From contig NZ_JARGDO010000009.1 in the NCBI RefSeq assembly GCF_029211185.1, forward strand, positions 62,001 through 126,000: 64,000 nucleotides of DNA, in the 5' to 3' direction. The number at the start of each line of letters is the position of its first letter. The first letter of the stretch is position 1. The translations under genes were made by a program, and so were the position numbers. Under the pieces are notes generated by a model, which saw only the letters and a program-made list of their open reading frames with translations, was not told the DNA's origin and made no database searches. Below are positions 1 through 64,000 of the stretch, in pieces. This DNA comes from Tessaracoccus caeni. GTDB lineage: Bacteria; Actinomycetota; Actinomycetes; Propionibacteriales; Propionibacteriaceae.

Positions 1-187
1 CGAGCGCGGTGAGCGTGCTCGGCGCGTCGTTCTCCCTCACCGGCTCCACCGTCGCCCGCATGCGCAGCGACCGCAGCGGCAACGCGATGGCGGGGTGACC
101 GTAGACCACGGAATGCTCCCCGAAGAGGATGATCTTGGCCGCGGTCTGGCCGAGTCCGACGTGTGGCGTCACGAGAGCCCTTCTCAT
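1..187 (-). CDS. mvk: Mevalonate kinase, N-terminal part (runs off the window)
   Basis: GHMP-family kinase that would phosphorylate mevalonate in the mevalonate route to isoprenoids, in the cytoplasm. The ATG at 187-185 opens a frame with no stop to the window edge. Residues 11-38 contain GLGQTAAKIILFGEHSVVYG followed by HPAIALPL, the mevalonate kinase N-terminal signature (AKxxLFGEHxVVxGxPA). Only about 62 residues are visible, so the GHMP ATP loop cannot be checked. The start codon overlaps the stop of the upstream TctA gene (ATGA), so the two are probably translationally coupled. Another GHMP kinase is possible, but the GEHSVVYG motif favours mevalonate kinase strongly. Confidence 0.85.
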   Translation of the reverse strand, partial: MRRALVTPHVGLGQTAAKIILFGEHSVVYGHPAIALPLRSLRMRATVEPVRENDAPSTLTAL

Positions 188-1536
188 AGCAGGTTCTGCA
201 CGATCCAAGGGGAGGCGTACAGCGTCATGAACTGTACGCCGTAACCCACGCCCAGCTTGTTGAAGGTGCCGCAGGCGATGCCAACGAGAAGAACGCCGAA
301 GATGTTGGCCACGCCCGCGTCGAGGAAGGCCAGCAGCAGGATGAAGCCGACGAACAGGCCGAGCACCGCCTCGTGCGGGATGTAGCGCATCACGAAGTAG
401 GTGATCTGGTACGAGTAGCGCACCGCGATGATGTAGGTGACCACCAGCGCCAGCAGTGCTCCGACGAGCACCGCCGCGACGAACTGCCCGGTGCTGAGCA
501 GGTGGTGCAGGTTGTTGTCGAGCGAGAGCACCGGGGGAGCGTTGAACAGCGCCTGCGCGGGGCCGATCGCCACCGGCGACAGCGGAATGCCGACGGCGAG
601 CAGCGGGATGATCGTTCCGGACAGATAGGCCGCGTGCGCGATGCCGTTCATCGCCGTGATCGAGCGGTTGGCCTTCGTGAGGCGATCGCCGCCGCGCCCC
701 TCGGCGGCCCTGCCCAGCAGGAAGGTCAGCCCGACGGGGCTGAGCACGAACAGGGGGGTGGTGATCAGGGACAGCAACCCGGTGCGCGCGGCCTCGCCCT
801 TGGTCAGGATGTTGTGGGGGACCAGCGACTGTCCCTTCAGCTCCCGGCGCGAGATGTTCAGCTGGACGGGGCGGCGACGCGGCAGCGCGTCGCGCTTCTT
901 GCGGTTGAGGAGGCCGAGGATCGACACCAGCATGGGTCCGATGGTGATGCCGAGGAAGAACGACACCGAGATGCTGCCGTCCTCTGGGATGACGCCCTGC
1001 GCGCGATACAGCGAGAGCAGCCCCTGGAACAGCAGCGACAGCGGGACGATGGCGAGCAGCGACAGCAGCCGGTTCGCGCCCAGCAGCGCCAGGACCACCG
1101 CGCCGATGACGAACAGCAGCGAGCCGTATTGGCGCAGGGTCTCCGCATAGGGGGTGATCGCCGTCGCGATGGCCAGGCTCACCGGGATCGCCACGACGGT
1201 GCCGATCGCGCTGCCGGCCGCCATCTTCTTGATGGTCTCCGCCGCCCTGCCCTGTTCCTTCAGATAGAGCGAGTCCTCCATCATCGGGGTGGACAAGACG
1301 CCGCCCGGCAGGCCGACGAGGGCGGTGGGGATGGCGTTGGTGAGATTGAGGGTGACGATGGCCGCGATGAAGAAGGTGAGCACCACGATCGGGGCGACGC
1401 CGGCCAGCACAAGCGCGAGGGTCACGGGCACCAGCACGCTGGTCTCGTCGGTGCCGGGGATGAAACCGATGAAGGTGTAGAGCAGGATCGCCGCGACGGC
1501 CGCGATCGGCAGCTGGACGAGCAGAGAGACGTCCAT
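184..1536 (-). CDS. Tripartite tricarboxylate transporter permease, TctA family
   Basis: Large membrane subunit of a tripartite tricarboxylate transporter, a secondary carrier that uses a periplasmic or lipoprotein binding protein (TctC) and a small membrane subunit (TctB). About 450 residues, rich in hydrophobic segments, with the conserved early stretch FIGFIPGTDE, then NAIPTALVGLPGG and MMEDSLYLKEQGRAAE, typical of the family (GxxPGxxP / GxPGxxxT region). An upstream ATG at 1578 is in frame, but the ATG at 1536 is preferred: it sits one base after the stop of the small subunit, and its protein begins MDVSLLVQLPIAAVAA as the first membrane helix. No TctC is in the window. The substrate is unknown; the overlap with mevalonate kinase hints at an isoprenoid-related organic acid. 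Confidence 0.85.
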   Translation of the reverse strand: MDVSLLVQLPIAAVAAILLYTFIGFIPGTDETSVLVPVTLALVLAGVAPIVVLTFFIAAIVTLNLTNAIPTALVGLPGGVLSTPMMEDSLYLKEQGRAAETIKKMAAGSAIGTVVAIPVSLAIATAITPYAETLRQYGSLLFVIGAVVLALLGANRLLSLLAIVPLSLLFQGLLSLYRAQGVIPEDGSISVSFFLGITIGPMLVSILGLLNRKKRDALPRRRPVQLNISRRELKGQSLVPHNILTKGEAARTGLLSLITTPLFVLSPVGLTFLLGRAAEGRGGDRLTKANRSITAMNGIAHAAYLSGTIIPLLAVGIPLSPVAIGPAQALFNAPPVLSLDNNLHHLLSTGQFVAAVLVGALLALVVTYIIAVRYSYQITYFVMRYIPHEAVLGLFVGFILLLAFLDAGVANIFGVLLVGIACGTFNKLGVGYGVQFMTLYASPWIVQNLL

Positions 1537-1537
1537 A

Positions 1538-1867
1538 TCAGGAGGCGGATGTCGTGGTGGTGGACCCCGCCTCGGCAAGGGCCGCGCTGCTGTCGTCGGC
1601 GAGGTCGTCGTCGCCGACGATCCGCACGTCGCGCTTGGGGGAGATGAGCACGGCGCAGACGATGAAACCGATCACGGATCCGCCGAGGCCCCAGAGGAAC
1701 AGGTTTGCGGAGAGAGCGGTGGCGATGAGCAGCGCGATGGCGGTGGTGGCCGCGCAGCAGATGAGCGACCAGGTCAGGTGTCCGGCCGAGACCAGGTCGT
1801 TCCACACCTCGATGTACTGCTCGTCGTGATCGAGCGGAGGGGCATCGGGTGAATCAAATTTAGGCAC
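1538..1867 (-). CDS. Small TctB-like membrane subunit
   Basis: Hypothetical membrane protein of 109 residues beginning at a GTG. It has two clear hydrophobic helices (about residues 31-52 and 54-72) and a charged, low-complexity C-terminus. Position and topology fit the small TctB-type partner of the TctA permease just downstream (gap 1 base), although it is shorter than usual TctB proteins (about 150 residues with four helices) and I recognise no family motif. It is the first gene of a leftward operon TctB-like/TctA/mevalonate kinase. Function as a transporter subunit is inferred from context. Confidence 0.6.
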   Translation of the reverse strand: MPKFDSPDAPPLDHDEQYIEVWNDLVSAGHLTWSLICCAATTAIALLIATALSANLFLWGLGGSVIGFIVCAVLISPKRDVRIVGDDDLADDSSAALAEAGSTTTTSAS

Positions 1868-1937
1868 GACAACGTAGCTTAATTCTTCGGTGGGTTGTTG
1901 ACAATCGCGCGGGCTGGCGGCGGAAAACGCGGAGTTC

Positions 1938-1963
1938 CTGAGAAATTTTGATTTTATTCTCAG
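1938..1963. promoter_or_regulatory. AT-rich inverted repeat in the divergent tct/rpf promoter region
   Basis: The 146-bp space between the leftward transporter genes and the rightward rpf gene holds an AT-rich island with the 7-bp inverted repeat CTGAGAA (1938-1944) and TTCTCAG (1957-1963), separated by 12 AT-rich bases. In such GC-rich DNA this probably marks promoter and operator elements. I could not match it to a known regulator, and I do not see a c-di-AMP riboswitch, which often precedes rpf genes in actinobacteria. Confidence 0.4.
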
Positions 1964-2013
1964 AATTGAGAGACTTTGTTCGTGTCATTGAACTCGGCTC
2001 GGGGGAACCTGCT

Positions 2014-3156
2014 GTGAAGAAGAAGATCGTTGCCTTCGGGGTGGCCTCGTTGCTCGTCGCCGGTGGCGTGATCGCCGGCGCGGTGCTGCATAACGACGTC
2101 CAGCTCGACATCGACGGCGAGGTGATCGCCGCCGGCGGATTCAATGCCACCGTCGCCGACGTGTTGGCGGCGCAGAACGTCGAGGTGTCCGACGAAGACC
2201 TCGTGCTGCCCTCGCTCGACTCTGCGGTGTCCGACGGAAGCATGGTCACCGTGCGCTACGCCAGGGACATCGTCTTGGATATCGACGGCGAGCCTCTGAC
2301 CATCACCACCACGGCCCTGACCTTGGACGAGGCTCTCGACGCCGCCGCCCTCGCCGACCCCGAGGGCATGGAACAGGCCTGGCTGTCGGTGTCCCGCTCG
2401 GCTGCCGTTCCGCGTTCGGGCCTGGACGTCGACGTGCGGATGCCCAAGACCGTCACGCTGAGCGTCGGCGGTGAGAAGGCCGAGGAGCTGACCAGCACCG
2501 TCGCCACCGTGGCCGACCTGCTCGCGGAGCAGAACCTCACCGTCGGGGAGACCGACAAGCTGACGCCGAAGGCGGGCACCGCGCTGGTCGACGATCTTGA
2601 GATCGTGCTCGACCGCGTCGTCGTGACCACGGAGACCAAGACCGAGAAGACCGCCTTCACGACGATCGAGAAGAAGGACTCCACCCTGCTCAAGGGCACC
2701 ACCGAGGTGGCGACCAAGGGCAAGAAGGGCAAGATCAAGCGCACCTACGAGGTCACCACCGTCAACGGCAAGGAGACCGATCGGGAGGTCGTCAAGGAGA
2801 AGGTGCTGGCCGAGCCCGTCGACAAGGTTGTCAAGGTGGGCACCAAGGTCGAGGTGAAGACCTCCAACAGCTCGTCCTCCAGCGGTTCCTCCGGTGGCTC
2901 GTCGAGCGGTGCGGGCATCAACATGGCCAACGAGGGCATGTGGGACAGGATCGCCCAGTGCGAGTCCAGCGGCGACTGGAGCATCAACACGGGCAACGGC
3001 TACTACGGCGGCCTGCAGTTCAGCCTGGAGACCTGGCGCGGCGTCAATGGCCAGGACTTCGCGGAGTACCCCCACCAGGCGACCCGCGCGGAGCAGATCA
3101 CCGTGGCCAACCGCCTCTACGCCCAGCGCGGCACGCAGCCCTGGTCCTGCGCCTAG
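2014..3156 (+). CDS. rpfB: Resuscitation-promoting factor, RpfB-like
   Basis: Cell-surface peptidoglycan hydrolase (lytic transglycosylase-like) that helps wake dormant cells. 380 residues from the GTG at 2014, which has a GGGGGA site eight bases upstream; an upstream in-frame start would extend it by 22 residues without a signal sequence. Order: N-terminal membrane/signal helix (residues 5-25), three DUF348 (YabE-type) repeats (about 28-190), a G5 domain (about 200-282), a Ser/Gly linker, and the C-terminal Rpf domain starting MWDRIAQCESSGDW, with catalytic Glu about 317 in the CESSGDW motif and a closing Cys at the C-terminus. This is the full RpfB arrangement. In many actinobacteria rpfB sits next to ksgA, but not here. 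Confidence 0.93.
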   Translation: MKKKIVAFGVASLLVAGGVIAGAVLHNDVQLDIDGEVIAAGGFNATVADVLAAQNVEVSDEDLVLPSLDSAVSDGSMVTVRYARDIVLDIDGEPLTITTTALTLDEALDAAALADPEGMEQAWLSVSRSAAVPRSGLDVDVRMPKTVTLSVGGEKAEELTSTVATVADLLAEQNLTVGETDKLTPKAGTALVDDLEIVLDRVVVTTETKTEKTAFTTIEKKDSTLLKGTTEVATKGKKGKIKRTYEVTTVNGKETDREVVKEKVLAEPVDKVVKVGTKVEVKTSNSSSSSGSSGGSSSGAGINMANEGMWDRIAQCESSGDWSINTGNGYYGGLQFSLETWRGVNGQDFAEYPHQATRAEQITVANRLYAQRGTQPWSCA

Positions 3157-3184
3157 GCTCTACGGCCTTCAAGGGTCTTCAAGA

Positions 3185-3226
3185 TCCCGTCGGCAGGCAT
3201 CGCGCCTGCCGGCGGGACTTTTTGTA
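3185..3226 (+). terminator. Rho-independent terminator after rpfB
   Basis: A 14-bp stem, TCCCGTCGGCAGGC pairing with GCCTGCCGGCGGGA through one G-U pair, with the loop ATCGC and followed by ACTTTTTG. Confidence 0.85.
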
Positions 3227-3261
3227 CTGGAGGAAGTGGCAGGATCGGGGGAGGAGGTGCC

Positions 3262-5454
3262 ATGGACACACACGCCGACGGCGACGTCACCGGGGGCACG
3301 ACGCGAGGGTGGGCTCGCGTCCTCGTCCCAGCCTTGATCCTGCTGGTCTGGCTCGTCGGAGCAGGGCTGGGCGGGCCCAAGTTCGGCCAGGTGGACGAGG
3401 TGTCGTCCAACGACCCGACCGCCTACCTGCCGAGTTCCGCCGACGCCACCACCGTGCACAAGGCGCAGTCCCGGTTCACCGACTCCGACGCGATTCCCGC
3501 CATCGTCGTTTTCGCGGCCACTCGGGAACTCGGCGACGACGATCTGGCCGCGCTCGCCGAGGCCCTCGACGACGCGCAGTCCGTCGACGGTGTGGCGGAG
3601 GGTTCCTCGCCGGTCCTCCCATCGGAGGACGGGATGGCCGCTCAGGTCTTCGTGCCCATCGACGCCGACTCCGATGTCGCCGACGTGGTGGTCCATCTGG
3701 GCGCGGCCCTTCGCGCCGCCGCACCCGACGGAGTGGACGTGTTCGTCACCGGGCCCGCGGGTTTCTCGGCCGACCTTGTGGAGGCCTTCGGTGGCATCGA
3801 CGGCATCCTGTTGGGCGTCGCGTTGGCTGCGGTGTTCGTGATCCTGATCGTCGTCTATCGCTCGCTGCTGCTGCCCCTGGTGGTGCTGTCGACCAGCGTT
3901 TTCGCGCTCTGCGTCGCGCTGCTCACCGTGTGGTGGCTGGCCAAGGCCGGGGTTCTCCTGCTCAGCGGGCAGACCCAGGGCATCCTGTTCATCCTGGTGA
4001 TCGGCGCCGCCACCGACTACTCGCTGCTGCTCGTCGCCCGATTCCGCGAGGAGCTGCGCCTGACGAGCAACCGCAGCGCGGCCCTGTGGACCGCCCTCAA
4101 GGGATGCGTCGAGCCCATCACCGCCTCCGGTGGCACCGTGATCGCTGGCCTGCTGTGCCTCCTGCTGAGCGATCTGAAGTCGAACAGCGGGCTCGGACCG
4201 GTGGCTGCGATCGGGATCCTTTTCGCCATGGTCGCTGCGCTCACCTTCTTGCCTGCGGCGCTGGCGCTGCTCGGCCGGGCGGCCTTCTGGCCCCGGATCC
4301 CGCGCTTCGATCCGGACGCCGACGCGCACCGCGACCAGGTGCTCACCACCGGTCTATGGGCGCGAGTGGCCCGGTTCGTCGCCGCGCATCCGCGGCCCGT
4401 GTGGATCGTCACCACGCTCGTCATGCTGGCCGGCAGCCTGGGCGTGCTGCAGCTCCAGGCGACGGGCGTGGCCCGTTCCGATCTGGTGCTGGGCGCCTCT
4501 GAGGCCAGAGACGGCCAGGCGGCGCTGGGCACCCACTTCCCGGGAGGTTCGGGCAGCCCGGCCCTCGTGCTCGCCCCGGAGGCGTCGCTCCAAGAACTCG
4601 CCGACGCGCTGCTCGCGCACGACGGCGTCGCTTCCGTTTCCGTCGTCTCGGCCGACTCGCCCAGCGGCAGCGCGCCCGTCACGGAGGAGGGCGTCATGGC
4701 CTTCGGTCCGCCGGGCACGCCCGTTCCGGAGCCCACCGTCGTCGACGGTCAGGTGCTGCTGCAGGCGACGCTGAGCGACGCCCCAGATTCGGCCGACGCG
4801 GAGGCTGCTGTCCGGGCGCTGCGGGACGAGCTGCCCGACGGCGTCCTGGTGGGAGGCGTGACCGCCACCGCCATCGACACCAACGACGCCTCGATCCACG
4901 ACCGCAATCTGATCATCCCCGTCGTGCTGGCCGTGATCCTTGTGATCCTGATGGTGCTGCTGCGCAGCGTGCTGGCGCCGGTGCTGCTGATCCTCACCAC
5001 CGTCGTCTCCTTCGGCACCGCGATGGGCGTGGCGGCGCTGGTGTTCAACCACGTCCTGGGTTTTCCGGGCGCCGATCCCGCCGTGCCGCTCTACGGCTTC
5101 GTCTTCCTGGTGGCGCTCGGCATCGACTACAACATCTTCCTGATGACACGAGTCCGGGAGGAGTCGCTGACGCGCGGCACCCGAGATGGCATGATCCGTG
5201 GCCTGACCATCACGGGCGGGGTGATCACCTCGGCCGGCCTGGTGCTGGCCGCCACTTTCGCTGCGCTCTCGGTGATCCCGATCCTGTTCCTGGTGCAGCT
5301 GGCCTTCATCGTCGCCTTCGGCGTGCTGCTGGACACCTTCGTGGTGCGCACCTTGCTCGTCCCGGCCCTCGCTCTGGACATTGAGGACCGAGTCTGGTGG
5401 CCGTCGCGTCTGGCCCGCGGCGTCCCACGCCACGCGCTGCCCTCCGAACGCTAG
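3262..5454 (+). CDS. MMPL-family RND transporter
   Basis: Inner-membrane RND-type exporter of the MMPL/YdfJ family, which in actinobacteria exports lipids or hydrophobic compounds by proton antiport. 730 residues. One N-terminal helix (about 15-36) is followed by an extracellular domain, then a five-helix bundle containing GAATDYSLLLVARFREEL (about residues 248-265). The layout repeats after a second extracellular domain with ALGIDYNIFLMTRVREE (about 620-636). The two Asp-Tyr pairs in the fourth helices are the proton-relay positions of the family. The ATG has a strong GGAGG site. It stands alone behind the rpfB terminator. Substrate unknown. Confidence 0.9.
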   Translation: MDTHADGDVTGGTTRGWARVLVPALILLVWLVGAGLGGPKFGQVDEVSSNDPTAYLPSSADATTVHKAQSRFTDSDAIPAIVVFAATRELGDDDLAALAEALDDAQSVDGVAEGSSPVLPSEDGMAAQVFVPIDADSDVADVVVHLGAALRAAAPDGVDVFVTGPAGFSADLVEAFGGIDGILLGVALAAVFVILIVVYRSLLLPLVVLSTSVFALCVALLTVWWLAKAGVLLLSGQTQGILFILVIGAATDYSLLLVARFREELRLTSNRSAALWTALKGCVEPITASGGTVIAGLLCLLLSDLKSNSGLGPVAAIGILFAMVAALTFLPAALALLGRAAFWPRIPRFDPDADAHRDQVLTTGLWARVARFVAAHPRPVWIVTTLVMLAGSLGVLQLQATGVARSDLVLGASEARDGQAALGTHFPGGSGSPALVLAPEASLQELADALLAHDGVASVSVVSADSPSGSAPVTEEGVMAFGPPGTPVPEPTVVDGQVLLQATLSDAPDSADAEAAVRALRDELPDGVLVGGVTATAIDTNDASIHDRNLIIPVVLAVILVILMVLLRSVLAPVLLILTTVVSFGTAMGVAALVFNHVLGFPGADPAVPLYGFVFLVALGIDYNIFLMTRVREESLTRGTRDGMIRGLTITGGVITSAGLVLAATFAALSVIPILFLVQLAFIVAFGVLLDTFVVRTLLVPALALDIEDRVWWPSRLARGVPRHALPSER

Positions 5455-5477
5455 GTCGCCCGAGGTCTGGCGGCGTT

Positions 5478-5503
5478 GTTTAGCGCCGGGTGCTCCTGGG
5501 TAT
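5478..5503 (+). promoter_or_regulatory. SigB/SigF-type promoter of the YHS gene
   Basis: GTTT (5478-5481), a 16-base spacer, then GGGTAT (5498-5503). This matches the actinobacterial SigB/SigF consensus GTTT-N14-16-GGGTAT and lies 41 bases before the YHS start codon. The sigma factor gene of that class is 380 bases downstream. Confidence 0.65.
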
Positions 5504-5544
5504 GTGGATGGTGACGGCCTATCCGTTGAGAGAAGGAGAACAAG

Positions 5545-5697
5545 ATGAGTGCCGAGAACCAGTGTCCGGTGTGCGCGATGGAGGTCAATCCCCACCTCGC
5601 GCTTTCGGAGCCCTATGACGGGCAGTCCTACTACTTCTGTTCCGAGGGCTGCCGCGAGCAGTTCCTGAAGGATCCCAAGACCTACGTCGGCGAGTAG
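5545..5697 (+). CDS. YHS-domain small protein
   Basis: A 50-residue protein with an AAGGAG site. It begins MSAENQCPVCAMEV and continues with LSEPYDGQSYYFCSEGCRE and QFLKDPKTYVGE. This is a single YHS domain, with the CPVCxM and FCSxxCxxxF motifs that bind a metal ion in copper-handling and other redox proteins. It is too short to appear in a 60-residue ORF screen. It is framed by its own SigB-type promoter and a strong terminator, so it is probably a free-standing stress-induced metal-binding protein. Free YHS proteins may deliver or sense heavy metals; the specific role is unknown. Confidence 0.88.
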   Translation: MSAENQCPVCAMEVNPHLALSEPYDGQSYYFCSEGCREQFLKDPKTYVGE

Positions 5698-5727
5698 ATC
5701 TTCGTCGATCCCCGCGGTCCACATGCC

Positions 5728-5770
5728 GAGCCGGCAGGGCGTCCCCCAAGCCCTGCCGGCTCTTTCCTCT
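5728..5770 (+). terminator. Terminator after the YHS gene
   Basis: A perfect 13-bp stem, GAGCCGGCAGGGC (5728-5740) with GCCCTGCCGGCTC (5750-5762), and then TTTCCTCT. Confidence 0.85.
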
Positions 5771-5883
5771 CCTGTGGGCGAGCGGCGAGCCATTGCCAAT
5801 GGCCTTGTCTTGTGGCAGCGTGGAGGTAGCCGAAGCGGTCAAACCACGTGCCGACTTTGCTGTGTTCCCGGGAGGGGGCCGTC

Positions 5884-6681
5884 ATGGCACGTGGGCATGC
5901 GACGACAATCACGGACGAGGAGCGCGAGAAGCGCACCGCACAACTCTTTCATCGACTCGCGTCTTCGGGCGGATCCGCAGAGAAGCGGCGTCTGGCCAAC
6001 CGGATCGCGGAACTCAATCTCCCGCTGTGCGACGCGCTGGCCAACAGATATGCAGGCCGAGGCTGCGATCGGGAGGATCTCGTTCAGGTGGCCCGGCTGG
6101 CGCTGATGGGCGCCATCGAAAGATTCCGTCCAGAGGCGGAGACGTCCTTCGTGGGATTCGCCGTCCCCACGATCACCGGCGAGCTGAAACGTCACTTCCG
6201 CGACAACGCCTGGATGGTGCGCCCGCCCCGCGCCGTCCAGGAGCTGCGGCCGCGCGTCCTCGCGACGCAGCAACGGCTGGCCCAGGAGCACGGCCGGGAG
6301 CCGACCCTCGACGACGTCGCCGCCTTTTTGGACGAGACACCGGAGGCGATCCGGGAGTGCCTCAAAGCCTCCGGTGCGTTCCACCTCGTCTCGCTGGATC
6401 GGCCCGCTCAACCGGACTCCGGCGTCCGTCTGGCCGACACCGTGCCCGACGATGGCGACGACATCGCAGTTCTGCTCGATCGCCTCGACCTACGCCGGGC
6501 GGTCCGCACGCTGCCTTCCCCCGAGCGTCGCCTGTTGCGGTGGCGGTTCGAGGACGGGATGAGCCAGTCCCAGATCGCGGAACGGCTCGGAGTGTCCCAG
6601 ATGCAGGTGTCCAGGATCCTGCGCGCGCTCCTCGGCCGGCTCCGCCTCCTGCTGACTCCCGACGCCGCCTGCGCAGCGTAG
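5884..6681 (+). CDS. RNA polymerase sigma factor, SigB/SigF/SigG family
   Basis: Group 3 sigma-70 factor of the SigB/F/G class, which directs RNA polymerase to stress promoters. About 265 residues from the ATG at 5884, chosen because GGGAGGGGG lies just upstream; the frame is open 12 codons further up. Region 2 is visible as CDREDLVQVARLALMGAIER and FVGFAVPTITGELKRHFRD, region 3 around RPPRAVQELRPRVLATQ, and region 4 as SQSQIAERLGVSQMQVSR, a helix-turn-helix for the -35 box. No anti-sigma factor (RsbW) or antagonist gene lies beside it, which is unusual for this class, so control must be elsewhere or transcriptional. GTTT-GGGTA promoters before the YHS and GPGG genes are candidate targets. 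Confidence 0.9.
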   Translation: MARGHATTITDEEREKRTAQLFHRLASSGGSAEKRRLANRIAELNLPLCDALANRYAGRGCDREDLVQVARLALMGAIERFRPEAETSFVGFAVPTITGELKRHFRDNAWMVRPPRAVQELRPRVLATQQRLAQEHGREPTLDDVAAFLDETPEAIRECLKASGAFHLVSLDRPAQPDSGVRLADTVPDDGDDIAVLLDRLDLRRAVRTLPSPERRLLRWRFEDGMSQSQIAERLGVSQMQVSRILRALLGRLRLLLTPDAACAA

Positions 6682-6707
6682 TGCCGCGCGGCAATCCCCG
6701 GATCGAT

Positions 6708-6732
6708 GTTTCGGGCGTCGATGTGTGGGTAG
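6708..6732 (+). promoter_or_regulatory. SigB/SigF-type promoter of the GPGG gene
   Basis: GTTT (6708-6711), a 15-base spacer, then GGGTAG (6727-6732), 30 bases before the ATG of the small membrane protein gene. It is the second match to the stress-sigma consensus within 1.3 kb. Confidence 0.65.
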
Positions 6733-6762
6733 TGGGAGGAAGTCCAAGGAAAGGAACTCACC

Positions 6763-6906
6763 ATGGCTCTCGTGTTGTGGATCATCGCCGCGGTCCTCGT
6801 GGTCGGCGGCATTCTGGCGCTCATCCGGAAGCAGATCCTGTGGGGCATCGTGCTGATCGTCGTCGGATTGATGGTCGGCCCGGGAGGCGTCAGCATCTTC
6901 ACCTGA
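6763..6906 (+). CDS. GPGG-motif small membrane protein
   Basis: A 47-residue protein with an AAGGAAAGGAA ribosome site. It begins MALVLWIIAAVLVVGGILAL, then has the short turn IRKQ and a second hydrophobic helix ending in the motif VGPGGVSIFT. Two membrane helices and a C-terminal GPGG are the hallmarks of a family of tiny actinobacterial membrane proteins of unknown function. Placement directly behind a stress sigma factor and its own SigB-type promoter suggests an envelope-stress role, which is an inference. Confidence 0.85.
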   Translation: MALVLWIIAAVLVVGGILALIRKQILWGIVLIVVGLMVGPGGVSIFT

Positions 6907-6922
6907 CGGATGCGAAAAGGCG

Positions 6923-7984
6923 CTATGCGTCCTCGGGATCCAGGCCGCTCTCGATCACCCTGGTGGCCAGTTCCCTGAGCTTCAGGTTGCGACGTTGGCT
7001 CGCCTGACGTAGTCGCTCGAAGGCAGCCGGCGGCACCAGCCTGTGCCGCTCGACGAGAACCCCGGTCGCCTGCCCGATGAGGCGATGGCTCTGGACCGCC
7101 ACCTGGAGATGAGCCTCCCGATCGGAGGCCTGGTGGATGGCGAGGATTCGTTGCAGGGCTGCGGCGAGGCCGGCGGCCAGCAGGTCCGCCGCGACCATCT
7201 CGTCGACGGTGATGCGACGCGGGCGTGGGAACTGCACCCAGGCCCGGCACTCCATGTCGGGCGTCGGCGGGAGGAGCAAGATGCCCGGCCGGAGGCTGAC
7301 CGCGTCGGGGCTGGGTTGGCCGTCCAAGCCGACCCTCACGGGAAGCGGTAGCGAGTCGGCGGTCTCGATGCTCCAGTCGCCGAACCATCGCTGGTTCTCG
7401 CCGTCGCCCAGGCGGATGGTGCAGTCGCCGTCGAAAAGCAGCTCGAAGCCGTACTCGGCGATCTTGAGCAGGGTGCTCAGCTCGTCGACCGTGGCGAAGC
7501 TCCGTGCCACATGGGCCGCCGCCGCGCGGCGCTCCGTCGCCTCGTGCAGACGGGTGATGTCGCGCAGTACGCGCAGATGCGTGGTGCCGAGGGAGCCGTG
7601 ATGGATGCTGGCGCCGGACGAGCGAACCCAGACGCGGCTGCGGTCGCGTCGATAGAGCACCAGCTCGCTGTCGCTATGGGCGGGGGAGAGGTGCGCGTCG
7701 TGGTGATGGCGGACCTCCGCGAGCCCCTCGGGGTCTTCCTCCTCCGACGGCCACCACGGGTAAGGCGGACGGTAGGGGCCATCGGCCGGCTGATAGCCGA
7801 GGAGGTCGATGAACGCCTGGTTCATCTCGATGACGGTGCCTTCGGCGTCGAAGAGAAAAACGCCGTCCTGAATGCACTCGACGACGGCGCGCCGCCAGTC
7901 CGCGTCGATCAGGTGGATCCTGGCTTCTTCCTCGGCGGAGAGGGGCGGGTTGGTCGGCGGGAGTGCGAACTGTTCCGAGTTCAT
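6923..7984 (-). CDS. PAS and ANTAR domain RNA-binding regulator
   Basis: Sensory antitermination regulator of 353 residues. The PAS domain (about 25-150) has VVECIQDGVFLFDAEGTVIE, MNQAFIDLLGYQ and the closing LRVLRDITRLHEA. A GAF-like middle follows (about 165-275). The C-terminal ANTAR domain (about 295-350) shows IGQATGVLVERHRLVPPAAF, ERLRQASQRRNLKLRELATR and VIESG. ANTAR domains bind paired hairpins in nascent RNA to prevent termination. The gene runs towards the GPGG gene and away from the mntR-like gene. Its RNA targets are not apparent in the window. Confidence 0.9.
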   Translation of the reverse strand: MNSEQFALPPTNPPLSAEEEARIHLIDADWRRAVVECIQDGVFLFDAEGTVIEMNQAFIDLLGYQPADGPYRPPYPWWPSEEEDPEGLAEVRHHHDAHLSPAHSDSELVLYRRDRSRVWVRSSGASIHHGSLGTTHLRVLRDITRLHEATERRAAAAHVARSFATVDELSTLLKIAEYGFELLFDGDCTIRLGDGENQRWFGDWSIETADSLPLPVRVGLDGQPSPDAVSLRPGILLLPPTPDMECRAWVQFPRPRRITVDEMVAADLLAAGLAAALQRILAIHQASDREAHLQVAVQSHRLIGQATGVLVERHRLVPPAAFERLRQASQRRNLKLRELATRVIESGLDPEDA

Positions 7985-8142
7985 CGCGCGACACGATGCG
8001 GTGCGGAGCGGTCAAGGACGAGACGATGATGCATGGCGAGGATCTCCTGCGTGCCGGTGGTAGGCAATATAGCCGGGTCCGGGTGTCGCGCCTCGTCGGA
8101 TACGCTGAATCGACGTTGTCGGTCGCGGGAACGAGGAAATGG

Positions 8143-8826
8143 ATGTCGGTTACCGAGTTGTCGGCGAGCGCTCAGAACTACCTCAAGGTGGTGTGGAGCC
8201 TCTCGGAGTGGTCGGACGCGCCCGTGACCCCCAGCCTGATCGCGGAGAAGAGCGGGGTGAAGCTGTCCTCCGTCTCCGACGCCGTGCGCCGGCTCACCAC
8301 GCAGGGCCTGATGGAGCACACGCCTTATGGCGCGGTGACGCTCACCGAGCGCGGGCGCGGGTACGCCGTCGCGATGGTGCGCCGGCACCGGCTGATCGAG
8401 ACCTTCCTCGTCGAGACCCTCGGCTACGGCTGGGAGCAGGTGCACGACGAGGCCGAGGCGTTGGAGCACGCCGTCTCCGACTTCATGGTGGAGCGGATCG
8501 ACGAGTTCCTCGGTTTCCCCACCAGGGATCCCCATGGCGACCCGATCCCGGCCGCCGACGGCTCGGTCCCGCACCTGGTGGCTGAGCCGTTGGCGTACGC
8601 GCACGCCGGTCAGTCGGTGGTGGTGGAGCGGATCGCCGACGACGACCCCGCCCTGCTGCAGTTCTTCGTGGGCCACGGCATCGTCGTCGGGGCGCGCCTC
8701 GAGGTGACCGACGGCCCGCCGTATTCCGACGCGGTGCAGGTGCGCGTCGAGGACGCCGGCGAGCCCGTCACGCTGGGGCGGGCGCCGATGGCCGCGCTGT
8801 TCGTGTCAGGCGACACGACGCGCTGA
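8143..8826 (+). CDS. DtxR/MntR-family metal-dependent repressor
   Basis: Manganese- or iron-dependent transcription repressor, about 227 residues. The ATG at 8143 has GAGGAA six bases upstream and gives the canonical start MSVTELSASAQNYLKVVWSL; the frame is open further upstream without a sensible protein. The winged helix covers residues 1-75 (TPSLIAEKSGVKLSSVSDAV), followed by a metal-binding and dimerisation domain (HRLIETFLVETLGYGWEQVH, DEAEALEHAVSD) and a C-terminal SH3/FeoA-like domain. It converges on, and overlaps by 21 bases, a manganese-type ABC operon, so it most likely represses that operon when manganese is plentiful. Confidence 0.88.
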   Translation: MSVTELSASAQNYLKVVWSLSEWSDAPVTPSLIAEKSGVKLSSVSDAVRRLTTQGLMEHTPYGAVTLTERGRGYAVAMVRRHRLIETFLVETLGYGWEQVHDEAEALEHAVSDFMVERIDEFLGFPTRDPHGDPIPAADGSVPHLVAEPLAYAHAGQSVVVERIADDDPALLQFFVGHGIVVGARLEVTDGPPYSDAVQVRVEDAGEPVTLGRAPMAALFVSGDTTR

Positions 8827-9663
8827 ACGTCGGCGGACGCGCTGGGCGAGGACTCCGTGGCGCGGACCGAAGAGGTACGCCCCCGCGAAGACGACCCCCT
8901 GGGCGAGCACGATCATGGCACCGGACGCGGTGTCCAGGTAGTAGCTGAGATAGAGGCCGGTCACGGCGCAGACGCTCGCCAACGACGGCGCGATCACCAG
9001 CATGCGGGGGAACCGGTCGGTGAGCAGGTAGGCGGTCGAGCCGGGGATGATGAGCATCGCCACCACCAGGATCACGCCCACGGCCTGCAGCGCGACCACC
9101 GACGTGAGCGCGAGCAGCCCGAGCAGCATGGCACTCAACAGGCGCGGGTTGAGACCGATCGCGTGCGCGTGGGTGGGGTCGAAGGCGAAGAGGGTGAAGT
9201 CGCGCCGTTTGGCGATCAGCACGACGAAGGTGAGGGCGCCCAGAATGGCCACCTGCACGAGCTCGGCGCTTGATACGCCCAGCAGGTTGCCGAAGATGAT
9301 GTGGCTGAGGTCGGTCTGGGACGGGATCACCGAGATCAGCACCAGGCCGAGAGCGAAGAGGGTGGTGAAGACGATGCCGATCGCGGCGTCCTCCTTGACC
9401 CGGCTGGTGTCGCGCACCACGCCGATCAGGGCCACCGCGAGGAAGCCGAAGACGGCGGCCCCCAGCGCGAAGGGCAGCCCGGCCACGTACGCGAGCACCA
9501 CGCCAGGCAGCACGGCGTGCGACACCGCGTCGCCCATCAACGACCAGCCGATCAGCACCAGCCAGCACGACAGCACGGCGCACACGATCGAGGAGACCAG
9601 CGCCGTGGCCAGCGCCCGCGTCATGAACTCGTAGCTCAAAGGATCCAGCAGGATGTCGATCAT
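8806..9663 (-). CDS. Manganese ABC transporter permease
   Basis: Membrane subunit of an ABC-3 type metal importer, 285 residues with about eight or nine helices. Family stretches are visible: LVLIGWSLMGDAVSHAVLPG near the N-terminus and AVGVILVVAMLIIPGSTAYL in the second half. It is the last gene of the operon binding protein/ATPase/permease, starting within the ATPase stop (ATGA overlap at 9660-9663). Its 3' end overlaps the convergent DtxR-family gene by 21 bases. Confidence 0.9.
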   Translation of the reverse strand: MIDILLDPLSYEFMTRALATALVSSIVCAVLSCWLVLIGWSLMGDAVSHAVLPGVVLAYVAGLPFALGAAVFGFLAVALIGVVRDTSRVKEDAAIGIVFTTLFALGLVLISVIPSQTDLSHIIFGNLLGVSSAELVQVAILGALTFVVLIAKRRDFTLFAFDPTHAHAIGLNPRLLSAMLLGLLALTSVVALQAVGVILVVAMLIIPGSTAYLLTDRFPRMLVIAPSLASVCAVTGLYLSYYLDTASGAMIVLAQGVVFAGAYLFGPRHGVLAQRVRRRSARRVA

Positions 9664-10400
9664 GCCGCGTCTCCCTCGGCCAGTACGTCGAAGCCGAACG
9701 CGTGCGCCAGGTTCTCCGGCCGCAGCACATCCCGGGGTGGGCCGTGCATGAGAACCCGGCGCATCAGCAGGACCGCGTCATCGGCCAGGTCGGGCAGGGC
9801 GTGGAGATCGTGGGTGGAGATCAAGACGGTGTGGCCGTCGTCGGCCAGCTCCCGCAACAGGCGAGTGATCGTGGCCTCGGAGGCCTTGTCGACCCCGGCG
9901 AAGGGCTCGTCGAGCAGCAGCGTCGCCGCCCCCTGGGCGATGCCGCGCGCGACGAATGCCCGCTTGCGTTGACCGCCGGAGAGCTGGCCGATCTGGCGCC
10001 GGGCGTAGTCGTTCAGGCCGACCCTTTCGAGGGCGGCGTCGACGGCCTCGCGGTCGGCCGGCCGAGGGCGGCGCGTGAACCCCATGTGGCCATAGCGGCC
10101 CATCATCACCACGTCGCGCACCGAGATCGGGAAGCTCCAGTCGACGTCCTCGCGCTGAGGCACATACCCGACGCGGCCCGTGCGTCGCGCGCAACCGGGC
10201 TGGTCGCCGTCGATCAGCACGTCGCCCTGGTCGGGGCGCAGCATGCCCATGATCGTCTTGAAGAGGGTCGACTTGCCCGAGCCGTTCATGCCGATGAGGC
10301 CGCAGACGCGGCCCCGCTCGATGCTCAGGGTCGCGCCGTCCAGCGCGAGGACGTCGCCGTAGCGGACTGTGACGTCGCGGACGTCGATCGCGGGGATCAT
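9660..10400 (-). CDS. Manganese ABC transporter ATP-binding protein
   Basis: ATPase subunit of the metal importer, 246 residues. Walker A GMNGSGKST (about 37-45), Q-loop in GYVPQREDVDWSFP, signature LSGGQRKRAFVARGIAQG (about 139-156), Walker B TLLLDEPFAGVD and the switch His in LISTHD. The phrase QREDVDWSFP is typical of MntA/ZnuC-type ATPases. It starts one base after the binding-protein stop and overlaps the permease start, so the three genes are co-translated. Confidence 0.92.
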   Translation of the reverse strand: MIPAIDVRDVTVRYGDVLALDGATLSIERGRVCGLIGMNGSGKSTLFKTIMGMLRPDQGDVLIDGDQPGCARRTGRVGYVPQREDVDWSFPISVRDVVMMGRYGHMGFTRRPRPADREAVDAALERVGLNDYARRQIGQLSGGQRKRAFVARGIAQGAATLLLDEPFAGVDKASEATITRLLRELADDGHTVLISTHDLHALPDLADDAVLLMRRVLMHGPPRDVLRPENLAHAFGFDVLAEGDAA

Positions 10401-10401
10401 C

Positions 10402-11352
10402 TCACTGCGTCCCTCCGGTGAGGCCGCCGACGATCACCTCGGTGTCGTGACGGATCAGGTCGAGATAGGTCGGCACGGGGCCGTCGGCCTCGGAGAGGGA
10501 ATCGACGTAGAGGGTTCCGCCGAACGCGGTGCCCGTGGCCGCGACCACCTGCTGCATGGGCTTGTCGGACACGGTCGACTCGCAGAACACGGCGGGCACC
10601 TCGTTGTCCTCGACGAACTCGATGGTGGCGGCGATCTGCTGGGGCGTCGCCTGCTGCTCGGCGTTGACCGCCCAGATGTAGCGCTCCGTCAGGCCCGCGT
10701 CCCTGGCGAGGTAGGAGAAGGCTCCCTCGCAGGTGACCAGCGCCCGCTGCTGCTCGGGCAGCACGCTGAGCGCGTCGACCAGGTCGTCATGCACCGCCTC
10801 GAGCTGGTCCTTGTAGGCCGCCGCGTTCGCCGCGAAGTCGTCGGCATGCGCGGGGTCCAGCTCGCTGAACGCCTTCGCCATGTTGTCGACGTAGACGCCC
10901 ACGTTGAGCGGGCTCATCCAGGCATGCGGATTCGGCAGACCGCGGTAGGCGTCCTCGGCGATGTCGATCACGTCGACGCCGTCGCTGACGACGTGATGGG
11001 GTACGTCGAGGTCGGCGACGAAGCGCTCGAACCAGAGCTCGAGGTTCAGCCCGTTGTCCAGGATCAGGTCGGCGTCGGCCGCGCGGCGGATGTCGCTGGG
11101 AGTCGGCTCGTAGTGGTGGATCTCGGCGCCGGGCTTGGTGAGCGACTCGACCCGGAGATGGTCCCCGGCGACGTTGCTCGCGACATCGGCCAGCACGGTG
11201 AAGGTGGTCAGCACGACGGGTGTGCCGGTGTCCTCCGGAGTCTCGTCCGGGTTTTCGGTGCAGGCTGCGAGGCTCAGAGCACAGAGCAGCGCGACTCCCG
11301 CTGCGCCGATGCGACGACGATATTCGTTGAACCTTAATCGAAAGTTCGTCAT
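10402..11352 (-). CDS. Manganese-type ABC substrate-binding lipoprotein
   Basis: Cluster A-I metal-binding lipoprotein, about 316 residues. Lipobox LSLAAC follows a positively charged signal sequence. Metal ligands line up with the PsaA/MntC pattern: His in EIHHYEPTPSD, His in NPHAWMSP, Glu in CEGAFSYLA followed by YIWAVNAEQQ, and Asp in YVDSLSEAD. A Glu in the third position points to manganese or iron rather than zinc, which uses His. There is no His-rich loop. The ATG at 11352 is preferred over 11373 because TATGAT lies seven bases before it, suggesting a leaderless message. It is the first gene of the operon. Confidence 0.9.
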   Translation of the reverse strand: MTNFRLRFNEYRRRIGAAGVALLCALSLAACTENPDETPEDTGTPVVLTTFTVLADVASNVAGDHLRVESLTKPGAEIHHYEPTPSDIRRAADADLILDNGLNLELWFERFVADLDVPHHVVSDGVDVIDIAEDAYRGLPNPHAWMSPLNVGVYVDNMAKAFSELDPAHADDFAANAAAYKDQLEAVHDDLVDALSVLPEQQRALVTCEGAFSYLARDAGLTERYIWAVNAEQQATPQQIAATIEFVEDNEVPAVFCESTVSDKPMQQVVAATGTAFGGTLYVDSLSEADGPVPTYLDLIRHDTEVIVGGLTGGTQ

Positions 11353-11359
11353 GCCTAAC

Positions 11360-11365
11360 ATCATA
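11360..11365 (-). promoter_or_regulatory. Minus-10 box of the manganese operon; likely leaderless start
   Basis: On the minus strand TATGAT occupies 11365-11360, and the start codon begins at 11352. A transcription start about seven bases after the box would fall on or next to the A of the ATG. A Shine-Dalgarno sequence is missing. The following bases contain the loose inverted repeat GAAC/GTTC (about 11329-11346), a candidate for the DtxR-family repressor. Confidence 0.45.
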
Positions 11366-11393
11366 GTCCCCATTGCACTTCTATGCTGGGCGG

Positions 11394-12275
11394 ATGCCTG
11401 ATGTCGCCACCCCGCTCATCGCGTGGTACCGCGAGCATGCCCGGGATCTGCCGTGGCGGCGGCCGGGGTTCGGCGCGTGGGGAGTGCTGGTCAGCGAGTT
11501 CATGCTCCAGCAGACCCCGGTGACTCGGGTGATTCCGATGCTGGAGGCGTGGCTGGAGCGGTGGCCCACGCCCACGGCGCTCGCCGGCGCCACGCCCGCC
11601 GAGGTGGTTCACCAGTGGGCCAATCTCGGCTATCCGCGCCGGGCGCTCTGGCTGCGGCAGGCGGCAGAAGTGATCCGCGACCGGCACGACGGCGTGGTGC
11701 CGCGAGAGGTCGACGCCCTGCTGGCGCTGCCTGGGATCGGCGACTACACCGCGCGGGCCGTGGCCGTCTTCGCCTACGGTGACCGGCACCCCGTCGTCGA
11801 TACGAACACCCGGAGGGTGCTGGCGCGCGTTCTCGACGGGCGCTCCCAGCCGGGACCGCCGTCGAAGCGAGACCTCGTCGCGATGGAAGGTGTGCTGCCC
11901 GCGGAGGTCTCTGACGCGGCGCTGGTCAACGCCGCCACCATGGAGCTGGGGGCGACGGTGTGCCTGGCCCGGGTGCCCCGCTGCGAGATCTGCCCCGTGA
12001 CGAGCCTCTGCGCGTGGCGTGCGGCCGGCTATCCGGATACGGGCGATGCCCGTCGGAAGCAGGCGACGTACGAGGGCAGCGACCGCCAGGCCAGGGGCGC
12101 GGTGCTGCGGGCGCTGCGTGAGATCGATGGCCATGCGCTGCCGGTCGACGACGTGCACCCGGACTGGCCCGACCCGCTCCAGCGTGAGCGGGCGCTCGCC
12201 ACGCTGCTCGCCGACGGCTTGGTCGAGCTCACCGACGGGATGCTGAGACTCCCGGGCGCCGGGATGCTTCCTTAG
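11394..12275 (+). CDS. mutY: A/G-specific adenine glycosylase
   Basis: DNA repair enzyme that removes adenine mispaired with 8-oxoguanine. About 293 residues. The catalytic Glu lies in SEFMLQQTPVTRV (about residue 38); the helix-hairpin-helix and catalytic Asp lie in LPGIGDYTARAVAVFAYGDR followed by HPVVDTNTRR. The iron-sulfur cluster loop is C-x6-C-x2-C-x5-C in CLARVPRCEICPVTSLC. A C-terminal NUDIX-like domain is short, as in other actinobacterial MutY proteins. The ATG at 11394 is preferred over 11373 because homologues start near the ATPLIAWYREHARDLPWR motif. Its end overlaps the convergent HAD gene by four bases. Confidence 0.92.
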   Translation: MPDVATPLIAWYREHARDLPWRRPGFGAWGVLVSEFMLQQTPVTRVIPMLEAWLERWPTPTALAGATPAEVVHQWANLGYPRRALWLRQAAEVIRDRHDGVVPREVDALLALPGIGDYTARAVAVFAYGDRHPVVDTNTRRVLARVLDGRSQPGPPSKRDLVAMEGVLPAEVSDAALVNAATMELGATVCLARVPRCEICPVTSLCAWRAAGYPDTGDARRKQATYEGSDRQARGAVLRALREIDGHALPVDDVHPDWPDPLQRERALATLLADGLVELTDGMLRLPGAGMLP

Positions 12276-13084
12276 ATCAAGCCCAGATCGCGGAAGGCTT
12301 GGACGACGCCTTCGCCTGTGGGGCCGGGGATGACGTGCTGCGCGGCGGCCAGCACCTCGACGGGTGCGCCGTCCACCGCGATGCCGATGCCGGCGTAGCC
12401 GATCATCTCCAGATCGTTCATCCCGTCGCCGATGGCGATGATGTCGGCGCGGTTGAGGCCCAGATGCTGCTCGACGGTAGCGATGCCGAGCGACTTGTCC
12501 ACGCCCAGCAGGTACAGCTCGCCGGCATGGCCGCTGCGTCCGGTGACCGAGTTGGGCAGTGCGCCGATCTCGGAGCCGATGAGTTCGGCGATCGTGGTCA
12601 CCTCGATCGGGGAACTCATGATCGAGACCTTGCTGAACGACGCGTCGCTGAGATCCTCGCGCGCCTCCACGGCGCTCAGTAGGCCCTCGCCGAGAACCTC
12701 GCCGCGGTCCAGCAGCGGCTCGAAGAATGCCCGCAGGCGATCCGCGGATGCCGGCGAGGTGAGAAGACGATCTGGTGATTCCAGGATGAAGGTCGCGTCG
12801 TGCTCGACGAGCAGAGCGGCGGTCTTGGCGGCCAGGTCTGAGGGGTAGCGCACGTCAGCCAGGACTTGGCCGTCGAGTTCGACGTAACCGCCGGCCGCGC
12901 AGACCAGCCCGTCGAAGAAGGAATGCAGGAAGCGGCGGGGAACCATGGTCTTGGCGCGTCCGGTGCAGAGGAATACGCGATGGCCGGCGTCGCGAGCCTG
13001 GTGCACCGCCTCGATGTGGGCGGGCGGAACCTGGCCGTAGTCGGCGAAGGTGCCGTCGAAGTCGATGAAGATGCTCTTAGTCAT
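12272..13084 (-). CDS. Cof-type HAD-superfamily phosphatase
   Basis: Cytoplasmic sugar-phosphate-type phosphatase of the HAD IIB (Cof) class, 270 residues. Motif I IFIDFDGTFADYG (nucleophile Asp about 8, general acid Asp about 10), motif II VFLCTGRAK, Lys in the DKSLGIATVEQHLGL stretch, and motif IV IAIGDGMNDLEMIGYAG. The large C2B cap lies between about residues 85 and 185. Substrate cannot be told from sequence. It converges on mutY with a four-base overlap. Confidence 0.9.
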   Translation of the reverse strand: MTKSIFIDFDGTFADYGQVPPAHIEAVHQARDAGHRVFLCTGRAKTMVPRRFLHSFFDGLVCAAGGYVELDGQVLADVRYPSDLAAKTAALLVEHDATFILESPDRLLTSPASADRLRAFFEPLLDRGEVLGEGLLSAVEAREDLSDASFSKVSIMSSPIEVTTIAELIGSEIGALPNSVTGRSGHAGELYLLGVDKSLGIATVEQHLGLNRADIIAIGDGMNDLEMIGYAGIGIAVDGAPVEVLAAAQHVIPGPTGEGVVQAFRDLGLI

Positions 13085-13183
13085 TGGTTCTTGGACGTTA
13101 CCAGACCATCAGCGGTTGCTCCGAGTGCCGACCAGTCGGGCCCTCCTTATCGCTGCCCGGTGCCTTACGTAGACTGGGTCGCG

Positions 13184-13618
13184 ATGACGACGGCCGCGTA
13201 CACCAGATCGCGCCCCGGCCAAGGGGCGCTTCTGCTGCTGCCTGCGCTGCTCCTGCTGATCATGGGCCTGCTCGGGATGCACGTTCTTGGCCTGCACGGC
13301 ACGCCCGCCGCTCAGGCGGGAGCGGTGCCGGCTGTGGTGGATGTGATCGCGCACGACGCGACGTCCAGCGTCGCGGACGCCGTCGTCGGCCATTCGCACG
13401 ACGATCACCGCCACGATCAGGATGGAGCGGCCGAGCACCTGCACGCCGCGGTGGCGTGCGTCTTCCTGTTGTTCCTTGCGATGGTGGGGATCCTGCCGCC
13501 GCGCCTGCTGAGGCTCTGGGCTCCTGGCCTCGTTCGCGAAAGGGCGACGAGGCTCAGGCCGGTCGCGGTGACGCCCCGTCCGCCTTCCCTTCACGCTCTC
13601 TGCATCAGTCGCACCTGA
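13184..13618 (+). CDS. Histidine-rich small membrane protein (DUF6153-like)
   Basis: 144 residues from the ATG at 13184. It has a hydrophobic N-terminal helix (GALLLLPALLLLIMGLLGMH), a His/Asp-rich outer loop (GHSHDDHRHDQDGAAEHLHA) and a second helix (VACVFLLFLAMVGILPP) before a basic tail. The layout matches short actinobacterial proteins of the DUF6153 type that commonly precede DUF305 genes; that family name is from memory. The His-rich loop is a plausible metal-binding segment. It is followed 101 bases later by the DUF305-CueP lipoprotein, so the pair probably handles copper outside the membrane. Confidence 0.7.
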   Translation: MTTAAYTRSRPGQGALLLLPALLLLIMGLLGMHVLGLHGTPAAQAGAVPAVVDVIAHDATSSVADAVVGHSHDDHRHDQDGAAEHLHAAVACVFLLFLAMVGILPPRLLRLWAPGLVRERATRLRPVAVTPRPPSLHALCISRT

Positions 13619-13719
13619 GGTGCCCGCTGGGGGACGACGCGGCCCGCGTCCGTCACCCACCGGATGTCTGCACCGACCGGGCGGACAGATACCTCAGGAA
13701 CTGACCAGGAGAACACCCC

Positions 13720-14820
13720 ATGAAAATCCGTATCGCGGCCCTCGCCGCACTCACCCTCACTGCTGGACTCGTCCTGTCCGGCTGCGCCGGCAACGATCCT
13801 GCGCCGACCAACAGCCCTAGCCAGAGCCCCAGCCCGTCGGTCTCCGCCGATGCTTCGGAGGCTAATGACGCCGACAAGATGTTCGCCGCCATGATGATCC
13901 CGCACCACGAGCAGGCCATCGAGATGTCCGACGTGCTGCTGGCCAAGGACGGCGTCGACGAGAAGGTCGCCACCCTCGCTGAGGAGATCAAGGCGGCGCA
14001 AGGCCCCGAGATCGAGCAGCTCCAGGGCTGGCTGGAGGCCTGGGGCGTCGATACCTCCCACATCGACATGGGTCACATGGGCCATGGCGACGGCATGATG
14101 ACCGAGGACGACATGGCCGCTCTTGAGGCCGCGCCCGGCGACGAGGCGTCGCGGTTGTTCCTCGAGCAGATGATCGTGCACCACGAGGGTGCCGTCGAGA
14201 TGGCCGAGACCGAGGTGAAGCAAGGGGCCGACGCCGATGCCGTCGCGTTGGCGCAGCGGATCATCGACGCGCAGACCGCCGAGATCACGCTGATGCGCGA
14301 GCTTCTCGGCCAGCCGGGCGACACCGTCGACGAGGCGACTGGCGCGATCCTCGCGGCCCATGGCCTGGACGGACTCGACGCCCGCGGCATCATCGAGAAG
14401 CTCGACACCATGCCGCTGGCCGAGCGCCCCACCGACCTGATGGCGTCGATCAGGCCCACTGGCCTGGTGCTGGCCGACGACGAGCAGCGCGAGGCCACGG
14501 TGCCGATGCCGGAGGACGAGCTCTACGTCTCCTTCGCGCCGTACGTGAGCCAGACCCACGACTGCTGGTTCCACAGCCTCACCACCTGCACCGGCGAGCT
14601 GCGGGGTGCCGACGTGAAGGTCACCGTCACCGACGCTGCGGGGACGACCATCCTGGACGAGGCGTCGACCACCTACGACAACGGCTTCCTCGGCGTCTGG
14701 CTGCCGCGCGACATCGACGGCACCCTGACCGTCGAACACGACGGCAAGGTGGCCACGTCGCCGATCTCCACGAAGGGCGACGAGGCCGCCACCTGCGTCA
14801 CGACGCTGCCGCTGGCGTAG
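13720..14820 (+). CDS. DUF305-CueP fusion lipoprotein
   Basis: Surface lipoprotein of 366 residues, probably copper-binding. Lipobox LSGC with Cys22, then a Ser/Pro linker. Residues 52-195 form a DUF305 four-helix ferritin-like domain with MMIPHHEQAIEMS and a second half MIVHHEGAVEMAE, separated by a Met/His loop (HIDMGHMGHGDGMM). Residues 205-366 match CueP, the periplasmic copper-binding protein of Salmonella: SFAPYVSQTHDCWFHSLTTC, then YDNGFLGVWLPRDIDGT, and a final TCVTTL, keeping the three conserved Cys (282, 290, 359). AGGAGA precedes the ATG. Normally these are separate proteins; joining them is noteworthy. It lies downstream of a His-rich membrane protein. Confidence 0.9.
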   Translation: MKIRIAALAALTLTAGLVLSGCAGNDPAPTNSPSQSPSPSVSADASEANDADKMFAAMMIPHHEQAIEMSDVLLAKDGVDEKVATLAEEIKAAQGPEIEQLQGWLEAWGVDTSHIDMGHMGHGDGMMTEDDMAALEAAPGDEASRLFLEQMIVHHEGAVEMAETEVKQGADADAVALAQRIIDAQTAEITLMRELLGQPGDTVDEATGAILAAHGLDGLDARGIIEKLDTMPLAERPTDLMASIRPTGLVLADDEQREATVPMPEDELYVSFAPYVSQTHDCWFHSLTTCTGELRGADVKVTVTDAAGTTILDEASTTYDNGFLGVWLPRDIDGTLTVEHDGKVATSPISTKGDEAATCVTTLPLA

Positions 14821-14854
14821 CGCCCGTTCCGATTCATGCGACCGGGGTCTCGGC

Positions 14855-15922
14855 TCAGCGGAGCAGTTGTTCCGCGAGGAGTTCGAGGCCCCGGAGCCTG
14901 GCCGGCCAGGAGTCGATGGGGTCGGTCTCGCGGGCGCCCTGCACGGGGTGCACCATGATCTCGTCGACGTCGAAACGCGCGGCGGTCTCGCGAAGCTGGT
15001 CGGCCACCTGGGACGGATCGCCGATGGCCCAGCTCTCGACGATGGGTGCGACCATCTCGCGCAGGTCGTCGCTCAGGGCCGAGCGCACGTCGCGGCCGAC
15101 GAAGCGCCCCTTCTCCAGCGCGCCTCCGGTGCGGAGCCTGGCCATGGCCAACATGTGCGGTTCGGCCAGCGCCCAGGCCTCTGCCTCGTTGTCGGCCACG
15201 GAGACGTTCACGCTGACGAAGGTGCGGGGCGTCGTGTCGCCCTGGCTGCGGAAGCCGCTGCGATACAGCGCCAGCGCACGTTCGGTGCCGATGCCCGAGA
15301 AGTGGTGGGCGAACACGTAGGGCAGCCCGAGCTGGGCGGCGAGTTCGGCCGAGTAGTCGCTGGAGCCGAGCAGCCAGATCTGCGGCGGATGCTGCACGTC
15401 GGGAGCCGGGCGCAGCCGGTAGGTGCGACCCAGCGGAAGCTGGAAGACGGCGCCGTCGCTGCTGAGCAGCGCTTGGATCTCCTCGACGTGCTGGGGGAAG
15501 TCGCGCACAGGGTCGGCGGCGCGACCGGAAGAGTCGACGTAGTGCCCGCCGGAAAGCTGCCCGCGGATGGCCGCTGAGGTGAGCTGGTCGGTGCCGGGTG
15601 CGCGCCCGATGCCCAGGTCGATCCGGTCGCCGTAGACGGCCGCCAGCAGCGCGAACTGCTCGGCGATGGCCAGCGCGGAGTGGTTGGGCAGCATCACGCC
15701 GCCGGAACCCAGCCGGATCCGATGCGTGTTCTGCCCCAGGTACATCAGCTCGACGGCGGGCGTCGTCGAAGCCACCGACTCGGTGTTGTGGTGCTCGGCC
15801 ACCCAATATCGGGTGTAGCCCAGCCGGTCAGCGGCCTCCGCCAACTCGCGGCTGGCCCGGAGGGCCTGGCTCGTCGTCTGTCCCTTGCGTACGCCGATCA
15901 GATCCAACACGGAGAGCTTCAT
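14855..15922 (-). CDS. LLM-class flavin-dependent oxidoreductase (luciferase-like)
   Basis: Bacterial luciferase-fold FMN-dependent monooxygenase or oxidoreductase, 355 residues. It begins MKLSVLDLIGVRKGQT and has RYWVAEHHNTESVASTTPAV (the AEHH signature), RIRLGSGGVMLPNHSALAIA and DLGIGRAPGTD, all typical of the YhbW/MsnO8-type subgroup. The C-terminus holds IMVHPVQGARETDPIDSW. It is a single gene converging on the CueP-fusion gene. The substrate cannot be predicted from sequence. Confidence 0.88.
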   Translation of the reverse strand: MKLSVLDLIGVRKGQTTSQALRASRELAEAADRLGYTRYWVAEHHNTESVASTTPAVELMYLGQNTHRIRLGSGGVMLPNHSALAIAEQFALLAAVYGDRIDLGIGRAPGTDQLTSAAIRGQLSGGHYVDSSGRAADPVRDFPQHVEEIQALLSSDGAVFQLPLGRTYRLRPAPDVQHPPQIWLLGSSDYSAELAAQLGLPYVFAHHFSGIGTERALALYRSGFRSQGDTTPRTFVSVNVSVADNEAEAWALAEPHMLAMARLRTGGALEKGRFVGRDVRSALSDDLREMVAPIVESWAIGDPSQVADQLRETAARFDVDEIMVHPVQGARETDPIDSWPARLRGLELLAEQLLR

Positions 15923-16035
15923 CCAGCCAGATTAGCCCGCTGCACCAGGAGCCTTCGCCGCCTCGTCAGCCGCGCTGATACGCGCCCCGACCGCCCCGCC
16001 CGTCCCCGACCTCCGGACCCTGAACCCATTCCAGG

Positions 16036-16058
16036 AAAATCGGCCATTGGCCGATTTT
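16036..16058. repeat. Inverted repeat AAAATCGGCC / GGCCGATTTT
   Basis: A perfect 10-bp stem with an ATT loop, flanked by A and T runs so it could end transcription in either direction, or serve as an operator. A half copy, GAATCGGCCACTG, follows at about 16076. It lies in the 208-bp space between the divergently transcribed luciferase-like and lipase-like genes, where an operator is more likely than a terminator. Confidence 0.55.
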
Positions 16059-16130
16059 GCGGTGTCTGGTGACGAGAATCGGCCACTGCCCACTCGTTCT
16101 GGCTTGGGTTCGTCGTGGGAGAATCGCGGG

Positions 16131-16817
16131 ATGGGAGACGGCAGGAAGGGTGTGCGTTCGGCGCTGCGACGCGGCCGGTTCTGGGGTGCCGACTACTGGT
16201 GGATCGTTCGCGCCCTCGCCGACGGGGTGGTTCGGCGCGACGTGCCGCAGCGCTACCTGCGGGGTGATCGCAGTCCGGTGGTGATCATTCCCGGTGTGCT
16301 GGAGGAATGGACGGTGATGCGCCTGGTCGCCGACCGGTTGAGCGACGCCGGCCACCCGATCCACGTGCTGCCGGAGTTGCGTCGAAATACCGCGACGGTG
16401 GACGACGCGGCGGTGCTCGTCGAGGCGTATCTGGCGGCGCGAGACCTTGGCGACGCCGTGATCGTCGCGCACAGCAAGGGCGGGTTGATCGCCAAGCGCG
16501 TGCTGCTCGGAGCCGAGTCGTCGAGGGTGCGCCGCGTGGTGACCATCGCCACGCCGTTCTCCGGTTCCGTGCTGGCCCGGCTGATCCCGTCGCGCGTCGT
16601 GCGGTCCTTGGCGCCCGACGACGCCACCATTCTGGATCTGTCCGCCCATCCCGAGGTGAATCACAAGATCGTCTCGATCTGCCCGTCCTTCGACCCGCAC
16701 ATCCCCGGAGGGTCACACCTCGACGGCGCCACCAACATCCCCGTCGACGCCATGGGTCACTTCCGCGTCCTCGCCGATCCGCAGGTGCTGGAAGAGGTAG
16801 TCCTCCACGCTCTTTGA
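16131..16817 (+). CDS. Alpha/beta-hydrolase, lipase-like esterase
   Basis: About 228 residues from the ATG at 16131; an upstream start at 16047 would run through the inverted repeat. The core SPVVIIPGVLEEW is the oxyanion-hole strand, and VIVAHSKGGLIAKR holds the nucleophile Ser in AHSKG, a variant of GxSxG. An Asp in LDLSAHPEVN or FDPHIPGG and His in AMGHFRV would complete the triad. It resembles short cytoplasmic triacylglycerol-lipase-like proteins of actinobacteria. No signal sequence is seen. It ends in the convergent hairpin at 16808-16849. Confidence 0.8.
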   Translation: MGDGRKGVRSALRRGRFWGADYWWIVRALADGVVRRDVPQRYLRGDRSPVVIIPGVLEEWTVMRLVADRLSDAGHPIHVLPELRRNTATVDDAAVLVEAYLAARDLGDAVIVAHSKGGLIAKRVLLGAESSRVRRVVTIATPFSGSVLARLIPSRVVRSLAPDDATILDLSAHPEVNHKIVSICPSFDPHIPGGSHLDGATNIPVDAMGHFRVLADPQVLEEVVLHAL

Positions 16818-16849
16818 GGTGCTCGCTGGCGCCCGCACCTCAAAGAGCG
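16808..16849. terminator. Convergent hairpin between lipase and nitronate monooxygenase genes
   Basis: A perfect 14-bp inverted repeat, CGCTCTTTGAGGTG (16808-16821) and CACCTCAAAGAGCG (16836-16849), which contains both stop codons. The core CTTTGAGGTG resembles the dispersed CGCTCCTTGAGGTGCGAG hairpin found at 41009 and in the array at 59964. Confidence 0.75.
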
Positions 16850-17865
16850 GTGGACAGCCAGCGGATGATGTCGGCGACCGGGCCGGGGCGGGCGTGGCGG
16901 TAGCCGGTGCCGGCCCAGAGATGGAGCCGGTCAGCGTCGCCGGCGAGGGCGGCGGCCTGGCGCATGGGCCGGGTGAGGTGATGCACAGCGGGGTAGCTAA
17001 CTGGGGCTGCGGCGTCGTGCCTGTCGATGAAGCCGTTGCGCAAGGCCCTCGCTGGACGGCCGGTGAAGGCCCTTGTCAAGACGGTATCGACGGCGTCAGA
17101 CCGAGCGAGTGCCGCGCGGTGGGTGGCCGACGTGCCCGCCTCGTCGGCGAGCAGGAACAGTGTTCCGACGACGACCGCTTCGGCCCCGGCCTCCAGCAGC
17201 CGACGCACAGCCCGCGGCCCGTCCACCCCGCCAGCGGCGATGAGTGGCAGGTCCGCCACCTCCCGGATCAGCGCCACCAACTCGTGGGTCTCGATCGGCG
17301 CCGGAAGCGTCGTCGGGTCGTGCACCGCGCTGTGACCGCCGGCCGCAAACCCCTGGACGATCAGTCCGTCGACTCCGGCGCGCTGAGCCTCGACGGCCTC
17401 GCCGGCGGATGTCACGGTGGCGAGCACCACGGAGCCCGCTCCGCGCAAGGCTGCGATGTCCGCGGGATCTGGCAGACCGAAGGTCAGCGAGACCACCGGC
17501 ACAGGCTCTGCCAGCAGCATCGCCAGCTTCTCCGACCAGCCATCTTCATCACGGGCGACGGGCTCGCCGAGCGGCGCTCCCAAGGCGTGCGCCTCGGCCG
17601 CGATCTCCTGGGCATATGCGCGCACAGCTCCGTGATCGACGCCCTCGTGCGATGGCACGAACAGGTTGACCCCGAACAGGGCTCCCGTTCCCCTGAGGGC
17701 CGCGATCTCGGCAGCCATCTGCTCCGCTGACTTGTATCCAGCGGCCAGGAACGGGAACCCGCCGGCTCGGGCCACGGCTTCGGCCAAGGCGACGGTGGTG
17801 GGGCCGCCTGCCATGGGCGCGGCCGCCAGCGGCAGGGCCGAGCCGAGCAGCGATCGAGATGGCAT
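16840..17865 (-). CDS. Nitronate monooxygenase family protein
   Basis: FMN-dependent TIM-barrel enzyme of the nitronate monooxygenase (2-nitropropane dioxygenase) family, about 341 residues. The ATG at 17865 has AGAAAGGAG upstream; an in-frame start at 17991 is less likely. PLAAAPMAGGPTTVALAEAV is the N-terminal motif. GVDGLIVQGFAAGGHSAVHD contains the FMN-binding GxxAGGH, with catalytic His in GGH, and LPLIAAGGVDGPRAVRRLLE followed by AGAEAVVVGTLFLLADE is the phosphate-binding end of the barrel. It would detoxify alkyl nitronates, although many relatives are of unknown substrate. Confidence 0.9.
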   Translation of the reverse strand: MPSRSLLGSALPLAAAPMAGGPTTVALAEAVARAGGFPFLAAGYKSAEQMAAEIAALRGTGALFGVNLFVPSHEGVDHGAVRAYAQEIAAEAHALGAPLGEPVARDEDGWSEKLAMLLAEPVPVVSLTFGLPDPADIAALRGAGSVVLATVTSAGEAVEAQRAGVDGLIVQGFAAGGHSAVHDPTTLPAPIETHELVALIREVADLPLIAAGGVDGPRAVRRLLEAGAEAVVVGTLFLLADEAGTSATHRAALARSDAVDTVLTRAFTGRPARALRNGFIDRHDAAAPVSYPAVHHLTRPMRQAAALAGDADRLHLWAGTGYRHARPGPVADIIRWLSTAL

Positions 17866-18138
17866 CGTGGGCTCCTTTCTCGCAACCGGCCGACGACCAT
17901 GTCCGCCCATCCTCGCCGCGCCTGTCTCCGAAGGCAACCATCTCGGCAGCCCGAGAGAAGCACCGATCAATGAGGCCGCCGGGGGCAGCACGCCAGATCG
18001 ACGATCGACGCCGCCCAGAGCCGCGACGAGCTACGGCAACCGGCTCGGCGCGTCATCGCTCGGAGCCCATCGTCAATATCTCCCTCGCGGACGGCGATAG
18101 GCTGCATCCGAAGCCGACAGCATCGAAGGAGAGCCGGC

Positions 18139-19626
18139 ATGGAGGAACGGACCGAGGAATTCGTCGAGGTCGACACGACGGCCGGGCGTGTGCGCGGACG
18201 CTGGCGTCCGACGACGGGTGGTCGCGGTGAGCCTCGCTCCGCCGCTTTTCTCGGCATCCCCTTCGCGGAGGCTCCCGTCGGGGAACTCCGGTTCGCCGCT
18301 CCGGCTCCGAAGGCGCCTTGGGAAGGCATCCTCGATGCGCTCGACTTCGGCGCCACCGCCCAACGCGGCGACCCCGGCATCACGCTCATCCCCGAGCCCT
18401 CCATAGAGGGGGAGAGCACTCTCAACGTGAACGTCTTCACCCCGCGCCCCGAGCCGGCAGCTTCAGGCGAGGGGCTCCCGGTGATGGTGTGGATCCACGG
18501 CGGCGGCTACGTTGCCGGCTCGCCGGCCAGCCCGTGGTACGACGGGCGCAACTTCAACCGCGACGGCGTGGTCACCGTCACCGTCTCCTACCGCCTCGGC
18601 TTCGACGGCTTCGGCTGGATCGACGGTGTGCCGCAGAACCGCGGCGTGCGCGACTGGCTGCTTGCCCTGGAGTGGGTGCAGCGGAATATCGCGGCCTTCG
18701 GAGGTGATCCCGGACGGGTCACCATCGCCGGGCAGTCGGCCGGGGGTGGAGCCGTCCTGACGCTGCTCGGCATGGAGAAGGCGCAGCACCTGTTCCACGG
18801 TGTCTATGCCATCTCCGGTGCGGTCGCTGACCTCACTGAAACCCGCGCCCGAGCCTTCTCCCAGAAACTAGCGGAGGCGGCCGGCATCGCCCCCACCCGG
18901 GAGGGCTTCGCCTCGGTGCCGGAGGAGCGCCTCCTCGAACTGCAGCGGAAGGCCGCAGACCTCGGCGAGGAAGCCATTGCCGCCACCGTCGACGAAGGAC
19001 TCCCACTTGGCCCCGTCATCGACGGCGACCTGATCCCGAGACCCACTTCGGAGTCGCTCAGGATGGGCGTCGGTGCGGACACACCGCTGGTCATCGGCGC
19101 CACCGGCGACGAGTTCACCATGGCGTTCACCGGAGCCGCGGAGCGGCTGCGCGACGTTCCGCAGGAGGCGCTGCTGGACGGCCTCGGCCTCCGCGGCAGC
19201 GCCCGGGAGCGATACCTGAGCGACAACGCTGACATCGCGGCCCTCGGGCCCCTCCGCCTCGCCGGACGCCTGCTCACCGACCGCATGTTCCGCGTCCCGC
19301 TGCGCGCCGTCGTCGCGGACCGCGGCCGGGCTCCCACCTGGGTGTATCGCTTCTCCTGGCCGTCAGCCACCTTCGGTTTCGCGGAGCACTGCGTCGACGT
19401 GCCGTTCTTCTTCGACTGCCTCGACGGCCCCGCGATCGAGCCCCTGGCCGGGCCTAATCCACCGCAGGAACTGGCCGATCAGGTGCACGCTGGCGCCGTC
19501 TCCTTCGTCGTCGCCGGCGATCCCGGCTGGACGCGACACGACGAGGCCACCCGCATCTCCCGCGTCTACGACCTCCCCACCCGCGACGAGGCCGACGCCT
19601 ACGCCTCCGTCGACGCCCTGATCTGA
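18139..19626 (+). CDS. Type B carboxylesterase
   Basis: Alpha/beta-hydrolase of the carboxylesterase/para-nitrobenzyl esterase family, 495 residues, near the usual 500. GAAGGAGAG precedes the ATG. LGIPFAEAPVGELRFAAP, then LNVNVFTP, VMVWIHGGGYVAGS (oxyanion hole HGGG) and VTIAGQSAGGGAVLTLL (nucleophile Ser in GQSAGG). The acid Asp/Glu probably lies around ATGDEFTMAF and the His in FGFAEHCVDVPFFF. There is no signal sequence, so it is cytoplasmic. It follows a divergent nitronate monooxygenase across 273 bases with no other recognisable feature. Confidence 0.92.
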   Translation: MEERTEEFVEVDTTAGRVRGRWRPTTGGRGEPRSAAFLGIPFAEAPVGELRFAAPAPKAPWEGILDALDFGATAQRGDPGITLIPEPSIEGESTLNVNVFTPRPEPAASGEGLPVMVWIHGGGYVAGSPASPWYDGRNFNRDGVVTVTVSYRLGFDGFGWIDGVPQNRGVRDWLLALEWVQRNIAAFGGDPGRVTIAGQSAGGGAVLTLLGMEKAQHLFHGVYAISGAVADLTETRARAFSQKLAEAAGIAPTREGFASVPEERLLELQRKAADLGEEAIAATVDEGLPLGPVIDGDLIPRPTSESLRMGVGADTPLVIGATGDEFTMAFTGAAERLRDVPQEALLDGLGLRGSARERYLSDNADIAALGPLRLAGRLLTDRMFRVPLRAVVADRGRAPTWVYRFSWPSATFGFAEHCVDVPFFFDCLDGPAIEPLAGPNPPQELADQVHAGAVSFVVAGDPGWTRHDEATRISRVYDLPTRDEADAYASVDALI

Positions 19627-19773
19627 GCCGGGAAGCATCCCGGGCCGAGCACATGCGTGCCGCGGCCGGCATGTGGTTCGGTGTCACCGACCAGCGCTGA
19701 GGTGCCGTTGGCTCCTGTTTTGATCCCGGAGTAATCTCCAGTGAGTTCGAATTCGAAGACTGGAGAGATACCC

Positions 19774-20334
19774 GTGCCACAGCTCATGATCGTCGTCGGC
19801 AGCGTCCGCGAGGGCCGAATCGGCCTGCCCATCGCCGAGTGGGTGAAGCGGGCTGCAGAGGCCGACGGGCGCTTCGACGTCGACTTCGCCGACCTCGCGG
19901 AGATCGCGCTGCCCCTCATGGACGAGCCCCACCACCCGCGGCTGCGCAAATACACCAAGCAGCACACCATCGACTGGAGCCGCCGCGCCGACGAGGCCGA
20001 CGCCTTCGTGTTCGCCTTCCCCGAGTACAACCACAGCTACAGCACGGCCATCAAGAACGCGCTCGACTACCTGCACGAGGAGTGGAGCGGCAAGCCCGTC
20101 GGTTTCGTGAACTGGGGCGGCAACTCGGGCGGCACCCGCGCCCAGGTGTCGCTGCGCCCGGTGGTCAGCGCGCTGGGCATGGTGATGACCAGGGGCAACA
20201 TCGAGATCAACTTCCCGCAGAAGCAGCTGGGCGACGACGGCCGCTTCGAGCCGAACGAGCAGCAGTCGAGCGTCCTGCAGCTCCAGTTCGACGAGCTGCT
20301 GCGTCTCCACGGAGCCCTAAGCCCGCTGCGCTGA
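19774..20334 (+). CDS. NADPH-dependent FMN reductase family protein
   Basis: Flavodoxin-fold NAD(P)H:FMN or quinone reductase, 186 residues. The GTG at 19774 is chosen because GGAGAG lies eight bases upstream and the protein then starts directly at the first beta strand (MPQLMIVVGSVREGRIG, the phosphate loop). FVFAFPEYNHSYSTAIKNAL and GKPVGFVNWGGNSGGTRA are the typical FMN-contact loops. Probably cytosolic redox protection; it follows the esterase gene in the same direction. Confidence 0.88.
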   Translation: MPQLMIVVGSVREGRIGLPIAEWVKRAAEADGRFDVDFADLAEIALPLMDEPHHPRLRKYTKQHTIDWSRRADEADAFVFAFPEYNHSYSTAIKNALDYLHEEWSGKPVGFVNWGGNSGGTRAQVSLRPVVSALGMVMTRGNIEINFPQKQLGDDGRFEPNEQQSSVLQLQFDELLRLHGALSPLR

Positions 20335-20420
20335 CCCGCCTCCGAATAGAATCACGACTACGCAGCCGCGTCCCTTCGTCGAGAACAGGGACTCGATCAA
20401 ATCGGCGACAAGGAGGGGAG

Positions 20421-20819
20421 ATGTTTGAGAACCGCAGTTGGGTCACCGCTGAGGAGATTGCTGCGGATGTCCGCGAGAACCTCGAGCGCGGTGACGAGAG
20501 CCCTGCTCTGCGGTTGCTGATCGACGGCGTCAACCGCCTACCGTTTGCCGCGCAAGACGGAAGCCTTGGCGAGGCGTTGTCCGAACCGGCCACCACAGGT
20601 GATCCGCGCTGGGATCTGCTTCTTGCCGGCAGCATCCGCTATCGACTCCACCAGATGTCTGAGATTGCGCCCGCCTGGACGGCCAAGGAACCCCTGGGTA
20701 CGTTCTGGTGGCCCGTGAAGGCGGGTGGTGCGCGCGCTGTCTGCGATATGGCGAACACCCCTGCGGAGTTGAAGCGGCTTGGCGTCTTCATCTCTAGAAG
20801 GGACTTCGCGCAAGCATGA
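20421..20819 (+). CDS. Hypothetical protein, antitoxin-like partner of the nucleotidyltransferase gene
   Basis: 132 residues from the ATG at 20421, with AAGGAGGGG upstream. I recognise no domain by name. It is a small soluble protein (MFENRSWVTAEEIAADVREN and then repeated acidic helices) with YRLHQMSEIAPAWTAKEPLG near the middle. Its stop overlaps the start of the DUF6036-like gene (ATGA at 20816-20819), the layout of type IV or AbiE-like toxin-antitoxin pairs, in which the first gene is usually the antitoxin or regulator. Role inferred from context only. Confidence 0.65.
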   Translation: MFENRSWVTAEEIAADVRENLERGDESPALRLLIDGVNRLPFAAQDGSLGEALSEPATTGDPRWDLLLAGSIRYRLHQMSEIAPAWTAKEPLGTFWWPVKAGGARAVCDMANTPAELKRLGVFISRRDFAQA

Positions 20820-21508
20820 GTGACGGCGGACGCGACCTTGGTCGGGACGAGATCATCCAACTGCTCCGAGAGGTCGGTGGCCTTTTGGAGGCGAGGGGGC
20901 TCACCGCCTCGATTTATGTCGTCGGCGGCACGGCAATGGCGCTCACGTTGAATAGCCGTCGAGTCACGAGAGATGTGGATGCGGCCTTGCGGGATCACCC
21001 CGATGAGCTTCGGGAAGCGGCGGACCAGGTGGCTGCGGCGCATGGATTGGGGCGGGACTGGTTCAATTCTGCAGCGATTGCGTTCACCACGAACGAGGCT
21101 GACGTCGACGCCGGTGAACTCACTGTGCCAGGGTTGGACATATCAATCATCAGCCCGAAGCACTTGCTTGCGATGAAGATCCGGGCCAACCGAGGTAAAG
21201 ACCTCGACGACCTCGTCTATCTCTTCAACTTCCTCGGGATCGAAGAACCCCAACAGGCTGCCGACATCACCAACGAGTTGTTCGATGACACGTATGTGGG
21301 GTGGTTCGATCCTGACGAGGCTCTTTATATCGCCGAGGATGTCTTCCGAAGCGCGGAAGCCCGAGGGTTGCCCATTGGTTCGGCGCGCATTGATGAGCAG
21401 GATCTCGGCCTCGCCGCAGAGGCTGGAGGCGGATGGTCTGAGGCGGCTCGGAACTATGTCAGAGCAACCGCAGATGACCAGCCAGCCAACGGGGCACCGC
21501 AGCAGTAG
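20816..21508 (+). CDS. Nucleotidyltransferase, DUF6036/AbiEii-like putative toxin
   Basis: 230 residues with a minimal nucleotidyltransferase fold: SIYVVGGTAMALTLNSRRVT followed by RDVDAAL contains the G-G-x-A and T-R-D-V-D catalytic motif (metal-binding Asp pair), and VPGLDISIISPKHLLAMKIR followed by ANRGKDLDDL is the second conserved block (LLAMKxxAxRxKDxxDL). This is the core of DUF6036 and AbiEii-type proteins. With the overlapping small gene upstream it resembles a toxin-antitoxin or abortive-infection module. Toxicity is inferred; some relatives are not toxins. Confidence 0.82.
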   Translation: MSDGGRDLGRDEIIQLLREVGGLLEARGLTASIYVVGGTAMALTLNSRRVTRDVDAALRDHPDELREAADQVAAAHGLGRDWFNSAAIAFTTNEADVDAGELTVPGLDISIISPKHLLAMKIRANRGKDLDDLVYLFNFLGIEEPQQAADITNELFDDTYVGWFDPDEALYIAEDVFRSAEARGLPIGSARIDEQDLGLAAEAGGGWSEAARNYVRATADDQPANGAPQQ

Positions 21509-21657
21509 TGCCGCGCCGCTTCACGGCTTCAGCGCCAACGCCGCCGCACAGACGGTGTACGTCAGGTTCTGCTGGCGAGTGAGCCGAGCCTTCGCGCGAG
21601 TGGTTCCAGCGAAAACGGGAAACACCACGTTGCCGGAGCCTCGGCTCGACAACGTGC

Positions 21658-21695
21658 AAGGGGCCGCGCGGGAGGATTCCCGCGCGGCCCCTTTT
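21658..21695. terminator. Strong bidirectional terminator
   Basis: A 16-bp stem AAGGGGCCGCGCGGGA / TCCCGCGCGGCCCCTT (21658-21673 and 21678-21693) with a GGAT loop and flanking T and A residues. It ends the leftward siderophore operon and may also end the rightward toxin-like pair. The 150 bases before it (21509-21657) show no gene. Confidence 0.85.
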
Positions 21696-21713
21696 CAGAA
21701 GCGAGCTGTCTAC

Positions 21714-22763
21714 TCAGCCGACGATCGCGGCCAGGCGCTCGGTGACGCCCTGGGCGGCGAAGGGGATCGACAGCGGGCTGGCGGCGCTGAAGGCCTGGGT
21801 CAGGTCGTCGCCCGACTCCAGCCACACGACGCGCTTGTTCTTCACCACGTCGAGCGAGGCGAGCAGCGGGTCGGCCTCCATCTCGGCCAGGGTGTAGCCG
21901 ATGGGGAAGAACACCGCCACGTCGGCGTTGAGAGCCGGAACCTGCTCGGCGGACAGGGCCGCGTAGAAGCCCGTGGGCTCCACCTCGAGAACCGGCGGGT
22001 TCTGCTCGAAGCCGAGCGAGGCCATCAGATCCCAGCGGAAGTCGCCGGCGATGTAGGCGCCGTACTGGTCGCCGAACTTGGTGCCGGTGACGGCCTTGAC
22101 GCCCTTGAACTCGGGATGGGCCGCGGCCTGCTCCTCGATGACGGCGCCGACGGAGTCGATGACCGTCTGGCCCTGCTCGTCGGCGCCCAGCGCCTGAGCG
22201 ACCTGCTTCACCTGGACGTCCCACGCGGTGCCGTAGTCGGCGGTGCCGGCCGGCGCGTAGACGGTGGGGGCGATCTCGCTCAGCTTGTTGAAGACGTCCT
22301 CATCGGCTGCGGCGCGGGTGTTGAGGATGACGTCGGGGTCGAGCGCGGCGATGGCCTCGTAGTCGTAGCCGTTGCCGGGCTGCTCGAACAGGGTGGGGGT
22401 GACGTCGCCGTACTCGGCGACGGCCCACGAGCCGACGCCCTTGTTGTCGGCGCCGAAGCCCAGCCAGTCCGAAGCGCCGACGGGCTGCACGCCCAGGGCC
22501 AGCGCCACCTCGGCGTCGGACCAGCCGAGCGCCACGACGGTCAGCTCGCCGTCTTCGGGGGCGGGGATCTCGACGGCGCCGTACAGGGTGTCGGCGACGG
22601 TGCTGCCGGTGGCGGCGGGCGCGTCGGCCGACGGGGAGGCGCTGGGCGAGCCGCTGGTGGTGGGAGCGGGCGACTCGGTGCCGGTGCCGTTACCGTTGCC
22701 GCAGGCGGTCAGAGCGAGGGCCGCGAGCGTGATGCCGGCGACGACGATGCGTGAACGACGCAT
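21714..22763 (-). CDS. Iron-siderophore ABC transporter substrate-binding lipoprotein
   Basis: Lipoprotein of the FecB/FhuD class III family, 349 residues from the ATG at 22763 with AAGGAG upstream (an in-frame start at 22937 would overlap the ATPase gene). Lipobox ALTAC (Cys near residue 20), Ser/Thr/Pro-rich linker, then a two-lobed domain with AIAALDPDVILNTRAAADED and TVYAPAGTADYGTAWDVQVK. It would capture a ferric siderophore at the cell surface. It is the last gene of the iron operon that begins at 25720. Confidence 0.9.
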   Translation of the reverse strand: MRRSRIVVAGITLAALALTACGNGNGTGTESPAPTTSGSPSASPSADAPAATGSTVADTLYGAVEIPAPEDGELTVVALGWSDAEVALALGVQPVGASDWLGFGADNKGVGSWAVAEYGDVTPTLFEQPGNGYDYEAIAALDPDVILNTRAAADEDVFNKLSEIAPTVYAPAGTADYGTAWDVQVKQVAQALGADEQGQTVIDSVGAVIEEQAAAHPEFKGVKAVTGTKFGDQYGAYIAGDFRWDLMASLGFEQNPPVLEVEPTGFYAALSAEQVPALNADVAVFFPIGYTLAEMEADPLLASLDVVKNKRVVWLESGDDLTQAFSAASPLSIPFAAQGVTERLAAIVG

Positions 22764-22827
22764 GTGTTTCTCCTTGGTTCGTTGGGCGGGTCTGATGGAT
22801 ATTCCCGGGCGGTGAGGCCGGCCGGGG

Positions 22828-23628
22828 TCAGGCGACGACGGGCGCAGCCGGGACGATGAGGGGGGTGCCCGTCTCGGGGTCGGGGATGACGCTGGCGCGT
22901 ACCCCGAACACCTCGTCGACGAGCGCCGCGGTGACAACCTCTGACGGGTTGCCTTGGGCGACGATGTGGCCGTCCTTCATGGCCACCAGGTTGGTGGCGT
23001 AGCGGGTGGCCTGGTTGAGGTCGTGCAGCACGGCCACCAGGGTGCGACCCTCTCGCTGCAGCGCGCTGCACAGATCGAGCACGTCGATCTGGTGCGAGAT
23101 GTCCAGGTAGGTGGTGGGCTCGTCGAGCAGCAGCAGCGGGGTGTCCTGCGCGAGCGCCATGGCGATCCAGACGCGCTGACGCTGACCGCCGGAGAGCTCG
23201 TCGACGACGCGGGTGGTGAGGTCGGTCAGCCGGGTGCGCTCCAGCGCGGCTTGCACAGCCTCCTCGTCCTGTCGGCTCCAGCGCTTCAGCATGCTCTGGT
23301 GGGGGTGTCGGCCTCGGGTGACCAGGTCGATCACGGTGATGCCCTCGGGGGCGATCGACGTCTGGGGCAGCAGACCGATCTTGGTGGCCAGTTCCTTGGT
23401 GCGCACCGACGACACGTCGGCGCCGTCGAGCAGCACCGAGCCGGAGAACGGCTTGATCAGCCGTGCCAGCGAGCGCAGCAGCGTCGACTTGCCGCAGCCG
23501 TTGGGTCCGATGATGACGGTGAATGAGCCGGTGGGCACGTCGATGTCGAGCCCATGCACGATGGGGCGCTCGTCGTAGCCGGTGGTCAGATTGCGCGCCT
23601 GCAGGCGGGCGTCGGCGGTCACGGTCAT
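22828..23628 (-). CDS. Iron-siderophore ABC transporter ATP-binding protein
   Basis: FecE/FepC-type ATPase of 266 residues. The ATG at 23628 overlaps the upstream permease stop (ATGA) and has GAGGAA before it. Walker A GPNGCGKST (about 43-51), Q-loop IGLLPQTSIAPEGITV, signature LSGGQRQRVWIAMALAQDTP, Walker B LLLLDEPTTYLD with the HQIDVLDL that is typical of siderophore ATPases, and switch His in AVLHDLNQA. It powers uptake through the two FecCD permeases upstream. Confidence 0.93.
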   Translation of the reverse strand: MTVTADARLQARNLTTGYDERPIVHGLDIDVPTGSFTVIIGPNGCGKSTLLRSLARLIKPFSGSVLLDGADVSSVRTKELATKIGLLPQTSIAPEGITVIDLVTRGRHPHQSMLKRWSRQDEEAVQAALERTRLTDLTTRVVDELSGGQRQRVWIAMALAQDTPLLLLDEPTTYLDISHQIDVLDLCSALQREGRTLVAVLHDLNQATRYATNLVAMKDGHIVAQGNPSEVVTAALVDEVFGVRASVIPDPETGTPLIVPAAPVVA

Positions 23629-24689
23629 CGGTTCCTCTTTCCTTGCGCGGCGAGCAGCCACACGAGATACGCGCCGCCGACGCACAGCGTCACGACGCCG
23701 ACGGGGAGCTGGGTGGGCGCGAGGATGGTGCGCGCCACCATGTCGCTGGCCAGCAGGAGCAGACCGCCGAGCGCGGCGGACGGGATGATCCGCACGCCCG
23801 GGGTGCCGCAGAGCCGCATGGCCAGCTGGGGCGCGGCCAGCGCGACGAAGGCGATGGGCCCGGCCGAGGCGGTGACCACGGCCACCAGCGCGACGGCGAT
23901 CAGCAGCATCCGCACGCGCACCCGGTCGGTGTTGACGCCGAGCCCGCGGCCGATGTCATCGCCCATCTCCATCATGCGCATGTCGGTCTCGCTGAGCATC
24001 AGCGCAGGTACCGCCACGACGACGGCGACGATCACCGGGATGGTGTGGCGCCAGGCGATGTCGATCAGCGAGCCGGAGCCCCAGCTGGCCGCCGAGATCG
24101 CGCTCTCCACGCGCATGGTGGTGAGCAGCCACGTGTTGAACGCGCCGAGGAACAGGCTGACACCGATGCCGACGACGATGATCCGCATGCCGGTGACGCC
24201 GCGCTGGTACGCGAACAGGTAGACGATGACGCCGGTGAGGATGCCGCCGCCCAGGGCGCCGAGCGACATGGCGAGCGAGCCACCGGCGCCGAACACCATC
24301 ACCAGCAGCGCGCCGGTGTAGGCGCCCGCCGAGAAGCCGATGATGTCGGGGCTGCCGAGCGGGTTGCGGGTGATCGACTGGAACACGGAGCCGCCCACCG
24401 CCAGCGCGGCGCCGCCGAGCAGGGCGAAGACGGTGCGGGGCATGCGCCAGCCGAGCAGCGTGCGGGTGGTGCGATCGTCGGCGGTGCCCTGCAGCGCGGA
24501 GATCAGGTCGGCGACGCCGAGCCCTGCGCTGCCGAGCGTGAGCGACCACACGGCGCAGGCCAAGGCCGCGACGATGACGAGGGCCGTGACGATCACCGCG
24601 CGCAGCTCTATGCGGGAGCTGAAGCCCCCGGCGCGGAGCGGGACGATGGCGCTCGGCCAGACGAGACCGGTGCTGTTGCGGGCGTTCAC
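23625..24689 (-). CDS. FecCD-family siderophore permease (second)
   Basis: BtuC-like permease of 354 residues with about nine or ten helices. The GTG at 24689 is chosen because it overlaps the stop of the first permease (GTGA). Family motifs: RMPRTVFALLGGAALAVGGS, FQSITRNPLGSPDIIGFSAG and the ATPase-contact end GPIAFVALAAPQLAMRL. It pairs with the next permease to form the heterodimeric channel. Confidence 0.92.
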   Translation of the reverse strand: MNARNSTGLVWPSAIVPLRAGGFSSRIELRAVIVTALVIVAALACAVWSLTLGSAGLGVADLISALQGTADDRTTRTLLGWRMPRTVFALLGGAALAVGGSVFQSITRNPLGSPDIIGFSAGAYTGALLVMVFGAGGSLAMSLGALGGGILTGVIVYLFAYQRGVTGMRIIVVGIGVSLFLGAFNTWLLTTMRVESAISAASWGSGSLIDIAWRHTIPVIVAVVVAVPALMLSETDMRMMEMGDDIGRGLGVNTDRVRVRMLLIAVALVAVVTASAGPIAFVALAAPQLAMRLCGTPGVRIIPSAALGGLLLLASDMVARTILAPTQLPVGVVTLCVGGAYLVWLLAAQGKRNR

Positions 24690-25720
24690 AGACCCCTCGC
24701 CCCCTTCCGACGGGTGAGCGCGATGAGCACGGGCGCGCCGAGGAAGGCGGTGACCACACCGGCCGGCAGCTCGTTGGAGACGGCGATGCGGCCCACGATG
24801 TCGGCGGTCAACAGCAGGATCGGCGCCGCGAGCAGGCTCAGCGGGATGATCCAGCGCTGGTCGGGGCCGACGATGGAACGCAGCGCGTGCGGCACCATCA
24901 GGCCGACGAAGGCGATCGGCCCGGCGGCAGCCGTCGCGGCGCCGCAGAGCAGGGTGACCGCCACCACGCCGGCGAACTTGGTGATTCCCGGGCGGGAGCC
25001 AAGGGCCACGGCCGCGTCGTCGCCCAGCGCCAGCGCGTTGAGTGCGCGGGGCAGCGCGAGCGCGATCAGTACGCCCACCACGATGAACGGCAGCGTCGCC
25101 CACAGCGTGTCGAACTGGCGGTTCTGCAGCGAGCCTGCGCTCCAGAACCGGATCTTGTCGAACACCTCGGGACGGGTGAGCGTGATCGCGTAGCTGAAAC
25201 CGGAGAGCACGGCACCCAGCGCGGTGCCGGTGAGCACCAGCTTGGTGGGCGTGCCGCCTGCCTGCCCCGTCGTGCCGATGCCGTAGACGATGAGCGACGC
25301 CACCAGCGCGCCCACCAGAGCGAAGATCACGTGGCCGGTGGACAGCGACGAGCTGAAGAAGGCCACCGCGGTGTAGGCGCCGGCGTTGACGCCGAGGATG
25401 CCCGGGTCAGCCAGCGGGTTGCGGGTGATTGCCTGGATGATCGCGCCGGAGAGTCCCAGCGCGATGCCGACGGTGATCGCGATCAGCGTGCGCGGCACGC
25501 GGAATTCGCGCACCAGCAGCGCGGTGGTGGAACCGTCATCGGCTTGTAGAACCCGCCACACGTCGGCGGGCGAGATGCCGCCGGAGCCGACGAATAGGCT
25601 GGTGAGGGCCAGTAACACGAGCACCGCGACGCCGATGGCCGCCACCGCGATACGGCGCCGCAGCATGGCGGTCACCGGCGGTGCGGCCGTCGGGGCGACG
25701 GTCGGCGTGGCAAGCGACAT
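24686..25720 (-). CDS. FecCD-family siderophore permease (first)
   Basis: BtuC-like permease of 344 residues. REFRVPRTLIAITVGIALGL, then SGAIIQAITRNPLADPGILG and GPIAFVGLMVPHALRSIVGP. It is the first gene of the four-gene iron operon and lies 49 bases downstream of a DtxR/IdeR-like box, so expression is probably induced by iron starvation. Confidence 0.92.
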   Translation of the reverse strand: MSLATPTVAPTAAPPVTAMLRRRIAVAAIGVAVLVLLALTSLFVGSGGISPADVWRVLQADDGSTTALLVREFRVPRTLIAITVGIALGLSGAIIQAITRNPLADPGILGVNAGAYTAVAFFSSSLSTGHVIFALVGALVASLIVYGIGTTGQAGGTPTKLVLTGTALGAVLSGFSYAITLTRPEVFDKIRFWSAGSLQNRQFDTLWATLPFIVVGVLIALALPRALNALALGDDAAVALGSRPGITKFAGVVAVTLLCGAATAAAGPIAFVGLMVPHALRSIVGPDQRWIIPLSLLAAPILLLTADIVGRIAVSNELPAGVVTAFLGAPVLIALTRRKGARGL

Positions 25721-25768
25721 GGGTCTCCGGTTCGGTTCAGCGGAGCGGGAACGTGCTCCAGAGTTTGG

Positions 25769-25787
25769 CTAGCGAAGCCTAACCTAA
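25769..25787 (-). promoter_or_regulatory. IdeR/DtxR-like iron box of the siderophore operon
   Basis: On the minus strand the site reads TTAGGTTAGGCTTCGCTAG. It keeps the first 12 bases of the 19-bp IdeR/DtxR consensus TTAGGTTAGGCTAACCTAA exactly, then diverges in the right half. It is 49-67 bases before the first FecCD permease. The DtxR-like gene at 8143 or a separate IdeR could bind it. Confidence 0.7.
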
Positions 25788-25872
25788 TTGCCTGTGAGTG
25801 CAGAATCCAAGGCTGGCAGGCTGAGATGCAACGTGCCTCGATAGGCTCAGGTCAATCTCACGAGGGGGCGAC

Positions 25873-27033
25873 ATGCCGTTTGCCAAGGTCCGCGACGCCG
25901 TGCCGACCAGCCCTGCCGGCCGCCAGGCGCAGGAACGATCTGGCTGGTGGCTTGCGAGTCGGCTGCTGTTGAGCGGTTTCGCGATCGTCGGAACAGTAGT
26001 TCAGTACCGACTGTGGAGTCGGGGCGAGATACCCAGCGTTGAATGGGTGCCTTTCAGTGTTGCGGTCCTCGGGTTTGCGATCCTCATCTGGACGAAGTGG
26101 CGTACAGCAGCAACCATCGCGGTGCTTATGGGATATCTCGGCCTGGTCGGCTTGCCGGGCAGCTTCAACAGCGGCCTGTGGTTCGTTATGTTGGTGTTCC
26201 TGGTCGAAGTGAACTCCCGCAGACCAACGTGGCTTGGCATCGCGGCCGCTGGGGCCGTCGTCGTTGGATCGATGGTGGATTGGGCAACTGAACCGGGCGC
26301 TTCAACCATCCTGGTCTTCTACTCGTTGTCGCTAGCGCTCCTGGGGATGTTTGTCAGAAGTCAGGGCGAGAGCCGGCGCCAACTCGCGCAACTCCATGAG
26401 CTTCAGCGAAAGACGGAGCGACAGGCACTGGCGGCGAACATGCATGACAGCGTTGCTTCGACTCTTACGCAGGCGGTGGCAGTCGCCCGCGCGGCAATAG
26501 TTCGCCATCCGCCGGGTGAGGACAGCAGGCCGGTGCTTGAACTGATCGAGACCAATCTCTCGTCAGCGCTGGAGGAACTGCGTTCGATTGTCCGAGTGCT
26601 TGACCAGGACGACGCGACACGGCCAGGTGGCGGCGGATCCCTGGCTCTTAGCCTGGTACAGGCCAGGAGGAACTTGCTGGAAGCAGGCTTCCCGGCCACG
26701 CTCAATGCAACCGGCGATTTGGCCTCAGGCAGCGAGGCCGAGGAAACGGCCAAGTTGGTGCTGAGGGAGGCTACCGCGAACGTCGTTCGTTACGCCGCTG
26801 CGGGAGGGCCGGTACACATCGCAGCGGACCGAACGGATGATCTGCTCATTCTTGCGGTGATCAATCAGATGCCAGCTGTTCCGATCGTGGACCGAAGTAG
26901 TGGGGGGCGTGGGCTCCGCAATCTCGCCCAGCGTGTGGAGAGCGCGGGCGGGAGTTTTGAGACCCGTGCTGAAGACGGAGCCTGGGTGCTGAGACTGGAG
27001 ATGCCAGTGAAGATGGTAGAGCGAAATGGATAG
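25873..27033 (+). CDS. Two-component sensor histidine kinase, NarL/DesK type
   Basis: Membrane histidine kinase, 386 residues. About five or six helices cover residues 28-160. A coiled-coil linker leads to the HisKA_3 box with the phospho-acceptor His191 in ALAANMHDSVASTLTQAVAV. The HATPase_c domain follows: N-box in LVLREATANVVRYAAA, G-box in SSGGRGLRNLAQRVESAGG. It overlaps its response regulator by eight bases. There is no extracellular sensing domain, so it may sense the membrane. The DNA here is visibly less GC-rich and less codon-biased than the flanking operons, suggesting transfer. Confidence 0.9.
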   Translation: MPFAKVRDAVPTSPAGRQAQERSGWWLASRLLLSGFAIVGTVVQYRLWSRGEIPSVEWVPFSVAVLGFAILIWTKWRTAATIAVLMGYLGLVGLPGSFNSGLWFVMLVFLVEVNSRRPTWLGIAAAGAVVVGSMVDWATEPGASTILVFYSLSLALLGMFVRSQGESRRQLAQLHELQRKTERQALAANMHDSVASTLTQAVAVARAAIVRHPPGEDSRPVLELIETNLSSALEELRSIVRVLDQDDATRPGGGGSLALSLVQARRNLLEAGFPATLNATGDLASGSEAEETAKLVLREATANVVRYAAAGGPVHIAADRTDDLLILAVINQMPAVPIVDRSSGGRGLRNLAQRVESAGGSFETRAEDGAWVLRLEMPVKMVERNG

Positions 27034-27658
27034 CCTAAAGATAGCCCTGGTTGACGACGACCCTATCCTCCTGGAGGAGTTGCCGACTGTGCTGGCGCCA
27101 CATGGCATCCTCGTGCTCTGGACGGCGAATAGCGGAGACATCGCTCTGACGCAACTCTCGAAAGCGGATCAGCGTCCCGATGTTCTCGTCGTTGACGTAA
27201 GAATGCCTGGTTTGTCCGGGCATGAACTGACCGACCGGGTGACGAGTCTGCACCCGGATCTGCATGTGCTGATGTACACGTCCATCGATAGTGAGGATTC
27301 GTTCCGGGACGCGCTGGCATGCGGGGCGCTAGGGTACGTGGTGAAGCACGATCCGCCCGAACGGGTCGTTCCGCTGCTGCGGCTGGCAGCAAGCGGGCAA
27401 CTGGCTGTATCTGAGTCTCCCGCAAGAATGCTCACCGAGAGCTTTTGTGTAGTCCGCCCAGACGTGTCGCCCCTAACCGCGAGGCAACGTGAAGTGCTCA
27501 AGCTGGCCAGTGAGGGTAACTCCAACGAGGCCATAGCCAGCAAGCTCGGGTGCAGCGTCAACACTGTGAAGAAGCACTTCAGTGCCATCTTCCATCGGTT
27601 GGATGCTCATGATCGCGCTTCGGCTGTATTCAAGGCCATCCACGCGGGGATCCTCTGA
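27026..27658 (+). CDS. Response regulator, NarL/LuxR type
   Basis: DNA-binding response regulator of 210 residues. Receiver domain with the acidic pocket LVDDDPI (10-12), phospho-acceptor Asp57 in VLVVDVRMPGLSG, and Lys in GALGYVVKHDPP. The LuxR helix-turn-helix is LTARQREVLKLASEGNSNEA followed by IASKLGCSVNTVKKHF. It is co-translated with the kinase just upstream. Likely targets include the secreted protein gene downstream, but no shared operator is apparent. Confidence 0.92.
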   Translation: MDSLKIALVDDDPILLEELPTVLAPHGILVLWTANSGDIALTQLSKADQRPDVLVVDVRMPGLSGHELTDRVTSLHPDLHVLMYTSIDSEDSFRDALACGALGYVVKHDPPERVVPLLRLAASGQLAVSESPARMLTESFCVVRPDVSPLTARQREVLKLASEGNSNEAIASKLGCSVNTVKKHFSAIFHRLDAHDRASAVFKAIHAGIL

Positions 27659-28043
27659 AAGCTTGAAAAGGCATGCTGGCCATTTCGGATTGCCTGGAAT
27701 GCAGGGAGCTGCCGGGGCGGCAGAAGGCTGTCGTGGGACAACGAGCGCTACGTACGGCGGCGGTGGTACGTCAAACATGAAAGGTCGCTCCTTCGAGACG
27801 TCAATGGTCGGGAACCCGGCTCTTCCAGATCTGGTGACAGCGTCTTTCTGGACAACGGTCCCGCAGAGAGCCTAGGCGAGGGGATCGGCCGCCCGCACCT
27901 ACCCAGAAGTGCTATAGCGGGAAGCTCTTGCTGCCTGGTTTCGTTGGGAATGCAGGCAGTCGCCAGCATGGCTTATGTAGAGGCCTTGTCCAGGGTGAAT
28001 TGTCTGTAGATCGTCAATCCATCATGTGAAGAAGGTACAAATC
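27659..28043. other. 385-bp gene-free stretch before the secreted protein gene
   Basis: Short frames here have no ribosome sites and no recognisable protein. The stretch is less GC-rich than the average of the window and probably holds the promoter and a long leader of the secreted-protein gene at 28044. I see no clear terminator or riboswitch. Confidence 0.4.
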
Positions 28044-28544
28044 ATGCGAACCGCAAAGATTAGCGCCGTGTTGGCGGCAGCAGCGTTCATCGCGGCTGCG
28101 GGAACCCCGACGGCGTCAGCGGACTCCCTCGACTACTGCTGGCTCAATGCTGCCACGAACCAGAGCAAGTGCTTCGCAACGGAGGCAGAGCTGGTCCAGT
28201 CTGTCGCGGCCAAGCAGAACGCGACGTTTGGAACCCAGGCAGGGGTGAGTCCGATGGCCGAGCATCTGGTGGCGCAGCTCTACAAAGATCTCAACTACGG
28301 TGGAGGGTACCTGCAGATCTTCGACACCGAGGCCTGCAAGAAGGGGACGATCGACGGCAAGAACCTGCCCAGCTCTTGGGACAACAAAGTCAGTTCCTTC
28401 AAGGTCTATGGTGGATGCACGGTCAAGCTCTGGGAGGACAAGAACTACGGGGGCGCGAGCACCGGCTGGGTTGGCAGCATGAAATACGTCGGCAACGCAC
28501 TGAACGATCAGATCTCGTCGATCCAGTGGCAGAAGTCAGTGTGA
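28044..28544 (+). CDS. Secreted beta/gamma-crystallin-like protein (peptidase inhibitor I36 family)
   Basis: Exported protein of 166 residues. The ATG at 28044 has AGAAGG upstream; an alternative GTG lies six codons earlier. The signal peptide ends at ASA about residue 27. The mature part contains VAQLYKDLNYGGGYLQIFDT and VKLWEDKNYGGASTGWVGSM, two Greek-key motifs (YxxxxYGG), typical of the beta/gamma-crystallin fold used by the SMPI/I36 metalloprotease inhibitors of Streptomyces. Four Cys could form two disulfides. Exact target unknown. It follows a two-component system, which may control it. Confidence 0.8.
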   Translation: MRTAKISAVLAAAAFIAAAGTPTASADSLDYCWLNAATNQSKCFATEAELVQSVAAKQNATFGTQAGVSPMAEHLVAQLYKDLNYGGGYLQIFDTEACKKGTIDGKNLPSSWDNKVSSFKVYGGCTVKLWEDKNYGGASTGWVGSMKYVGNALNDQISSIQWQKSV

Positions 28545-28578
28545 CTTGCTGAAGCGGCGGCGTCGGCCTGTGCATGCG

Positions 28579-29796
28579 ATGTGGTCCAGCGTGACCTTCT
28601 CAGACGAGAGGCATTCACCTCTCTCTAAGTTCGTTGCGGGCACCGCAATGCTCGTGGGGAGTGCTCTCCTGGTTTTTGGTAGACCATGGAACCAGAGCAT
28701 TCCTCCCTACCGCATTGATCTCGATGTCTATCGTCTCGGTGGGCAGGCCTTCTTGGAGGGCTCGGCTCTCTATGGCCGCCTGCCCGACACTCAGATCGGC
28801 GTCAATCTTCCATTCACCTATCCTCCGATCTCGGCGGTCCTCTTCTCACCCATCGCCGCCACGCCCTTCTGGCTCGCGAACATCATCTTCACCGCCGCCA
28901 CGCTCGCTTGCCTAGCGGTGGTGATCCGGCTGGTGCTGCGCGAGCTGGGCGTCGTGCGTTCCGGCCAGCTGACGTGGCTCACTGTCGGAGGCCTCGCAAC
29001 CATGATGTGGGTGGAGCCGGTGTACTCGACGATCGGTTTCGGGCAGATCAACGTCTTCCTGATGACCTTGGTGGTCGTCGACGTCATCGTCGGTCGAGAC
29101 CGGTGGTGGCAGGGATCGCTGATCGGGCTGGCCATAGCCATCAAGCTGACACCGGCGGTGTTCCTGGCCTACTTCGTCGTCCGACGCGACTGGCGGGCGC
29201 TGATCACCGGGATCGTCGCAACGCTCGTGGTCACCGGGGTGGGATTCGCTCTGCTGCCGAAGGCATCGGCCCAGTACTGGACCGAGACGATCCTCGACCC
29301 GTCGCGTATCGGCGGTCTCGCCTACGTCTCGAACCAGTCGATTAACGGCATGCTGGTACGACTCGGCGTCAGCGAGGGCGGCGGAATGGTCTGGTTCGGC
29401 ATCTGTGCCGTCGTCGGCTTGAGCCTGCTCGTCGTGATGCGGCGGCTCGTCACGCAGGGGCACGACCTGGCTGCACTACTGACGATGGCATTCTACGCGC
29501 TGCTGGCCTCGCCCATCTCGTGGTCGCACCACTGGGTGTGGGTTGTGCCGGCCCTGATCCTGCTCGTGATGTGGGCGTGGCATAGCCCTGACCGCGGCGC
29601 GTTGTGGGGGATGGTCGCGGCGGGTGCGGTGGTCTTCTTTGGGCGCATCATTTGGCTGATGCCGCACGAGGAAGGGCGCGAACGTCAGTGGAACTGGTAC
29701 CAGCAGATCCTGGGCAACGCCCATCTGCTGTGGGGCGTGGCGTTCCTCCTCGTCGTCACCTGGTGCGCTTTTCGCAAAACTCCGAGCGACAGATGA
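28579..29796 (+). CDS. GT87 (DUF2029) polyprenyl-phosphate-mannose mannosyltransferase
   Basis: Integral membrane glycosyltransferase of the GT-C type, about 405 residues with about ten helices. YRIDLDVYRLGGQAFLEGSA carries the catalytic Asp-x-Asp-like motif after the first helix, then LPFTYPPISAVLF and TIGFGQINVFLMTLVVVD, all typical of the alpha-1,2-mannosyltransferases that build actinobacterial lipomannan or arabinan. The start is uncertain: a TTG at 28546 and the ATG at 28579 are both possible. It is monocistronic, ended by a strong hairpin. Confidence 0.87.
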   Translation: MWSSVTFSDERHSPLSKFVAGTAMLVGSALLVFGRPWNQSIPPYRIDLDVYRLGGQAFLEGSALYGRLPDTQIGVNLPFTYPPISAVLFSPIAATPFWLANIIFTAATLACLAVVIRLVLRELGVVRSGQLTWLTVGGLATMMWVEPVYSTIGFGQINVFLMTLVVVDVIVGRDRWWQGSLIGLAIAIKLTPAVFLAYFVVRRDWRALITGIVATLVVTGVGFALLPKASAQYWTETILDPSRIGGLAYVSNQSINGMLVRLGVSEGGGMVWFGICAVVGLSLLVVMRRLVTQGHDLAALLTMAFYALLASPISWSHHWVWVVPALILLVMWAWHSPDRGALWGMVAAGAVVFFGRIIWLMPHEEGRERQWNWYQQILGNAHLLWGVAFLLVVTWCAFRKTPSDR

Positions 29797-29836
29797 CGAT
29801 GGCCGGTCCGGGGTATGTCCCCGGGCCGGCCATCGT
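29796..29836. terminator. Bidirectional terminator between GT87 gene and sugar-acid operon
   Basis: An 18-bp stem (29796-29813 with 29819-29836, one G-U pair, loop TATGT) between converging genes. The stem starts inside the GT87 stop codon. The tail TGATTC is only modestly T-rich. Confidence 0.8.
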
Positions 29837-29844
29837 TGATTCAA

Positions 29845-30513
29845 TTACTGCGTGATGCCGTGGCTGGCGGCCATCGAACCGTAGCGGTTGTGATAGCGGT
29901 CGTAGTTAGCCTCGATCTCCTCGTCGGGGAGCACCTCGATCTGACCGATGCCCATCGCGATCGCCACCGTGTGGGCCACGTCCTCCACCATGATCGCCGC
30001 CTGCAGCGCCTTGTTGATGGTGGGGCCGATGGTGAACACCCCGTGCTGGCGCATCAGGATCGCGGGGGAGCGGCCGATCTTGGCCACCACCTCCTTGCCG
30101 ATCGCGTCGCCGCCGATCGGCGCGTAATCGCCGCACGGCACGGGACCGCCGAACTCGTCGGCGATCGCGGTGAGGCAGCACGGAATCGGCTTGCCCACGG
30201 CCGCGAACGCCGTCGCGTAGCGGGAGTGCGTGTGCACGACGGATGCGACGTCCGGGCGGTGGGCGTAGATCCCGAGATGCGACTGGGTGTCCGAGGACGG
30301 TCCCCGGTGTCCCTCGACGATCTTGCCGTCGAAGGAGACCACCACCATGTCGTCGGGCGTCATCTCCGAATACAGCAGGCCGGACGGCTTGATCACGATC
30401 ACGCCGTGCTCGTCGTCGCGGGCGGAGAGGTTGCCACCGGTCCAGGCCACCAGGCCGGCCCGTGCCAGCGCCAGATTGCCCTCGCACACCTGTTGTTTCA
30501 GTTCTTCCAGCAT
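29845..30513 (-). CDS. araD: L-ribulose-5-phosphate 4-epimerase
   Basis: Class II aldolase-fold epimerase (AraD/UlaF/SgbE), 222 residues; interconverts L-ribulose-5-phosphate and D-xylulose-5-phosphate. WTGGNLSARDDEHGVIVIKP and PSGLLYSEMTPDDMVVV are phosphate-binding loops, HRGPSSDTQSHLGIYAHRPD and SVVHTHSRYATAFAA carry the zinc His pair, and a third His lies in LMRQHGVFTIG. It is the last gene of the operon and supplies D-xylulose-5-phosphate to the pentose phosphate pathway. UlaF is the closest role given the UlaD and UlaE partners. Confidence 0.92.
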   Translation of the reverse strand: MLEELKQQVCEGNLALARAGLVAWTGGNLSARDDEHGVIVIKPSGLLYSEMTPDDMVVVSFDGKIVEGHRGPSSDTQSHLGIYAHRPDVASVVHTHSRYATAFAAVGKPIPCCLTAIADEFGGPVPCGDYAPIGGDAIGKEVVAKIGRSPAILMRQHGVFTIGPTINKALQAAIMVEDVAHTVAIAMGIGQIEVLPDEEIEANYDRYHNRYGSMAASHGITQ

Positions 30514-30520
30514 GTGATTC

Positions 30521-31414
30521 CTACCTCTCCGGGGTGTCGGTGACGATCTCGAAGCTGGCGTCGTCGAGCCAGCCTTCGACGATCCGCCGGGCCTCGACGC
30601 AACGCTCCACCGAGTCGGGGGCGTCGTCGTTCCACATCTCCAGCATCATCCGGCCGCTCCAGCCCTGACGGGCCAGCTCGGCGAAGGCCTTCGGGAAGTC
30701 GGCGATGCCCTGGCCCATCGGAACCCGGCGCGGCTCGCCCACGCGGACGTCCTTCAGATGGATCGCCAGCATGTGGCCTTTGCCGGCCCTCAGCTCCTCC
30801 AACTCGTCGAGCTGCTGCTCGGCGATGTTGCCGACGTCGGGATACATCTGCAGCCAGGGGGAGTCGATCTCGCGGACGATGTTCATCCCTCGGCTGATCG
30901 AGGTGACGTCGTTGCCGTCCACGTTCTCGATGCCCAGCAGCACCCCGGCCCGTGCGGCCCGGGGGATCGCCGTGCGCAGCGACTCGACGTAGCGCTCCCG
31001 CTGACCGGGATCGGCCGGTTCGTAATAGGCGTAGTAGCCGGCCACCTGCAGCACCGGGATGCCGAGATCCTGGCACAGGTCGATCCCTCGGGCGAAGATC
31101 CGATCCGCCTCGGCGCGCACCGCCGGATCGGCCGAGCCCGGCCCCACCCCGCGGTGAACCGACAGGCACAAGCCGCCGAGTTGGATGCCCTGCCGGGCGG
31201 CGGCGTCGCGAACCTGCTGCCGGGTCTCGGCAGACCAGTCCAGGCGCGCCCGGCGCTCGGGCGTCTCGTCGACGGACAGGTCGATGAAGCTGAAACCGGC
31301 CGCGCGGGCGTCGGCGAAGAGCGCGTCCCAATCGCCGGTCCAGCGCAGGGCCTTCTCGTAGATGCCGAGGCTCACCTGGAGCGACGTCCGGACGCGTTCG
31401 GCGACCGCGCTCAC
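30521..31414 (-). CDS. ulaE: L-ribulose-5-phosphate 3-epimerase (UlaE/SgbU type)
   Basis: TIM-barrel epimerase of the AP endonuclease family 2 (UlaE), 297 residues; converts L-xylulose-5-phosphate to L-ribulose-5-phosphate. The GTG at 31414 overlaps the stop of the decarboxylase gene (GTGA). Motifs: VSLGIYEKALRWTGDWDALF, GFSFIDLSVDETPERRARLD, GLCLSVHRGVGPGSADP, GIENVDGNDVTS and LQMYPDVGNI, closely following E. coli UlaE. The catalytic Glu lies in GIENVDG and a second in MLEMWND. Confidence 0.93.
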   Translation of the reverse strand: MSAVAERVRTSLQVSLGIYEKALRWTGDWDALFADARAAGFSFIDLSVDETPERRARLDWSAETRQQVRDAAARQGIQLGGLCLSVHRGVGPGSADPAVRAEADRIFARGIDLCQDLGIPVLQVAGYYAYYEPADPGQRERYVESLRTAIPRAARAGVLLGIENVDGNDVTSISRGMNIVREIDSPWLQMYPDVGNIAEQQLDELEELRAGKGHMLAIHLKDVRVGEPRRVPMGQGIADFPKAFAELARQGWSGRMMLEMWNDDAPDSVERCVEARRIVEGWLDDASFEIVTDTPER

Positions 31415-32073
31415 GACCAGACCTCGGCCAGTTTCTGCTGCAACTCGGTGGCTGCGCCCAGGGGATCCTCCGACTTCACGATCGCCCGGCCGGCGATCAC
31501 CACGCCGACCGGGGCACCCGCGAAGGTGTCCAGGTCGTCGACGGTGACGCCGCCGGTGATGGTGACGGTGAAGCCCATCTCCGCCAGTTCGTGGATCCGG
31601 CTCACGTCGTTGGGCCCCCAGCTCAGATCGCCGGCCGCCTCCCGGTCGCGGGAGCGCTTCACGATCACATGCTGCGCCCCGAGCTGTCGCCACTGCCGCG
31701 CGCGGTCGGCGTCGTAGGTCTCCCCGAGCTCGATCTGCACCTCGCCGCCGTACTCGTTGGCTACTTTCACGACCTGGCCGACCGTCGTGAGCGAGGCGCC
31801 GGCCACGACGCTCACCCAGGACGCCCCGGCCTCGAAGCAGTTCTGCGCGATCAAGGTGCCCGCCTCGGCGATCCGCACGTCGGCAAGGATGGTCTTGTCG
31901 GGGTAGAGCGCCCGGATCTCGCGCACCGTGCGCAGCCCCTCGGCGATGATCAGGATAGTGCCGCACTCGATCACGTCGATCTGGTCGATCGCCTGATTCA
32001 GCGGACGCAGCGCATCGACCAGCTCCTTGGTGTCCAGCGCGACCTGAAGCCGAGGCTTGGGCAATGCTGCCAT
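31411..32073 (-). CDS. ulaD: 3-keto-L-gulonate-6-phosphate decarboxylase
   Basis: Orotidine-phosphate-decarboxylase-superfamily enzyme, 220 residues; removes CO2 from 3-keto-L-gulonate-6-phosphate to give L-xylulose-5-phosphate. Key motifs of KGPDC: LQVALDTKELVDALRPLNQA (Asp at end of strand 1), VIECGTILIIAEG, TILADVRIAEAG (the D-x-K-related site, here D-V-R) and VTITGGVTVDDL, GVVIAGRAIVKSEDPLGAA for the phosphate. Note DVR: in KGPDC the usual motif is DxKxxD, so an Arg replaces the Lys, as also seen in hexulose-phosphate synthase relatives. The stop is one base after the lactonase. Confidence 0.85.
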   Translation of the reverse strand: MAALPKPRLQVALDTKELVDALRPLNQAIDQIDVIECGTILIIAEGLRTVREIRALYPDKTILADVRIAEAGTLIAQNCFEAGASWVSVVAGASLTTVGQVVKVANEYGGEVQIELGETYDADRARQWRQLGAQHVIVKRSRDREAAGDLSWGPNDVSRIHELAEMGFTVTITGGVTVDDLDTFAGAPVGVVIAGRAIVKSEDPLGAATELQQKLAEVWS

Positions 32074-32074
32074 C

Positions 32075-33064
32075 TCAGGAGTCCTTGCGGAACGCGAAGA
32101 AGGTCTGCGCGTTGTGCATCAGCAGCTTCTCGACGTACGTGCGGTCGAAGCCCTCATCGAGCATCCGGGGACCGTCGACGGCCGGGTTGTAGTCGACGCC
32201 GGTGGTGGCTCCGTAGGCCTTCTGGTACGACCGCTTGCCGGAGTCGGTGCCGAGCAGCAGCCGGTCGCCGAAGCCGGCCTCGCCGAGCTCGCGGAACTCC
32301 TTGATCCGGTTGGATTCCGGCTGGTACTTCAGCCGGGCGGTGCCGTCGAGCTCGAGGTAGACGCCGGTCTTCAGGATCTGGGTGAGGTACCAGATGTCGG
32401 CATTGCGCTGGATGTGGCCGATCGCGATCTGGTCGGCGGGAACGCCCAGCGAGATCATCAGCTCGGCCTGCTCCAGGCCGCAGGTGCCGGCGCTGGTGTG
32501 GGTGTTGATCGGGCAGCCGGTCTCGATCGACGCGATGGCCGCGGCCTCGATGCACTTGCGCTCGAATGTGGTGATCTTGCCGTAGGCGGTGGCCACCTTG
32601 ATCACGCCGGCCTTGTAGGGGGTGCGGTCGACGATCGGCCCGGAGTAGTCGTGGGCGTCGATGCCCTCGGTGATGTCGGCGATGATCAGCTCGGCGATCT
32701 GCTCGACGCTGTACCGGCTCACCCAGTGCGACTGGCTCTCCAGATACACCTTCTCCTGATGGAAGCCGGTGGCCAGGATCACCTGCAGCCCGTCGACCTG
32801 CGCCTCGACCTCCGCCAGCCGGTTGACGTCGCGGCCGCAGTTGATCGGGCACATGTCCACGACGGTGCCGCCGTCGGGGGTCCACTTCTTCGACGCGGCG
32901 ACGAAGTAGCCGGCCTCCTCGACCGCCTTCTCCACCGAGTCGAGCTGATGGTCGGGATCGATGTAGACCTCGCCGGCGCCGACGCGGATCAAGTGGTCAT
33001 GAGCGTTCACCACGCCGAGGCTCTGGGGGGCCACATCTCCACGGAGGGTTCGTGCGAATGCCAT
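32075..33064 (-). CDS. Phosphotriesterase-family lactonase
   Basis: Amidohydrolase-superfamily protein of COG1735, about 329 residues from the ATG at 33064 with AAGGAG upstream. HxH in VVNAHDHLIR, the strand-4 Lys region IKVATAYGKITTFERKCIEA, His in PINTHTSAGTC, His in IAIGHIQRNADIWYL and Asp in LLLGTDSGKRSYQ form a binuclear zinc site. Relatives hydrolyse phosphorylated sugar lactones such as D-xylono-1,4-lactone-5-phosphate, so it is a lactone-opening step rather than a pesticide-hydrolase. First gene of the operon lactonase/ulaD/ulaE/araD, just after a SorC operator. Confidence 0.85.
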   Translation of the reverse strand: MAFARTLRGDVAPQSLGVVNAHDHLIRVGAGEVYIDPDHQLDSVEKAVEEAGYFVAASKKWTPDGGTVVDMCPINCGRDVNRLAEVEAQVDGLQVILATGFHQEKVYLESQSHWVSRYSVEQIAELIIADITEGIDAHDYSGPIVDRTPYKAGVIKVATAYGKITTFERKCIEAAAIASIETGCPINTHTSAGTCGLEQAELMISLGVPADQIAIGHIQRNADIWYLTQILKTGVYLELDGTARLKYQPESNRIKEFRELGEAGFGDRLLLGTDSGKRSYQKAYGATTGVDYNPAVDGPRMLDEGFDRTYVEKLLMHNAQTFFAFRKDS

Positions 33065-33155
33065 TGTCGTTCTCCTTCGAATCTCGGCCGCTTGTCTGCG
33101 ACCTGGCTGACACCTGAACACTAAGGACGCCGAACCTCCTCACCCAAGCCAGATG

Positions 33156-33169
33156 TGAACATATGTTCA
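33156..33169. promoter_or_regulatory. SorC operator 1 (lactonase-ula operon)
   Basis: Perfect 14-bp palindrome TGAACATATGTTCA, 92-105 bases before the lactonase start codon, in the divergent region with the sorC-like gene. Two near-identical copies occur at 33250 and 34375. Confidence 0.8.
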
Positions 33170-33249
33170 AGGCGAGTTGCGAACTCTCCCCGGCGCACGC
33201 GGGGGAATTGCTGAAAACGCCCGACGGCGGCGTTCGAATTGACTTAGGA

Positions 33250-33263
33250 TGAACATATGATCA
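33250..33263. promoter_or_regulatory. SorC operator 2, overlapping the regulator start codon
   Basis: TGAACATATGATCA, one base from the consensus palindrome. The ATG of the regulator gene (33257) is inside it, so binding would block the regulator's own transcription or initiation: likely autoregulation. Confidence 0.75.
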
Positions 33264-34270
33264 CACCGACGAGTTCTCCACAGGCCAAAGCGGCGGCCCC
33301 GTTGCACCGTTCCCGAACGCTGACCAGTCGCGAACACACGGCTCTGCTGCTGGAGGTCGCCCGGCGCTACTACCTGGAGGACCAGAGCCAGGCCGAGATC
33401 GCGGCGGAGGTGAACTTCTCCCGGGCGACGGTGTCCCGGCTGTTGTCCGAGGCGCGCCGGCGGGGCATCGTGAAGATGAGGGTCAGTCACCCGCTGGAAC
33501 GCGTGGTGGGTATCGAGCGTGCGCTGGCTCAGACCTTCGATCTCCGTCAGGTGAGGGTGGCCGATCCGAGCGATCCCTCGGCCGCGCCGGCGGAGATCGC
33601 CCAGTGCGCGGCCGACCTGCTGATCGAGTGCAGTTCGGAGAACGTCGTCCTGAGCATCTCCAACGGCGCGGCGGTGACGGCGACCGTCGACGCCATGCCT
33701 CAGCTGATCTGGCCCCGCTCCCGGGTGGTGCAGATGGTGGGCAGCGTCGGCAACTCCGATCTGATCATGGACTCGCCGGAGACCTGTCGTCGGATGGCCC
33801 GTCGGCTGGGCGGCTCCTTCCATCCGTTGCCGGCGCCGTTGGTGGTCGCCACCCCGACGGTCGCCCAGGCGCTGCGCAGCGACAACCAGATCGGCACCAC
33901 GCTGGAGCTGGGGGCTCGCGCCGACATCGCGCTGGTCGGCGTGGGCGCCATGACCGGTGGTCACTCCGGCACCATCCTGCAGCCCTATGAGGATGCCGAG
34001 GTGGCCCGGGAGATCGTCCGGATGGGTGGGGTCGCGCACCTGTGCGGCCATCACATCAGCGCCACCGGCGTTCATCTGGTCACCGACTTGTGTAACCGGA
34101 CCATCGCCGTCGACCTCGAGCGGCTGCGCGAGATCCCCCTGGTGATCGGCGTCGCATGGGGAGAGGCCAAGGTCGACGCCCTGCGCGCGGTGCTGCGCGG
34201 GCGCTATCTTTCGGGACTGGTCACCGACCGGGCCACCGCCATCCGGTTGCTCGAACCGGCGACGAGCTGA
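33257..34270 (+). CDS. SorC/DeoR-family sugar-binding transcriptional regulator
   Basis: Transcriptional regulator of 337 residues. The N-terminal helix-turn-helix is YYLEDQSQAEIAAEVNFSRA followed by TVSRLLSEARRRGIV (about 35-70). The rest is the SorC sugar-binding domain (ISxRT-like fold) with VVLSISNGAAVTATVDAMPQ and MTGGHSGTILQPYED. It should bind a phosphorylated sugar-acid intermediate and control both flanking operons. The start codon lies inside an operator copy and has no clear ribosome site, which suggests a leaderless message. Confidence 0.9.
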   Translation: MITPTSSPQAKAAAPLHRSRTLTSREHTALLLEVARRYYLEDQSQAEIAAEVNFSRATVSRLLSEARRRGIVKMRVSHPLERVVGIERALAQTFDLRQVRVADPSDPSAAPAEIAQCAADLLIECSSENVVLSISNGAAVTATVDAMPQLIWPRSRVVQMVGSVGNSDLIMDSPETCRRMARRLGGSFHPLPAPLVVATPTVAQALRSDNQIGTTLELGARADIALVGVGAMTGGHSGTILQPYEDAEVAREIVRMGGVAHLCGHHISATGVHLVTDLCNRTIAVDLERLREIPLVIGVAWGEAKVDALRAVLRGRYLSGLVTDRATAIRLLEPATS

Positions 34271-34374
34271 GCGGCGTCAACGGTCCCACAAGTTCAGTTC
34301 CTGCACAGATGTGCAGATGATTGCGTGATCCTCCCTTCTTTCGGCGTTACCGAACGCGTGATACGCCGCCTTAA

Positions 34375-34388
34375 TGAACATATGTTCG
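34375..34388. promoter_or_regulatory. SorC operator 3 (kinase-transporter operon)
   Basis: TGAACATATGTTCG, 115-128 bases before the PfkB kinase start; 13 of 14 bases match the consensus palindrome. It links the kinase and MFS genes to the same regulator. Confidence 0.78.
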
Positions 34389-34502
34389 TCACTCGCTAGG
34401 TGGTGGGAAGGAATCGTCCTAGCCTCGCAAACAGCCGATGGCCCCATCGGCGTCAGGTACATACCGAACGGCACAGCCGCCGCGAGAAGAGGATGATCAT
34501 CG

Positions 34503-35453
34503 ATGACCACCTATGACCTCACCACCTTCGGTGAAGCCCAAATCCGCCTCACCGTCGAGAAGGGAAACCGTCTGGCCACCTGCCAGCAGCTGCGACTCAC
34601 CCCGGCAGGATCCGAAGCCAACGTGGCCGGCCTGCTTTCCCAGCTCGGACGCAAGACGGCCTTTGCGTCGTCCGTCCCCCATGGCGGTCTCGCCACCCGG
34701 TTCATGAACGAATACCGCAGCGTGGGGGTAGACCTCTCCCACGTCGTGCGCACCGACGACGGCCGGATGGCGCTGTACTTCATGGAGCCCGGCGAATACC
34801 CGCTGCCCGCAAAGGTGACCTACGACCGGATGTACACCAAGTTCCGCGAGATCACCCCCGAGACCTTCGACTGGGACGCCCTGCTGGACACCCAGGTGCT
34901 GTTCGTCACTGGCATCACCGCCGCGCTCACCGAGAGCACCGCGGAGACGGTGACCTATGCCGTCGAGGAAGCCGCGCGACGTGGCGTCAAGGTGGCGCTC
35001 GACGTCAACTACCGCTCCCTGCTCTGGACGCCGGAGCGCGCCCGTTCGGTGCTCGAACCCCTGATCGACAAGGTGTCGATCCTGTTCTGCAGCCGGCTGG
35101 ACGGCATCAAGGTGCTCGGCGCGGAGGGCGACGGGCCCACCGTCAACGCCGAGCTGCACCGACGCTACGGCGTCGATCACGTGGTCTCCACCGACCAGAT
35201 CTCCGGCGTTTACTACAGCGGCCTCCAGGGCCAGCAGTCCTTCGCCGTCGAGCCCGTGCCGGTGGTCGACCGTCCGGGCGCGGGTGACTCCTTCGTCGCC
35301 GGAACCCTGCACGGCTACCTGAACGACGACGTGCTGGCCGGCATCGGCTATGGCCTGCGCACCTCGAAGCTCGCCCTGACCCACCACGGCGACCTCACCC
35401 ACGTCACGCCCGCCGAACTCGAGCTGCCCACCAGCACCGACATCGTCCGCTGA
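34503..35453 (+). CDS. PfkB-family sugar-acid kinase (KdgK-like)
   Basis: Ribokinase-family kinase of 316 residues. GSEANVAGLLSQLGRKTAFA is the first signature (GGxxxNxAxxLxxLG), and VVDRPGAGDSFVAGTLHGYL the second, with catalytic Asp in GAGDSF. ALDVNYRSLLWT is typical of 2-keto-3-deoxygluconate kinases. In this locus it probably phosphorylates the imported sugar acid before the decarboxylase step, replacing the PTS. Substrate is inferred; 2-keto-3-deoxygluconate is the alternative. Confidence 0.87.
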   Translation: MTTYDLTTFGEAQIRLTVEKGNRLATCQQLRLTPAGSEANVAGLLSQLGRKTAFASSVPHGGLATRFMNEYRSVGVDLSHVVRTDDGRMALYFMEPGEYPLPAKVTYDRMYTKFREITPETFDWDALLDTQVLFVTGITAALTESTAETVTYAVEEAARRGVKVALDVNYRSLLWTPERARSVLEPLIDKVSILFCSRLDGIKVLGAEGDGPTVNAELHRRYGVDHVVSTDQISGVYYSGLQGQQSFAVEPVPVVDRPGAGDSFVAGTLHGYLNDDVLAGIGYGLRTSKLALTHHGDLTHVTPAELELPTSTDIVR

Positions 35454-35477
35454 CTCTTCATCCCGGAAAGGAAGACC

Positions 35478-36842
35478 ATGACCACACATGACGCGTCGAC
35501 CATGACGGCGATGCAGCAGATCGACTCCCGTCCCCTCACCAGGAATCAGAAGAGCCTGATCTCCTTGGCCGTAGTGGGCAACATCTCCGAGTTCTTCGAC
35601 ATGTTCCTGATCGGCTTCGCCGTGAACATCCTGCTCAGGGATCCCAACTGGACGCTGCAGGGCCACGAAGCCGGCATCATCCTCGCCATGTCAGGCCTGG
35701 GCACGATGATCGGCGCCATCGGCTGGGGCCGGTTGGGCGACGCGATCGGCCGCAAGCGCTCCTTCTTCTGGTGCGTGCTGCTGTTCGTCGTGTTCACCGT
35801 CGCCTGCGTGTTCACCCCGGACAACTGGTGGATGCTGCTGGGCGTGCTTCGGATCCTCGTCGGCATCGGCGTGGGCGGCTTGAACATCGTCTCGATTCCC
35901 TACGTCCAGGAGTTCGTGCCCGCGAAGCAGCGCGGCCTGCTCTCCGGTCTGACCGCGGTGTTCATTCCGCTCGGCCTGTTCCTCGGGTCGGTCGCCTCCG
36001 GCTTCACCGGCGACAACTGGCGCCTGCTGATCGGCCTCGGCGGCATTCCGGTGTTCCTGCTGCTGTGGCTGCGCACCGTTCCGGAGTCTCCTCGCTTCCT
36101 GCAGACCAAGGGCCGCACGGCCGAGGCGCGCGAGGCGATCGCCTGGGCTCTGCAGATCCCGGCCGACCAGGTGGGCGCGCTTCCGGAGACCGGCGCCAAG
36201 CAGCAGTCCGCGTCCTACGCGCTGATCTTCTCGAAGTACCGCAAGAGCCTGATCATCGTCGCCCTCGGCTCGTTCAGCTTCATCTTCGGTGCCTCCGTGA
36301 TCCAGTCGTGGGGCCAGTCGATCCTCGGCAACGCCTACAAGTTCGACGTGCAGACGGTGGCCAACCTGTTCATGCTGGTCTCCCTCGGCGACCTGCTCGG
36401 ACGGCTCTCCTCGGCATGGCTGGCCGACCGGATCGGCCGCAAGCGCGTCATGCTGGTCTACGGCCTCCTCGGTGCAGTGGGCCTGCTGATCTCGGCGGCC
36501 TCCACCATGCTGGCCGGATCGGGCGGCAACGCCGGCTGGATCTTCTTCGTCGGCATCCTGATCGCGATGACCTTCGGCGACGGCGCCTTCGGGGTGCTGA
36601 ACCCGTTCGGCGCCGAGCAGTTCCCGAACGAGGCCCGCGCCACGGGTCTGGGGCTGGGCTACGGCATCGGTTCCAGCGCCAAGGTGTTTGGCCCGATGCT
36701 GCTGGGCATGATGTTCGGTGCGGAGGTCACCGCGGACATCATCCCGGCTGCCTTCCTGTTCTTCGCGATCCTGCTGGTGCTCGGCGGCATCATCTACCAG
36801 TTCGCGACCGAGACCAAGGGCAAGTCGCTGGACAGCATCTAG
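35478..36842 (+). CDS. MFS transporter, sugar/acid porter type
   Basis: Twelve-helix major facilitator protein of 454 residues with GAIGWGRLGDAIGRKRSF between helices 2 and 3, RFLQTKGRTAEAREAIAWAL in the central loop, and SAWLADRIGRKRVMLVYG in the second half, the duplicated D-R-x-G-R-R/K motif of sugar porters. It begins 24 bases after the kinase gene with an AAGGAA site. With the kinase it forms the uptake arm of the SorC-controlled locus and would import the unphosphorylated sugar acid or lactone. Confidence 0.9.
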   Translation: MTTHDASTMTAMQQIDSRPLTRNQKSLISLAVVGNISEFFDMFLIGFAVNILLRDPNWTLQGHEAGIILAMSGLGTMIGAIGWGRLGDAIGRKRSFFWCVLLFVVFTVACVFTPDNWWMLLGVLRILVGIGVGGLNIVSIPYVQEFVPAKQRGLLSGLTAVFIPLGLFLGSVASGFTGDNWRLLIGLGGIPVFLLLWLRTVPESPRFLQTKGRTAEAREAIAWALQIPADQVGALPETGAKQQSASYALIFSKYRKSLIIVALGSFSFIFGASVIQSWGQSILGNAYKFDVQTVANLFMLVSLGDLLGRLSSAWLADRIGRKRVMLVYGLLGAVGLLISAASTMLAGSGGNAGWIFFVGILIAMTFGDGAFGVLNPFGAEQFPNEARATGLGLGYGIGSSAKVFGPMLLGMMFGAEVTADIIPAAFLFFAILLVLGGIIYQFATETKGKSLDSI

Positions 36843-36867
36843 CCATCTCGCCACTTCCACGCCCTCA

Positions 36868-36905
36868 TGACGATGGGGCCCGGGACATCCGGGCACCATC
36901 GTCGT
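36868..36905 (+). terminator. Hairpin after the MFS gene
   Basis: ACGATGGGGCCCGG pairs with CCGGGCACCATCGT with one bulge; the tail is only weakly T-rich. Probable terminator of the kinase-transporter operon. Confidence 0.6.
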
Positions 36906-37229
36906 GTCATGCCACGTCTGTGGACGGGGCGACGGCAAGCACGTAAAATTCCCTAGTCCGGTGGGGATTGCTGCCTCACCGGTTCCGGACCACCCCGCGG
37001 AGACATCGCTTAGATCAGAGGGGTCTCGCGGGTGGAAAGGCGACCGGGAGTTCTGGCCCTCCGGGAGGATCGGGATTGGTTGCCGAGGTCGGAGGTGGAC
37101 GCCTCCGGACTCAACCAGCCGGGTCGGGTCGGTCGGCGTGGACGCGCCGATCAGCCCGGCCCGGTCTGGCTGCACTGGTGGCGTCGTCGCTTGACCAAGT
37201 CCCCTTCGCCCGCGTAGCGTGGCACGGCT
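36906..37229. other. 324-bp stretch without a supported gene
   Basis: Small overlapping frames exist but none has a ribosome site or a recognisable protein. It probably carries the promoter of the ABC exporter; I see no clear operator, RNA gene or repeat. Confidence 0.4.
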
Positions 37230-39074
37230 ATGCGTGATTTCCCTCCTGAGGTCGCGGCCTCCGATATTCCCCCTACTCACAGCCCTGGCGCCTTCCTGCG
37301 CGGGATGGCTCGTGAGCAGTTCGGCCTGGTCGCATCCATGACCTTGCTGGTGGTGGCCTGGCAGTTGCCGAGCGTGCTTTCGCCGTGGCTGGTGGGCAAG
37401 GCGATCGACGCCGGCATGCTGGGACGCGACCCATGGGCGACGGTCGGCTGGACCGGCTTGCTGCTGGTCGCCGTCCTGTTCGGCGCGGCGGGCGGCATCC
37501 TCCAGCACACGCTCGTCGTGCGCAGCTGGCTGATCGCGCTCTACGGCACCCAGAAGCGCGTCGGGCACACCACGGGTCGCCTGGGTCATCTGCTCGGCCG
37601 GCGCGTGCCGACGGGCGAGGTGCTGAGCGTCAGCTCCTCCGACTCCGACACCTTCGGCGCCACCCTCGAGGTGATCGCCCGGCTGGTCGGATCGCTGCTC
37701 GCCTTTGGGCTGGTGTGCGTGCTGATGTTCACCACCTCGCCGCTGCTGGCGACCGTGGTGCTGGTGCTGTCGCCGTTCTTGCTGGCCGCGTCGACGCCGG
37801 TGCTGCGTCCGCTCAGCGCCGCGCAGCTCGCGGAGCGCACCCAGAACTCCGAACTGACCTCACTGGCCACCGACATCGTCGCGGGCCTGCGCATCCTGCG
37901 CGGGATCGGGGGCGAGGAGACCTTCGGTGCGAATTACGCGCGGCAGTCGCAGCGGGTGAGGCGGCTCGGCGTGCGCGTTGGAAGTTGGCAGGGCGTGGTG
38001 GAGGCCATCTCGGTGCTGGTCTCCGGTGGGCTGCTGGTGCTGGTGGTCTACCTCGGCACGCACGAATTGGCCGCCGACCGGCTCACCGTCGGCCAGCTGA
38101 TCAGCTTCGTCGGCTACGCCATTTACTTGCTGTGGCCGCTGCAGACCTTCTTCGACTTCGCCCAGAAGTGGATCGCCGGCCTGGTGTCCGCGGGCAAGTC
38201 GGGGGCGCTGTTCGCGTCGCCGGTGCCGTGGCGCGCCGCCTCTCGTGAGGTGGCGCCGTCGCCGCGTCTGGTCGACGAGGCCTCGGGCCTTGCGGTCGAG
38301 CCGGGGCGCTTCCTCGCCCTGGTGAGCGCCGACCCCGATGCTTCGGCGGCCCTGATCGACCGGCTTGGCCGCTACCTTCCCACCGAGACCTTGGAAGCGG
38401 CGGAGGAGGACGAGGAGGGGCGCCTCAGCTGGCGTGAACGCCGGCGCGTGCTGCGCGAGAAGCGCGCCGAGCGCGACGCGATTGCGCAGGCCGACGCCGA
38501 GGTGGCCTCCCGCGCCTGGGGCGTCACCGCCGACGGCGTGGATCTGGCCGAGGTCGACCTGCGCTCCCTACGCGATCGGGTGCTCGTCGCCGACGCCTCC
38601 GCGATGCTGTTCGCCGGCACCCTGCAGGAGGCCGTCGACCCGTGGGGGACGCACACCCGGCAGCAGGCCGAGGCGGCGCTCATCACCGCCTGCGCGGAGG
38701 ACGTCTTCGACGCGCTGCCAGGCGGGTGGCAAGGCGTCATCGACGAGAAGGGCCGCGGGCTCTCCGGCGGTCAGCGGCAGCGCGTCGTGCTGGCGCGCGC
38801 GCTCGTGGCCGATCCCGATGTGCTCTGCCTGGTGGAGCCCACCTCCGCCGTCGACGCGCACACCGAGGCCCGCATCGCACCGCGGCTCGTCGAGCACCGG
38901 GCGGGGCGGACCACCGTGGTGGCGACGGCGTCGCCGCTGATCCTGCATTCGGCGGACGAGGTGGCCTTCCTCTCCGACGGCCGGATCGTGGCGCATGGCA
39001 CCCATGCAGAGCTGCTGTCGCGGGCGGACTACCGACGGGTGGTCGCTCGCGGAATGGACGAGAGCGATGACTGA
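37230..39074 (+). CDS. ABC exporter subunit with a degenerate nucleotide-binding domain
   Basis: Half-size ABC exporter, 614 residues: six helices in the first 310 residues, then an ATPase domain that lost key motifs. Where Walker A is expected the sequence is LALVSADPDASAALIDRLGR, with no GxxGxGKS. A charged insertion (EAAEEDEEGRLSWRERRRVL) occupies the middle. The signature LSGGQRQRVVLARALVADPD is intact, and Walker B is LCLVEPTSAVDA. Its signature would serve the intact Walker A of the partner, leaving one working site in the heterodimer. It overlaps the partner gene by eight bases. Substrate unknown. Confidence 0.9.
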   Translation: MRDFPPEVAASDIPPTHSPGAFLRGMAREQFGLVASMTLLVVAWQLPSVLSPWLVGKAIDAGMLGRDPWATVGWTGLLLVAVLFGAAGGILQHTLVVRSWLIALYGTQKRVGHTTGRLGHLLGRRVPTGEVLSVSSSDSDTFGATLEVIARLVGSLLAFGLVCVLMFTTSPLLATVVLVLSPFLLAASTPVLRPLSAAQLAERTQNSELTSLATDIVAGLRILRGIGGEETFGANYARQSQRVRRLGVRVGSWQGVVEAISVLVSGGLLVLVVYLGTHELAADRLTVGQLISFVGYAIYLLWPLQTFFDFAQKWIAGLVSAGKSGALFASPVPWRAASREVAPSPRLVDEASGLAVEPGRFLALVSADPDASAALIDRLGRYLPTETLEAAEEDEEGRLSWRERRRVLREKRAERDAIAQADAEVASRAWGVTADGVDLAEVDLRSLRDRVLVADASAMLFAGTLQEAVDPWGTHTRQQAEAALITACAEDVFDALPGGWQGVIDEKGRGLSGGQRQRVVLARALVADPDVLCLVEPTSAVDAHTEARIAPRLVEHRAGRTTVVATASPLILHSADEVAFLSDGRIVAHGTHAELLSRADYRRVVARGMDESDD

Positions 39075-40998
39075 TCTGAGAATCGAAGCCCTTCCGGGCT
39101 CCGCCGAGACCTGGCGCGACGAGCCGCCCGCGGTCCGCGTGCCGGACGCGTTGCGCGTCGATCGCACGCTGTCGACGTCGGAGCGCCTGGCTGCCTGGAA
39201 ACGGCGTCATGCCTTGCGCGGCGAGCACGCCCAGGCGGTGTTTCATGCGTCGCGGCATCCCGAGCGCGGGCTCCCGGTGGCGCGCGCCCGCAAGGCTTTC
39301 GCCTTCGTCGGCAGTCTGCTGTCGACGCGCAAGGCCTCCGCGACGCTGATGATCCTGTTCAACGTGCTGGCCGCTGCGGCCGCGCTGGTGATTCCACGTC
39401 TGCTCGGCGACCTCGTCGACGACGCGGCCTCCGGAGCCTCCCTCGGCACCACCGACTCCGTGCTGCTCGGGGTGCTGGCCTTCGTGCTCGCTCAGGCCGG
39501 GTTCACCTTCGTCGCCAAACGCGCCTCCGCGGTGCTGGGTTACGACCTGCTCGCGGCTGCCCGCGAATCGGTGGTGAACACCGTGCTGAAGCTGCCGTTG
39601 GGACGAGTGGAAGCGGCCTCCAGCGGCGACCTGGTCACCCGGATCACCTCCGACGTCGGCAAGATGAGCAACTCGGTGCGGTGGGCGCTGCCCCACATGG
39701 TGACCTCGGCCACCATGGTGGTGCTCACCGTCGTCGCGCTGCTGTTCAACTCGCCGCTGCTGACGCTGCCGGTGGTCGCGACGCTCGTGATCCTGTTCTT
39801 CGCTGTGCGCGCCTACCTGAAGCGCGCCGCCGCCGGCTACATCACCGAGTCGGCCACCTACAGCCGGATCAACTCGACGGTCACCGAGACCGTCGAGGGG
39901 GCGCGCACCATCGAGGCGCTGGGCTTGCAGGAGCTGCGCCAGAGCCGCCTCGACGACGACATCGCCGAGTCGGCGCAGGCCGAGCGCTACACGATGAGCC
40001 TGCGCAACCTGCTGTTCATCTGGCTCGACTTCGCCTTCCAGCTGCCGATCGTGCTGGTGATCCTGCTCGGCACCTGGGGCTTCGATCAGGGGTGGGTGAC
40101 CGTCGGCCAGGTGACCACTGCCGCGATCTACCTGCAACAGCTCGTCAGCCCGCTCGACCGGCTGATCCAGGTGCTGGACACACTGCAGGTCGGTATCGCC
40201 GCGACGACCCGTCTGCTGGGAGTGGCTGAGGTTCCCGAGGATCGCACCCCGGGCGGCGTGCTGCCGGCTGCCTCCAACGTCGAAGGGCGCGACCTGCGCT
40301 TCGCCTACCGCAAGGACCACGACGTGCTGCACGGCGTCGACCTGGTGCTGGAACCGGGGGAGAGGCTGGCGATCGTCGGCCCGTCGGGCTCCGGCAAGTC
40401 GACGCTCGGCCGCCTGGTGGCCGGCATCAACCGGCCGCGCACCGGTCAGGTCGAGGTGGGCGGGGTCGACGTGATGGACCTGCCGCTTGATGTGCTGCGC
40501 ACCGAGGTGTGCCTGGTCACCCAGGAGCATCACGTGTTCGTGGGCACCGTGCGCGACAACGTCGTGCTGGCCCGTGAGGGCACCGCCACCGACGAGACGG
40601 TGTGGCGCGCGCTGGAAGCCGTCGACGCCAGGGAATGGGTGGAGCGTCTGCCGGGCCGGCTCGACACGCTGCTGGGTCATGGCCGCGCGTCGCTGACCCC
40701 GGCGCAGGCGCAGCAGATCGCGCTGGCCCGCCTGATGGTGGCCGATCCGCACACCCTGGTGCTCGACGAGGCCACCTCCTTGATCGACCCGCGCACCGCC
40801 CGCCACCTGGAGGGATCGATGGGGGCGCTGCTGGCCGACCGCACGGTGGTCGCGATCGCGCACCGTCTGCACACCGCCCACGACGCCGACCGGATCGCCG
40901 TCGTCATCAATGGCCGGATCGCAGAGCTGGGCAGCCACGACGACCTACTGGCAGCCGACGGCGAGTACGCCCACCTCTGGCGCACCTGGAGCAGCTGA
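39067..40998 (+). CDS. ABC exporter subunit with an intact Walker A but degenerate signature
   Basis: Partner half-exporter, 643 residues. The ATG at 39067 overlaps the first subunit. A 75-residue cytosolic extension precedes the six helices. The ATPase has GPSGSGKSTLGRLVAG (Walker A), Q-loop in VCLVTQEHHVFVGTVRDN, Walker B TLVLDEATSLID and switch His in VVAIAHRLHTAH, but the signature is LTPAQAQQIALARLMV instead of LSGGQ. Its intact Walker A pairs with the partner's intact LSGGQ, an extreme asymmetric heterodimer as in several multidrug or peptide exporters. Confidence 0.92.
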   Translation: MTDLRIEALPGSAETWRDEPPAVRVPDALRVDRTLSTSERLAAWKRRHALRGEHAQAVFHASRHPERGLPVARARKAFAFVGSLLSTRKASATLMILFNVLAAAAALVIPRLLGDLVDDAASGASLGTTDSVLLGVLAFVLAQAGFTFVAKRASAVLGYDLLAAARESVVNTVLKLPLGRVEAASSGDLVTRITSDVGKMSNSVRWALPHMVTSATMVVLTVVALLFNSPLLTLPVVATLVILFFAVRAYLKRAAAGYITESATYSRINSTVTETVEGARTIEALGLQELRQSRLDDDIAESAQAERYTMSLRNLLFIWLDFAFQLPIVLVILLGTWGFDQGWVTVGQVTTAAIYLQQLVSPLDRLIQVLDTLQVGIAATTRLLGVAEVPEDRTPGGVLPAASNVEGRDLRFAYRKDHDVLHGVDLVLEPGERLAIVGPSGSGKSTLGRLVAGINRPRTGQVEVGGVDVMDLPLDVLRTEVCLVTQEHHVFVGTVRDNVVLAREGTATDETVWRALEAVDAREWVERLPGRLDTLLGHGRASLTPAQAQQIALARLMVADPHTLVLDEATSLIDPRTARHLEGSMGALLADRTVVAIAHRLHTAHDADRIAVVINGRIAELGSHDDLLAADGEYAHLWRTWSS

Positions 40999-41008
40999 CC
41001 CTCGCCTA

Positions 41009-41056
41009 CGCTCCTTGAGGTGCGAGGCCGCTCGCGGCCGAGCCTCGAAGGGAGCG
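41009..41056. repeat. Dispersed hairpin repeat CGCTCCTTGAGGTGCGAG
   Basis: Imperfect 22-bp stem, CGCTCCTTGAGGTGCGAG...GCCTCGAAGGGAGCG, in the 87-bp gap between the exporter and the S41 peptidase gene. The same sequence family forms the array at 59964-60197 and resembles the terminator at 16808. It may act as a terminator or REP-like element. Confidence 0.8.
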
Positions 41057-41085
41057 GTACCAGTGAGCGCGAATACCCTGGAGAC

Positions 41086-42150
41086 ATGGCTCGATCAGCT
41101 TCGAAGAGGAATCCCGTCGGACGTGGTACCGAGGCAAGGCGGCCTCGCCGGCGCTGGTTGCGGCGTTTGCTGATCGGCATGGCCGTCCTCTTGGCGGTCG
41201 TCCTCGGTGCCGGAGCCTGGGCTGTTCATGCCTGGGGGCCGATGTTCGGGATCTACCTGATCGCGCCGTCTCCGAAGCGGTACGCGAAGATCGCGCTCGG
41301 CTTCCTGGACCAGGGCTACTACGCGGAGGGCGCCGAGTGGGAGACTGCTCGGACACGCGTCGAGGAAGCGGCCGCTGGTGCGGAAAGCTACGCCGATCTT
41401 CATGCGGTGCTGGCCGACGCGACGAAGGTCGCCGGCGGTAAGCACTCGTTCTTCCTCACGCCCGAGGAGAGCGCGCAGAACTCCGAGGTGGCGCAGGCCG
41501 AGTACCTGGCGCCGGAGGTGAGCACCGCGGGCGGCGTGACGACGATCGTCGTGCCTGAGGTCGGCTCGGACGATCAGGCGCAGCTCCAGGACTATGCCAC
41601 CGTTGCGGCCAAGGCCATCGCCGACGCCGCGCCGCAGACGTGCGGTTGGATCGTCGACCTGCGGGGCAACAGGGGTGGCAACATGTATCCGATGTTCTCG
41701 GGGCTCACCCAGCTCCTGCCGGACGGGCCCGCGATGACGTTCCGCACGCGCGACGGCGTCGAGACCGAGGTGACCATGAATCCCGACGGCGTGGCGGTGG
41801 GAGGCGGGGCGACGGTGCATGCCGTCCCGGAACAGTCGAAGGTGCAGGGCCAGCCGATCGCGGTGCTGCTGGATCAGGACACCGCCTCCAGCGGTGAGGC
41901 GGTCGCCACCGCCTTCCACGGCCTCGACCGCGTTCGCAGCTTCGGTGTGCCGACGGCTGGCTACACGTCGGCCAACTCGGTCCTTCCGCTCTACGACAAG
42001 GCCTTGCTGGTGCTCACGGGTGCCGTCTACGTCGATCGTGACGGCGTGAACCTGAACGAGGAACCGATCGTGCCCGACGTGGAAGCGAGCCCGACGACGG
42101 TGCTCGACGAAGCGACGGGCTGGTTGGCCGAGCAGGGCTGCTCCGGGTAA
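41086..42150 (+). CDS. S41-family peptidase, membrane-anchored
   Basis: Tail-specific/C-terminal processing peptidase family, about 354 residues. The ATG at 41086 has GGAGAC upstream; a basic stretch and one N-terminal membrane helix (residues about 23-48) anchor it with the enzyme outside. QTCGWIVDLRGNRGGNMYPM is the S41 core, and DQDTASSGEAVATAFHG carries the catalytic Ser; the Lys of the dyad is in the following strand region. KHSFFLTPEE belongs to the N-terminal domain. There is no PDZ domain. Isolated gene. Confidence 0.87.
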   Translation: MARSASKRNPVGRGTEARRPRRRWLRRLLIGMAVLLAVVLGAGAWAVHAWGPMFGIYLIAPSPKRYAKIALGFLDQGYYAEGAEWETARTRVEEAAAGAESYADLHAVLADATKVAGGKHSFFLTPEESAQNSEVAQAEYLAPEVSTAGGVTTIVVPEVGSDDQAQLQDYATVAAKAIADAAPQTCGWIVDLRGNRGGNMYPMFSGLTQLLPDGPAMTFRTRDGVETEVTMNPDGVAVGGGATVHAVPEQSKVQGQPIAVLLDQDTASSGEAVATAFHGLDRVRSFGVPTAGYTSANSVLPLYDKALLVLTGAVYVDRDGVNLNEEPIVPDVEASPTTVLDEATGWLAEQGCSG

Positions 42151-42230
42151 ACGATCATCCGCTCTGGTCGTCTTGGGCCCCCGCAAAGCGCGACGCGGAC
42201 CGTCGCGCCAAGATGGGGCCAGGAGGATCG

Positions 42231-43268
42231 ATGAGAGCACTGGTGAAGCCGGCGCCGGGGCCGGGACTGGAGTTGGTCGAGCGACCTGAGCCCGTCTGCG
42301 GGCCGGGTGAGGTGAAGCTGCGAGTTCTGCGGGCGGGACTGTGCGGCACCGACCTGCATCTCGAGTCGTGGGACGACTGGGCCGCGGAGACGGTGCGCGC
42401 ACCGCTGGTGCTGGGCCACGAGTTCTACGGCGAAGTGGTCGAGGTGGGCGCGGATGTCCACGGGATCGAGGTGGGCGCCCGGGCCTCAGGCGAGGGTCAC
42501 CTGGTGTGCGGACGCTGCCGCAACTGCCGGGCCGGGCGTCGACAGATGTGCATCCGCACCGTCGGCGTCGGGGTGAACACCGATGGCGCCTTCGCCGACT
42601 ACCTGGTGATCCCCGCCGACAACGTCTGGCTTCAGCCTGATGCGATCGACCCCGATCTCGGCGCGGTGTTCGATCCGCTCGGCAACGCCACTCACACCGC
42701 CCTGCAATGGCCGCTCGTCGGCGAAGATGTGGCGATCACCGGCGCCGGACCGATCGGTCTGATGGCTGCGGCGATCGCCCGGCACGCAGGAGCCCGGCAC
42801 GTGGTGGTGACCGATGTCAGCGACGAGCGCCTCGCTCTGGCGCGACGACTCGGTGCCGACCGCGTCGTCAACGTCACCCGGGAATCTCTCCTCGACGCGC
42901 AGCGCGAGCTGGACATGCGAGAAGGATTCGACATCGGTCTGGAGATGTCGGGCTCGCCGGCCGCGATGAACGACCTGCTGGCCAACCTCAATCACGGCGC
43001 GCGGGTGGCGATGCTCGGGCTCCCCAAGGAGCCGTACCCGATCGACTGGGGCAAGGTGATCACCCACATGGTCACCCTGAAGGGCATCTACGGCCGGGAG
43101 ATGTTCGAGACCTGGTATCTGATGAGCTCGATGCTCTCCACTTCACCCACGCTGGCCGACAACATCCGTTCCGTGATCACCCATCGTTTCCCTGCCGAAC
43201 AGTGGCAGCAGGCGTTCGACGTCGCCCGCTCCGGCCGGTGCGGCAAGGTGATCCTGGACTGGAGCTGA
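42231..43268 (+). CDS. tdh: L-threonine 3-dehydrogenase
   Basis: Zinc-dependent medium-chain dehydrogenase of 345 residues with AGGAGG before the ATG. Catalytic zinc ligands are in [13 protein letters not shown] and [14 protein letters not shown], structural zinc Cys cluster is [18 protein letters not shown] loop is [20 protein letters not shown]. The C-terminal [20 protein letters not shown], then [13 protein letters not shown], is the hallmark of Tdh, which oxidises L-threonine to 2-amino-3-ketobutyrate. Kbl follows 29 bases later. Confidence 0.94.
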
Positions 43269-43297
43269 ACAACAACCCCGAAAGCAGGCTGCCGACC

Positions 43298-44572
43298 ATG
43301 TACGACGACGTCCTCCGCGACGAGCTGACCACCACCCTCGACGAGATCCGGGACTCCGGGCTGCTGAAGACCGAACGCGAACTCACCACCCCGCAGTCGG
43401 CGCGGATCGCCACCCCGGCCGGACCCGCGCTGAACTTCTGCGCCAACAACTATCTCGGCCTGGCCGACCATCCGGCGGTGGTGGCCGCGGCGAAGGAAGG
43501 GCTGGATCGTTGGGGCTTCGGCATGGCGTCGGTGCGTTTCATCTGCGGCACCCAGAGCCAGCATGTAGAGCTCGAGCGGCGGCTGTCGGAGTTCCTCGGC
43601 ACCGAGGCGACCATCCTCTACTCGTCCGCTTTCGACGCCAACGGCGGCCTGTTCGAGGTGCTGCTGGATGAGCGCGACGCGGTGATCTCCGACGAACTCA
43701 ACCACGCGTCGCTGATCGACGGCATCCGGCTCTGCAAGGCGAGGCGCTACCGCTATCGCAACGCCGACCTGGCGGATCTTGCCGTGCAGCTGGAGGCGGC
43801 CTCCAGCGCCCGGCGGAAGGTGATCGTCACCGACGGGGTGTTCTCGATGGACGGCTCGCTCGCCCCGCTGCCCGGCATCTGCGACCTGGCCGAACAGCAT
43901 GGCGCGTTGGTGGTGGTGGACGACTCCCACGCCGTCGGCTTCGTCGGAGAGCAGGGCCGCGGCACTCCGGAGGCACTGGGCGTCGCCAACCGCGTGGACA
44001 TCTACACCGGCACCCTCGGCAAGGCGCTCGGCGGGGCCTCCGGCGGCTACGTCAGCGGCCCGCGCGAGGTGGTCGACCTGCTGCGCCAGCGGTCGCGTCC
44101 GTACCTGTTCTCCAATTCGCTGGCGCCGTCGGTGGTGGCGGGCTCGCTGGCCGCGCTCGACCTGATCGCCACCCAGGACGACGCCCGCCGGCAGTTGCGT
44201 GCCAACACGACGCTCTTCCGTGAGCTGATGACCGAGGCCGGGTTCGACCTGCTGCCCGGCGATCACCCGATCACCCCGGTGATGTTCCCCGGCGACGATG
44301 GCGCCCGGCTGGCGGCCGCGATCGCCGACCATATGCTCGCCCGATCCGGCGTGTACGTGATCGCCTTCTCGTTCCCGGTGGTGCCGCGGGGACGCGCCCG
44401 GATCCGCGTCCAGCTGTCGGCCGCGCACAACGAGGCCGACGTGCGAACCTGCGTCGCCGCCTTCATCGCCGCCCGCGACAGGGTGGCTGCGGTGTTCGAC
44501 CGCGCGAACCAGCGTGGGCGCGAGATGGGAATCGAGTCTGAGCAGCAGGTCTACGACATCATCGACCAGTGA
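43298..44572 (+). CDS. kbl: Glycine C-acetyltransferase (2-amino-3-ketobutyrate CoA ligase)
   Basis: PLP-dependent alpha-oxoamine synthase of 424 residues. It cleaves 2-amino-3-ketobutyrate with CoA into glycine and acetyl-CoA. [55 protein letters not shown] and the PLP Lys in [20 protein letters not shown]. With Tdh it gives the standard two-step threonine degradation route. Its stop codon overlaps the frame of a broken PIN gene. Confidence 0.94.
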
Positions 44573-45025
44573 GCGTTCCGTCCGAAGGTGACTCTTCAGG
44601 TGCCGTGGGCATCGACACGTATGTGTGGATCTCGGCGCTTGTGTTCGGTGGAGCCCCTCGCGCGGTGTTCGAGGAGGCGGTGGGTGAAGGCCTCTTGATC
44701 GTGTGGAGCGCGGCGATCACTAGCGAGATCCGGCGTATCCTCGCCGCGAAGTTTCCCGGCCTTTGTGGCCGACTTCGAATCGCTTCGGCTCGCGCTGGGT
44801 GATCGCCTTGTGAACGTCGAACTCGGCGGCATCACGATCGAGGTGTGTCGTGACCCTGATGACAATCGAGTTCTGGAAACCGCCGTGTTGGGCGCGGCCG
44901 ACTGGATCGTCTCTGGCGACAAGGATCTGCTCACGTTGGGGCGAGTCGGTTCGGTCACCATCCTGACGCCGAGTGATTGGTTGGCTCGTCGCATCTGGGA
45001 GACCCCGACGGTACCCCTCTCGTGA
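44569..45025 (+). pseudogene. Frameshifted PIN-domain toxin
   Basis: Two frames together read a PIN-family ribonuclease toxin of the VapC-like PIN_3 type. The first part reads VGIDTYVWISALVFGGAPRA through ITSEIRRILAAKFPG (44605-44760); after a shift to the next frame near 44755-44764 the second part resumes VADFESLRLALGDRLVNVEL, then RDPDDNRVLETAVLGAADWI and SGDKDLLTL. The expected metal-binding Asp residues are present, but the usual D-T-N-V reads D-T-Y-V. No antitoxin gene is next to it. A sequencing error is the alternative. Confidence 0.78.
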
Positions 45026-45091
45026 GGGCCTCCCGTGCCCTCGTTCGTTGTGGTTCTCTAGACGGTGACACGGCGAACAAGGAGAACAGAC

Positions 45092-45655
45092 GTGGACACC
45101 CAAGAGTTCCTTGACCGAATGAACGCGGGAGAAGCGGCCAGGCCGGGTACCCATCTTGCGGCGAAGATGAATGATCTTGCCGACGAGGCGATCCGGATCT
45201 GCATGGAGCTGAACACCCGGTACACCACCCAGGAGGAGCGCGTCGAGATCATGTCGCGCCTCACAGGGCGCGAGGTTCCGGTGTCTTTCCAGATCTTCCC
45301 GCCGTTCACCAGCGACTGTGGAAAGAACATCCAGGTGGGCGAGCGTGTGTTCGTCAACAGCGGGTGCCGCTTCCAGGATCAGGGCGGCATCAGGATCGGC
45401 GACGACGTGCTCGTCGGTCACAACGTCGTGCTGGCCTCGCTCAATCACGACCTGGATCCGATGCAGCGGGGCACCACCATTCCGGGTCCCATCGTGATCG
45501 GCGACCGGGTGTGGATTGGTGCGAACGCCACGGTTCTCGCCGGGGTCACGATCGGCGATGGCGCCGTTGTCGCGGCGGGCGCGGTGGTCACTCGCGACGT
45601 CGCATCCAACACCGTGGTCGGCGGCGTTCCGGCGCGTCGGCTCCGTGACCTCTAG
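45092..45655 (+). CDS. Sugar O-acetyltransferase, hexapeptide-repeat (maltose/galactoside acetyltransferase-like)
   Basis: Left-handed beta-helix acetyltransferase of 187 residues from the GTG at 45092 (AAGGAG upstream). An N-terminal Mac domain leads into hexapeptide repeats: CGKNIQVGERVFVNSGCRFQ, IRIGDDVLVGHNVVLASLNH (catalytic His in LNHD), IVIGDRVWIGANATVLAGVT and the closing NTVVGGVPARRLRDL. It transfers acetyl from acetyl-CoA to sugars or related acceptors. Its 3' end overlaps the convergent regulator by four bases. Confidence 0.9.
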   Translation: MDTQEFLDRMNAGEAARPGTHLAAKMNDLADEAIRICMELNTRYTTQEERVEIMSRLTGREVPVSFQIFPPFTSDCGKNIQVGERVFVNSGCRFQDQGGIRIGDDVLVGHNVVLASLNHDLDPMQRGTTIPGPIVIGDRVWIGANATVLAGVTIGDGAVVAAGAVVTRDVASNTVVGGVPARRLRDL

Positions 45656-46524
45656 ATGTACTTCGGGTCTGGGAGAAGCTGACTCGCGGCCCAGGAAGCG
45701 AGGAGTTGCATGCGTTCCGCCGCCGCCGATCCCGGTTCGGCGACGTAGACGGTGAGGGTGAGCCCGGGTTCCGCCTCCATGCTCATGCCCTCGTAGGCGA
45801 GGGTCATCTCGCCGACCACTGGGTGGTTGAAGGTCTTGGTGCCCGCGCCGTGGTGGCGGACGTTGTGGCTGCCCCAGAGGCGGCGGAACTCGTCGCTGCG
45901 CGTGCTGAGCTCGCCGATGAGGTCGTGAAGATCTTTGTTGTGCTGGTCGCGGCCCGCCTCAGTGCGCAAGATCGCGACGGAGACCTCGGCGAAGGCATCC
46001 CAATCGGGGTAGAACTGGTAGGCGCGTTCGTCGAGGAAGGTAAAGCGCGCGATATTCGGCGGCTGGGCGGGCATGTCGTAGATGTCCGCGTAGAAGGCAC
46101 GGGCCAGCAGGTTGGCGGCGATCAGGTCCATCCGTCCGTTGCGCACGAAGGCAGGGCCGGCGGTGACGCCATCGAGCACCCATTGCAGGCTGGGGTGCGG
46201 GGTCCACGTCTTGGGGCTGCGACGCCGGGGCGGACGAGCGATGGGGCTGGCGGCGTGGGCGAGATCGAAGAGGTAGGCGCGCTCGGCATCGTCGAGAAGG
46301 AGGGCCTTGGCGAGGGCGTCGAGGACTTCCGGGGAAGCGCCGCCGATGGCGCCTCTCTCAAGACGGGTGTAGTACTCGACGCTGACCCCGGCCAAAGCAG
46401 CGACCTCACTACGACGCAGCCCGGCCACGCGTCGATTGGTCCCCGAGGGGAGGCCCACCCGCTCAGGGCTGATCTTCGCCCGGCGGGTCGTGAGGAACTC
46501 ACGGACCTCTGCGCGACTGTCCAT
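45652..46524 (-). CDS. XRE-family regulator with MmyB-like ligand domain (1)
   Basis: Transcriptional regulator of 290 residues. N-terminal helix-turn-helix with RRVAGLRRSEVAALAGVSVE followed by YYTRLERGAI, then the MmyB-type PAS-like ligand-binding domain (LDGVTAGPAFVRNGRMDLIA through RFTFLDERAYQFYPDWDAFA and NHPVVGEMTLAYEGMSME). Members bind fatty acids or lipids and often control a nearby oxidoreductase or hydrolase. A CCTAGG-centred palindrome lies just upstream of its start codon, suggesting autoregulation. The second copy in the window is at 53792. Confidence 0.9.
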   Translation of the reverse strand: MDSRAEVREFLTTRRAKISPERVGLPSGTNRRVAGLRRSEVAALAGVSVEYYTRLERGAIGGASPEVLDALAKALLLDDAERAYLFDLAHAASPIARPPRRRSPKTWTPHPSLQWVLDGVTAGPAFVRNGRMDLIAANLLARAFYADIYDMPAQPPNIARFTFLDERAYQFYPDWDAFAEVSVAILRTEAGRDQHNKDLHDLIGELSTRSDEFRRLWGSHNVRHHGAGTKTFNHPVVGEMTLAYEGMSMEAEPGLTLTVYVAEPGSAAAERMQLLASWAASQLLPDPKYI

Positions 46525-46529
46525 CCCGT

Positions 46530-46541
46530 CAGCCTAGGCTG
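46530..46541. promoter_or_regulatory. CCTAGG-core palindrome before regulator 1
   Basis: CAGCCTAGGCTG, a perfect 12-bp palindrome six bases upstream of the regulator's start codon. The same CCTAGG core occurs before and after the second MmyB-type regulator gene. Confidence 0.65.
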
Positions 46542-46780
46542 CCTGGTGCGATTGAAGGAGCCCCTGGCAGTGCCTGTCTTGCTGGGCCCCCGCTTGGGTA
46601 AGCGGTCTGACTCGCCGAGAAGCACGACGCGATCCTCAATCTGGCGGACGCATCAGGCATCCGTGGTCTCGCTCTCCTGCGCCGATTGCTCCCGGGCTGA
46701 CTCAATTGCCCGCGACCACCATGTGGGGTCTTGCCTCGCAGCAGCCCCCGCAGGACCGGGTCGGGGCCTAACAACACGCC
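46542..46780. other. Gene-free stretch between two regulators
   Basis: About 240 bases with no supported gene. A 27-codon plus-strand open stretch at 46617-46700, reading EKHDAILNLADASGIRGLAL and on to LLPG before a stop, looks codon-like and could be a decayed gene remnant, but it is too short to name. Confidence 0.35.
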
Positions 46781-47194
46781 CTAGTTGAGGTGGGTCGCGC
46801 GGAGTTCGTCCTGGAATGCGGCGATTTGTTCGGGGTGCCCATACATACCTGCGTATTGCGGCACGGTGGTCTGGGTGGTCGGGTCGAGCATCGTTCCTAC
46901 CACGGCGAGCTCGAACAGCAGCGGCACCAAAGCGATGCTCTTCTCGGTGAGCGAGTACGCACCCTGCATTCCGCGAGGGACGTCTTGCTTCGTGAGCATC
47001 CCCATCTCCACCAGGTCGCTCAGCCGACGGGAGAGCGTGGGTGGAGTGATCCCCTCCTGGGACTTGGTGAGCAGCTCGCGGAACGAGCGATATCCGCAGA
47101 AGATGACGTCGCGCAGGATGATGAGGCTCCACGGGTCGCCCAGCATCTCGACTCCGCGGTTGATCGGGCACCGGGAACGCGGCTCGCGAAGCAT
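46781..47194 (-). CDS. HxlR-family winged-helix regulator
   Basis: Small MarR/HxlR-type DNA-binding regulator of 137 residues. CPINRGVEMLGDPWSLIILR, then DVIFCGYRSFRELLTKSQEG and ITPPTLSRRLSDLVEMGML, a classic HxlR winged helix with a single N-terminal Cys (CPI) that in relatives senses reactive electrophiles. It is transcribed away from a RibD-type reductase gene across a nested palindrome (47212-47273), which is almost certainly its operator. Confidence 0.92.
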   Translation of the reverse strand: MLREPRSRCPINRGVEMLGDPWSLIILRDVIFCGYRSFRELLTKSQEGITPPTLSRRLSDLVEMGMLTKQDVPRGMQGAYSLTEKSIALVPLLFELAVVGTMLDPTTQTTVPQYAGMYGHPEQIAAFQDELRATHLN

Positions 47195-47211
47195 CTCATC
47201 CCTCCAAGAAA

Positions 47212-47273
47212 AAGTAGTTGCCTATTGATACTACCCTGTGTACCCTCAAGGTAGTACGAAGATGTAACTACTT
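47212..47273. promoter_or_regulatory. Nested palindromic operator of the HxlR switch
   Basis: Outer arms AAGTAGTT (47212-47219) and AACTACTT (47266-47273), inner arms ACTACC (47230-47235) and GGTAGT (47250-47255); both pairs share the same centre at 47242.5. All four carry a GTAGT/ACTAC half-site, so two HxlR dimers could bind. It lies between the regulator and the reductase gene. Confidence 0.8.
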
Positions 47274-47287
47274 TCTAAGGAGGTGCG

Positions 47288-47911
47288 ATGTCCAGGCGAG
47301 TGATAGCGAACATCGTGCTCACGCTCGACGGCTGCACCACCGGTCCCGGCGGTGTTCGTGACATGAGCGTCGTCGCCCCGCACGGCGTGAGTGATCAGGC
47401 CCGCGACGCTTTGGTGCGGATGACCGACGCCACCACTGTGCTGCTCGGTCGCGCCAACTACGAGGGATTCCACGGATGGTGGCCGTCCGTCGCGGCCCAG
47501 GCAGATGCGGATCCTCGTGACCGGGCCTTCTCCCGGTGGCTGAACGAGGTCGAGAAAGTGGTGTTCTCCCGCACCTTGGGCTCCGTCGACTGGTCGAACG
47601 CACGGCTCGCCACCGCCGGTCCCGCAGACACGGTCCGGGGCCTACGGGAAGCCTCCGGTGGCGATATTCGGGTGCTCAGCAGCCAGCAGGTCATCCGTCA
47701 GCTCTTGAACGCCGACCTCATCGACCGGCTCGAACTCACCATCGCACCGACCATCGTCGGCGACGGAGGGCAGAAGCTCTTCGATTTCGGCATGGCAGCC
47801 TCGGCGTGGACGTTCTCCACCGTGGATCAGACCGACAGCGGGGCGCTGCGGCTCGTGGCGGATCGCCGCAAAGACACAGAGCCGGCAAGCTTCCCAGCGA
47901 GCATGGCGTAA
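47288..47911 (+). CDS. Dihydrofolate-reductase-like protein (RibD C-terminal family)
   Basis: NADPH-dependent reductase fold, 207 residues, with AAGGAGG before the ATG. RVIANIVLTLDGCTTGPGGV is the first strand, VLLGRANYEGFHGWWPSVAA the NADPH loop, FSRWLNEVEKVVFSRTLGSV, and the C-terminal LELTIAPTIVGDGGQKLFDF typical of the family. Substrates of this widespread family (YyaP/YwjB) are unknown. It is likely repressed by the divergent HxlR protein, hence inducible by some reactive compound. Confidence 0.88.
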   Translation: MSRRVIANIVLTLDGCTTGPGGVRDMSVVAPHGVSDQARDALVRMTDATTVLLGRANYEGFHGWWPSVAAQADADPRDRAFSRWLNEVEKVVFSRTLGSVDWSNARLATAGPADTVRGLREASGGDIRVLSSQQVIRQLLNADLIDRLELTIAPTIVGDGGQKLFDFGMAASAWTFSTVDQTDSGALRLVADRRKDTEPASFPASMA

Positions 47912-47925
47912 CGAAAGGCAAGACA

Positions 47926-48396
47926 ATGACCGAACTCATTCAGCTCCCGGAGCAGCGCATCCTCTTCGTCCGCGGCAAGGTGCCCACGTCGGAGCTTCCC
48001 GCGTTCCAGGGTCAGGCGTTCCAGGCGATCTGGTCTGTTCTCGATCCTGCGCAGGCGATCGCTCCTGCGCACCCGCACGTGCGCTACTACCTGGTTTCGG
48101 CGGACGAGATGGACGTCGAGGTGAGTGTGCCCGTGACCGACGACGCGACCGGCAACGAGACCGTGAAGATCGGTGCGCTGCCGGGTGGAACGGCGGTGAC
48201 GTGCCTGCATGTCGGCAGTCATCAGGGGCTCGGTTCCGCGTATGGCGCGCTTGCCTCTGCGGAAACAGGAGACCTGTCGCCCAACGGCCCGCCGTGGGAG
48301 GTCTATGAGTGGATCGCCGGCGACAAGGTTCTCAGCTCCGAATCGTGGTCGCGGCCCGACGAATGGCGCACCTTGCTCGTTCAGCCGCTGGCGTGA
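47926..48396 (+). CDS. GyrI-like small-molecule-binding protein
   Basis: 156 residues with one GyrI-like (SOUL/AraC-effector) domain: QRILFVRGKVPTSELPAF, then PHVRYYLVSADEMDVEVSVP, PGGTAVTCLHVGSHQGLGSA and the end WEVYEWIAGDK. Standalone GyrI-like proteins bind or hydrolyse small molecules. It starts 14 bases after the reductase gene, so both are in the HxlR regulon. Confidence 0.85.
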   Translation: MTELIQLPEQRILFVRGKVPTSELPAFQGQAFQAIWSVLDPAQAIAPAHPHVRYYLVSADEMDVEVSVPVTDDATGNETVKIGALPGGTAVTCLHVGSHQGLGSAYGALASAETGDLSPNGPPWEVYEWIAGDKVLSSESWSRPDEWRTLLVQPLA

Positions 48397-48462
48397 CCGG
48401 TGCGGTGATCGGGAGACGATGCCGAGCCAAGGGCGCAACCGCCCGTTGGGCCGTCGCGGCTT

Positions 48463-49038
48463 CTATTCGCCCAGAACCGTGCGCAAGAGGGGGGCGTTGA
48501 CGTCCTTTTCGGAGATCTGCTCGCGGTTGTTCGGGTCGATCGGGATCGGCCACAGGTGTGCCACAACAGGATCGAGCGGGGTCACCGCGACGCCGGTCAT
48601 TCCGGGCTGCCATTCGGTGTCGAAGAAGTAGAGGTATTCCGCGTCCTCGGCGCTGGTCACCTGGAATCCGTTGCACACTCCACGAGGGACAAAGACCTGT
48701 CGGCCGGGGATCAGCTCCACGGTTACGACGTTGCCGAGGGTGCTGCTGTCCGGCCTCGCGTCGAGGTAGACCCCGAGCGCCGATCCGCTGGCGATCATGA
48801 CGAGCTTCGCCATGGCCTCGCCGTGCAGCCCTCGAACCGTGCCGGACTTGGTCCGGGTGAGGTTGATCTGCTTCCATCCATCGCCGGCCAGCGCCAGCAG
48901 CGGAGGGTAGACGCTCTCGCGGTACAGCTCGCGCACTGTCCCCCGAGCTTCGGTGACGGTGCGGGCGTCGATGACGACGAGTCCGTCGATCTCGCTCGAC
49001 GACGTGCGGAGTTCGTTGATGGTCACATCCGAGGACAT
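48463..49038 (-). CDS. RmlC-like dTDP-sugar 3,5-epimerase family protein
   Basis: Cupin-fold protein of 191 residues related to dTDP-4-dehydrorhamnose 3,5-epimerase. KSGTVRGLHGEAMAKLVMIA carries the catalytic-base His (RGLH) and Lys, and VELIPGRQVFVPRGVCNGFQ the substrate strand; the usual G-F-A-H-G-F reads G-V-C-N-G-F, so one substrate-site His is Asn. Tyr in AEYLYFFDTEW is present. No other rhamnose genes are near, so it may modify a different nucleotide sugar. One member of a 46-bp repeat pair lies right before its start. Confidence 0.8.
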   Translation of the reverse strand: MSSDVTINELRTSSSEIDGLVVIDARTVTEARGTVRELYRESVYPPLLALAGDGWKQINLTRTKSGTVRGLHGEAMAKLVMIASGSALGVYLDARPDSSTLGNVVTVELIPGRQVFVPRGVCNGFQVTSAEDAEYLYFFDTEWQPGMTGVAVTPLDPVVAHLWPIPIDPNNREQISEKDVNAPLLRTVLGE

Positions 49039-49041
49039 GCC

Positions 49042-49087
49042 GGGAGTCTATCTTCAAGGAACCAAGGGCCATCGATGAGCCGGCATC
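49042..49087. repeat. Left copy of a 46-bp direct repeat framing the AAA gene
   Basis: GGGAGTCTA...ACCAAGGGCCATCGATGAGC pattern; 40 of 46 bases match the right copy at 50431-50476. It lies four bases before the start of the epimerase gene and about 135 bases before the AAA gene. Confidence 0.8.
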
Positions 49088-49221
49088 GCGTTGACGTCGT
49101 CTGCCGCGTGTGTACGTGAGCGTCGCGCGATCACGGGGCCAATTCGCTGTTCGTCGAGACGAGATCTGCAAAAACGGCGAATGGGTAGCCAAAAAAACGG
49201 TTAGTGAGTAGCCTGTTTTGC

Positions 49222-50490
49222 ATGCAATCGTCCGACTATCTGCCGCGGTACCTGGATGCTCCGCTCGCGGAAGCGATCAGGACGTCACCGATCGTCGTTC
49301 TCGACGGGCCCAGAGGGGCCGGTAAGACGACGTCTGCGCGGCGCCTCGCGAAGTCCGTCGTCATGCTGCCGCGCGATCTGCCGGCACTGCAGGTTGATCC
49401 AGAAGGCTATCTGCGGGGACTGACCCCGCCCGTGCTCATCGACGAGTGGCAGCTTGCAGGCACGGAGTTGCTCTGGGTGTTGAAGTCAATGGTTGACGAT
49501 GCCCCGGTGGCGGGAAGATTCCTCCTTACGGGAAGTGTTGAGCCGGCTTCCTACGGTCCGACCTATCCCCTCACTGGACGCTCCGCGCGACTGGTGATGC
49601 GCCCGATGACGTGGGCTGAGCTTGAAGGTGCTGGCGATCTGCCGCCCTTTTTGTCGGCGGCCTTTGCGGGCGCTCCGGTGTCGGTTTCGGCGGGCCGCCC
49701 GTCGACCTTCGAACTCGATTGGCTGGCTAGGCCCGGGTTTGCCGCCGCACGTGCGCTTCCCGATCCACGGCTCTTCCTGGATGCCTACACGTCCATCGTG
49801 TCCGAGCGTGCCGGCGACGAAGGCAGAGACGCTGCTCGTTTGCTGCGCACGATGCGAGTGCTAGCAACCCTGACCGCACAGACGGTTCCGGACCAACGGA
49901 TCTGGGAGGCAGCAGACATCAACAAGGCTACTTGGCGGCAGTATGAGGATCTGTTGCTCAGGACGCACCTTCATTCACCGTCGCCGGCTCTGGAGAGCAA
50001 CCGGCTGAAACGGCTGACGTCATATCCGAAGAGGTTCCTCGCCGATACCGCGATGGCTTTGGCGCTCAGCGACGTCACGATCAGCGACCTTCGAGAAGAC
50101 CCTCGACTCGCCGGTCCCTACTTCGAGTCTTTCGTCCTGCAGCAGTTGCGTCCTCAGGTGGACTTGCTGCGTGGGGCGCTCATGCATCTTCGGACGGGGG
50201 CCGGGGAGCATGAGGTCGACGCGGTGGTCGAGGTGGGGCGCAAGATCGTGGGTATCGAGGTGAAGCTGGGGTCGCGTCCGGGAAAGGACGATGCCAGGCA
50301 ACTGGAGTGGCTTCGTGATCGATGGGGTGAGGGGTTCCTTCACGGCTACGTGGTGCACACCGGGGGAGACTGCTACCCGCTAGGCGATCGGGTCACCGCA
50401 GTGCCGGTAGATCTTCTCGCCGCTCCCCGTGGGAGTCTAGGCTCAAAGAACCAAGGGTCATCGATGAGCCGACATCCCGGCGACGGATGA
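49222..50490 (+). CDS. AAA ATPase with C-terminal DUF4143 domain
   Basis: About 422 residues. Walker A GPRGAGKTTSARRLAKSVVM (about 28-47), Walker B PVLIDEWQL, sensor RFLLTGSVEPASY, then DUF4143 (about 190-400) with KRFLADTAMALALSDVTISD and GPYFESFVLQQLRPQ, and a PD-(D/E)xK-like end EHEVDAVVEVGRKIVGIEVK. The family is abundant and mobile; function is unproven but nuclease-linked. Its last 20 codons lie in the right copy of the direct repeat, so its C-terminus was probably shaped by the repeat. The ATG at 49222 has a TAGCCT...TTTTGC lead without a ribosome site. Confidence 0.88.
   Translation: MQSSDYLPRYLDAPLAEAIRTSPIVVLDGPRGAGKTTSARRLAKSVVMLPRDLPALQVDPEGYLRGLTPPVLIDEWQLAGTELLWVLKSMVDDAPVAGRFLLTGSVEPASYGPTYPLTGRSARLVMRPMTWAELEGAGDLPPFLSAAFAGAPVSVSAGRPSTFELDWLARPGFAAARALPDPRLFLDAYTSIVSERAGDEGRDAARLLRTMRVLATLTAQTVPDQRIWEAADINKATWRQYEDLLLRTHLHSPSPALESNRLKRLTSYPKRFLADTAMALALSDVTISDLREDPRLAGPYFESFVLQQLRPQVDLLRGALMHLRTGAGEHEVDAVVEVGRKIVGIEVKLGSRPGKDDARQLEWLRDRWGEGFLHGYVVHTGGDCYPLGDRVTAVPVDLLAAPRGSLGSKNQGSSMSRHPGDG
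50431..50476. repeat. Right copy of the 46-bp direct repeat
   Basis: Same sequence and orientation as 49042-49087, 1,389 bases away, overlapping the end of the AAA gene and 34 bases before the glutathione peroxidase start. Confidence 0.8.
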
Positions 50491-50509
50491 GCGTGGCAGA
50501 AGGAGAAGC

Positions 50510-50998
50510 ATGTCCATCTTCGACATCCAGATCGACGCTCTCGCGGGCGGGCCGGCCGACCTTGCCCAGTACCGAGGCAAAGCGGTGCTGCTGGTCAACG
50601 TCGCGTCGCGGTGCGGGCTTACCCCGCAGTACGGCGTGCTGGAACGACTCCACGAGCACTATGCGCCCCGTGGCTTCACCGTCATCGGCGTGCCGTGCAA
50701 TCAGTTCATGGGACAGGAGCCCGGCACTGCCGAGGAGATCGCCGAGTTCTGCTCCACCACCTACGGCGTGACGTTTCCCATGACGGAGAAGATCGACATC
50801 AACGGCGACGGTCGGCACCCGCTCTACGCGTCGCTGCACGAGGTGCCCGACGCTGAGGGATACCAGGGGGACATCCGCTGGAACTTCGAGAAGTTCCTGA
50901 TCGCTCCCGACGGTGAGGTGGTCGCTCGCTTCGCGCCACAGGTCGATCCCGAGGACGAACAGGTCACCACCGCGATCGAAGCCGCGTTGCCGGTCTAG
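50510..50998 (+). CDS. Glutathione/thioredoxin peroxidase, GPx family
   Basis: Peroxidase of 162 residues with GGAGAAGC before the ATG. LVNVASRCGLTPQYGVLERL holds the peroxidatic Cys (not selenocysteine), VIGVPCNQFMGQEPGTAEEI the Gln and resolving Cys, and RWNFEKFLIAPDGEVVARF the Trp-Asn pair. Bacterial members reduce lipid or hydrogen peroxides with thioredoxin. Stand-alone gene beside the DUF4143 element. Confidence 0.93.
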   Translation: MSIFDIQIDALAGGPADLAQYRGKAVLLVNVASRCGLTPQYGVLERLHEHYAPRGFTVIGVPCNQFMGQEPGTAEEIAEFCSTTYGVTFPMTEKIDINGDGRHPLYASLHEVPDAEGYQGDIRWNFEKFLIAPDGEVVARFAPQVDPEDEQVTTAIEAALPV

Positions 50999-51022
50999 CC
51001 GCCTGAGGCGAGGAAGACAGGG

Positions 51023-51889
51023 ATGAAAGCGGTTTTCGTCACTGGGGCCACGGGAACGGTGGGGGCGGCCGTCGTGGCGCACCTCGCGGAGCGCGGGGAG
51101 AAGGTGATCGCCGCCGTTCGACGCGACGCCGATGCTGAGAGGCTCCCGAAGGGTGTGGAGGCCAGGCGATTCGAGTTCACCGATGACGCCACCAAGGCGC
51201 ACGCGGCCCTCGATGGTGTCGACCGGCTGTTCCTGATGCGCCCGCCCGCCATCGCCGACGTGCAGACCTACCTTTTCCCGCTGATCGACGCGGCGCGCAC
51301 GCGAGGCGTTCGGCAGATCGTCTTCCTGTCGCTGCAAGGGGTGCAGGCCAATCGCGGCACGCCGCACCACGCCGTCGAGGCCTATCTCAGGCAGCAAGAC
51401 GCGCCCTACACGTTGCTTCGTCCCAACTTCTTCATGCAGAACCTCTCCACCACCTACGCGACGCAGATCCGAGACACGGGCGAGATCTTCGTTCCGGCCG
51501 GGTGGTCCCGCACGGCGTTCATCGACGCGCGCGACATCGGCAGGGTCGCGGCCTCCGTGTTCACCGAGCCTGGCCACCTGCGTAAGGCCTACACGCTGTC
51601 CGGCGAGGCAAGCTTGAGCTACGGCGACGTCGCTCGCATCATGAGCGACGTGCTGGGCCGGCCCATCGTCTACGCGCGACCGAGCGAACGCGACTACCTC
51701 GAGGCCCTGGCCGCTCAGGGGGCGCCGACCGACTACATCGACGTGCAACGGATGATCTACCGGGTGGTCAGGCTCAACGTCTCGGCCCTGCCCAATCGGG
51801 CAGTTCGTAAGCTGACCGGGCAACCGGCGACGACGTTCGCCGCATTCGTTCGCGACCACCGCGCCGTCTGGCTGCCAGCTGCGGAGTAG
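51023..51889 (+). CDS. NmrA-like NAD(P)-binding protein
   Basis: Atypical SDR-fold protein of 288 residues. The N-terminal TGATGTVGAAVVAHLAERGE is a NAD(P) loop, IVFLSLQGVQANRGTPHHAV replaces the usual YxxxK, and LRPNFFMQNLSTTYATQIRD is typical of NmrA and NAD(P)H:quinone reductase 2-type members (QorB). It may sense or use NADPH in redox stress. It starts 24 bases after the peroxidase gene, so the two are likely co-transcribed. Confidence 0.88.
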   Translation: MKAVFVTGATGTVGAAVVAHLAERGEKVIAAVRRDADAERLPKGVEARRFEFTDDATKAHAALDGVDRLFLMRPPAIADVQTYLFPLIDAARTRGVRQIVFLSLQGVQANRGTPHHAVEAYLRQQDAPYTLLRPNFFMQNLSTTYATQIRDTGEIFVPAGWSRTAFIDARDIGRVAASVFTEPGHLRKAYTLSGEASLSYGDVARIMSDVLGRPIVYARPSERDYLEALAAQGAPTDYIDVQRMIYRVVRLNVSALPNRAVRKLTGQPATTFAAFVRDHRAVWLPAAE

Positions 51890-51961
51890 CCCGCCGTTCC
51901 CGTGCGCCGTCCGACCACTGATCGGGCGTCGTTCTGGTCGTACGGCGCACCGGAACTCTCC

Positions 51962-52432
51962 TCAGCGCAGTTCTGCCACGCCAGCTCGGAGTTGCGCTTC
52001 GGCGTCGGCGAGGGTTTCTGCGGCCAACCGCCGGTACCGTTCGGCGAAGGAGCGGTCGAAAGACGCGTCTGGGCTTTCTCCGATCTCGCAGTAGTCGGAG
52101 ATGATCTGCCTCACCACCGTGAGCACATCAGCCGCACTAGTGAGATCGTGTAGGAACCCGCGATCGGTGGCGTTCGGGAGGTGGACCAGGTCGAGTACGT
52201 AGAGGCTAGAGGTAGCCGCCGCAGCGTCAATGCGTTCGCCGGGGAGCAAATTGGGAAGCCATGCTTCGATGAAAGCGTCGGCTTGCCCCGGATGATCGGG
52301 AGCAACGTCGTTGACGATCACCTCGACGACGTCGCGAACCGACATGTGTCGGGCGATGCTGAGCGCTTCAGTCACCTCGCTGCCAACCGGCGCCAGAAGT
52401 GCTTCGTGCAGCTGCCTACCTAACCCACCCAT
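51962..52432 (-). CDS. Hypothetical soluble protein
   Basis: 156-residue, predominantly helical and acidic protein with no family I recognise. It has EALSIARHMSVRDVVEVIVN, a Pro-rich turn WLPNLLPGERID and a charged C-terminal helix FAERYRRLAAETLADAEAQL. It lacks membrane helices or a signal. Codon use is a little less GC3-rich than its neighbours. It is a single leftward gene between rightward ones. Confidence 0.55.
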   Translation of the reverse strand: MGGLGRQLHEALLAPVGSEVTEALSIARHMSVRDVVEVIVNDVAPDHPGQADAFIEAWLPNLLPGERIDAAAATSSLYVLDLVHLPNATDRGFLHDLTSAADVLTVVRQIISDYCEIGESPDASFDRSFAERYRRLAAETLADAEAQLRAGVAELR

Positions 52433-52640
52433 TGCTGACCTTTCCGCTTTCCTTCGCGTATGTGACGACGACAGTCTTTCCGTTGTAGTTATACCTGCCC
52501 CGTGACCAACGCAGGGAGTGTTGTTGCTCCGGGTTCGGGCTGAACTCCTATCGGCGTTCCCTGCTCTTTACAGGGACCTTCTCTCGGAGCCTGACCATGT
52601 CACCGCGCGGTATGGTTGCCGACCACGGGTAGGAGGACGG

Positions 52641-53747
52641 GTGGCAGCAAGGAACGAGCCCGCGTGGCTGCGGAGCCGGACGTCTCAGCGTCGGTCGGCG
52701 TCGCCCAGTGAGATCGTCAAGGCGCCGGTTCTCGTGCGGCGGATCGAGGCGGGCGTGCCGCTCGCCGTCGATACCGCGACCAGCTTCGCGGAGGCGCTGA
52801 GCTACACCGAGGAGGCCGGCGACCGGATGACGCTCACCGTGCTCTCCTCGCCGGATGCGCGTGAGATCGCGGCGCTCGCGGATGCCTGGAGCCTGCATCC
52901 GGTGCTCACCGAAGATCTTCTGCACGCCGGTCAGCGCCCCAAGCTGGAGCGCTACGACGATGTGCTGTTCTTGGCGGTTCGCTCGGCCCGCTACATCGAC
53001 GAGCGCGAGGAGGTGGAGTTCAGCGAGTTCCACCTGGTGATGCTGCCCCAGGCTCTCGCCGTCGTCTGCCAGGACGGTCGCCTGATCAACGGCGTCGATA
53101 TCGCGCGCGGCAGCGCGAGCGACGCTGAACTCTCGCTGGGCGATGGCGCACCGCTCTTGGACAACCGGGAACTGCTCCTGCTGGGCCCCGAGGCGATGGT
53201 CTACCGCTTCCTCGACGCCGTCGTCGACGGCTATTTTCCGGTACTCGACGGGCTGCAGATCGACAAGGAACAGATCGAACGCCAGGTGTTCAGCGGCGAC
53301 CCCGCCGCGGCGGAGCGCATCTACCGCCTGACCCAGGAGGTCATCGACCTGCTGCACGCGGCTACGGCGCTGTCGAAGGTCGTCCGGCGCCTGCACGAGG
53401 GGGCTGACAGGTACGACATTCCCGCCGAACTGCAGGCCTACCTGCAGGACGTCGCCGATCACCTTGCCCGCGTCATCACCGAGGCAACGGAACTGCGCGA
53501 CGCGCTGTCGCAGATCTTGAACGTCAACGCCACGCTCGTCGCTCAGCGTCAGAACGAAGACATGAAGAAGATCTCCGGCTGGGCCGCGATCCTCTTCGCC
53601 CCGACGCTGGTGGCCGCCATCTACGGCATGAACTTCGACGTGATGCCGGAACTGCATTGGGCCGCCGGCTACCCCCTGGCGGTCGGGCTGATGGTGGCCT
53701 TCGCCGTGGCGCTGTATGTCGTCTTCAAGTACAAGAAGTGGATGTGA
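52641..53747 (+). CDS. corA: CorA-family magnesium transporter
   Basis: Mg2+ channel of 368 residues. The GTG at 52641 has AGGAGG upstream, although only four bases separate them; the frame is open 41 codons further up. The soluble N-terminal domain ends in long helices (QIDKEQIERQVFSGDPAAAE and on to LRDALSQILNVNATLVAQRQ), then NEDMKKISGWAAILFAPTLV, AAIYGMNFDVMPELHWAAGY with the selectivity motif GMN, and a second helix to the C-terminus KYKKWM. The 208 bases before it show no clear Mg2+ riboswitch. Confidence 0.92.
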   Translation: MAARNEPAWLRSRTSQRRSASPSEIVKAPVLVRRIEAGVPLAVDTATSFAEALSYTEEAGDRMTLTVLSSPDAREIAALADAWSLHPVLTEDLLHAGQRPKLERYDDVLFLAVRSARYIDEREEVEFSEFHLVMLPQALAVVCQDGRLINGVDIARGSASDAELSLGDGAPLLDNRELLLLGPEAMVYRFLDAVVDGYFPVLDGLQIDKEQIERQVFSGDPAAAERIYRLTQEVIDLLHAATALSKVVRRLHEGADRYDIPAELQAYLQDVADHLARVITEATELRDALSQILNVNATLVAQRQNEDMKKISGWAAILFAPTLVAAIYGMNFDVMPELHWAAGYPLAVGLMVAFAVALYVVFKYKKWM

Positions 53748-53765
53748 CGGCCACGCGCTGGTTTT

Positions 53766-53783
53766 CCTAGGATGAGTGCTAGG
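53766..53783. promoter_or_regulatory. CCTAG/CTAGG inverted repeat before regulator 2
   Basis: TTTTCCTAGG then GAGTGCTAGGTTT; arms CCTAG and CTAGG separated by eight bases, ending nine bases before the start codon. It shares the TTTCCTAGG core with the large palindrome at 54702. Confidence 0.55.
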
Positions 53784-53791
53784 TTTCCGGT

Positions 53792-54721
53792 ATGAATGCC
53801 AAGACCGCGACGCGTATGCCGCACCTGCGTGAGCTGGGAGAGTTTCTGCGCGCGCGGCGTGGCGCTCTCGATCCTGCGGATTTCGGCCTTGTGGCGGATG
53901 GCACGCGCAGGCGGGTGAGCGGTCTTCGTCGCGAAGAAGTGGCCGAGCGCGCCTGCATCAGCAGCGACTACTACACGAGGATCGAGCAGGGGCGGCTCGC
54001 GCCCACGGGGCCGGTGATGGAGGCGCTGATCCGCGCGCTTCGGTTGGACGAGGATCAGGCAGAGTATGCGGTGAGCCTGCTCGACCACGCCGCCCACGCT
54101 GCCGCGGTGCCCAGCGTGATGGCAACCAGGGCGCGAAAGGACCGGCTCCGCGTGCGCCCCCAGTTGCAGCGACTGCTGGATCAGTTGGACAGGAGTCCGG
54201 CCATGGTTCTGGGGCCGCGCACCGAGATTCTCGCGTGGAATCCGCTGGCCGAAGAGGTGTATCTGCGCTTCAGTGAGCTGCCCAAGAAGGAACTCAACTT
54301 CGTGCGCCTGGTATTCACGGAGCCGCGGATGCGCGAGGTCTTCGTCGACTGGCAGACCGTCGCGCGCTCCTGCGTCGCGATCCTTCGACGTGAAGCCGCC
54401 GTCAATCCTGATGATCCCGCCCTGGCGGAGTTGGTGGGGGAACTGACCATTGCCGATCGGCAGTTCGGACGGTGGTGGGCGGCGCGCAACGTGGCCCGGC
54501 AAGACTTCGGCACCAAGGTGCTGAGGCATCCGGTAGTCGGCGAGCTGGTCTTCGACTGGGACATCTTCCGGCATGCCAGCGCGCCTGAGCAGCAACTGGT
54601 GTTGAACTTGGCGGAGGACGGCTCCGAGACGGAGAAGCGTCTAGAGGTGCTGCTTCGGGCCATGGTGCACGAGCGCGACGAGCCCGATGATGCGAGAAAA
54701 GCAGGACAGAATTTTTCCTAG
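53792..54721 (+). CDS. XRE-family regulator with MmyB-like ligand domain (2)
   Basis: Regulator of 309 residues, same architecture as the one at 45652. LRELGEFLRARRGALDPADF, the helix-turn-helix TRRRVSGLRREEVAERACIS followed by DYYTRIEQGRLAP, and the MmyB domain (RLLDQLDRSPAMVLGPRTEI through FRHPVVGELVFDWD-like end, LRHPVVGELVFDWDIFRHAS). It lies directly before an alpha/beta hydrolase gene; a 36-bp palindrome overlaps its stop codon and is probably its operator for that gene. Confidence 0.9.
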   Translation: MNAKTATRMPHLRELGEFLRARRGALDPADFGLVADGTRRRVSGLRREEVAERACISSDYYTRIEQGRLAPTGPVMEALIRALRLDEDQAEYAVSLLDHAAHAAAVPSVMATRARKDRLRVRPQLQRLLDQLDRSPAMVLGPRTEILAWNPLAEEVYLRFSELPKKELNFVRLVFTEPRMREVFVDWQTVARSCVAILRREAAVNPDDPALAELVGELTIADRQFGRWWAARNVARQDFGTKVLRHPVVGELVFDWDIFRHASAPEQQLVLNLAEDGSETEKRLEVLLRAMVHERDEPDDARKAGQNFS

Positions 54722-54737
54722 GAAAGATTCTGTCCTG
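54702..54737. promoter_or_regulatory. 36-bp near-perfect palindrome upstream of the hydrolase gene
   Basis: Arms CAGGACAGAAT (54702-54712) and ATTCTGTCCTG (54727-54737) around TTTTCCTAGGAAA, centred on CCTAGG; only one base pair of 18 fails. It contains the stop of regulator 2 and lies 81 bases before the hydrolase start. Strong operator candidate. Confidence 0.8.
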
Positions 54738-54818
54738 GTATCAGGCGCGCTCCTGGCCGAGGATGGAGTCAGAGCCCGGGTGACCGGGCGGATCGACAAC
54801 CAATCCAGGAGGACGCAC

Positions 54819-55760
54819 ATGGCCGACTCGACCATCACAACCACTTCGGTCAAGGTTCCAGGCCTCGCCTGGGACATCGCCGCAGACGTCTACTTCCCGG
54901 CGGACTTCGACGAGACCGCCAAGCACCCCGTCGTCATCTCTGCCCATCCGACGGGTAGCTGCAAGGAGCAGACCTCGGGCAATATCTACGCCACCGCGCT
55001 CGCCAAGGCGGGCTTCGTCGCGATCGCCTTCGACGCGAGCTTCCAGGGCGAGTCGGGCGGCGAACCGCGATTCACCGAGGATCCCGGCTTCCGGGTCTCC
55101 GACTTCAGCTACGTCATCGACTACCTGGTCACTCAGGACTACGTCGACGAGAACAAGATCGGTGTGCTGGCCATCTGCGGCGGCGCTGGATATGCGGTCA
55201 CCGCGACGATGATCGACCGCCGGGTCAAGGCGCTGACGACGGTGGTCGGCTCCAACGTCGGCCGGCTCATGCGGGAGGGCTTCTCCAACTACGACCCGAT
55301 GGGCATGCTCGAGGCGCTCGCGAAGCAGCGCACGGCCGAGGCTCGTGGCGCCGCCGGGGTCGTGAACGACCTGCTCCCGCCGTCGGTGGAGTTCGCGCTG
55401 GAGAACGGCCTGACCGATATCGACGTCACGGAGGCCACCGACTATTACAAGACGGACCGCGGCGCTGCCGAGAACGGCTGCACCAGCTTCTTCTTCACGC
55501 GCCAGGGCCCGCTGGCACTGTGGGACGCCTACGACCGGGTCGAGACCTTCCTCACCCAGCCGCTGCTCGTCGTGATCGGCGATAAGCCCGGCGCCTTCGC
55601 GTCGTACCGGCTGGGCATGGAGCTCTACGGTCGCGCAGCGTCGAAGCAGAAGGAACTCGCGGTGATCGAGGGGGCCTCGCACTACGACCTCTACGACCAG
55701 CCCGAGCCCACCGGCAAGGCGCTGGAGAGCATCGTCCCGTTCTTCCAGACGCACCTCTGA
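54819..55760 (+). CDS. Alpha/beta-hydrolase, YcjY/DeoR-linked type
   Basis: Dienelactone-hydrolase-like enzyme of 313 residues, ATG at 54819 with AGGAGGA. HPVVISAHPTGSCKEQTSGN is the oxyanion segment and KIGVLAICGGAGYAVTATMI the nucleophile elbow. Here the expected G-x-S/C-x-G reads G(ICGG)AG with Cys as the likely nucleophile, so it may be a Cys hydrolase like dienelactone hydrolase. The acid lies in LLVVIGDKPGA and the His in IEGASHYDLYDQP. It is next to an MmyB-type regulator gene and probably under its control. Confidence 0.85.
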   Translation: MADSTITTTSVKVPGLAWDIAADVYFPADFDETAKHPVVISAHPTGSCKEQTSGNIYATALAKAGFVAIAFDASFQGESGGEPRFTEDPGFRVSDFSYVIDYLVTQDYVDENKIGVLAICGGAGYAVTATMIDRRVKALTTVVGSNVGRLMREGFSNYDPMGMLEALAKQRTAEARGAAGVVNDLLPPSVEFALENGLTDIDVTEATDYYKTDRGAAENGCTSFFFTRQGPLALWDAYDRVETFLTQPLLVVIGDKPGAFASYRLGMELYGRAASKQKELAVIEGASHYDLYDQPEPTGKALESIVPFFQTHL

Positions 55761-55768
55761 TCCGATCG

Positions 55769-55805
55769 ACGGCCGCCCGAGCAGACCATGCTCGGGCGGC
55801 CGTCG
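55769..55805 (+). terminator. Hairpin after the hydrolase gene
   Basis: A 16-bp perfect stem GACGGCCGCCCGAGCA (55769-55784) with its complement (55790-55805), loop GACCA. The tail GTCGTTGG is not a T-run, so it could be rho-assisted. Confidence 0.7.
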
Positions 55806-55896
55806 TCGTTGGTAGGGTGCTGCCAAGCGGGGGCTGATCGTCCACGCGAGGGTCATGCGGAGGAGGGCTTCGGCCTTCCAGTCTTGAAGGAGCCCG

Positions 55897-57213
55897 ATGA
55901 CGACGTCCCCCTGGCGCTACGGCGTCGGCATGTTCGGCACCTCGATCCCGATCAACCTGATCAAGGGGTCGATGTTCTATTTCTACGTCACCCTGCTCGG
56001 CATGCCGGCCACCACCTTCGCGGCGGTGTATGCCGTCTACGGCGTCCTCGACGCGATCGACAATCCGGTGTTCGGCTACCTGTCCGATCGCACGCGCACC
56101 CGCTGGGGACGACGACGCCCCTACCTGGTGATCGGCGCGCTGGTGCTGCTGGCGTCGATGATCGCGCTGTTCCTCGTGCCGGGCCGCGTGGCGGCGGGCA
56201 CCGCGTCGCTGGTGATCTGGTTCACGCTGTTCGCGATCCTCTCCGAGATGGCCGACTCATTGATCAACGCCAACTACGGCGCGCTGCTCCCCGAACTGTT
56301 CCCGGAGGAGAAGCGGCGAGCCGTCGCCAACTCCGCGCGTCAAGGGTTTCAGCTGGCGGCCATGATCATCGCGCTCGGGCTCACACCGATGCTCGCCCAG
56401 AACGTGTTGGGCTGCACGGGGCCGGACTGCGCTGATCCCACCGTCGGCTACTCCCGGCTGGCCGTGATCTATGGGCTGATCGCCACCGTCGTCATCGTCT
56501 ATATGGCGCTGGGCGTGCGCGAGAATCCGGCGATCGACCAGGAGGAACGACCCAAGTTCTTCCGCTCGATCGGCCAGATCCTGGCCAACCGCTACTTCTG
56601 GACGGTGGGCGTCGTCAGCGCGCTCTACGGCACCGCGATGGCGCTGTTGCTGGGCGGCCTGCAGAACTACGTGAAGTACACGCTCGGCGGCGACGGTGTC
56701 ACCGCCACCATCCTCCAGGTCACGGTGATCGTGGCCACGATGCTGTTCCTGATGGGCTGGACCCAGATCGTTAAACGCAAGGGTGCGGCATGGACGTGGA
56801 AGTGGGCGCTGCTGGTGGCGGCGCTCGGCTTCGTGCCGTTGTTCTTCGCGCACAACTTGGTGACGGCGATCGCCGGCGGGCTGACCGTGGCCCTCGGCTA
56901 CGCGGGAATGCTCTCCACCAACGACCTGATCCTGGCGCGCGTGCTCGACGACGACGCTGCCCGTCACGGCGTGCACCGCGAGGGCACCTTCTTGTCGGCA
57001 TTCGGGGTGCTCACCCGACTCAACGGCCTGGTGGTGGCGCTCGCGCTGGCCTCGCTCACGTGGTTCTTCGGTTTTGAGTCGGGGGAGAACCCGGGCGCCC
57101 AGCCCGACGTCGCCTTCCGCGTCTACCTGTCGGTCTATCCGTTCGTCCTGTTCCTGACCGGCGCGGTCCTCTCGCGTTTCATCACGGTGCCGGGGGCCGG
57201 CCGTCCACGCTGA
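55897..57213 (+). CDS. GPH-family glycoside/cation symporter (MelB-like)
   Basis: Twelve-helix symporter of 438 residues from the glycoside-pentoside-hexuronide family. GVLDAIDNPVFGYLSDRTRT followed by RWGRRRPYLVIGAL is the MelB motif (Asp residues that bind Na+ or H+). There is a central loop with ENPAIDQEERPKFFRSIGQI. No glycosidase gene is near, so the sugar is unknown. It is preceded by a hairpin and followed 42 bases later by the PEP-dependent enzyme. Confidence 0.9.
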   Translation: MTTSPWRYGVGMFGTSIPINLIKGSMFYFYVTLLGMPATTFAAVYAVYGVLDAIDNPVFGYLSDRTRTRWGRRRPYLVIGALVLLASMIALFLVPGRVAAGTASLVIWFTLFAILSEMADSLINANYGALLPELFPEEKRRAVANSARQGFQLAAMIIALGLTPMLAQNVLGCTGPDCADPTVGYSRLAVIYGLIATVVIVYMALGVRENPAIDQEERPKFFRSIGQILANRYFWTVGVVSALYGTAMALLLGGLQNYVKYTLGGDGVTATILQVTVIVATMLFLMGWTQIVKRKGAAWTWKWALLVAALGFVPLFFAHNLVTAIAGGLTVALGYAGMLSTNDLILARVLDDDAARHGVHREGTFLSAFGVLTRLNGLVVALALASLTWFFGFESGENPGAQPDVAFRVYLSVYPFVLFLTGAVLSRFITVPGAGRPR

Positions 57214-57255
57214 GTAGGCGGGGTTAGGCTGGAGGCTCGACAGGAAGGGCCCGCC

Positions 57256-59949
57256 ATGACGAGCAGCCACACCGACGAGGCAGCGACGAACCTGGAGAGA
57301 TTCGGCGGCAAGGGGGCCAACCTGGTGCGCCTGCGCGACGCGGGCTTCCCGGTCCCGCCCTTCGTGGTGCTCGGCACCGAGGAATACGACGCGTTCGTGG
57401 CCGAGCACGGCCTGAACGTCGAGATCGAACATGCGCTGGACGACGACCATGCCGCCGCCTCGCGTCGCATCCGGGGGGCGTTCCGCCGGCCCTTGTCCGA
57501 GGCGCAACGGGCTCGGATTGCCGAGGCCGTCCGTGCGCTGGGGGACGTGGCCGTCGCCGTCCGGAGTTCCGCGACGGCGGAGGATCTGCCTGATGCGTCG
57601 TTTGCCGGCCAGCAGGACACCTTCCTCGACGTGCGGGGGCTGGATGCCATCCTCGAGGCCGTCGTCGAGTGCTGGTCGAGCCTCTGGACCGAACGCGCCA
57701 TCAGCTATCGCGAGAGCCACGACGTCGACCACGCGGCGGTCAGCCTGGCCGTCGTCATCCAGCAGATGGTGCCCGCCGACGCCTCCGGCGTGATGTTCAC
57801 CGCCGACCCGCTGACCGGCCGACGCGACCGCATCGTCGTCGATGCCGTGCTGGGGTTGGGGGAGCAGCTGGTCTCCGGCCAGGTGGTGCCGGATCACTAC
57901 GAGCTCGACGGTGACGGCGCCATGACCGTATGGCACGTGCACGGCGACGTCAGCGCGCTGAGTCTGCCGCAACTGCGGGCGCTCGGGGCGTTGGGCCGGC
58001 GGATCGCCGAGTCGTTCGGCGCCCCGCAGGACATCGAATGGACTCGGGTAGGCGACGAGTTGCACGTCGTGCAGTCGCGCCCGATCACCAGCCTCTACCC
58101 GTTGCCCGACGGCCCCGGCGACGGCCTGTGGTTTAGTTTCGGGGCATTCCAGGGCATGCTCGAGCCCATCACGCCGCTGGGCCAGGATGCGCTGCGCGCC
58201 ATCGTCAGCGCGGGAGCGCTGCTGTTCGGCGGCAACGCCGATTTCCGCCGCAACCCCTACTTGAAGCCCGCAGGTGGGCGGCTGTGGGTGCGCTTGGACG
58301 ACGCGCTGCGCAACGCTGTCGGGCGTCGTGTCGCGCCCGTCGTGCTGGCGGCGGCCGACCCCAACGGAGCCGCGGTGCTGCGCGACATCCGCGACGAGGC
58401 GGACTACCCGGTGCGGCGCGGCTCCAGCCGCGGGGCCTTGCGACGCATGCTTCCGTTCCTGCGGCGGATCGCGCCCAAGATCGTTCGCGCGCTGCGCCGT
58501 CCGGAGTCCGCGCGACGGACGATCGACGTCTGGGCCGACAAGGTCGTGGGCAACTTCGAGTTCCGGTTGCGCGAGATCGACGGGCTTTCGGAGCCGCGTG
58601 CGCGGTGCGCCGCGAGGGTCGAGGCGGTGGAGACCTTCGCGGCCTCAGCACTGCCGACGTTGCTTCCGCTGTTCGCCCCGGTGATGTCGGTGGGTGTGCT
58701 GGGCACCCTGCGTCTGCGTGCCCTGGCGCGCTCGACAGGTCTGGACGACGCTGACCGGCTCGCCCTCGGCGCGTTGCGTGCTCTCCCTGGGAATGTCACC
58801 ACGGAGATGGATCTGGCGCTGTGGCGTGCCACCCAGGCGATCCGCCGCGATCATGCGTCCGTGGAGGCCTTTGCCGCCGACCCCGAGGAACTCGCCGAGC
58901 GCTACCTGCGTCGCGAACTGCCCGTCCCCGCTCAGACGGCGATCGAGGGGTTCATGGGCCGCTACGGCATGCGCGGCGTCGCAGAGATCGACATGGGCGT
59001 GCCGCGCTGGCGCGAGCGACCCGATGGCGTCCTACGCACCATCCACTCCTATCTGACGCTGTCCGCTGAGGATGCGCCGGACGTCGCCTATGAGCGGGCG
59101 GGTCGCGAGGCTCTCGACGACATGGCCAGGCTCGCCCGTGAGGTCGGGCGCGTGCGCGGGATGCAGGTTCGCTTCCTGGGGCGACGGGTGCGCGCGTTGT
59201 TCGGGGCTCGGGAGACGCCGAAGTTCGTGCTGGTCCAGGGCCTCGGGCTGTTGCGCGAGGCATTCCGCGACACCGGCCAGGATCTCGTCGAACTCGGTGT
59301 CCTGGACGACGCGGACGACATCTTCTTCCTCCACCTCGACGAGCTGGTGCCCGCCTTCGACGGCGGCAGCCGCGCCGCTCTGGTTCCTGCCGTCGATGGC
59401 GGCAGCCTCGCTGCTCTGGTTCCTGCCGTCGATGGCGGCAGCCTCGCTGCTCTGGGTCCTGCCTTTGATGGTGGCAGCTTCGACGCTCTGGGTCCTGCCT
59501 TTGCCGGTGGCAGTCTCGCCGAGGTTGTGGCCGAACGACGCCAGGAGCGGGCCCGAGAGTCGCGACGACGCCGGGTGCCCGTCGCGCTGGTGGGAGACGG
59601 TCGCGCGCTGTTCGGGGGTTCCTCCGCCGGGGTCGCCGATCTCACCGGGATGGGTGTCTCGCCGGGCGTCATCGAGGGCGTCGCCCGAGTGGTGGATCAC
59701 CCGGAAAGCTCCGCGCTGGAGCCGGGGGAGATCATGGTCTGCCGTGGCACCGACCCGGCCTGGACCCCCTTGTTCCTGACGGCGTCCGGCTTGGTGACCG
59801 AGGTCGGAGGCCTGATGACCCACGGCTCCGTCGTCGCAAGGGAATACGGCCTCCCGGCGGTGGTGGGAATCGTCGGAGCCACCGAACGCATCCCCACCGG
59901 AAGCCGCATCCGCCTCGACGGCTCCACGGGCACCATCACGCTCCTGTAA
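57256..59949 (+). CDS. PEP-synthase/rifampin-phosphotransferase-like enzyme
   Basis: Three-domain PEP-utilising enzyme, 897 residues. Residues 1-285 are the ATP-grasp PPDK_N domain (FGGKGANLVRLRDAGFPVPP, VAVRSSATAEDLPDASFAGQ, FTADPLTGRRDRIVVDAVLG). The middle (about 300-690) resembles the substrate domain of the rifampin-phosphotransferase type rather than a PEP TIM barrel. The end is the swivelling phosphohistidine domain, with catalytic His about 856 in VGGLMTHGSVVAREYGLPAV. Gly/Ala-rich 12-residue repeats (about 697-756) in the linker come from a 36-bp minisatellite. It transfers phosphate from ATP to a small substrate, possibly an antibiotic; that is an inference. Confidence 0.8.
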   Translation: MTSSHTDEAATNLERFGGKGANLVRLRDAGFPVPPFVVLGTEEYDAFVAEHGLNVEIEHALDDDHAAASRRIRGAFRRPLSEAQRARIAEAVRALGDVAVAVRSSATAEDLPDASFAGQQDTFLDVRGLDAILEAVVECWSSLWTERAISYRESHDVDHAAVSLAVVIQQMVPADASGVMFTADPLTGRRDRIVVDAVLGLGEQLVSGQVVPDHYELDGDGAMTVWHVHGDVSALSLPQLRALGALGRRIAESFGAPQDIEWTRVGDELHVVQSRPITSLYPLPDGPGDGLWFSFGAFQGMLEPITPLGQDALRAIVSAGALLFGGNADFRRNPYLKPAGGRLWVRLDDALRNAVGRRVAPVVLAAADPNGAAVLRDIRDEADYPVRRGSSRGALRRMLPFLRRIAPKIVRALRRPESARRTIDVWADKVVGNFEFRLREIDGLSEPRARCAARVEAVETFAASALPTLLPLFAPVMSVGVLGTLRLRALARSTGLDDADRLALGALRALPGNVTTEMDLALWRATQAIRRDHASVEAFAADPEELAERYLRRELPVPAQTAIEGFMGRYGMRGVAEIDMGVPRWRERPDGVLRTIHSYLTLSAEDAPDVAYERAGREALDDMARLAREVGRVRGMQVRFLGRRVRALFGARETPKFVLVQGLGLLREAFRDTGQDLVELGVLDDADDIFFLHLDELVPAFDGGSRAALVPAVDGGSLAALVPAVDGGSLAALGPAFDGGSFDALGPAFAGGSLAEVVAERRQERARESRRRRVPVALVGDGRALFGGSSAGVADLTGMGVSPGVIEGVARVVDHPESSALEPGEIMVCRGTDPAWTPLFLTASGLVTEVGGLMTHGSVVAREYGLPAVVGIVGATERIPTGSRIRLDGSTGTITLL
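59344..59523 (+). repeat. In-frame 36-bp minisatellite (five units)
   Basis: Five units, LVPAFDGGSRAA-like, twelve codons each: units 2 and 3 are identical at DNA level, units 4 and 5 are diverged (GTTCCTGCC becomes GGTCCTGCC). They lengthen the hinge before the phosphohistidine domain. Copy number could vary between strains. Confidence 0.85.
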
Positions 59950-59963
59950 GGCTGAGTCGTCGA

Positions 59964-60197
59964 CGGTGCGGTGGAGCAGGTTCTCGCGCTCCTTGTGGTG
60001 CGAGCGAAGCGTGCTGCTGACGGTGTGGTGGAGCAGGTTCTTACGCTCCTTGTGGTGCGAGCGAAGCGAGCCACTGACGTAGGCGTGGTGGAGCCGATTC
60101 TTACGCTCCTGTGGTGCGAGTGAAGCGAGCCGCAGACAGCGTGGTCGAGCAGATTCCCACGCTCCTTGAGGTGCGAGCGAAGCGAGCCTCGAAAGGG
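59964..60197. repeat. Tandem array of 56-60-bp hairpin units
   Basis: Four units of the form GTGGAGCAGGTTC...CGCTCCTTG(T/A)GGTGCGAG...CGAAGCGAGC at 59971, 60028, 60088 and 60144, spaced 57, 60 and 56 bases. Each contains the dispersed hairpin half CGCTCCTTGAGGTGCGAG found at 41009, and the last unit ends like it in AGCCTCGAAAGGG. The array starts directly after the PEP-enzyme stop and may act as a terminator or as the scar of slippage. No protein is encoded. Bases 60200-60330 hold no feature. Confidence 0.85.
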
Positions 60198-60331
60198 CGT
60201 TACCGTGGGCAGGGATTTGTGTCGCGCCCGTCTTTGGGCTGTCGCTCGCTTCGAAGCGCCTCCCAGGTTCGTTCTGTCAGTGCTCGACGATCAGCGAGGC
60301 TGAATCCGTCACCGCTTGGGCTCATCCATGC

Positions 60332-60421
60332 TCAGCGGGGTTGTGAATATCAGCATGCTGATATTCACAACCCCGCTGATGCGAGATCGCAGTGCAACTG
60401 AACGGAATCAACCCCGATAAG
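60332..60421. repeat. Perfect 48-bp palindrome plus conserved tail, left of the STAND gene
   Basis: TCAGCGGGGTTGTGAATATC pairs exactly with its complement around the central CAGCATGCTG, 60332-60379 (48 bp, centre GCATGC). A 46-bp tail overlapping its last bases (60376-60421, CTGATGCGAGATCGC...GATAAG) matches the downstream copy at 63837-63882 in 39 of 46 bases. Confidence 0.85.
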
Positions 60422-60601
60422 GCGTAACGACCGGACGCTGCGGTCGAGCAAAACGTCTCCCTCAAACGCCTGGTCTGCGTCCGCGTGGGGTAAGCGGTTC
60501 GAACAACGCGGGAATGTTCTGGCCAGGTGGCGGTGAATCCGGGAACCAGGCACCGTCGGACATCCGCGCCGGTAACGTGTGACCCGTCGATAGGGGGACG
60601 G

Positions 60602-62878
60602 ATGTCGAAGGTGTCGTCGATCGTGAGCGCGGCGGTGCCGTGGGTCTTGGGAGTGTTCGGAGTGCCGCCCCTCGTTGCTGAGGGTGCTGGTGTTGTCGCT
60701 GCGGGGGTTGACACTGTTGTCGAGGCCGGGAAGGCAAGCGCGGCCCGCAACAGAGAGTTGCAGGCCTTCGTCGCGAAGGCTGCCGAGAGTTTCGAGGAGC
60801 AGTGCGGCCGCGAGATCACCCACCTGGGTGACTACGACCGAGAAGTCGTCGAGAAGCGGATGCGCGAGTTGCTGCAGGCAGCGGATCGTGACGCGATGCT
60901 CGGTGCGGCGCTGATCGGATACGACGAGTTCCAGCTCCGGCTCTTTGGTACGGAGGCGTGCGCCGGACTGGACGACGATGGTCGCGGATACCTTGTTGCA
61001 CTCTGTGGCCACGTCCACGGATTGGTGTTGTCCTTCGCCCAATCTGACGCTGTTCTCGGCGTTGCCAGTACGACGGCGATCAGGATCATCTGGCGAGAGT
61101 TGGCATCGCGCCCGACGCTCGATCAGGTGCAGCTACTGATCAGGCAGGCGATCTCGGGAGAGGTCGAGAAGCGGCGACACGTCGTGGGGTCTCGCCCGCG
61201 ATTGGCAGCTGGCTTCGTCACGCGCAACGAGATGCCCGCGCTGAGGGACGCGCTGGATCAGTCTGGGGTCGCGACGGTCTCCGCCTTGCAGGGCATGCGG
61301 GGTGCGGGCAAGTCGCAGTTGGCGTCGGCATACGCGGAGGCTTGCGAGAACGACCTCTGGCGATTCGTCGGCTGGATAACCGCCTCCACTCGTGAGCAGG
61401 CGATCACCGAGTTGGCGGCAGCGGCCCAGTCCACCGGCATCTCTGACGAAGAGATCCCGGAGAAGGCCGCCAGGCAACTACTCGCCTGGCTGAGTAGCGC
61501 CGGACCAGAGCCACGACTGCTGGTGTTCGACAATGTGAACAGCGCGGACGACGTCACCGACCTGATTCCTACCGGGCCCGGCATGCGGGTGATCGTCACC
61601 ACCACGCGCAAGGCAACTGCGCTGGGAAAACCCGTCGAAATCGGCGTCTACACGCCTCAGCAGGCCATCGACTACTTGCAGGACGCCACCGACGTTCGAG
61701 ACGAAGAAGGCGCGGGTGCCGTTGCCGAAGATCTGGGACGACTGCCGGTCGCGCTGACCCAGGCGGCGGTCGTGATCAAGGGACGCAACTATGACTTCCG
61801 CCGGTATCGGGAACTGCTATCCAGTGGCCGGGGGCTCGACAGGGTGGTTGAGACGGAAGACGGCGCCTATCCCCAGTTGGTCGGTGTGGCACTGCGGCTG
61901 GCGTACACCGATGTGCTGAAGGGCTTGCCCGGCGAAGTGTCGGATGCGGCAGAGCACGTGCTGGGGGCCCTGGCGCTGTTGGCCGAGCCGGGCGTGCCCC
62001 GTGAGTGGCTACGCGGGCTTGGGGACGATGAGTTCGTGGTCGACGAGACGGTGGGCGCCCTAGTCAAGAACTCGATCCTGATCGAGTCCGAGGACCGACG
62101 CATCGTCTCGCTGCACCGGCTACAGGCCCAGGTGATCCGTGAGGACTTTGAGGCTCGCAATGAAATGGGGGCCGCCGTTCGAAACGCCTGCGTCGCGATG
62201 CATGGGGCGAGTTGGTATGTCGCGAATACCTACCTGGTGGAGCGGGACAATAACCGTGAGATAGCTAGTCAGTTCGTTGCGGTCAGGGAGCAGTCACACT
62301 CTACATCGCTGATGAATGACGAGGACTGGATGCGACTTGTGGCGGCCGTGGTGTATCGGTCAAGTCAGCAGCTCGATCCTTATCCTGCTATCGAACTTGA
62401 GGGCTACCTGGAAGATGTAAATAGAGTATTAGGAGCCGATTGTCGAGAAGCTCTTATGTTCTGTAACAATCTCGGTGTCGTCTACGAGTTGGTAGGTGAT
62501 CTTGGTCGGGCCCGTTTGTTCTACGAGAGAGCACTGGACGGGCTATCTAAAGTAACAGGAGCTGATCAGTCTGATGTGCTAGCGGCCAGGAATAATCTGG
62601 CTGGTGTTTATCTGTCATCAGGTAATTTGACTCAAGCGGCTTCGATGCTGGAGAGGGTTGTTTGCGATGCAAAACGAGTCTTCGGTGAGAGGCATCCAGA
62701 TACCTTGATGTTTCGGGGCAATCTTGCGAAGGCCTACGAAGCGGTGGGGGATCTGAGTAGAGCATCTGTGCTGTTCGATAGGCTTACGGAAGATACGTCG
62801 CGCATCCTGGGGAGCGGTGATCAGCGCACGTTTACCGCTCGTAGCGGGCTCGCGCGTGCGTATAAGGAGCAAGGGTGA
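60602..62878 (+). CDS. STAND NTPase with TPR repeats, N-terminal part before a frameshift
   Basis: NLR-like signal-transduction ATPase, 758 residues to the early stop. The ATG at 60602 has GGGGGACGG upstream. Residues 1-190 are an uncharacterised N-terminal, possibly effector, domain beginning with a hydrophobic segment (IVSAAVPWVLGVFGVPPLVA). The NB-ARC/NTPase has Walker A GMRGAGKSQ (231-239), Walker B LLVFDNV (306-312), VIVTTTR (330-336) and LGRLPVAL (378-385). After about residue 600 come 42-residue TPR units. The frame ends at TGA 62876-62878 in the middle of a TPR; see the next entry. The gene is framed by palindromic repeats. Confidence 0.85.
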   Translation: MSKVSSIVSAAVPWVLGVFGVPPLVAEGAGVVAAGVDTVVEAGKASAARNRELQAFVAKAAESFEEQCGREITHLGDYDREVVEKRMRELLQAADRDAMLGAALIGYDEFQLRLFGTEACAGLDDDGRGYLVALCGHVHGLVLSFAQSDAVLGVASTTAIRIIWRELASRPTLDQVQLLIRQAISGEVEKRRHVVGSRPRLAAGFVTRNEMPALRDALDQSGVATVSALQGMRGAGKSQLASAYAEACENDLWRFVGWITASTREQAITELAAAAQSTGISDEEIPEKAARQLLAWLSSAGPEPRLLVFDNVNSADDVTDLIPTGPGMRVIVTTTRKATALGKPVEIGVYTPQQAIDYLQDATDVRDEEGAGAVAEDLGRLPVALTQAAVVIKGRNYDFRRYRELLSSGRGLDRVVETEDGAYPQLVGVALRLAYTDVLKGLPGEVSDAAEHVLGALALLAEPGVPREWLRGLGDDEFVVDETVGALVKNSILIESEDRRIVSLHRLQAQVIREDFEARNEMGAAVRNACVAMHGASWYVANTYLVERDNNREIASQFVAVREQSHSTSLMNDEDWMRLVAAVVYRSSQQLDPYPAIELEGYLEDVNRVLGADCREALMFCNNLGVVYELVGDLGRARLFYERALDGLSKVTGADQSDVLAARNNLAGVYLSSGNLTQAASMLERVVCDAKRVFGERHPDTLMFRGNLAKAYEAVGDLSRASVLFDRLTEDTSRILGSGDQRTFTARSGLARAYKEQG

Positions 62879-63656
62879 CTGGGGTCGCGCGATCTCGTTG
62901 AATGAGGAACTGATGAGGGACTGTCAGCAGATCTTGGGTCCAGATCATCCTAGGACTGTGCGGATACGGGACGATCTTGCCACTATGTACGAGGCTGCGG
63001 GTCAATTCGAGCGAGCCATCTCATTGCATGCGCGTGCGTTGTGGGATAGCGAGCGGATTCTGGGTGTTGGTCATCCAGTAACGCTTACTTGTAGAAACAA
63101 CCTCGCCTACGCTTACGAGTCGGCGGGTGATTTAGATCGGGCGTTCTCGCTTTACGAACAGACGCTGCTGGATCGCGAACGACTCCTGGGTCTCGATCAT
63201 CCGAGCACCTTGGTGTCTTGTAACAATCTTGCCGGCCTGTATCAGGCGAAGGGAGAGATAGGGAAGGCGGTTTCCTTGTATAAGCGGACGCTGGGGGATA
63301 GGGAGCGCTTCTTGGGGGCTGATCATCCGGACACGTTGATCTCTCTTAATAACCTTGCTGGTGCGTATCGCGCCGCAGGTAATCTGGTTCGAGCTGTACG
63401 TCTCTATGAGCGTGGTTTAGATGAGTGTGGGCGTGTGCTGGGTAAGGAACATGCAACCACTTTGGGGGTGTGGCGAAATCTCGCCGATACATATGGGATG
63501 ATCGGTCGGTGGCGGGAGGCGTTCATGACGCTGGAGGAAGCAGTCAAAGTGTCGAAAAAGGCCTATGGCGCCGAACATCCAATAACTCAAGGTCTATTGG
63601 AACGTAGGGATGCTATCAGTCGTATGGGTGTGTTTTGGGTAGGTGGCGATCATTGA
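62874..63656 (+). pseudogene. Continuation of the STAND/TPR gene in the next frame
   Basis: Removing one G from the GGG at 62873-62875 restores AYKEQGDWGRAISLNEELM, a normal TPR, so this 260-residue part belongs to the same protein (about 1,017 residues in total). It carries five and a half kinesin-light-chain-type TPRs of 42 residues (pattern NNLAxxY...G...A..LYE..L...LG..HP.TL), for a total of nine. This TPR part has many A/T-ended codons and is visibly less GC-rich than the NTPase part. On its own it could start at ATG 62913. Real mutation, phase variation and sequencing error are all possible. Confidence 0.8.
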
Positions 63657-63796
63657 TCTTGACGATTTGTTTGAGCTCGAAAGCTATGGACTGATCAGCC
63701 GCCACGGACTATTGACCCGAATCCTCAAGTAGGGACACGTCCCCGCTGTCGAGGGCGCTCGCAGCAGCGTCGCTGCTCAGGCGTGCGACGGCTCGC

Positions 63797-63882
63797 CCAG
63801 GTTCTGGATGTCAGCATGCTGACGTCAACGACCTGGCTGATCCGAGATCGCGGGGCAGCTGAACGGAATTAACCTGGATAAG
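63797..63882. repeat. Second palindrome-plus-tail element, right of the STAND gene
   Basis: Imperfect 40-bp palindrome with arms CCAGGTTCTGGATGTCAG and CTGACGTCAACGACCTGG around CAGCATGCTG (63797-63836), then a tail CTGATCCGAGATCGC...GATAAG (63837-63882) that matches the left copy. The arms differ in sequence from the left copy but still pair, so structure seems conserved. Bases 63657-63796 show no gene. Confidence 0.8.
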
Positions 63883-63918
63883 ACCGCGCTGGCTTGCGCA
63901 CCGTTGGCTCAGCTCAGC

Positions 63919-64000
63919 TCAGCTCAGGCCGACGAACTCCTTGAAGGCCTCCACGCCGTCGAAGGTGACGGTGCCTGTCGGGCGGACGAAATGATCGGGG
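63919..64000 (-). CDS. C-terminal end of a leftward gene (partial)
   Basis: The minus strand reads DHFVRPTGTVTFDGVEAFKE followed by FVGLS and a TGA at 63921-63919, with a continuous frame to the window edge. The stop lies in a short AGCTC tandem repeat (about 63908-63926). Only 27 codons are visible; I do not recognise the protein. Confidence 0.5.
   Translation of the reverse strand, partial: PDHFVRPTGTVTFDGVEAFKEFVGLS

Follow-up and report, generated by a model that had tools for sequence, protein, structure and literature searches.

Two Palindromic Elements and the Gene between Them

The window, by which we mean the entire 64,000-nucleotide stretch of Tessaracoccus caeni DNA that was analyzed, contains two copies of a palindromic element, referred to here as Family A, with a STAND/TPR-like gene between them. 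The features are as follows.

60288..60423, no strand: copy 1 of the Family A element, complete at 136 bp with two-fold symmetry (model R1, both strands)
60290..60312, reverse: outer-left box of copy 1 (reverse-strand match TGACGGATTCAGCCTCGCTGAT, offset equal to that of the right box)
60332..60379, no strand: central perfect palindrome of copy 1, comprising the two inner boxes, 48 bp, 24/24 pairs
60399..60421, forward: right-hand outer box of copy 1, belonging to the "tail" of the first-pass annotation
60527..62878, forward: first of the two ORFs of the STAND/TPR-like gene between the elements, 783 aa (TPR_12, 4.4e-20; AAA_16, 2.3e-4, below cut-off)
62817..63656, forward: second ORF, 279 aa, TPRs, other frame (TPR_10, 9.8e-55)
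63749..63884, no strand: copy 2 of the Family A element, of the CCTGG subtype (model R1)
63793..63840, no strand: central imperfect palindrome of copy 2, 18/24 pairs, centered between 63816 and 63817
63860..63882, forward: outer-right box of copy 2

Both palindromes, the perfect one of 48 bp and the imperfect one, are present as the first-pass annotation had described them. The R1 model matches copy 1 (G000:C82:122288-122423) on both strands with scores of 130.8 and 120.3 bits, and copy 2 with 86.3 bits on the forward strand (C82:125749-125884) and 54 bits on the reverse strand (125753-125884); the outer-left box is degenerate in copy 2. Matches to TCAGCATGCTGAYRNNCANARCC, the core pattern, number three in the window versus none in 100 shuffles, and the two places share 77% of their bases across 92 nt (family D4). 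The annotation had also described a tail with 39 of 46 bases identical. We obtain the same count, but the tail is not a separate feature; it is one half of a symmetric outer pair in a unit of ∼136 bp with four related boxes.

The pair had been taken to enclose a single NB-ARC/TPR gene. The TPR matches are indeed strong, but that to an ATPase reaches only 22.2 bits (AAA_16, cut-off 32.6) and is weak, and in the present assembly the gene is frame-broken, lying in two ORFs in different frames. In PADLOC, it gives one weak TPR match only. The two elements belong to different subtypes, one with CCCCG arms and the other with CCTGG arms; they are 63% identical, their mutual similarity ranks 12 and 3 of 25, and neither is the other's nearest relative. 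Rather than mates, they are probably solo members of a family of REP-like palindromes, with the broken gene apparently a bystander.

A Palindrome Family Dispersed through the Genome

A model search places the Family A element at 27 positions in the source genome, 26 of which match the model on both strands, and at none in a further 59 genomes, among them 35 congeners. The arms covary among 17 family members: 84.8% of cells are paired versus 76.8% in shuffles, and the covariation score is 0.275 versus 0.149 for the shuffled arms, with none of 500 shuffles scoring as high and values of 0.03–0.12 when the arms are slid. Pairs changed on both sides number 11 of 22 versus 8.1 expected, and 16 of 500 shuffles reach 11. 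The earlier statement that different arms still pair is thus borne out, as is its comparison to REP sequences, since the family is dispersed and covarying and the broader picture is like that of REP/RAYT units. That the hairpin is under selection, as also claimed earlier, is likely but not proven, because arm-to-arm correction is also able to produce covarying arms.

Three identities for the element were considered and set aside. The four boxes and the hairpin suggested integron attC sites, whose ends carry the motif RYYYAAC/GTTRRRY; by reading, these ends are not conserved, and attC was therefore rejected. A simple terminator does not serve as the main explanation for a symmetric element of 136 bp, some copies of which have typical terminators beside them (by eye). 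Rfam returned only sub-threshold matches to eukaryotic small RNAs, so a small-RNA identity was not adopted. The terminator-like hairpins are separate from the element and were seen, for example, at C33 and C1.

Family A pairs less than 3.5 kb apart are commoner than chance (4 versus 0.58 expected under uniform placement, P = 0.0022), and one matched pair, C82:48625/50000, encloses non-nuclease genes. Because of these two observations, occasional capture of cargo by element pairs may occur. A link to defence-like genes, as put forward in the first-pass annotation, was not supported in general. PADLOC at 1e-10 matched 3 of 46 neighbor proteins, scanned with crude gene calls and leaving out the window TPR gene and the two genes described below; the matches are HerA-like at C5, mad2-like at C44:208k, and AbiEii at C44:111k, where a further ORF lies between the gene and the element.

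A Candidate Dedicated Gene

Two close copies of one gene adjoin Family A elements. The copy at C5:2440-3396 has an element on both sides, and these two elements are mutually most similar; the copy at C8:24087-25043 has an element on the upstream side only. We consider this gene a candidate for the dedicated gene of the family; the earlier description of the cassette as lacking its own transposase holds for the window pair.

The encoded protein joins an AbiEi-antitoxin-like DNA-binding half, with the AbiEi fold and an N-terminal winged helix followed by the core, to a DUF559/EDxHD nuclease-like half. Residues 193-297 have a predicted EDxHD-like fold with conserved E, D, and H residues, and this predicted fold resembles Vsr and I-Bth0305I. 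Scanning of 34 proteins against Pfam (E ≤ 0.01) gave five families in total, AbiEi_4 in 21, DUF559 in 18, AbiEi_1 in 7, and MTES_1575 and AbiEi_3_N in 1 each; the HUH tyrosine (Y1) transposase domain was found in none. In the cases read, the AbiEi-DUF559 gene is free-standing. The two called neighbors of the C5 copy are HerA-like and transaldolase-like, and neither is AbiEii.

Palindromes Flanking Related Genes

The same palindrome lies on both sides of 29 of the 63 AbiEi-DUF559-type genes of the genus, as compared to 0 of 126 control genes; 60 of the 63 loci had 300 bp or more of sequence on either side, and 43 had a palindrome. The best match within the 29 pairs is direct in 19 and inverted in 10. 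The flanking sequence varies from gene to gene; a comparison of palindromes with proteins gave r = 0.081 (117 of 2000) across 38 loci, 9 of which are one-sided palindromes picked by eye.

Five palindrome families were counted, each flanking its own AbiEi-DUF559 gene, and all five are dispersed. Four of them occupy 27 (Family A), 6, 12 (the G001 family), and 21 places per genome, and the G001 family has 10 places away from the gene for a single gene. The G001 genome also contains two identical palindromes 3.1 kb apart without a listed nuclease gene in between. Dispersal of the counted families was seen only in genomes with a related gene, with one weak exception, and searches with Family A and the G001 family found each palindrome in a single genome of the genus. 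At one site a gene-plus-palindromes unit is present, and two relatives lack it at the syntenic position. The pattern is likewise present in another actinomycete, Tsukamurella tyrosinosolvens NCTC13231, in which the neighboring genes encode a LysE transporter and a protein that binds NAD(P)H.

A Possible Class of REP-like Mobile Units

These observations are best read as REP/RAYT-like selfish units in which a restriction-type nuclease replaces the HUH transposase. We think it probable that the window hairpins are solo REP-like copies of a family whose dedicated AbiEi-DUF559 gene lies elsewhere in the genome and whose spread depends on the nuclease. The association of palindromes and genes is established by the observations above; that the nuclease mobilizes them we infer. 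The protein itself would bind its private palindrome as a dimer, with one winged helix per arm, and the nuclease half would cut or nick this palindrome, or the hairpin that it forms. Both the palindrome-gene-palindrome unit and bare palindromes could then spread through repair or re-insertion, and every gene lineage would come to have its own, fast-changing palindrome. Since each gene brings its own predicted DNA target, the idea is directly testable.

The broader proposal, that AbiEi-EDxHD nuclease genes between private palindromes form an undescribed class of small bacterial mobile DNA, with the nuclease as the mover of units and bare palindromes alike and REP-like populations invented a second time, is tentative, its chances being a little short of even. 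In the literature covered, from which subscription papers were mostly absent, we found nothing that connects DUF559/AbiEi genes with dispersed palindromes. If the proposal is true, selfish elements rather than antitoxins would lie behind many of the gene labels "DUF559 domain-containing" and "AbiEi family antitoxin domain-containing". REP-like repeats would have an independent origin, DUF559 would have a function, and some predicted type IV antitoxins would be misannotated.

REP repeats are widespread in bacteria. The closest likeness is to the REPtron (RAYT or TnpA-REP with REP/REPIN), which shares the single gene flanked by palindromes, the dispersed, genome-specific solo copies that are sometimes in tandem, and the compensatory stems. 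RAYT, however, is an HUH tyrosine transposase, whereas the gene here encodes the AbiEi-like and EDxHD/DUF559-like halves. In IS200/IS605 elements, too, one gene is accompanied by a subterminal hairpin at either end; the units differ in that no HUH/Y1 domain was detected in the 34 proteins and in hairpins that are also widespread on their own. They resemble EDxHD homing endonucleases and Vsr in the fold predicted for residues 193-297 and in the conserved E, D, and H residues, but here dispersed palindromes flank the gene and the N-terminal half is AbiEi-like. In comparison to the AbiEi antitoxin of the type IV toxin-antitoxin system AbiE, the protein has an extra nuclease-like domain, and neither called neighbor at C5 is an AbiEii. 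The portions of the REP literature consulted describe the HUH RAYT as the dedicated partner of REPs and also report CGTC-tagged REPs without a dedicated transposase (PMC3733652), and I-Bth0305I is described, in the part of its report available, as binding a long target as a dimer (PMC3943268).

An unlikely alternative is that movement is confined to the complete palindrome-gene-palindrome unit, driven by the nuclease, homing, or another enzyme, and that flank recombination then deletes the gene to leave solos, as with solo LTRs. The unit missing from the syntenic site in two relatives and the 19 direct pairs fit this account; however, such deletion is impossible for the 10 inverted pairs, and solos exceed genes both in Family A (27 places, two genes) and in the G001 family. 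It is improbable that the palindromes are immobile regulatory sites of an AbiEi-type repressor, serving upstream autoregulation, downstream termination, and a scattered regulon. AbiEi is described, in the part of the source consulted, as repressing its own promoter through inverted repeats (PMC3985639), and none of the 27 Family A places has its center inside a called gene, but a regulatory role does not sit well with palindromes of one family both upstream and downstream of 29 genes, the separate terminator-like hairpins, the nuclease-like domain, the joint absence of gene and palindromes at one site, or the finding of palindromes in single genomes of the genus.

Distinctly improbable, too, is an unrelated mover such as a RAYT or IS200/IS605-type HUH transposase, beside whose palindromes AbiEi-DUF559 genes hitch-hike or preferentially insert. 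The link of REP families to HUH RAYTs, as given in the portions seen of PMC3733652, speaks for it; the gene-specific palindromes around each counted gene and the lack of a Y1 domain in all 34 proteins speak against it. Finally, the proposal of the first-pass annotation that the two window elements delimit a STAND/TPR immunity module able to transpose or be exchanged can draw on the excess of close pairs, the C82:48625/50000 pair, and the paired G001 palindromes, but is very improbable given mates of different subtypes and low mutual rank around a broken gene.

Wider Searches

Scanning a genome contig collection with the core pattern gave 16 stretches in scattered taxa, with one match each and none named actinobacterial, and viral contigs gave one more; source-near records were possibly excluded from the genome collection, and we take all these matches as chance. 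The C8 protein had no match in the same collection, with the same possible exclusion. Searches by tblastn identified one phage homologue, on an unannotated scaffold without a palindrome pair. Among plasmids, neither the C8 protein nor L134 gave a match; L138 gave one, and the Tsukamurella protein matched 15 records, 14 of them partial and at <60% identity.

Palindrome Pair of the Window

The two palindromic sites of the window are copies of one 136-bp element, family A:

60288..60423, family A element, copy 1
63749..63884, family A element, copy 2

The 48-bp palindrome described in the first-pass annotation (60332-60379) is indeed perfect, and the second, centred at 63816/63817, is imperfect as reported, with 18 of 24 positions paired. 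The two sites are 77% identical over 92 nt, and the window contains three matches to the core pattern, against none in 100 shuffles. The sequence annotated as a tail is real, but it belongs to a symmetric outer pair, of which it is the right half; four related boxes make up the ~136-bp unit, the outer ones beginning ~41 bp outside the inner ones, and the information per position drops near background beyond ~68 bp from the centre (54 half-elements). The stems do covary, as had been noticed (score of 0.275 versus 0.149 when shuffled; 0 of 500 shuffles as high), but this alone leaves the proposed selection on the hairpin unproven, since arm-to-arm correction of near-palindromes could also yield covariation. 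Other repeats of the window are direct repeats at 59937-60188, with 56-60 bp spacing and a GTGCGAGCGAAGCGAGC core, directly after a PPDK-like gene (four matches in the window versus 0.10 expected), and a 36-bp tandem repeat within the PPDK-like gene (59334-59513).

A covariance model built on 17 copies (E ≤ 0.01) places family A at 27 positions in the genome holding the window (4.16 Mb, 82 contigs; the window is C82:62001-126000), 26 of them matched on both strands. Under stricter filters, the model restricts the family to this genome among 60, including 35 congeners. The exact core pattern, searched in contigs of 84,980 species, a set from which close relatives may have been left out, gives 16 single matches, scattered over taxa that have no obvious relationship. 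At none of the 27 places does a called gene run across the element's centre, though the crude calling misses atypical genes. At C2:64613 (L079:2590-2650), a long G run and then a C run take the place of the centre, which looks like a failure of sequencing or assembly at the hairpin.

Neighbouring copies lie close together more often than uniform placement predicts, with four pairs <3.5 kb apart (0.58 expected, P = 0.0022) and three <1.6 kb apart (0.28 expected, P = 0.0024). When mates are ranked by similarity among 25 copies, C2:64613 being left out, each mate is the other's closest or second-closest copy in three pairs, on contigs C5 and C8 and at C82:48625/50000. The window mates are 63% identical, rank 12 and 3, and are not each other's nearest. 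The gene they enclose, annotated as NB-ARC/TPR, does encode a TPR protein, but its ATPase match is sub-threshold and it is split over two frames. These observations suggest that the gene is a chance occupant between two solo elements, meaning copies away from any partner gene, and they argue against the transposable or exchangeable STAND/TPR immunity cassette proposed initially. The frame change (62817-62878) could reflect real decay or an assembly error. The mutual-nearest pair at C82:48625-50000 (L022:3126-4501) has between its mates no nuclease gene but an F420-dependent oxidoreductase and an HxlR regulator, and is possibly a case of cargo capture.

A link of the elements to defence-like genes had also been anticipated. 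We scanned 46 neighbour proteins from crude gene calls, not counting the window TPR gene or the AbiEi-DUF559 genes discussed below; three match PADLOC at 1e-10.

Neighbour proteins of family A matching PADLOC
C5: HerA-like protein, beside family A
C44:208k: mad2-like protein, beside family A
C44:111k (L077:368-1321): AbiEii toxin-like ORF, separated from a family A element by ~1 kb that includes another ORF

The Pfam names of the neighbours are mostly metabolic (first 25 of 80 families at 1e-5). Together with the three PADLOC matches, this indicates that family A has no general tie to defence genes.

A Candidate Partner Gene with a Nuclease-like Half

Between the C5 mates lies a gene of 319-329 aa that joins an AbiEi-antitoxin-like DNA-binding half to a DUF559/EDxHD nuclease-like half; its stop codon falls within an additional box immediately beyond the 136-bp unit of the downstream element. 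The C8 copy is 76% identical and has a family A element on its upstream side only. Two more paralogs, at C13 and C11, show 32-33% identity. The former carries one in-frame stop and lies between copies of another palindrome, family B, which is dispersed over six places, two of them these flanks; a flank scan of the C11 paralog found no palindrome. Family A at C5/C8 and family B at C13 led to the hypothesis that every gene has its own palindrome. A third family, CCAGTGGGAGATGTTCCACCG..., occurs at C8:52833 (L160) and C22:21315 (L161) and has the GTTCCACCG core in common with family B.

We scanned the flanks of all 63 AbiEi-DUF559 genes found in 25 of 39 genomes (E ≤ 1e-20; one genome per species), with at least 300 bp available on both sides in 60. 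A palindrome (≥13 pairs, no more than 350 bp away) is present at 43 loci, and the same palindrome (at least 75% identity) lies on both sides of 29 genes in 17 genomes, 18 of them at ≥90% identity. Among 126 other genes of 0.5-1.5 kb, drawn from 35 loci with known AbiEi-DUF559 stretches left out, 45 have a palindrome and none has a pair (Fisher P = 6e-17, the 63 genes being non-independent, with many paralogs or genes of related species among them). Of 600 random segments, 77 have a palindrome and two have pairs, both around one of the AbiEi-DUF559 genes themselves. In four of the 29 flanked genes, the matched part is interrupted by an in-frame stop.

The flanking palindromes vary in sequence between genes. 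Counting against the hypothesis that every gene has its own palindrome, none was found at 20 of the 63 loci, and palindrome similarity correlates poorly with protein similarity (r = 0.081; 117 of 2000 permutations as high; 38 loci). The two track each other for close relatives only, the median palindrome score being 16 for the nine pairs at ~60% or more identity versus 7 for the rest. Beside some genes, tandem palindromes recur regularly, every 73-74, 83-84, or 61-62 bp; at L148, L054, L056, and L047 the spacings are 73-74 or 83 bp.

Dispersal in Relatives

In G001, a congener, the palindrome of one such gene (C1:806055-806924) occurs at 12 places, two of them its flanks, with no match in the other 38 genomes; its two subtypes have compensatory stems, with 237 of 240 cells paired. 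The same genome holds two identical palindromes 3.1 kb apart (C1:1064682-1067894; L265:2183-5396) around other ORFs, none a listed AbiEi-DUF559 gene. The palindrome of a second relative, G061, occupies 21 distinct places there, 16 in G031, 13 in G029, and one weakly matched in G035, and none in the other 35 genomes. Related genes are present in G031 (71% protein identity) and G029 (70% DNA identity), where the gene-bearing 3-kb stretch yielded no G061-type palindrome; in G014, a related gene is likewise accompanied by related palindromes, yet the G061 query has no match there.

The G061 gene, which has two in-frame stops, sits with its palindromes inside ~1.4 kb between two conserved neighbours, whose matches lie ~80 bp apart in G031, ~14 bp in G014, and ~790 bp in G029. 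The related genes of these three genomes are located elsewhere; therefore, over such a time scale there has been movement of the unit or of its location. The junctions are too diverged to reveal target duplication. In G029 (C121, 10664 to 11452; L247), the gap is filled by a VapBC-like pair, labelled by eye from the DNA; neither pair nor unit is found in G031 or G014. The spot is possibly an insertion hotspot.

Proposed Mechanism and Known Systems

AbiEi is reported to bind inverted repeats, repressing its own promoter (PMC3985639), and I-Bth0305I to form a dimer on its target of nearly 60 bp (PMC3943268). Most simply, a protein with an AbiEi-like and a nuclease-like half, encoded between two 40-50-bp palindrome copies, is predicted to bind and cut them. 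New copies might then arise either by transfer of the hairpin, the route suggested for RAYTs, or by repair-coupled copying. The main rival is that the whole unit alone moves and that solo palindromes are deletion scars. The system shares the architecture of the REPtron, as described in PMC3733652; the HUH transposase that defines REPtrons is, however, absent from the 34 proteins scanned here, and the system is thus REPtron-like, not a REPtron. It has a fair chance of meriting a separate class.

A phage-scaffold homologue has no such palindrome pair in its flanks. A tblastn search of plasmid records with one genus member gave a single match, which makes it one case rather than a survey: a DUF559 gene of Tsukamurella tyrosinosolvens NCTC13231 (NZ_LR134454.1), whose protein is 26.6% identical to the query and which carries the same 41-bp palindrome on both flanks, 93% identical and inverted. 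Among 72,556 plasmid records, this palindrome occurs in three, all of NCTC13231, at five places (strands counted apart); in the two other records, "plasmid 9" and "plasmid 22", its neighbours are annotated genes, none of them a nuclease gene over the 2 kb displayed.
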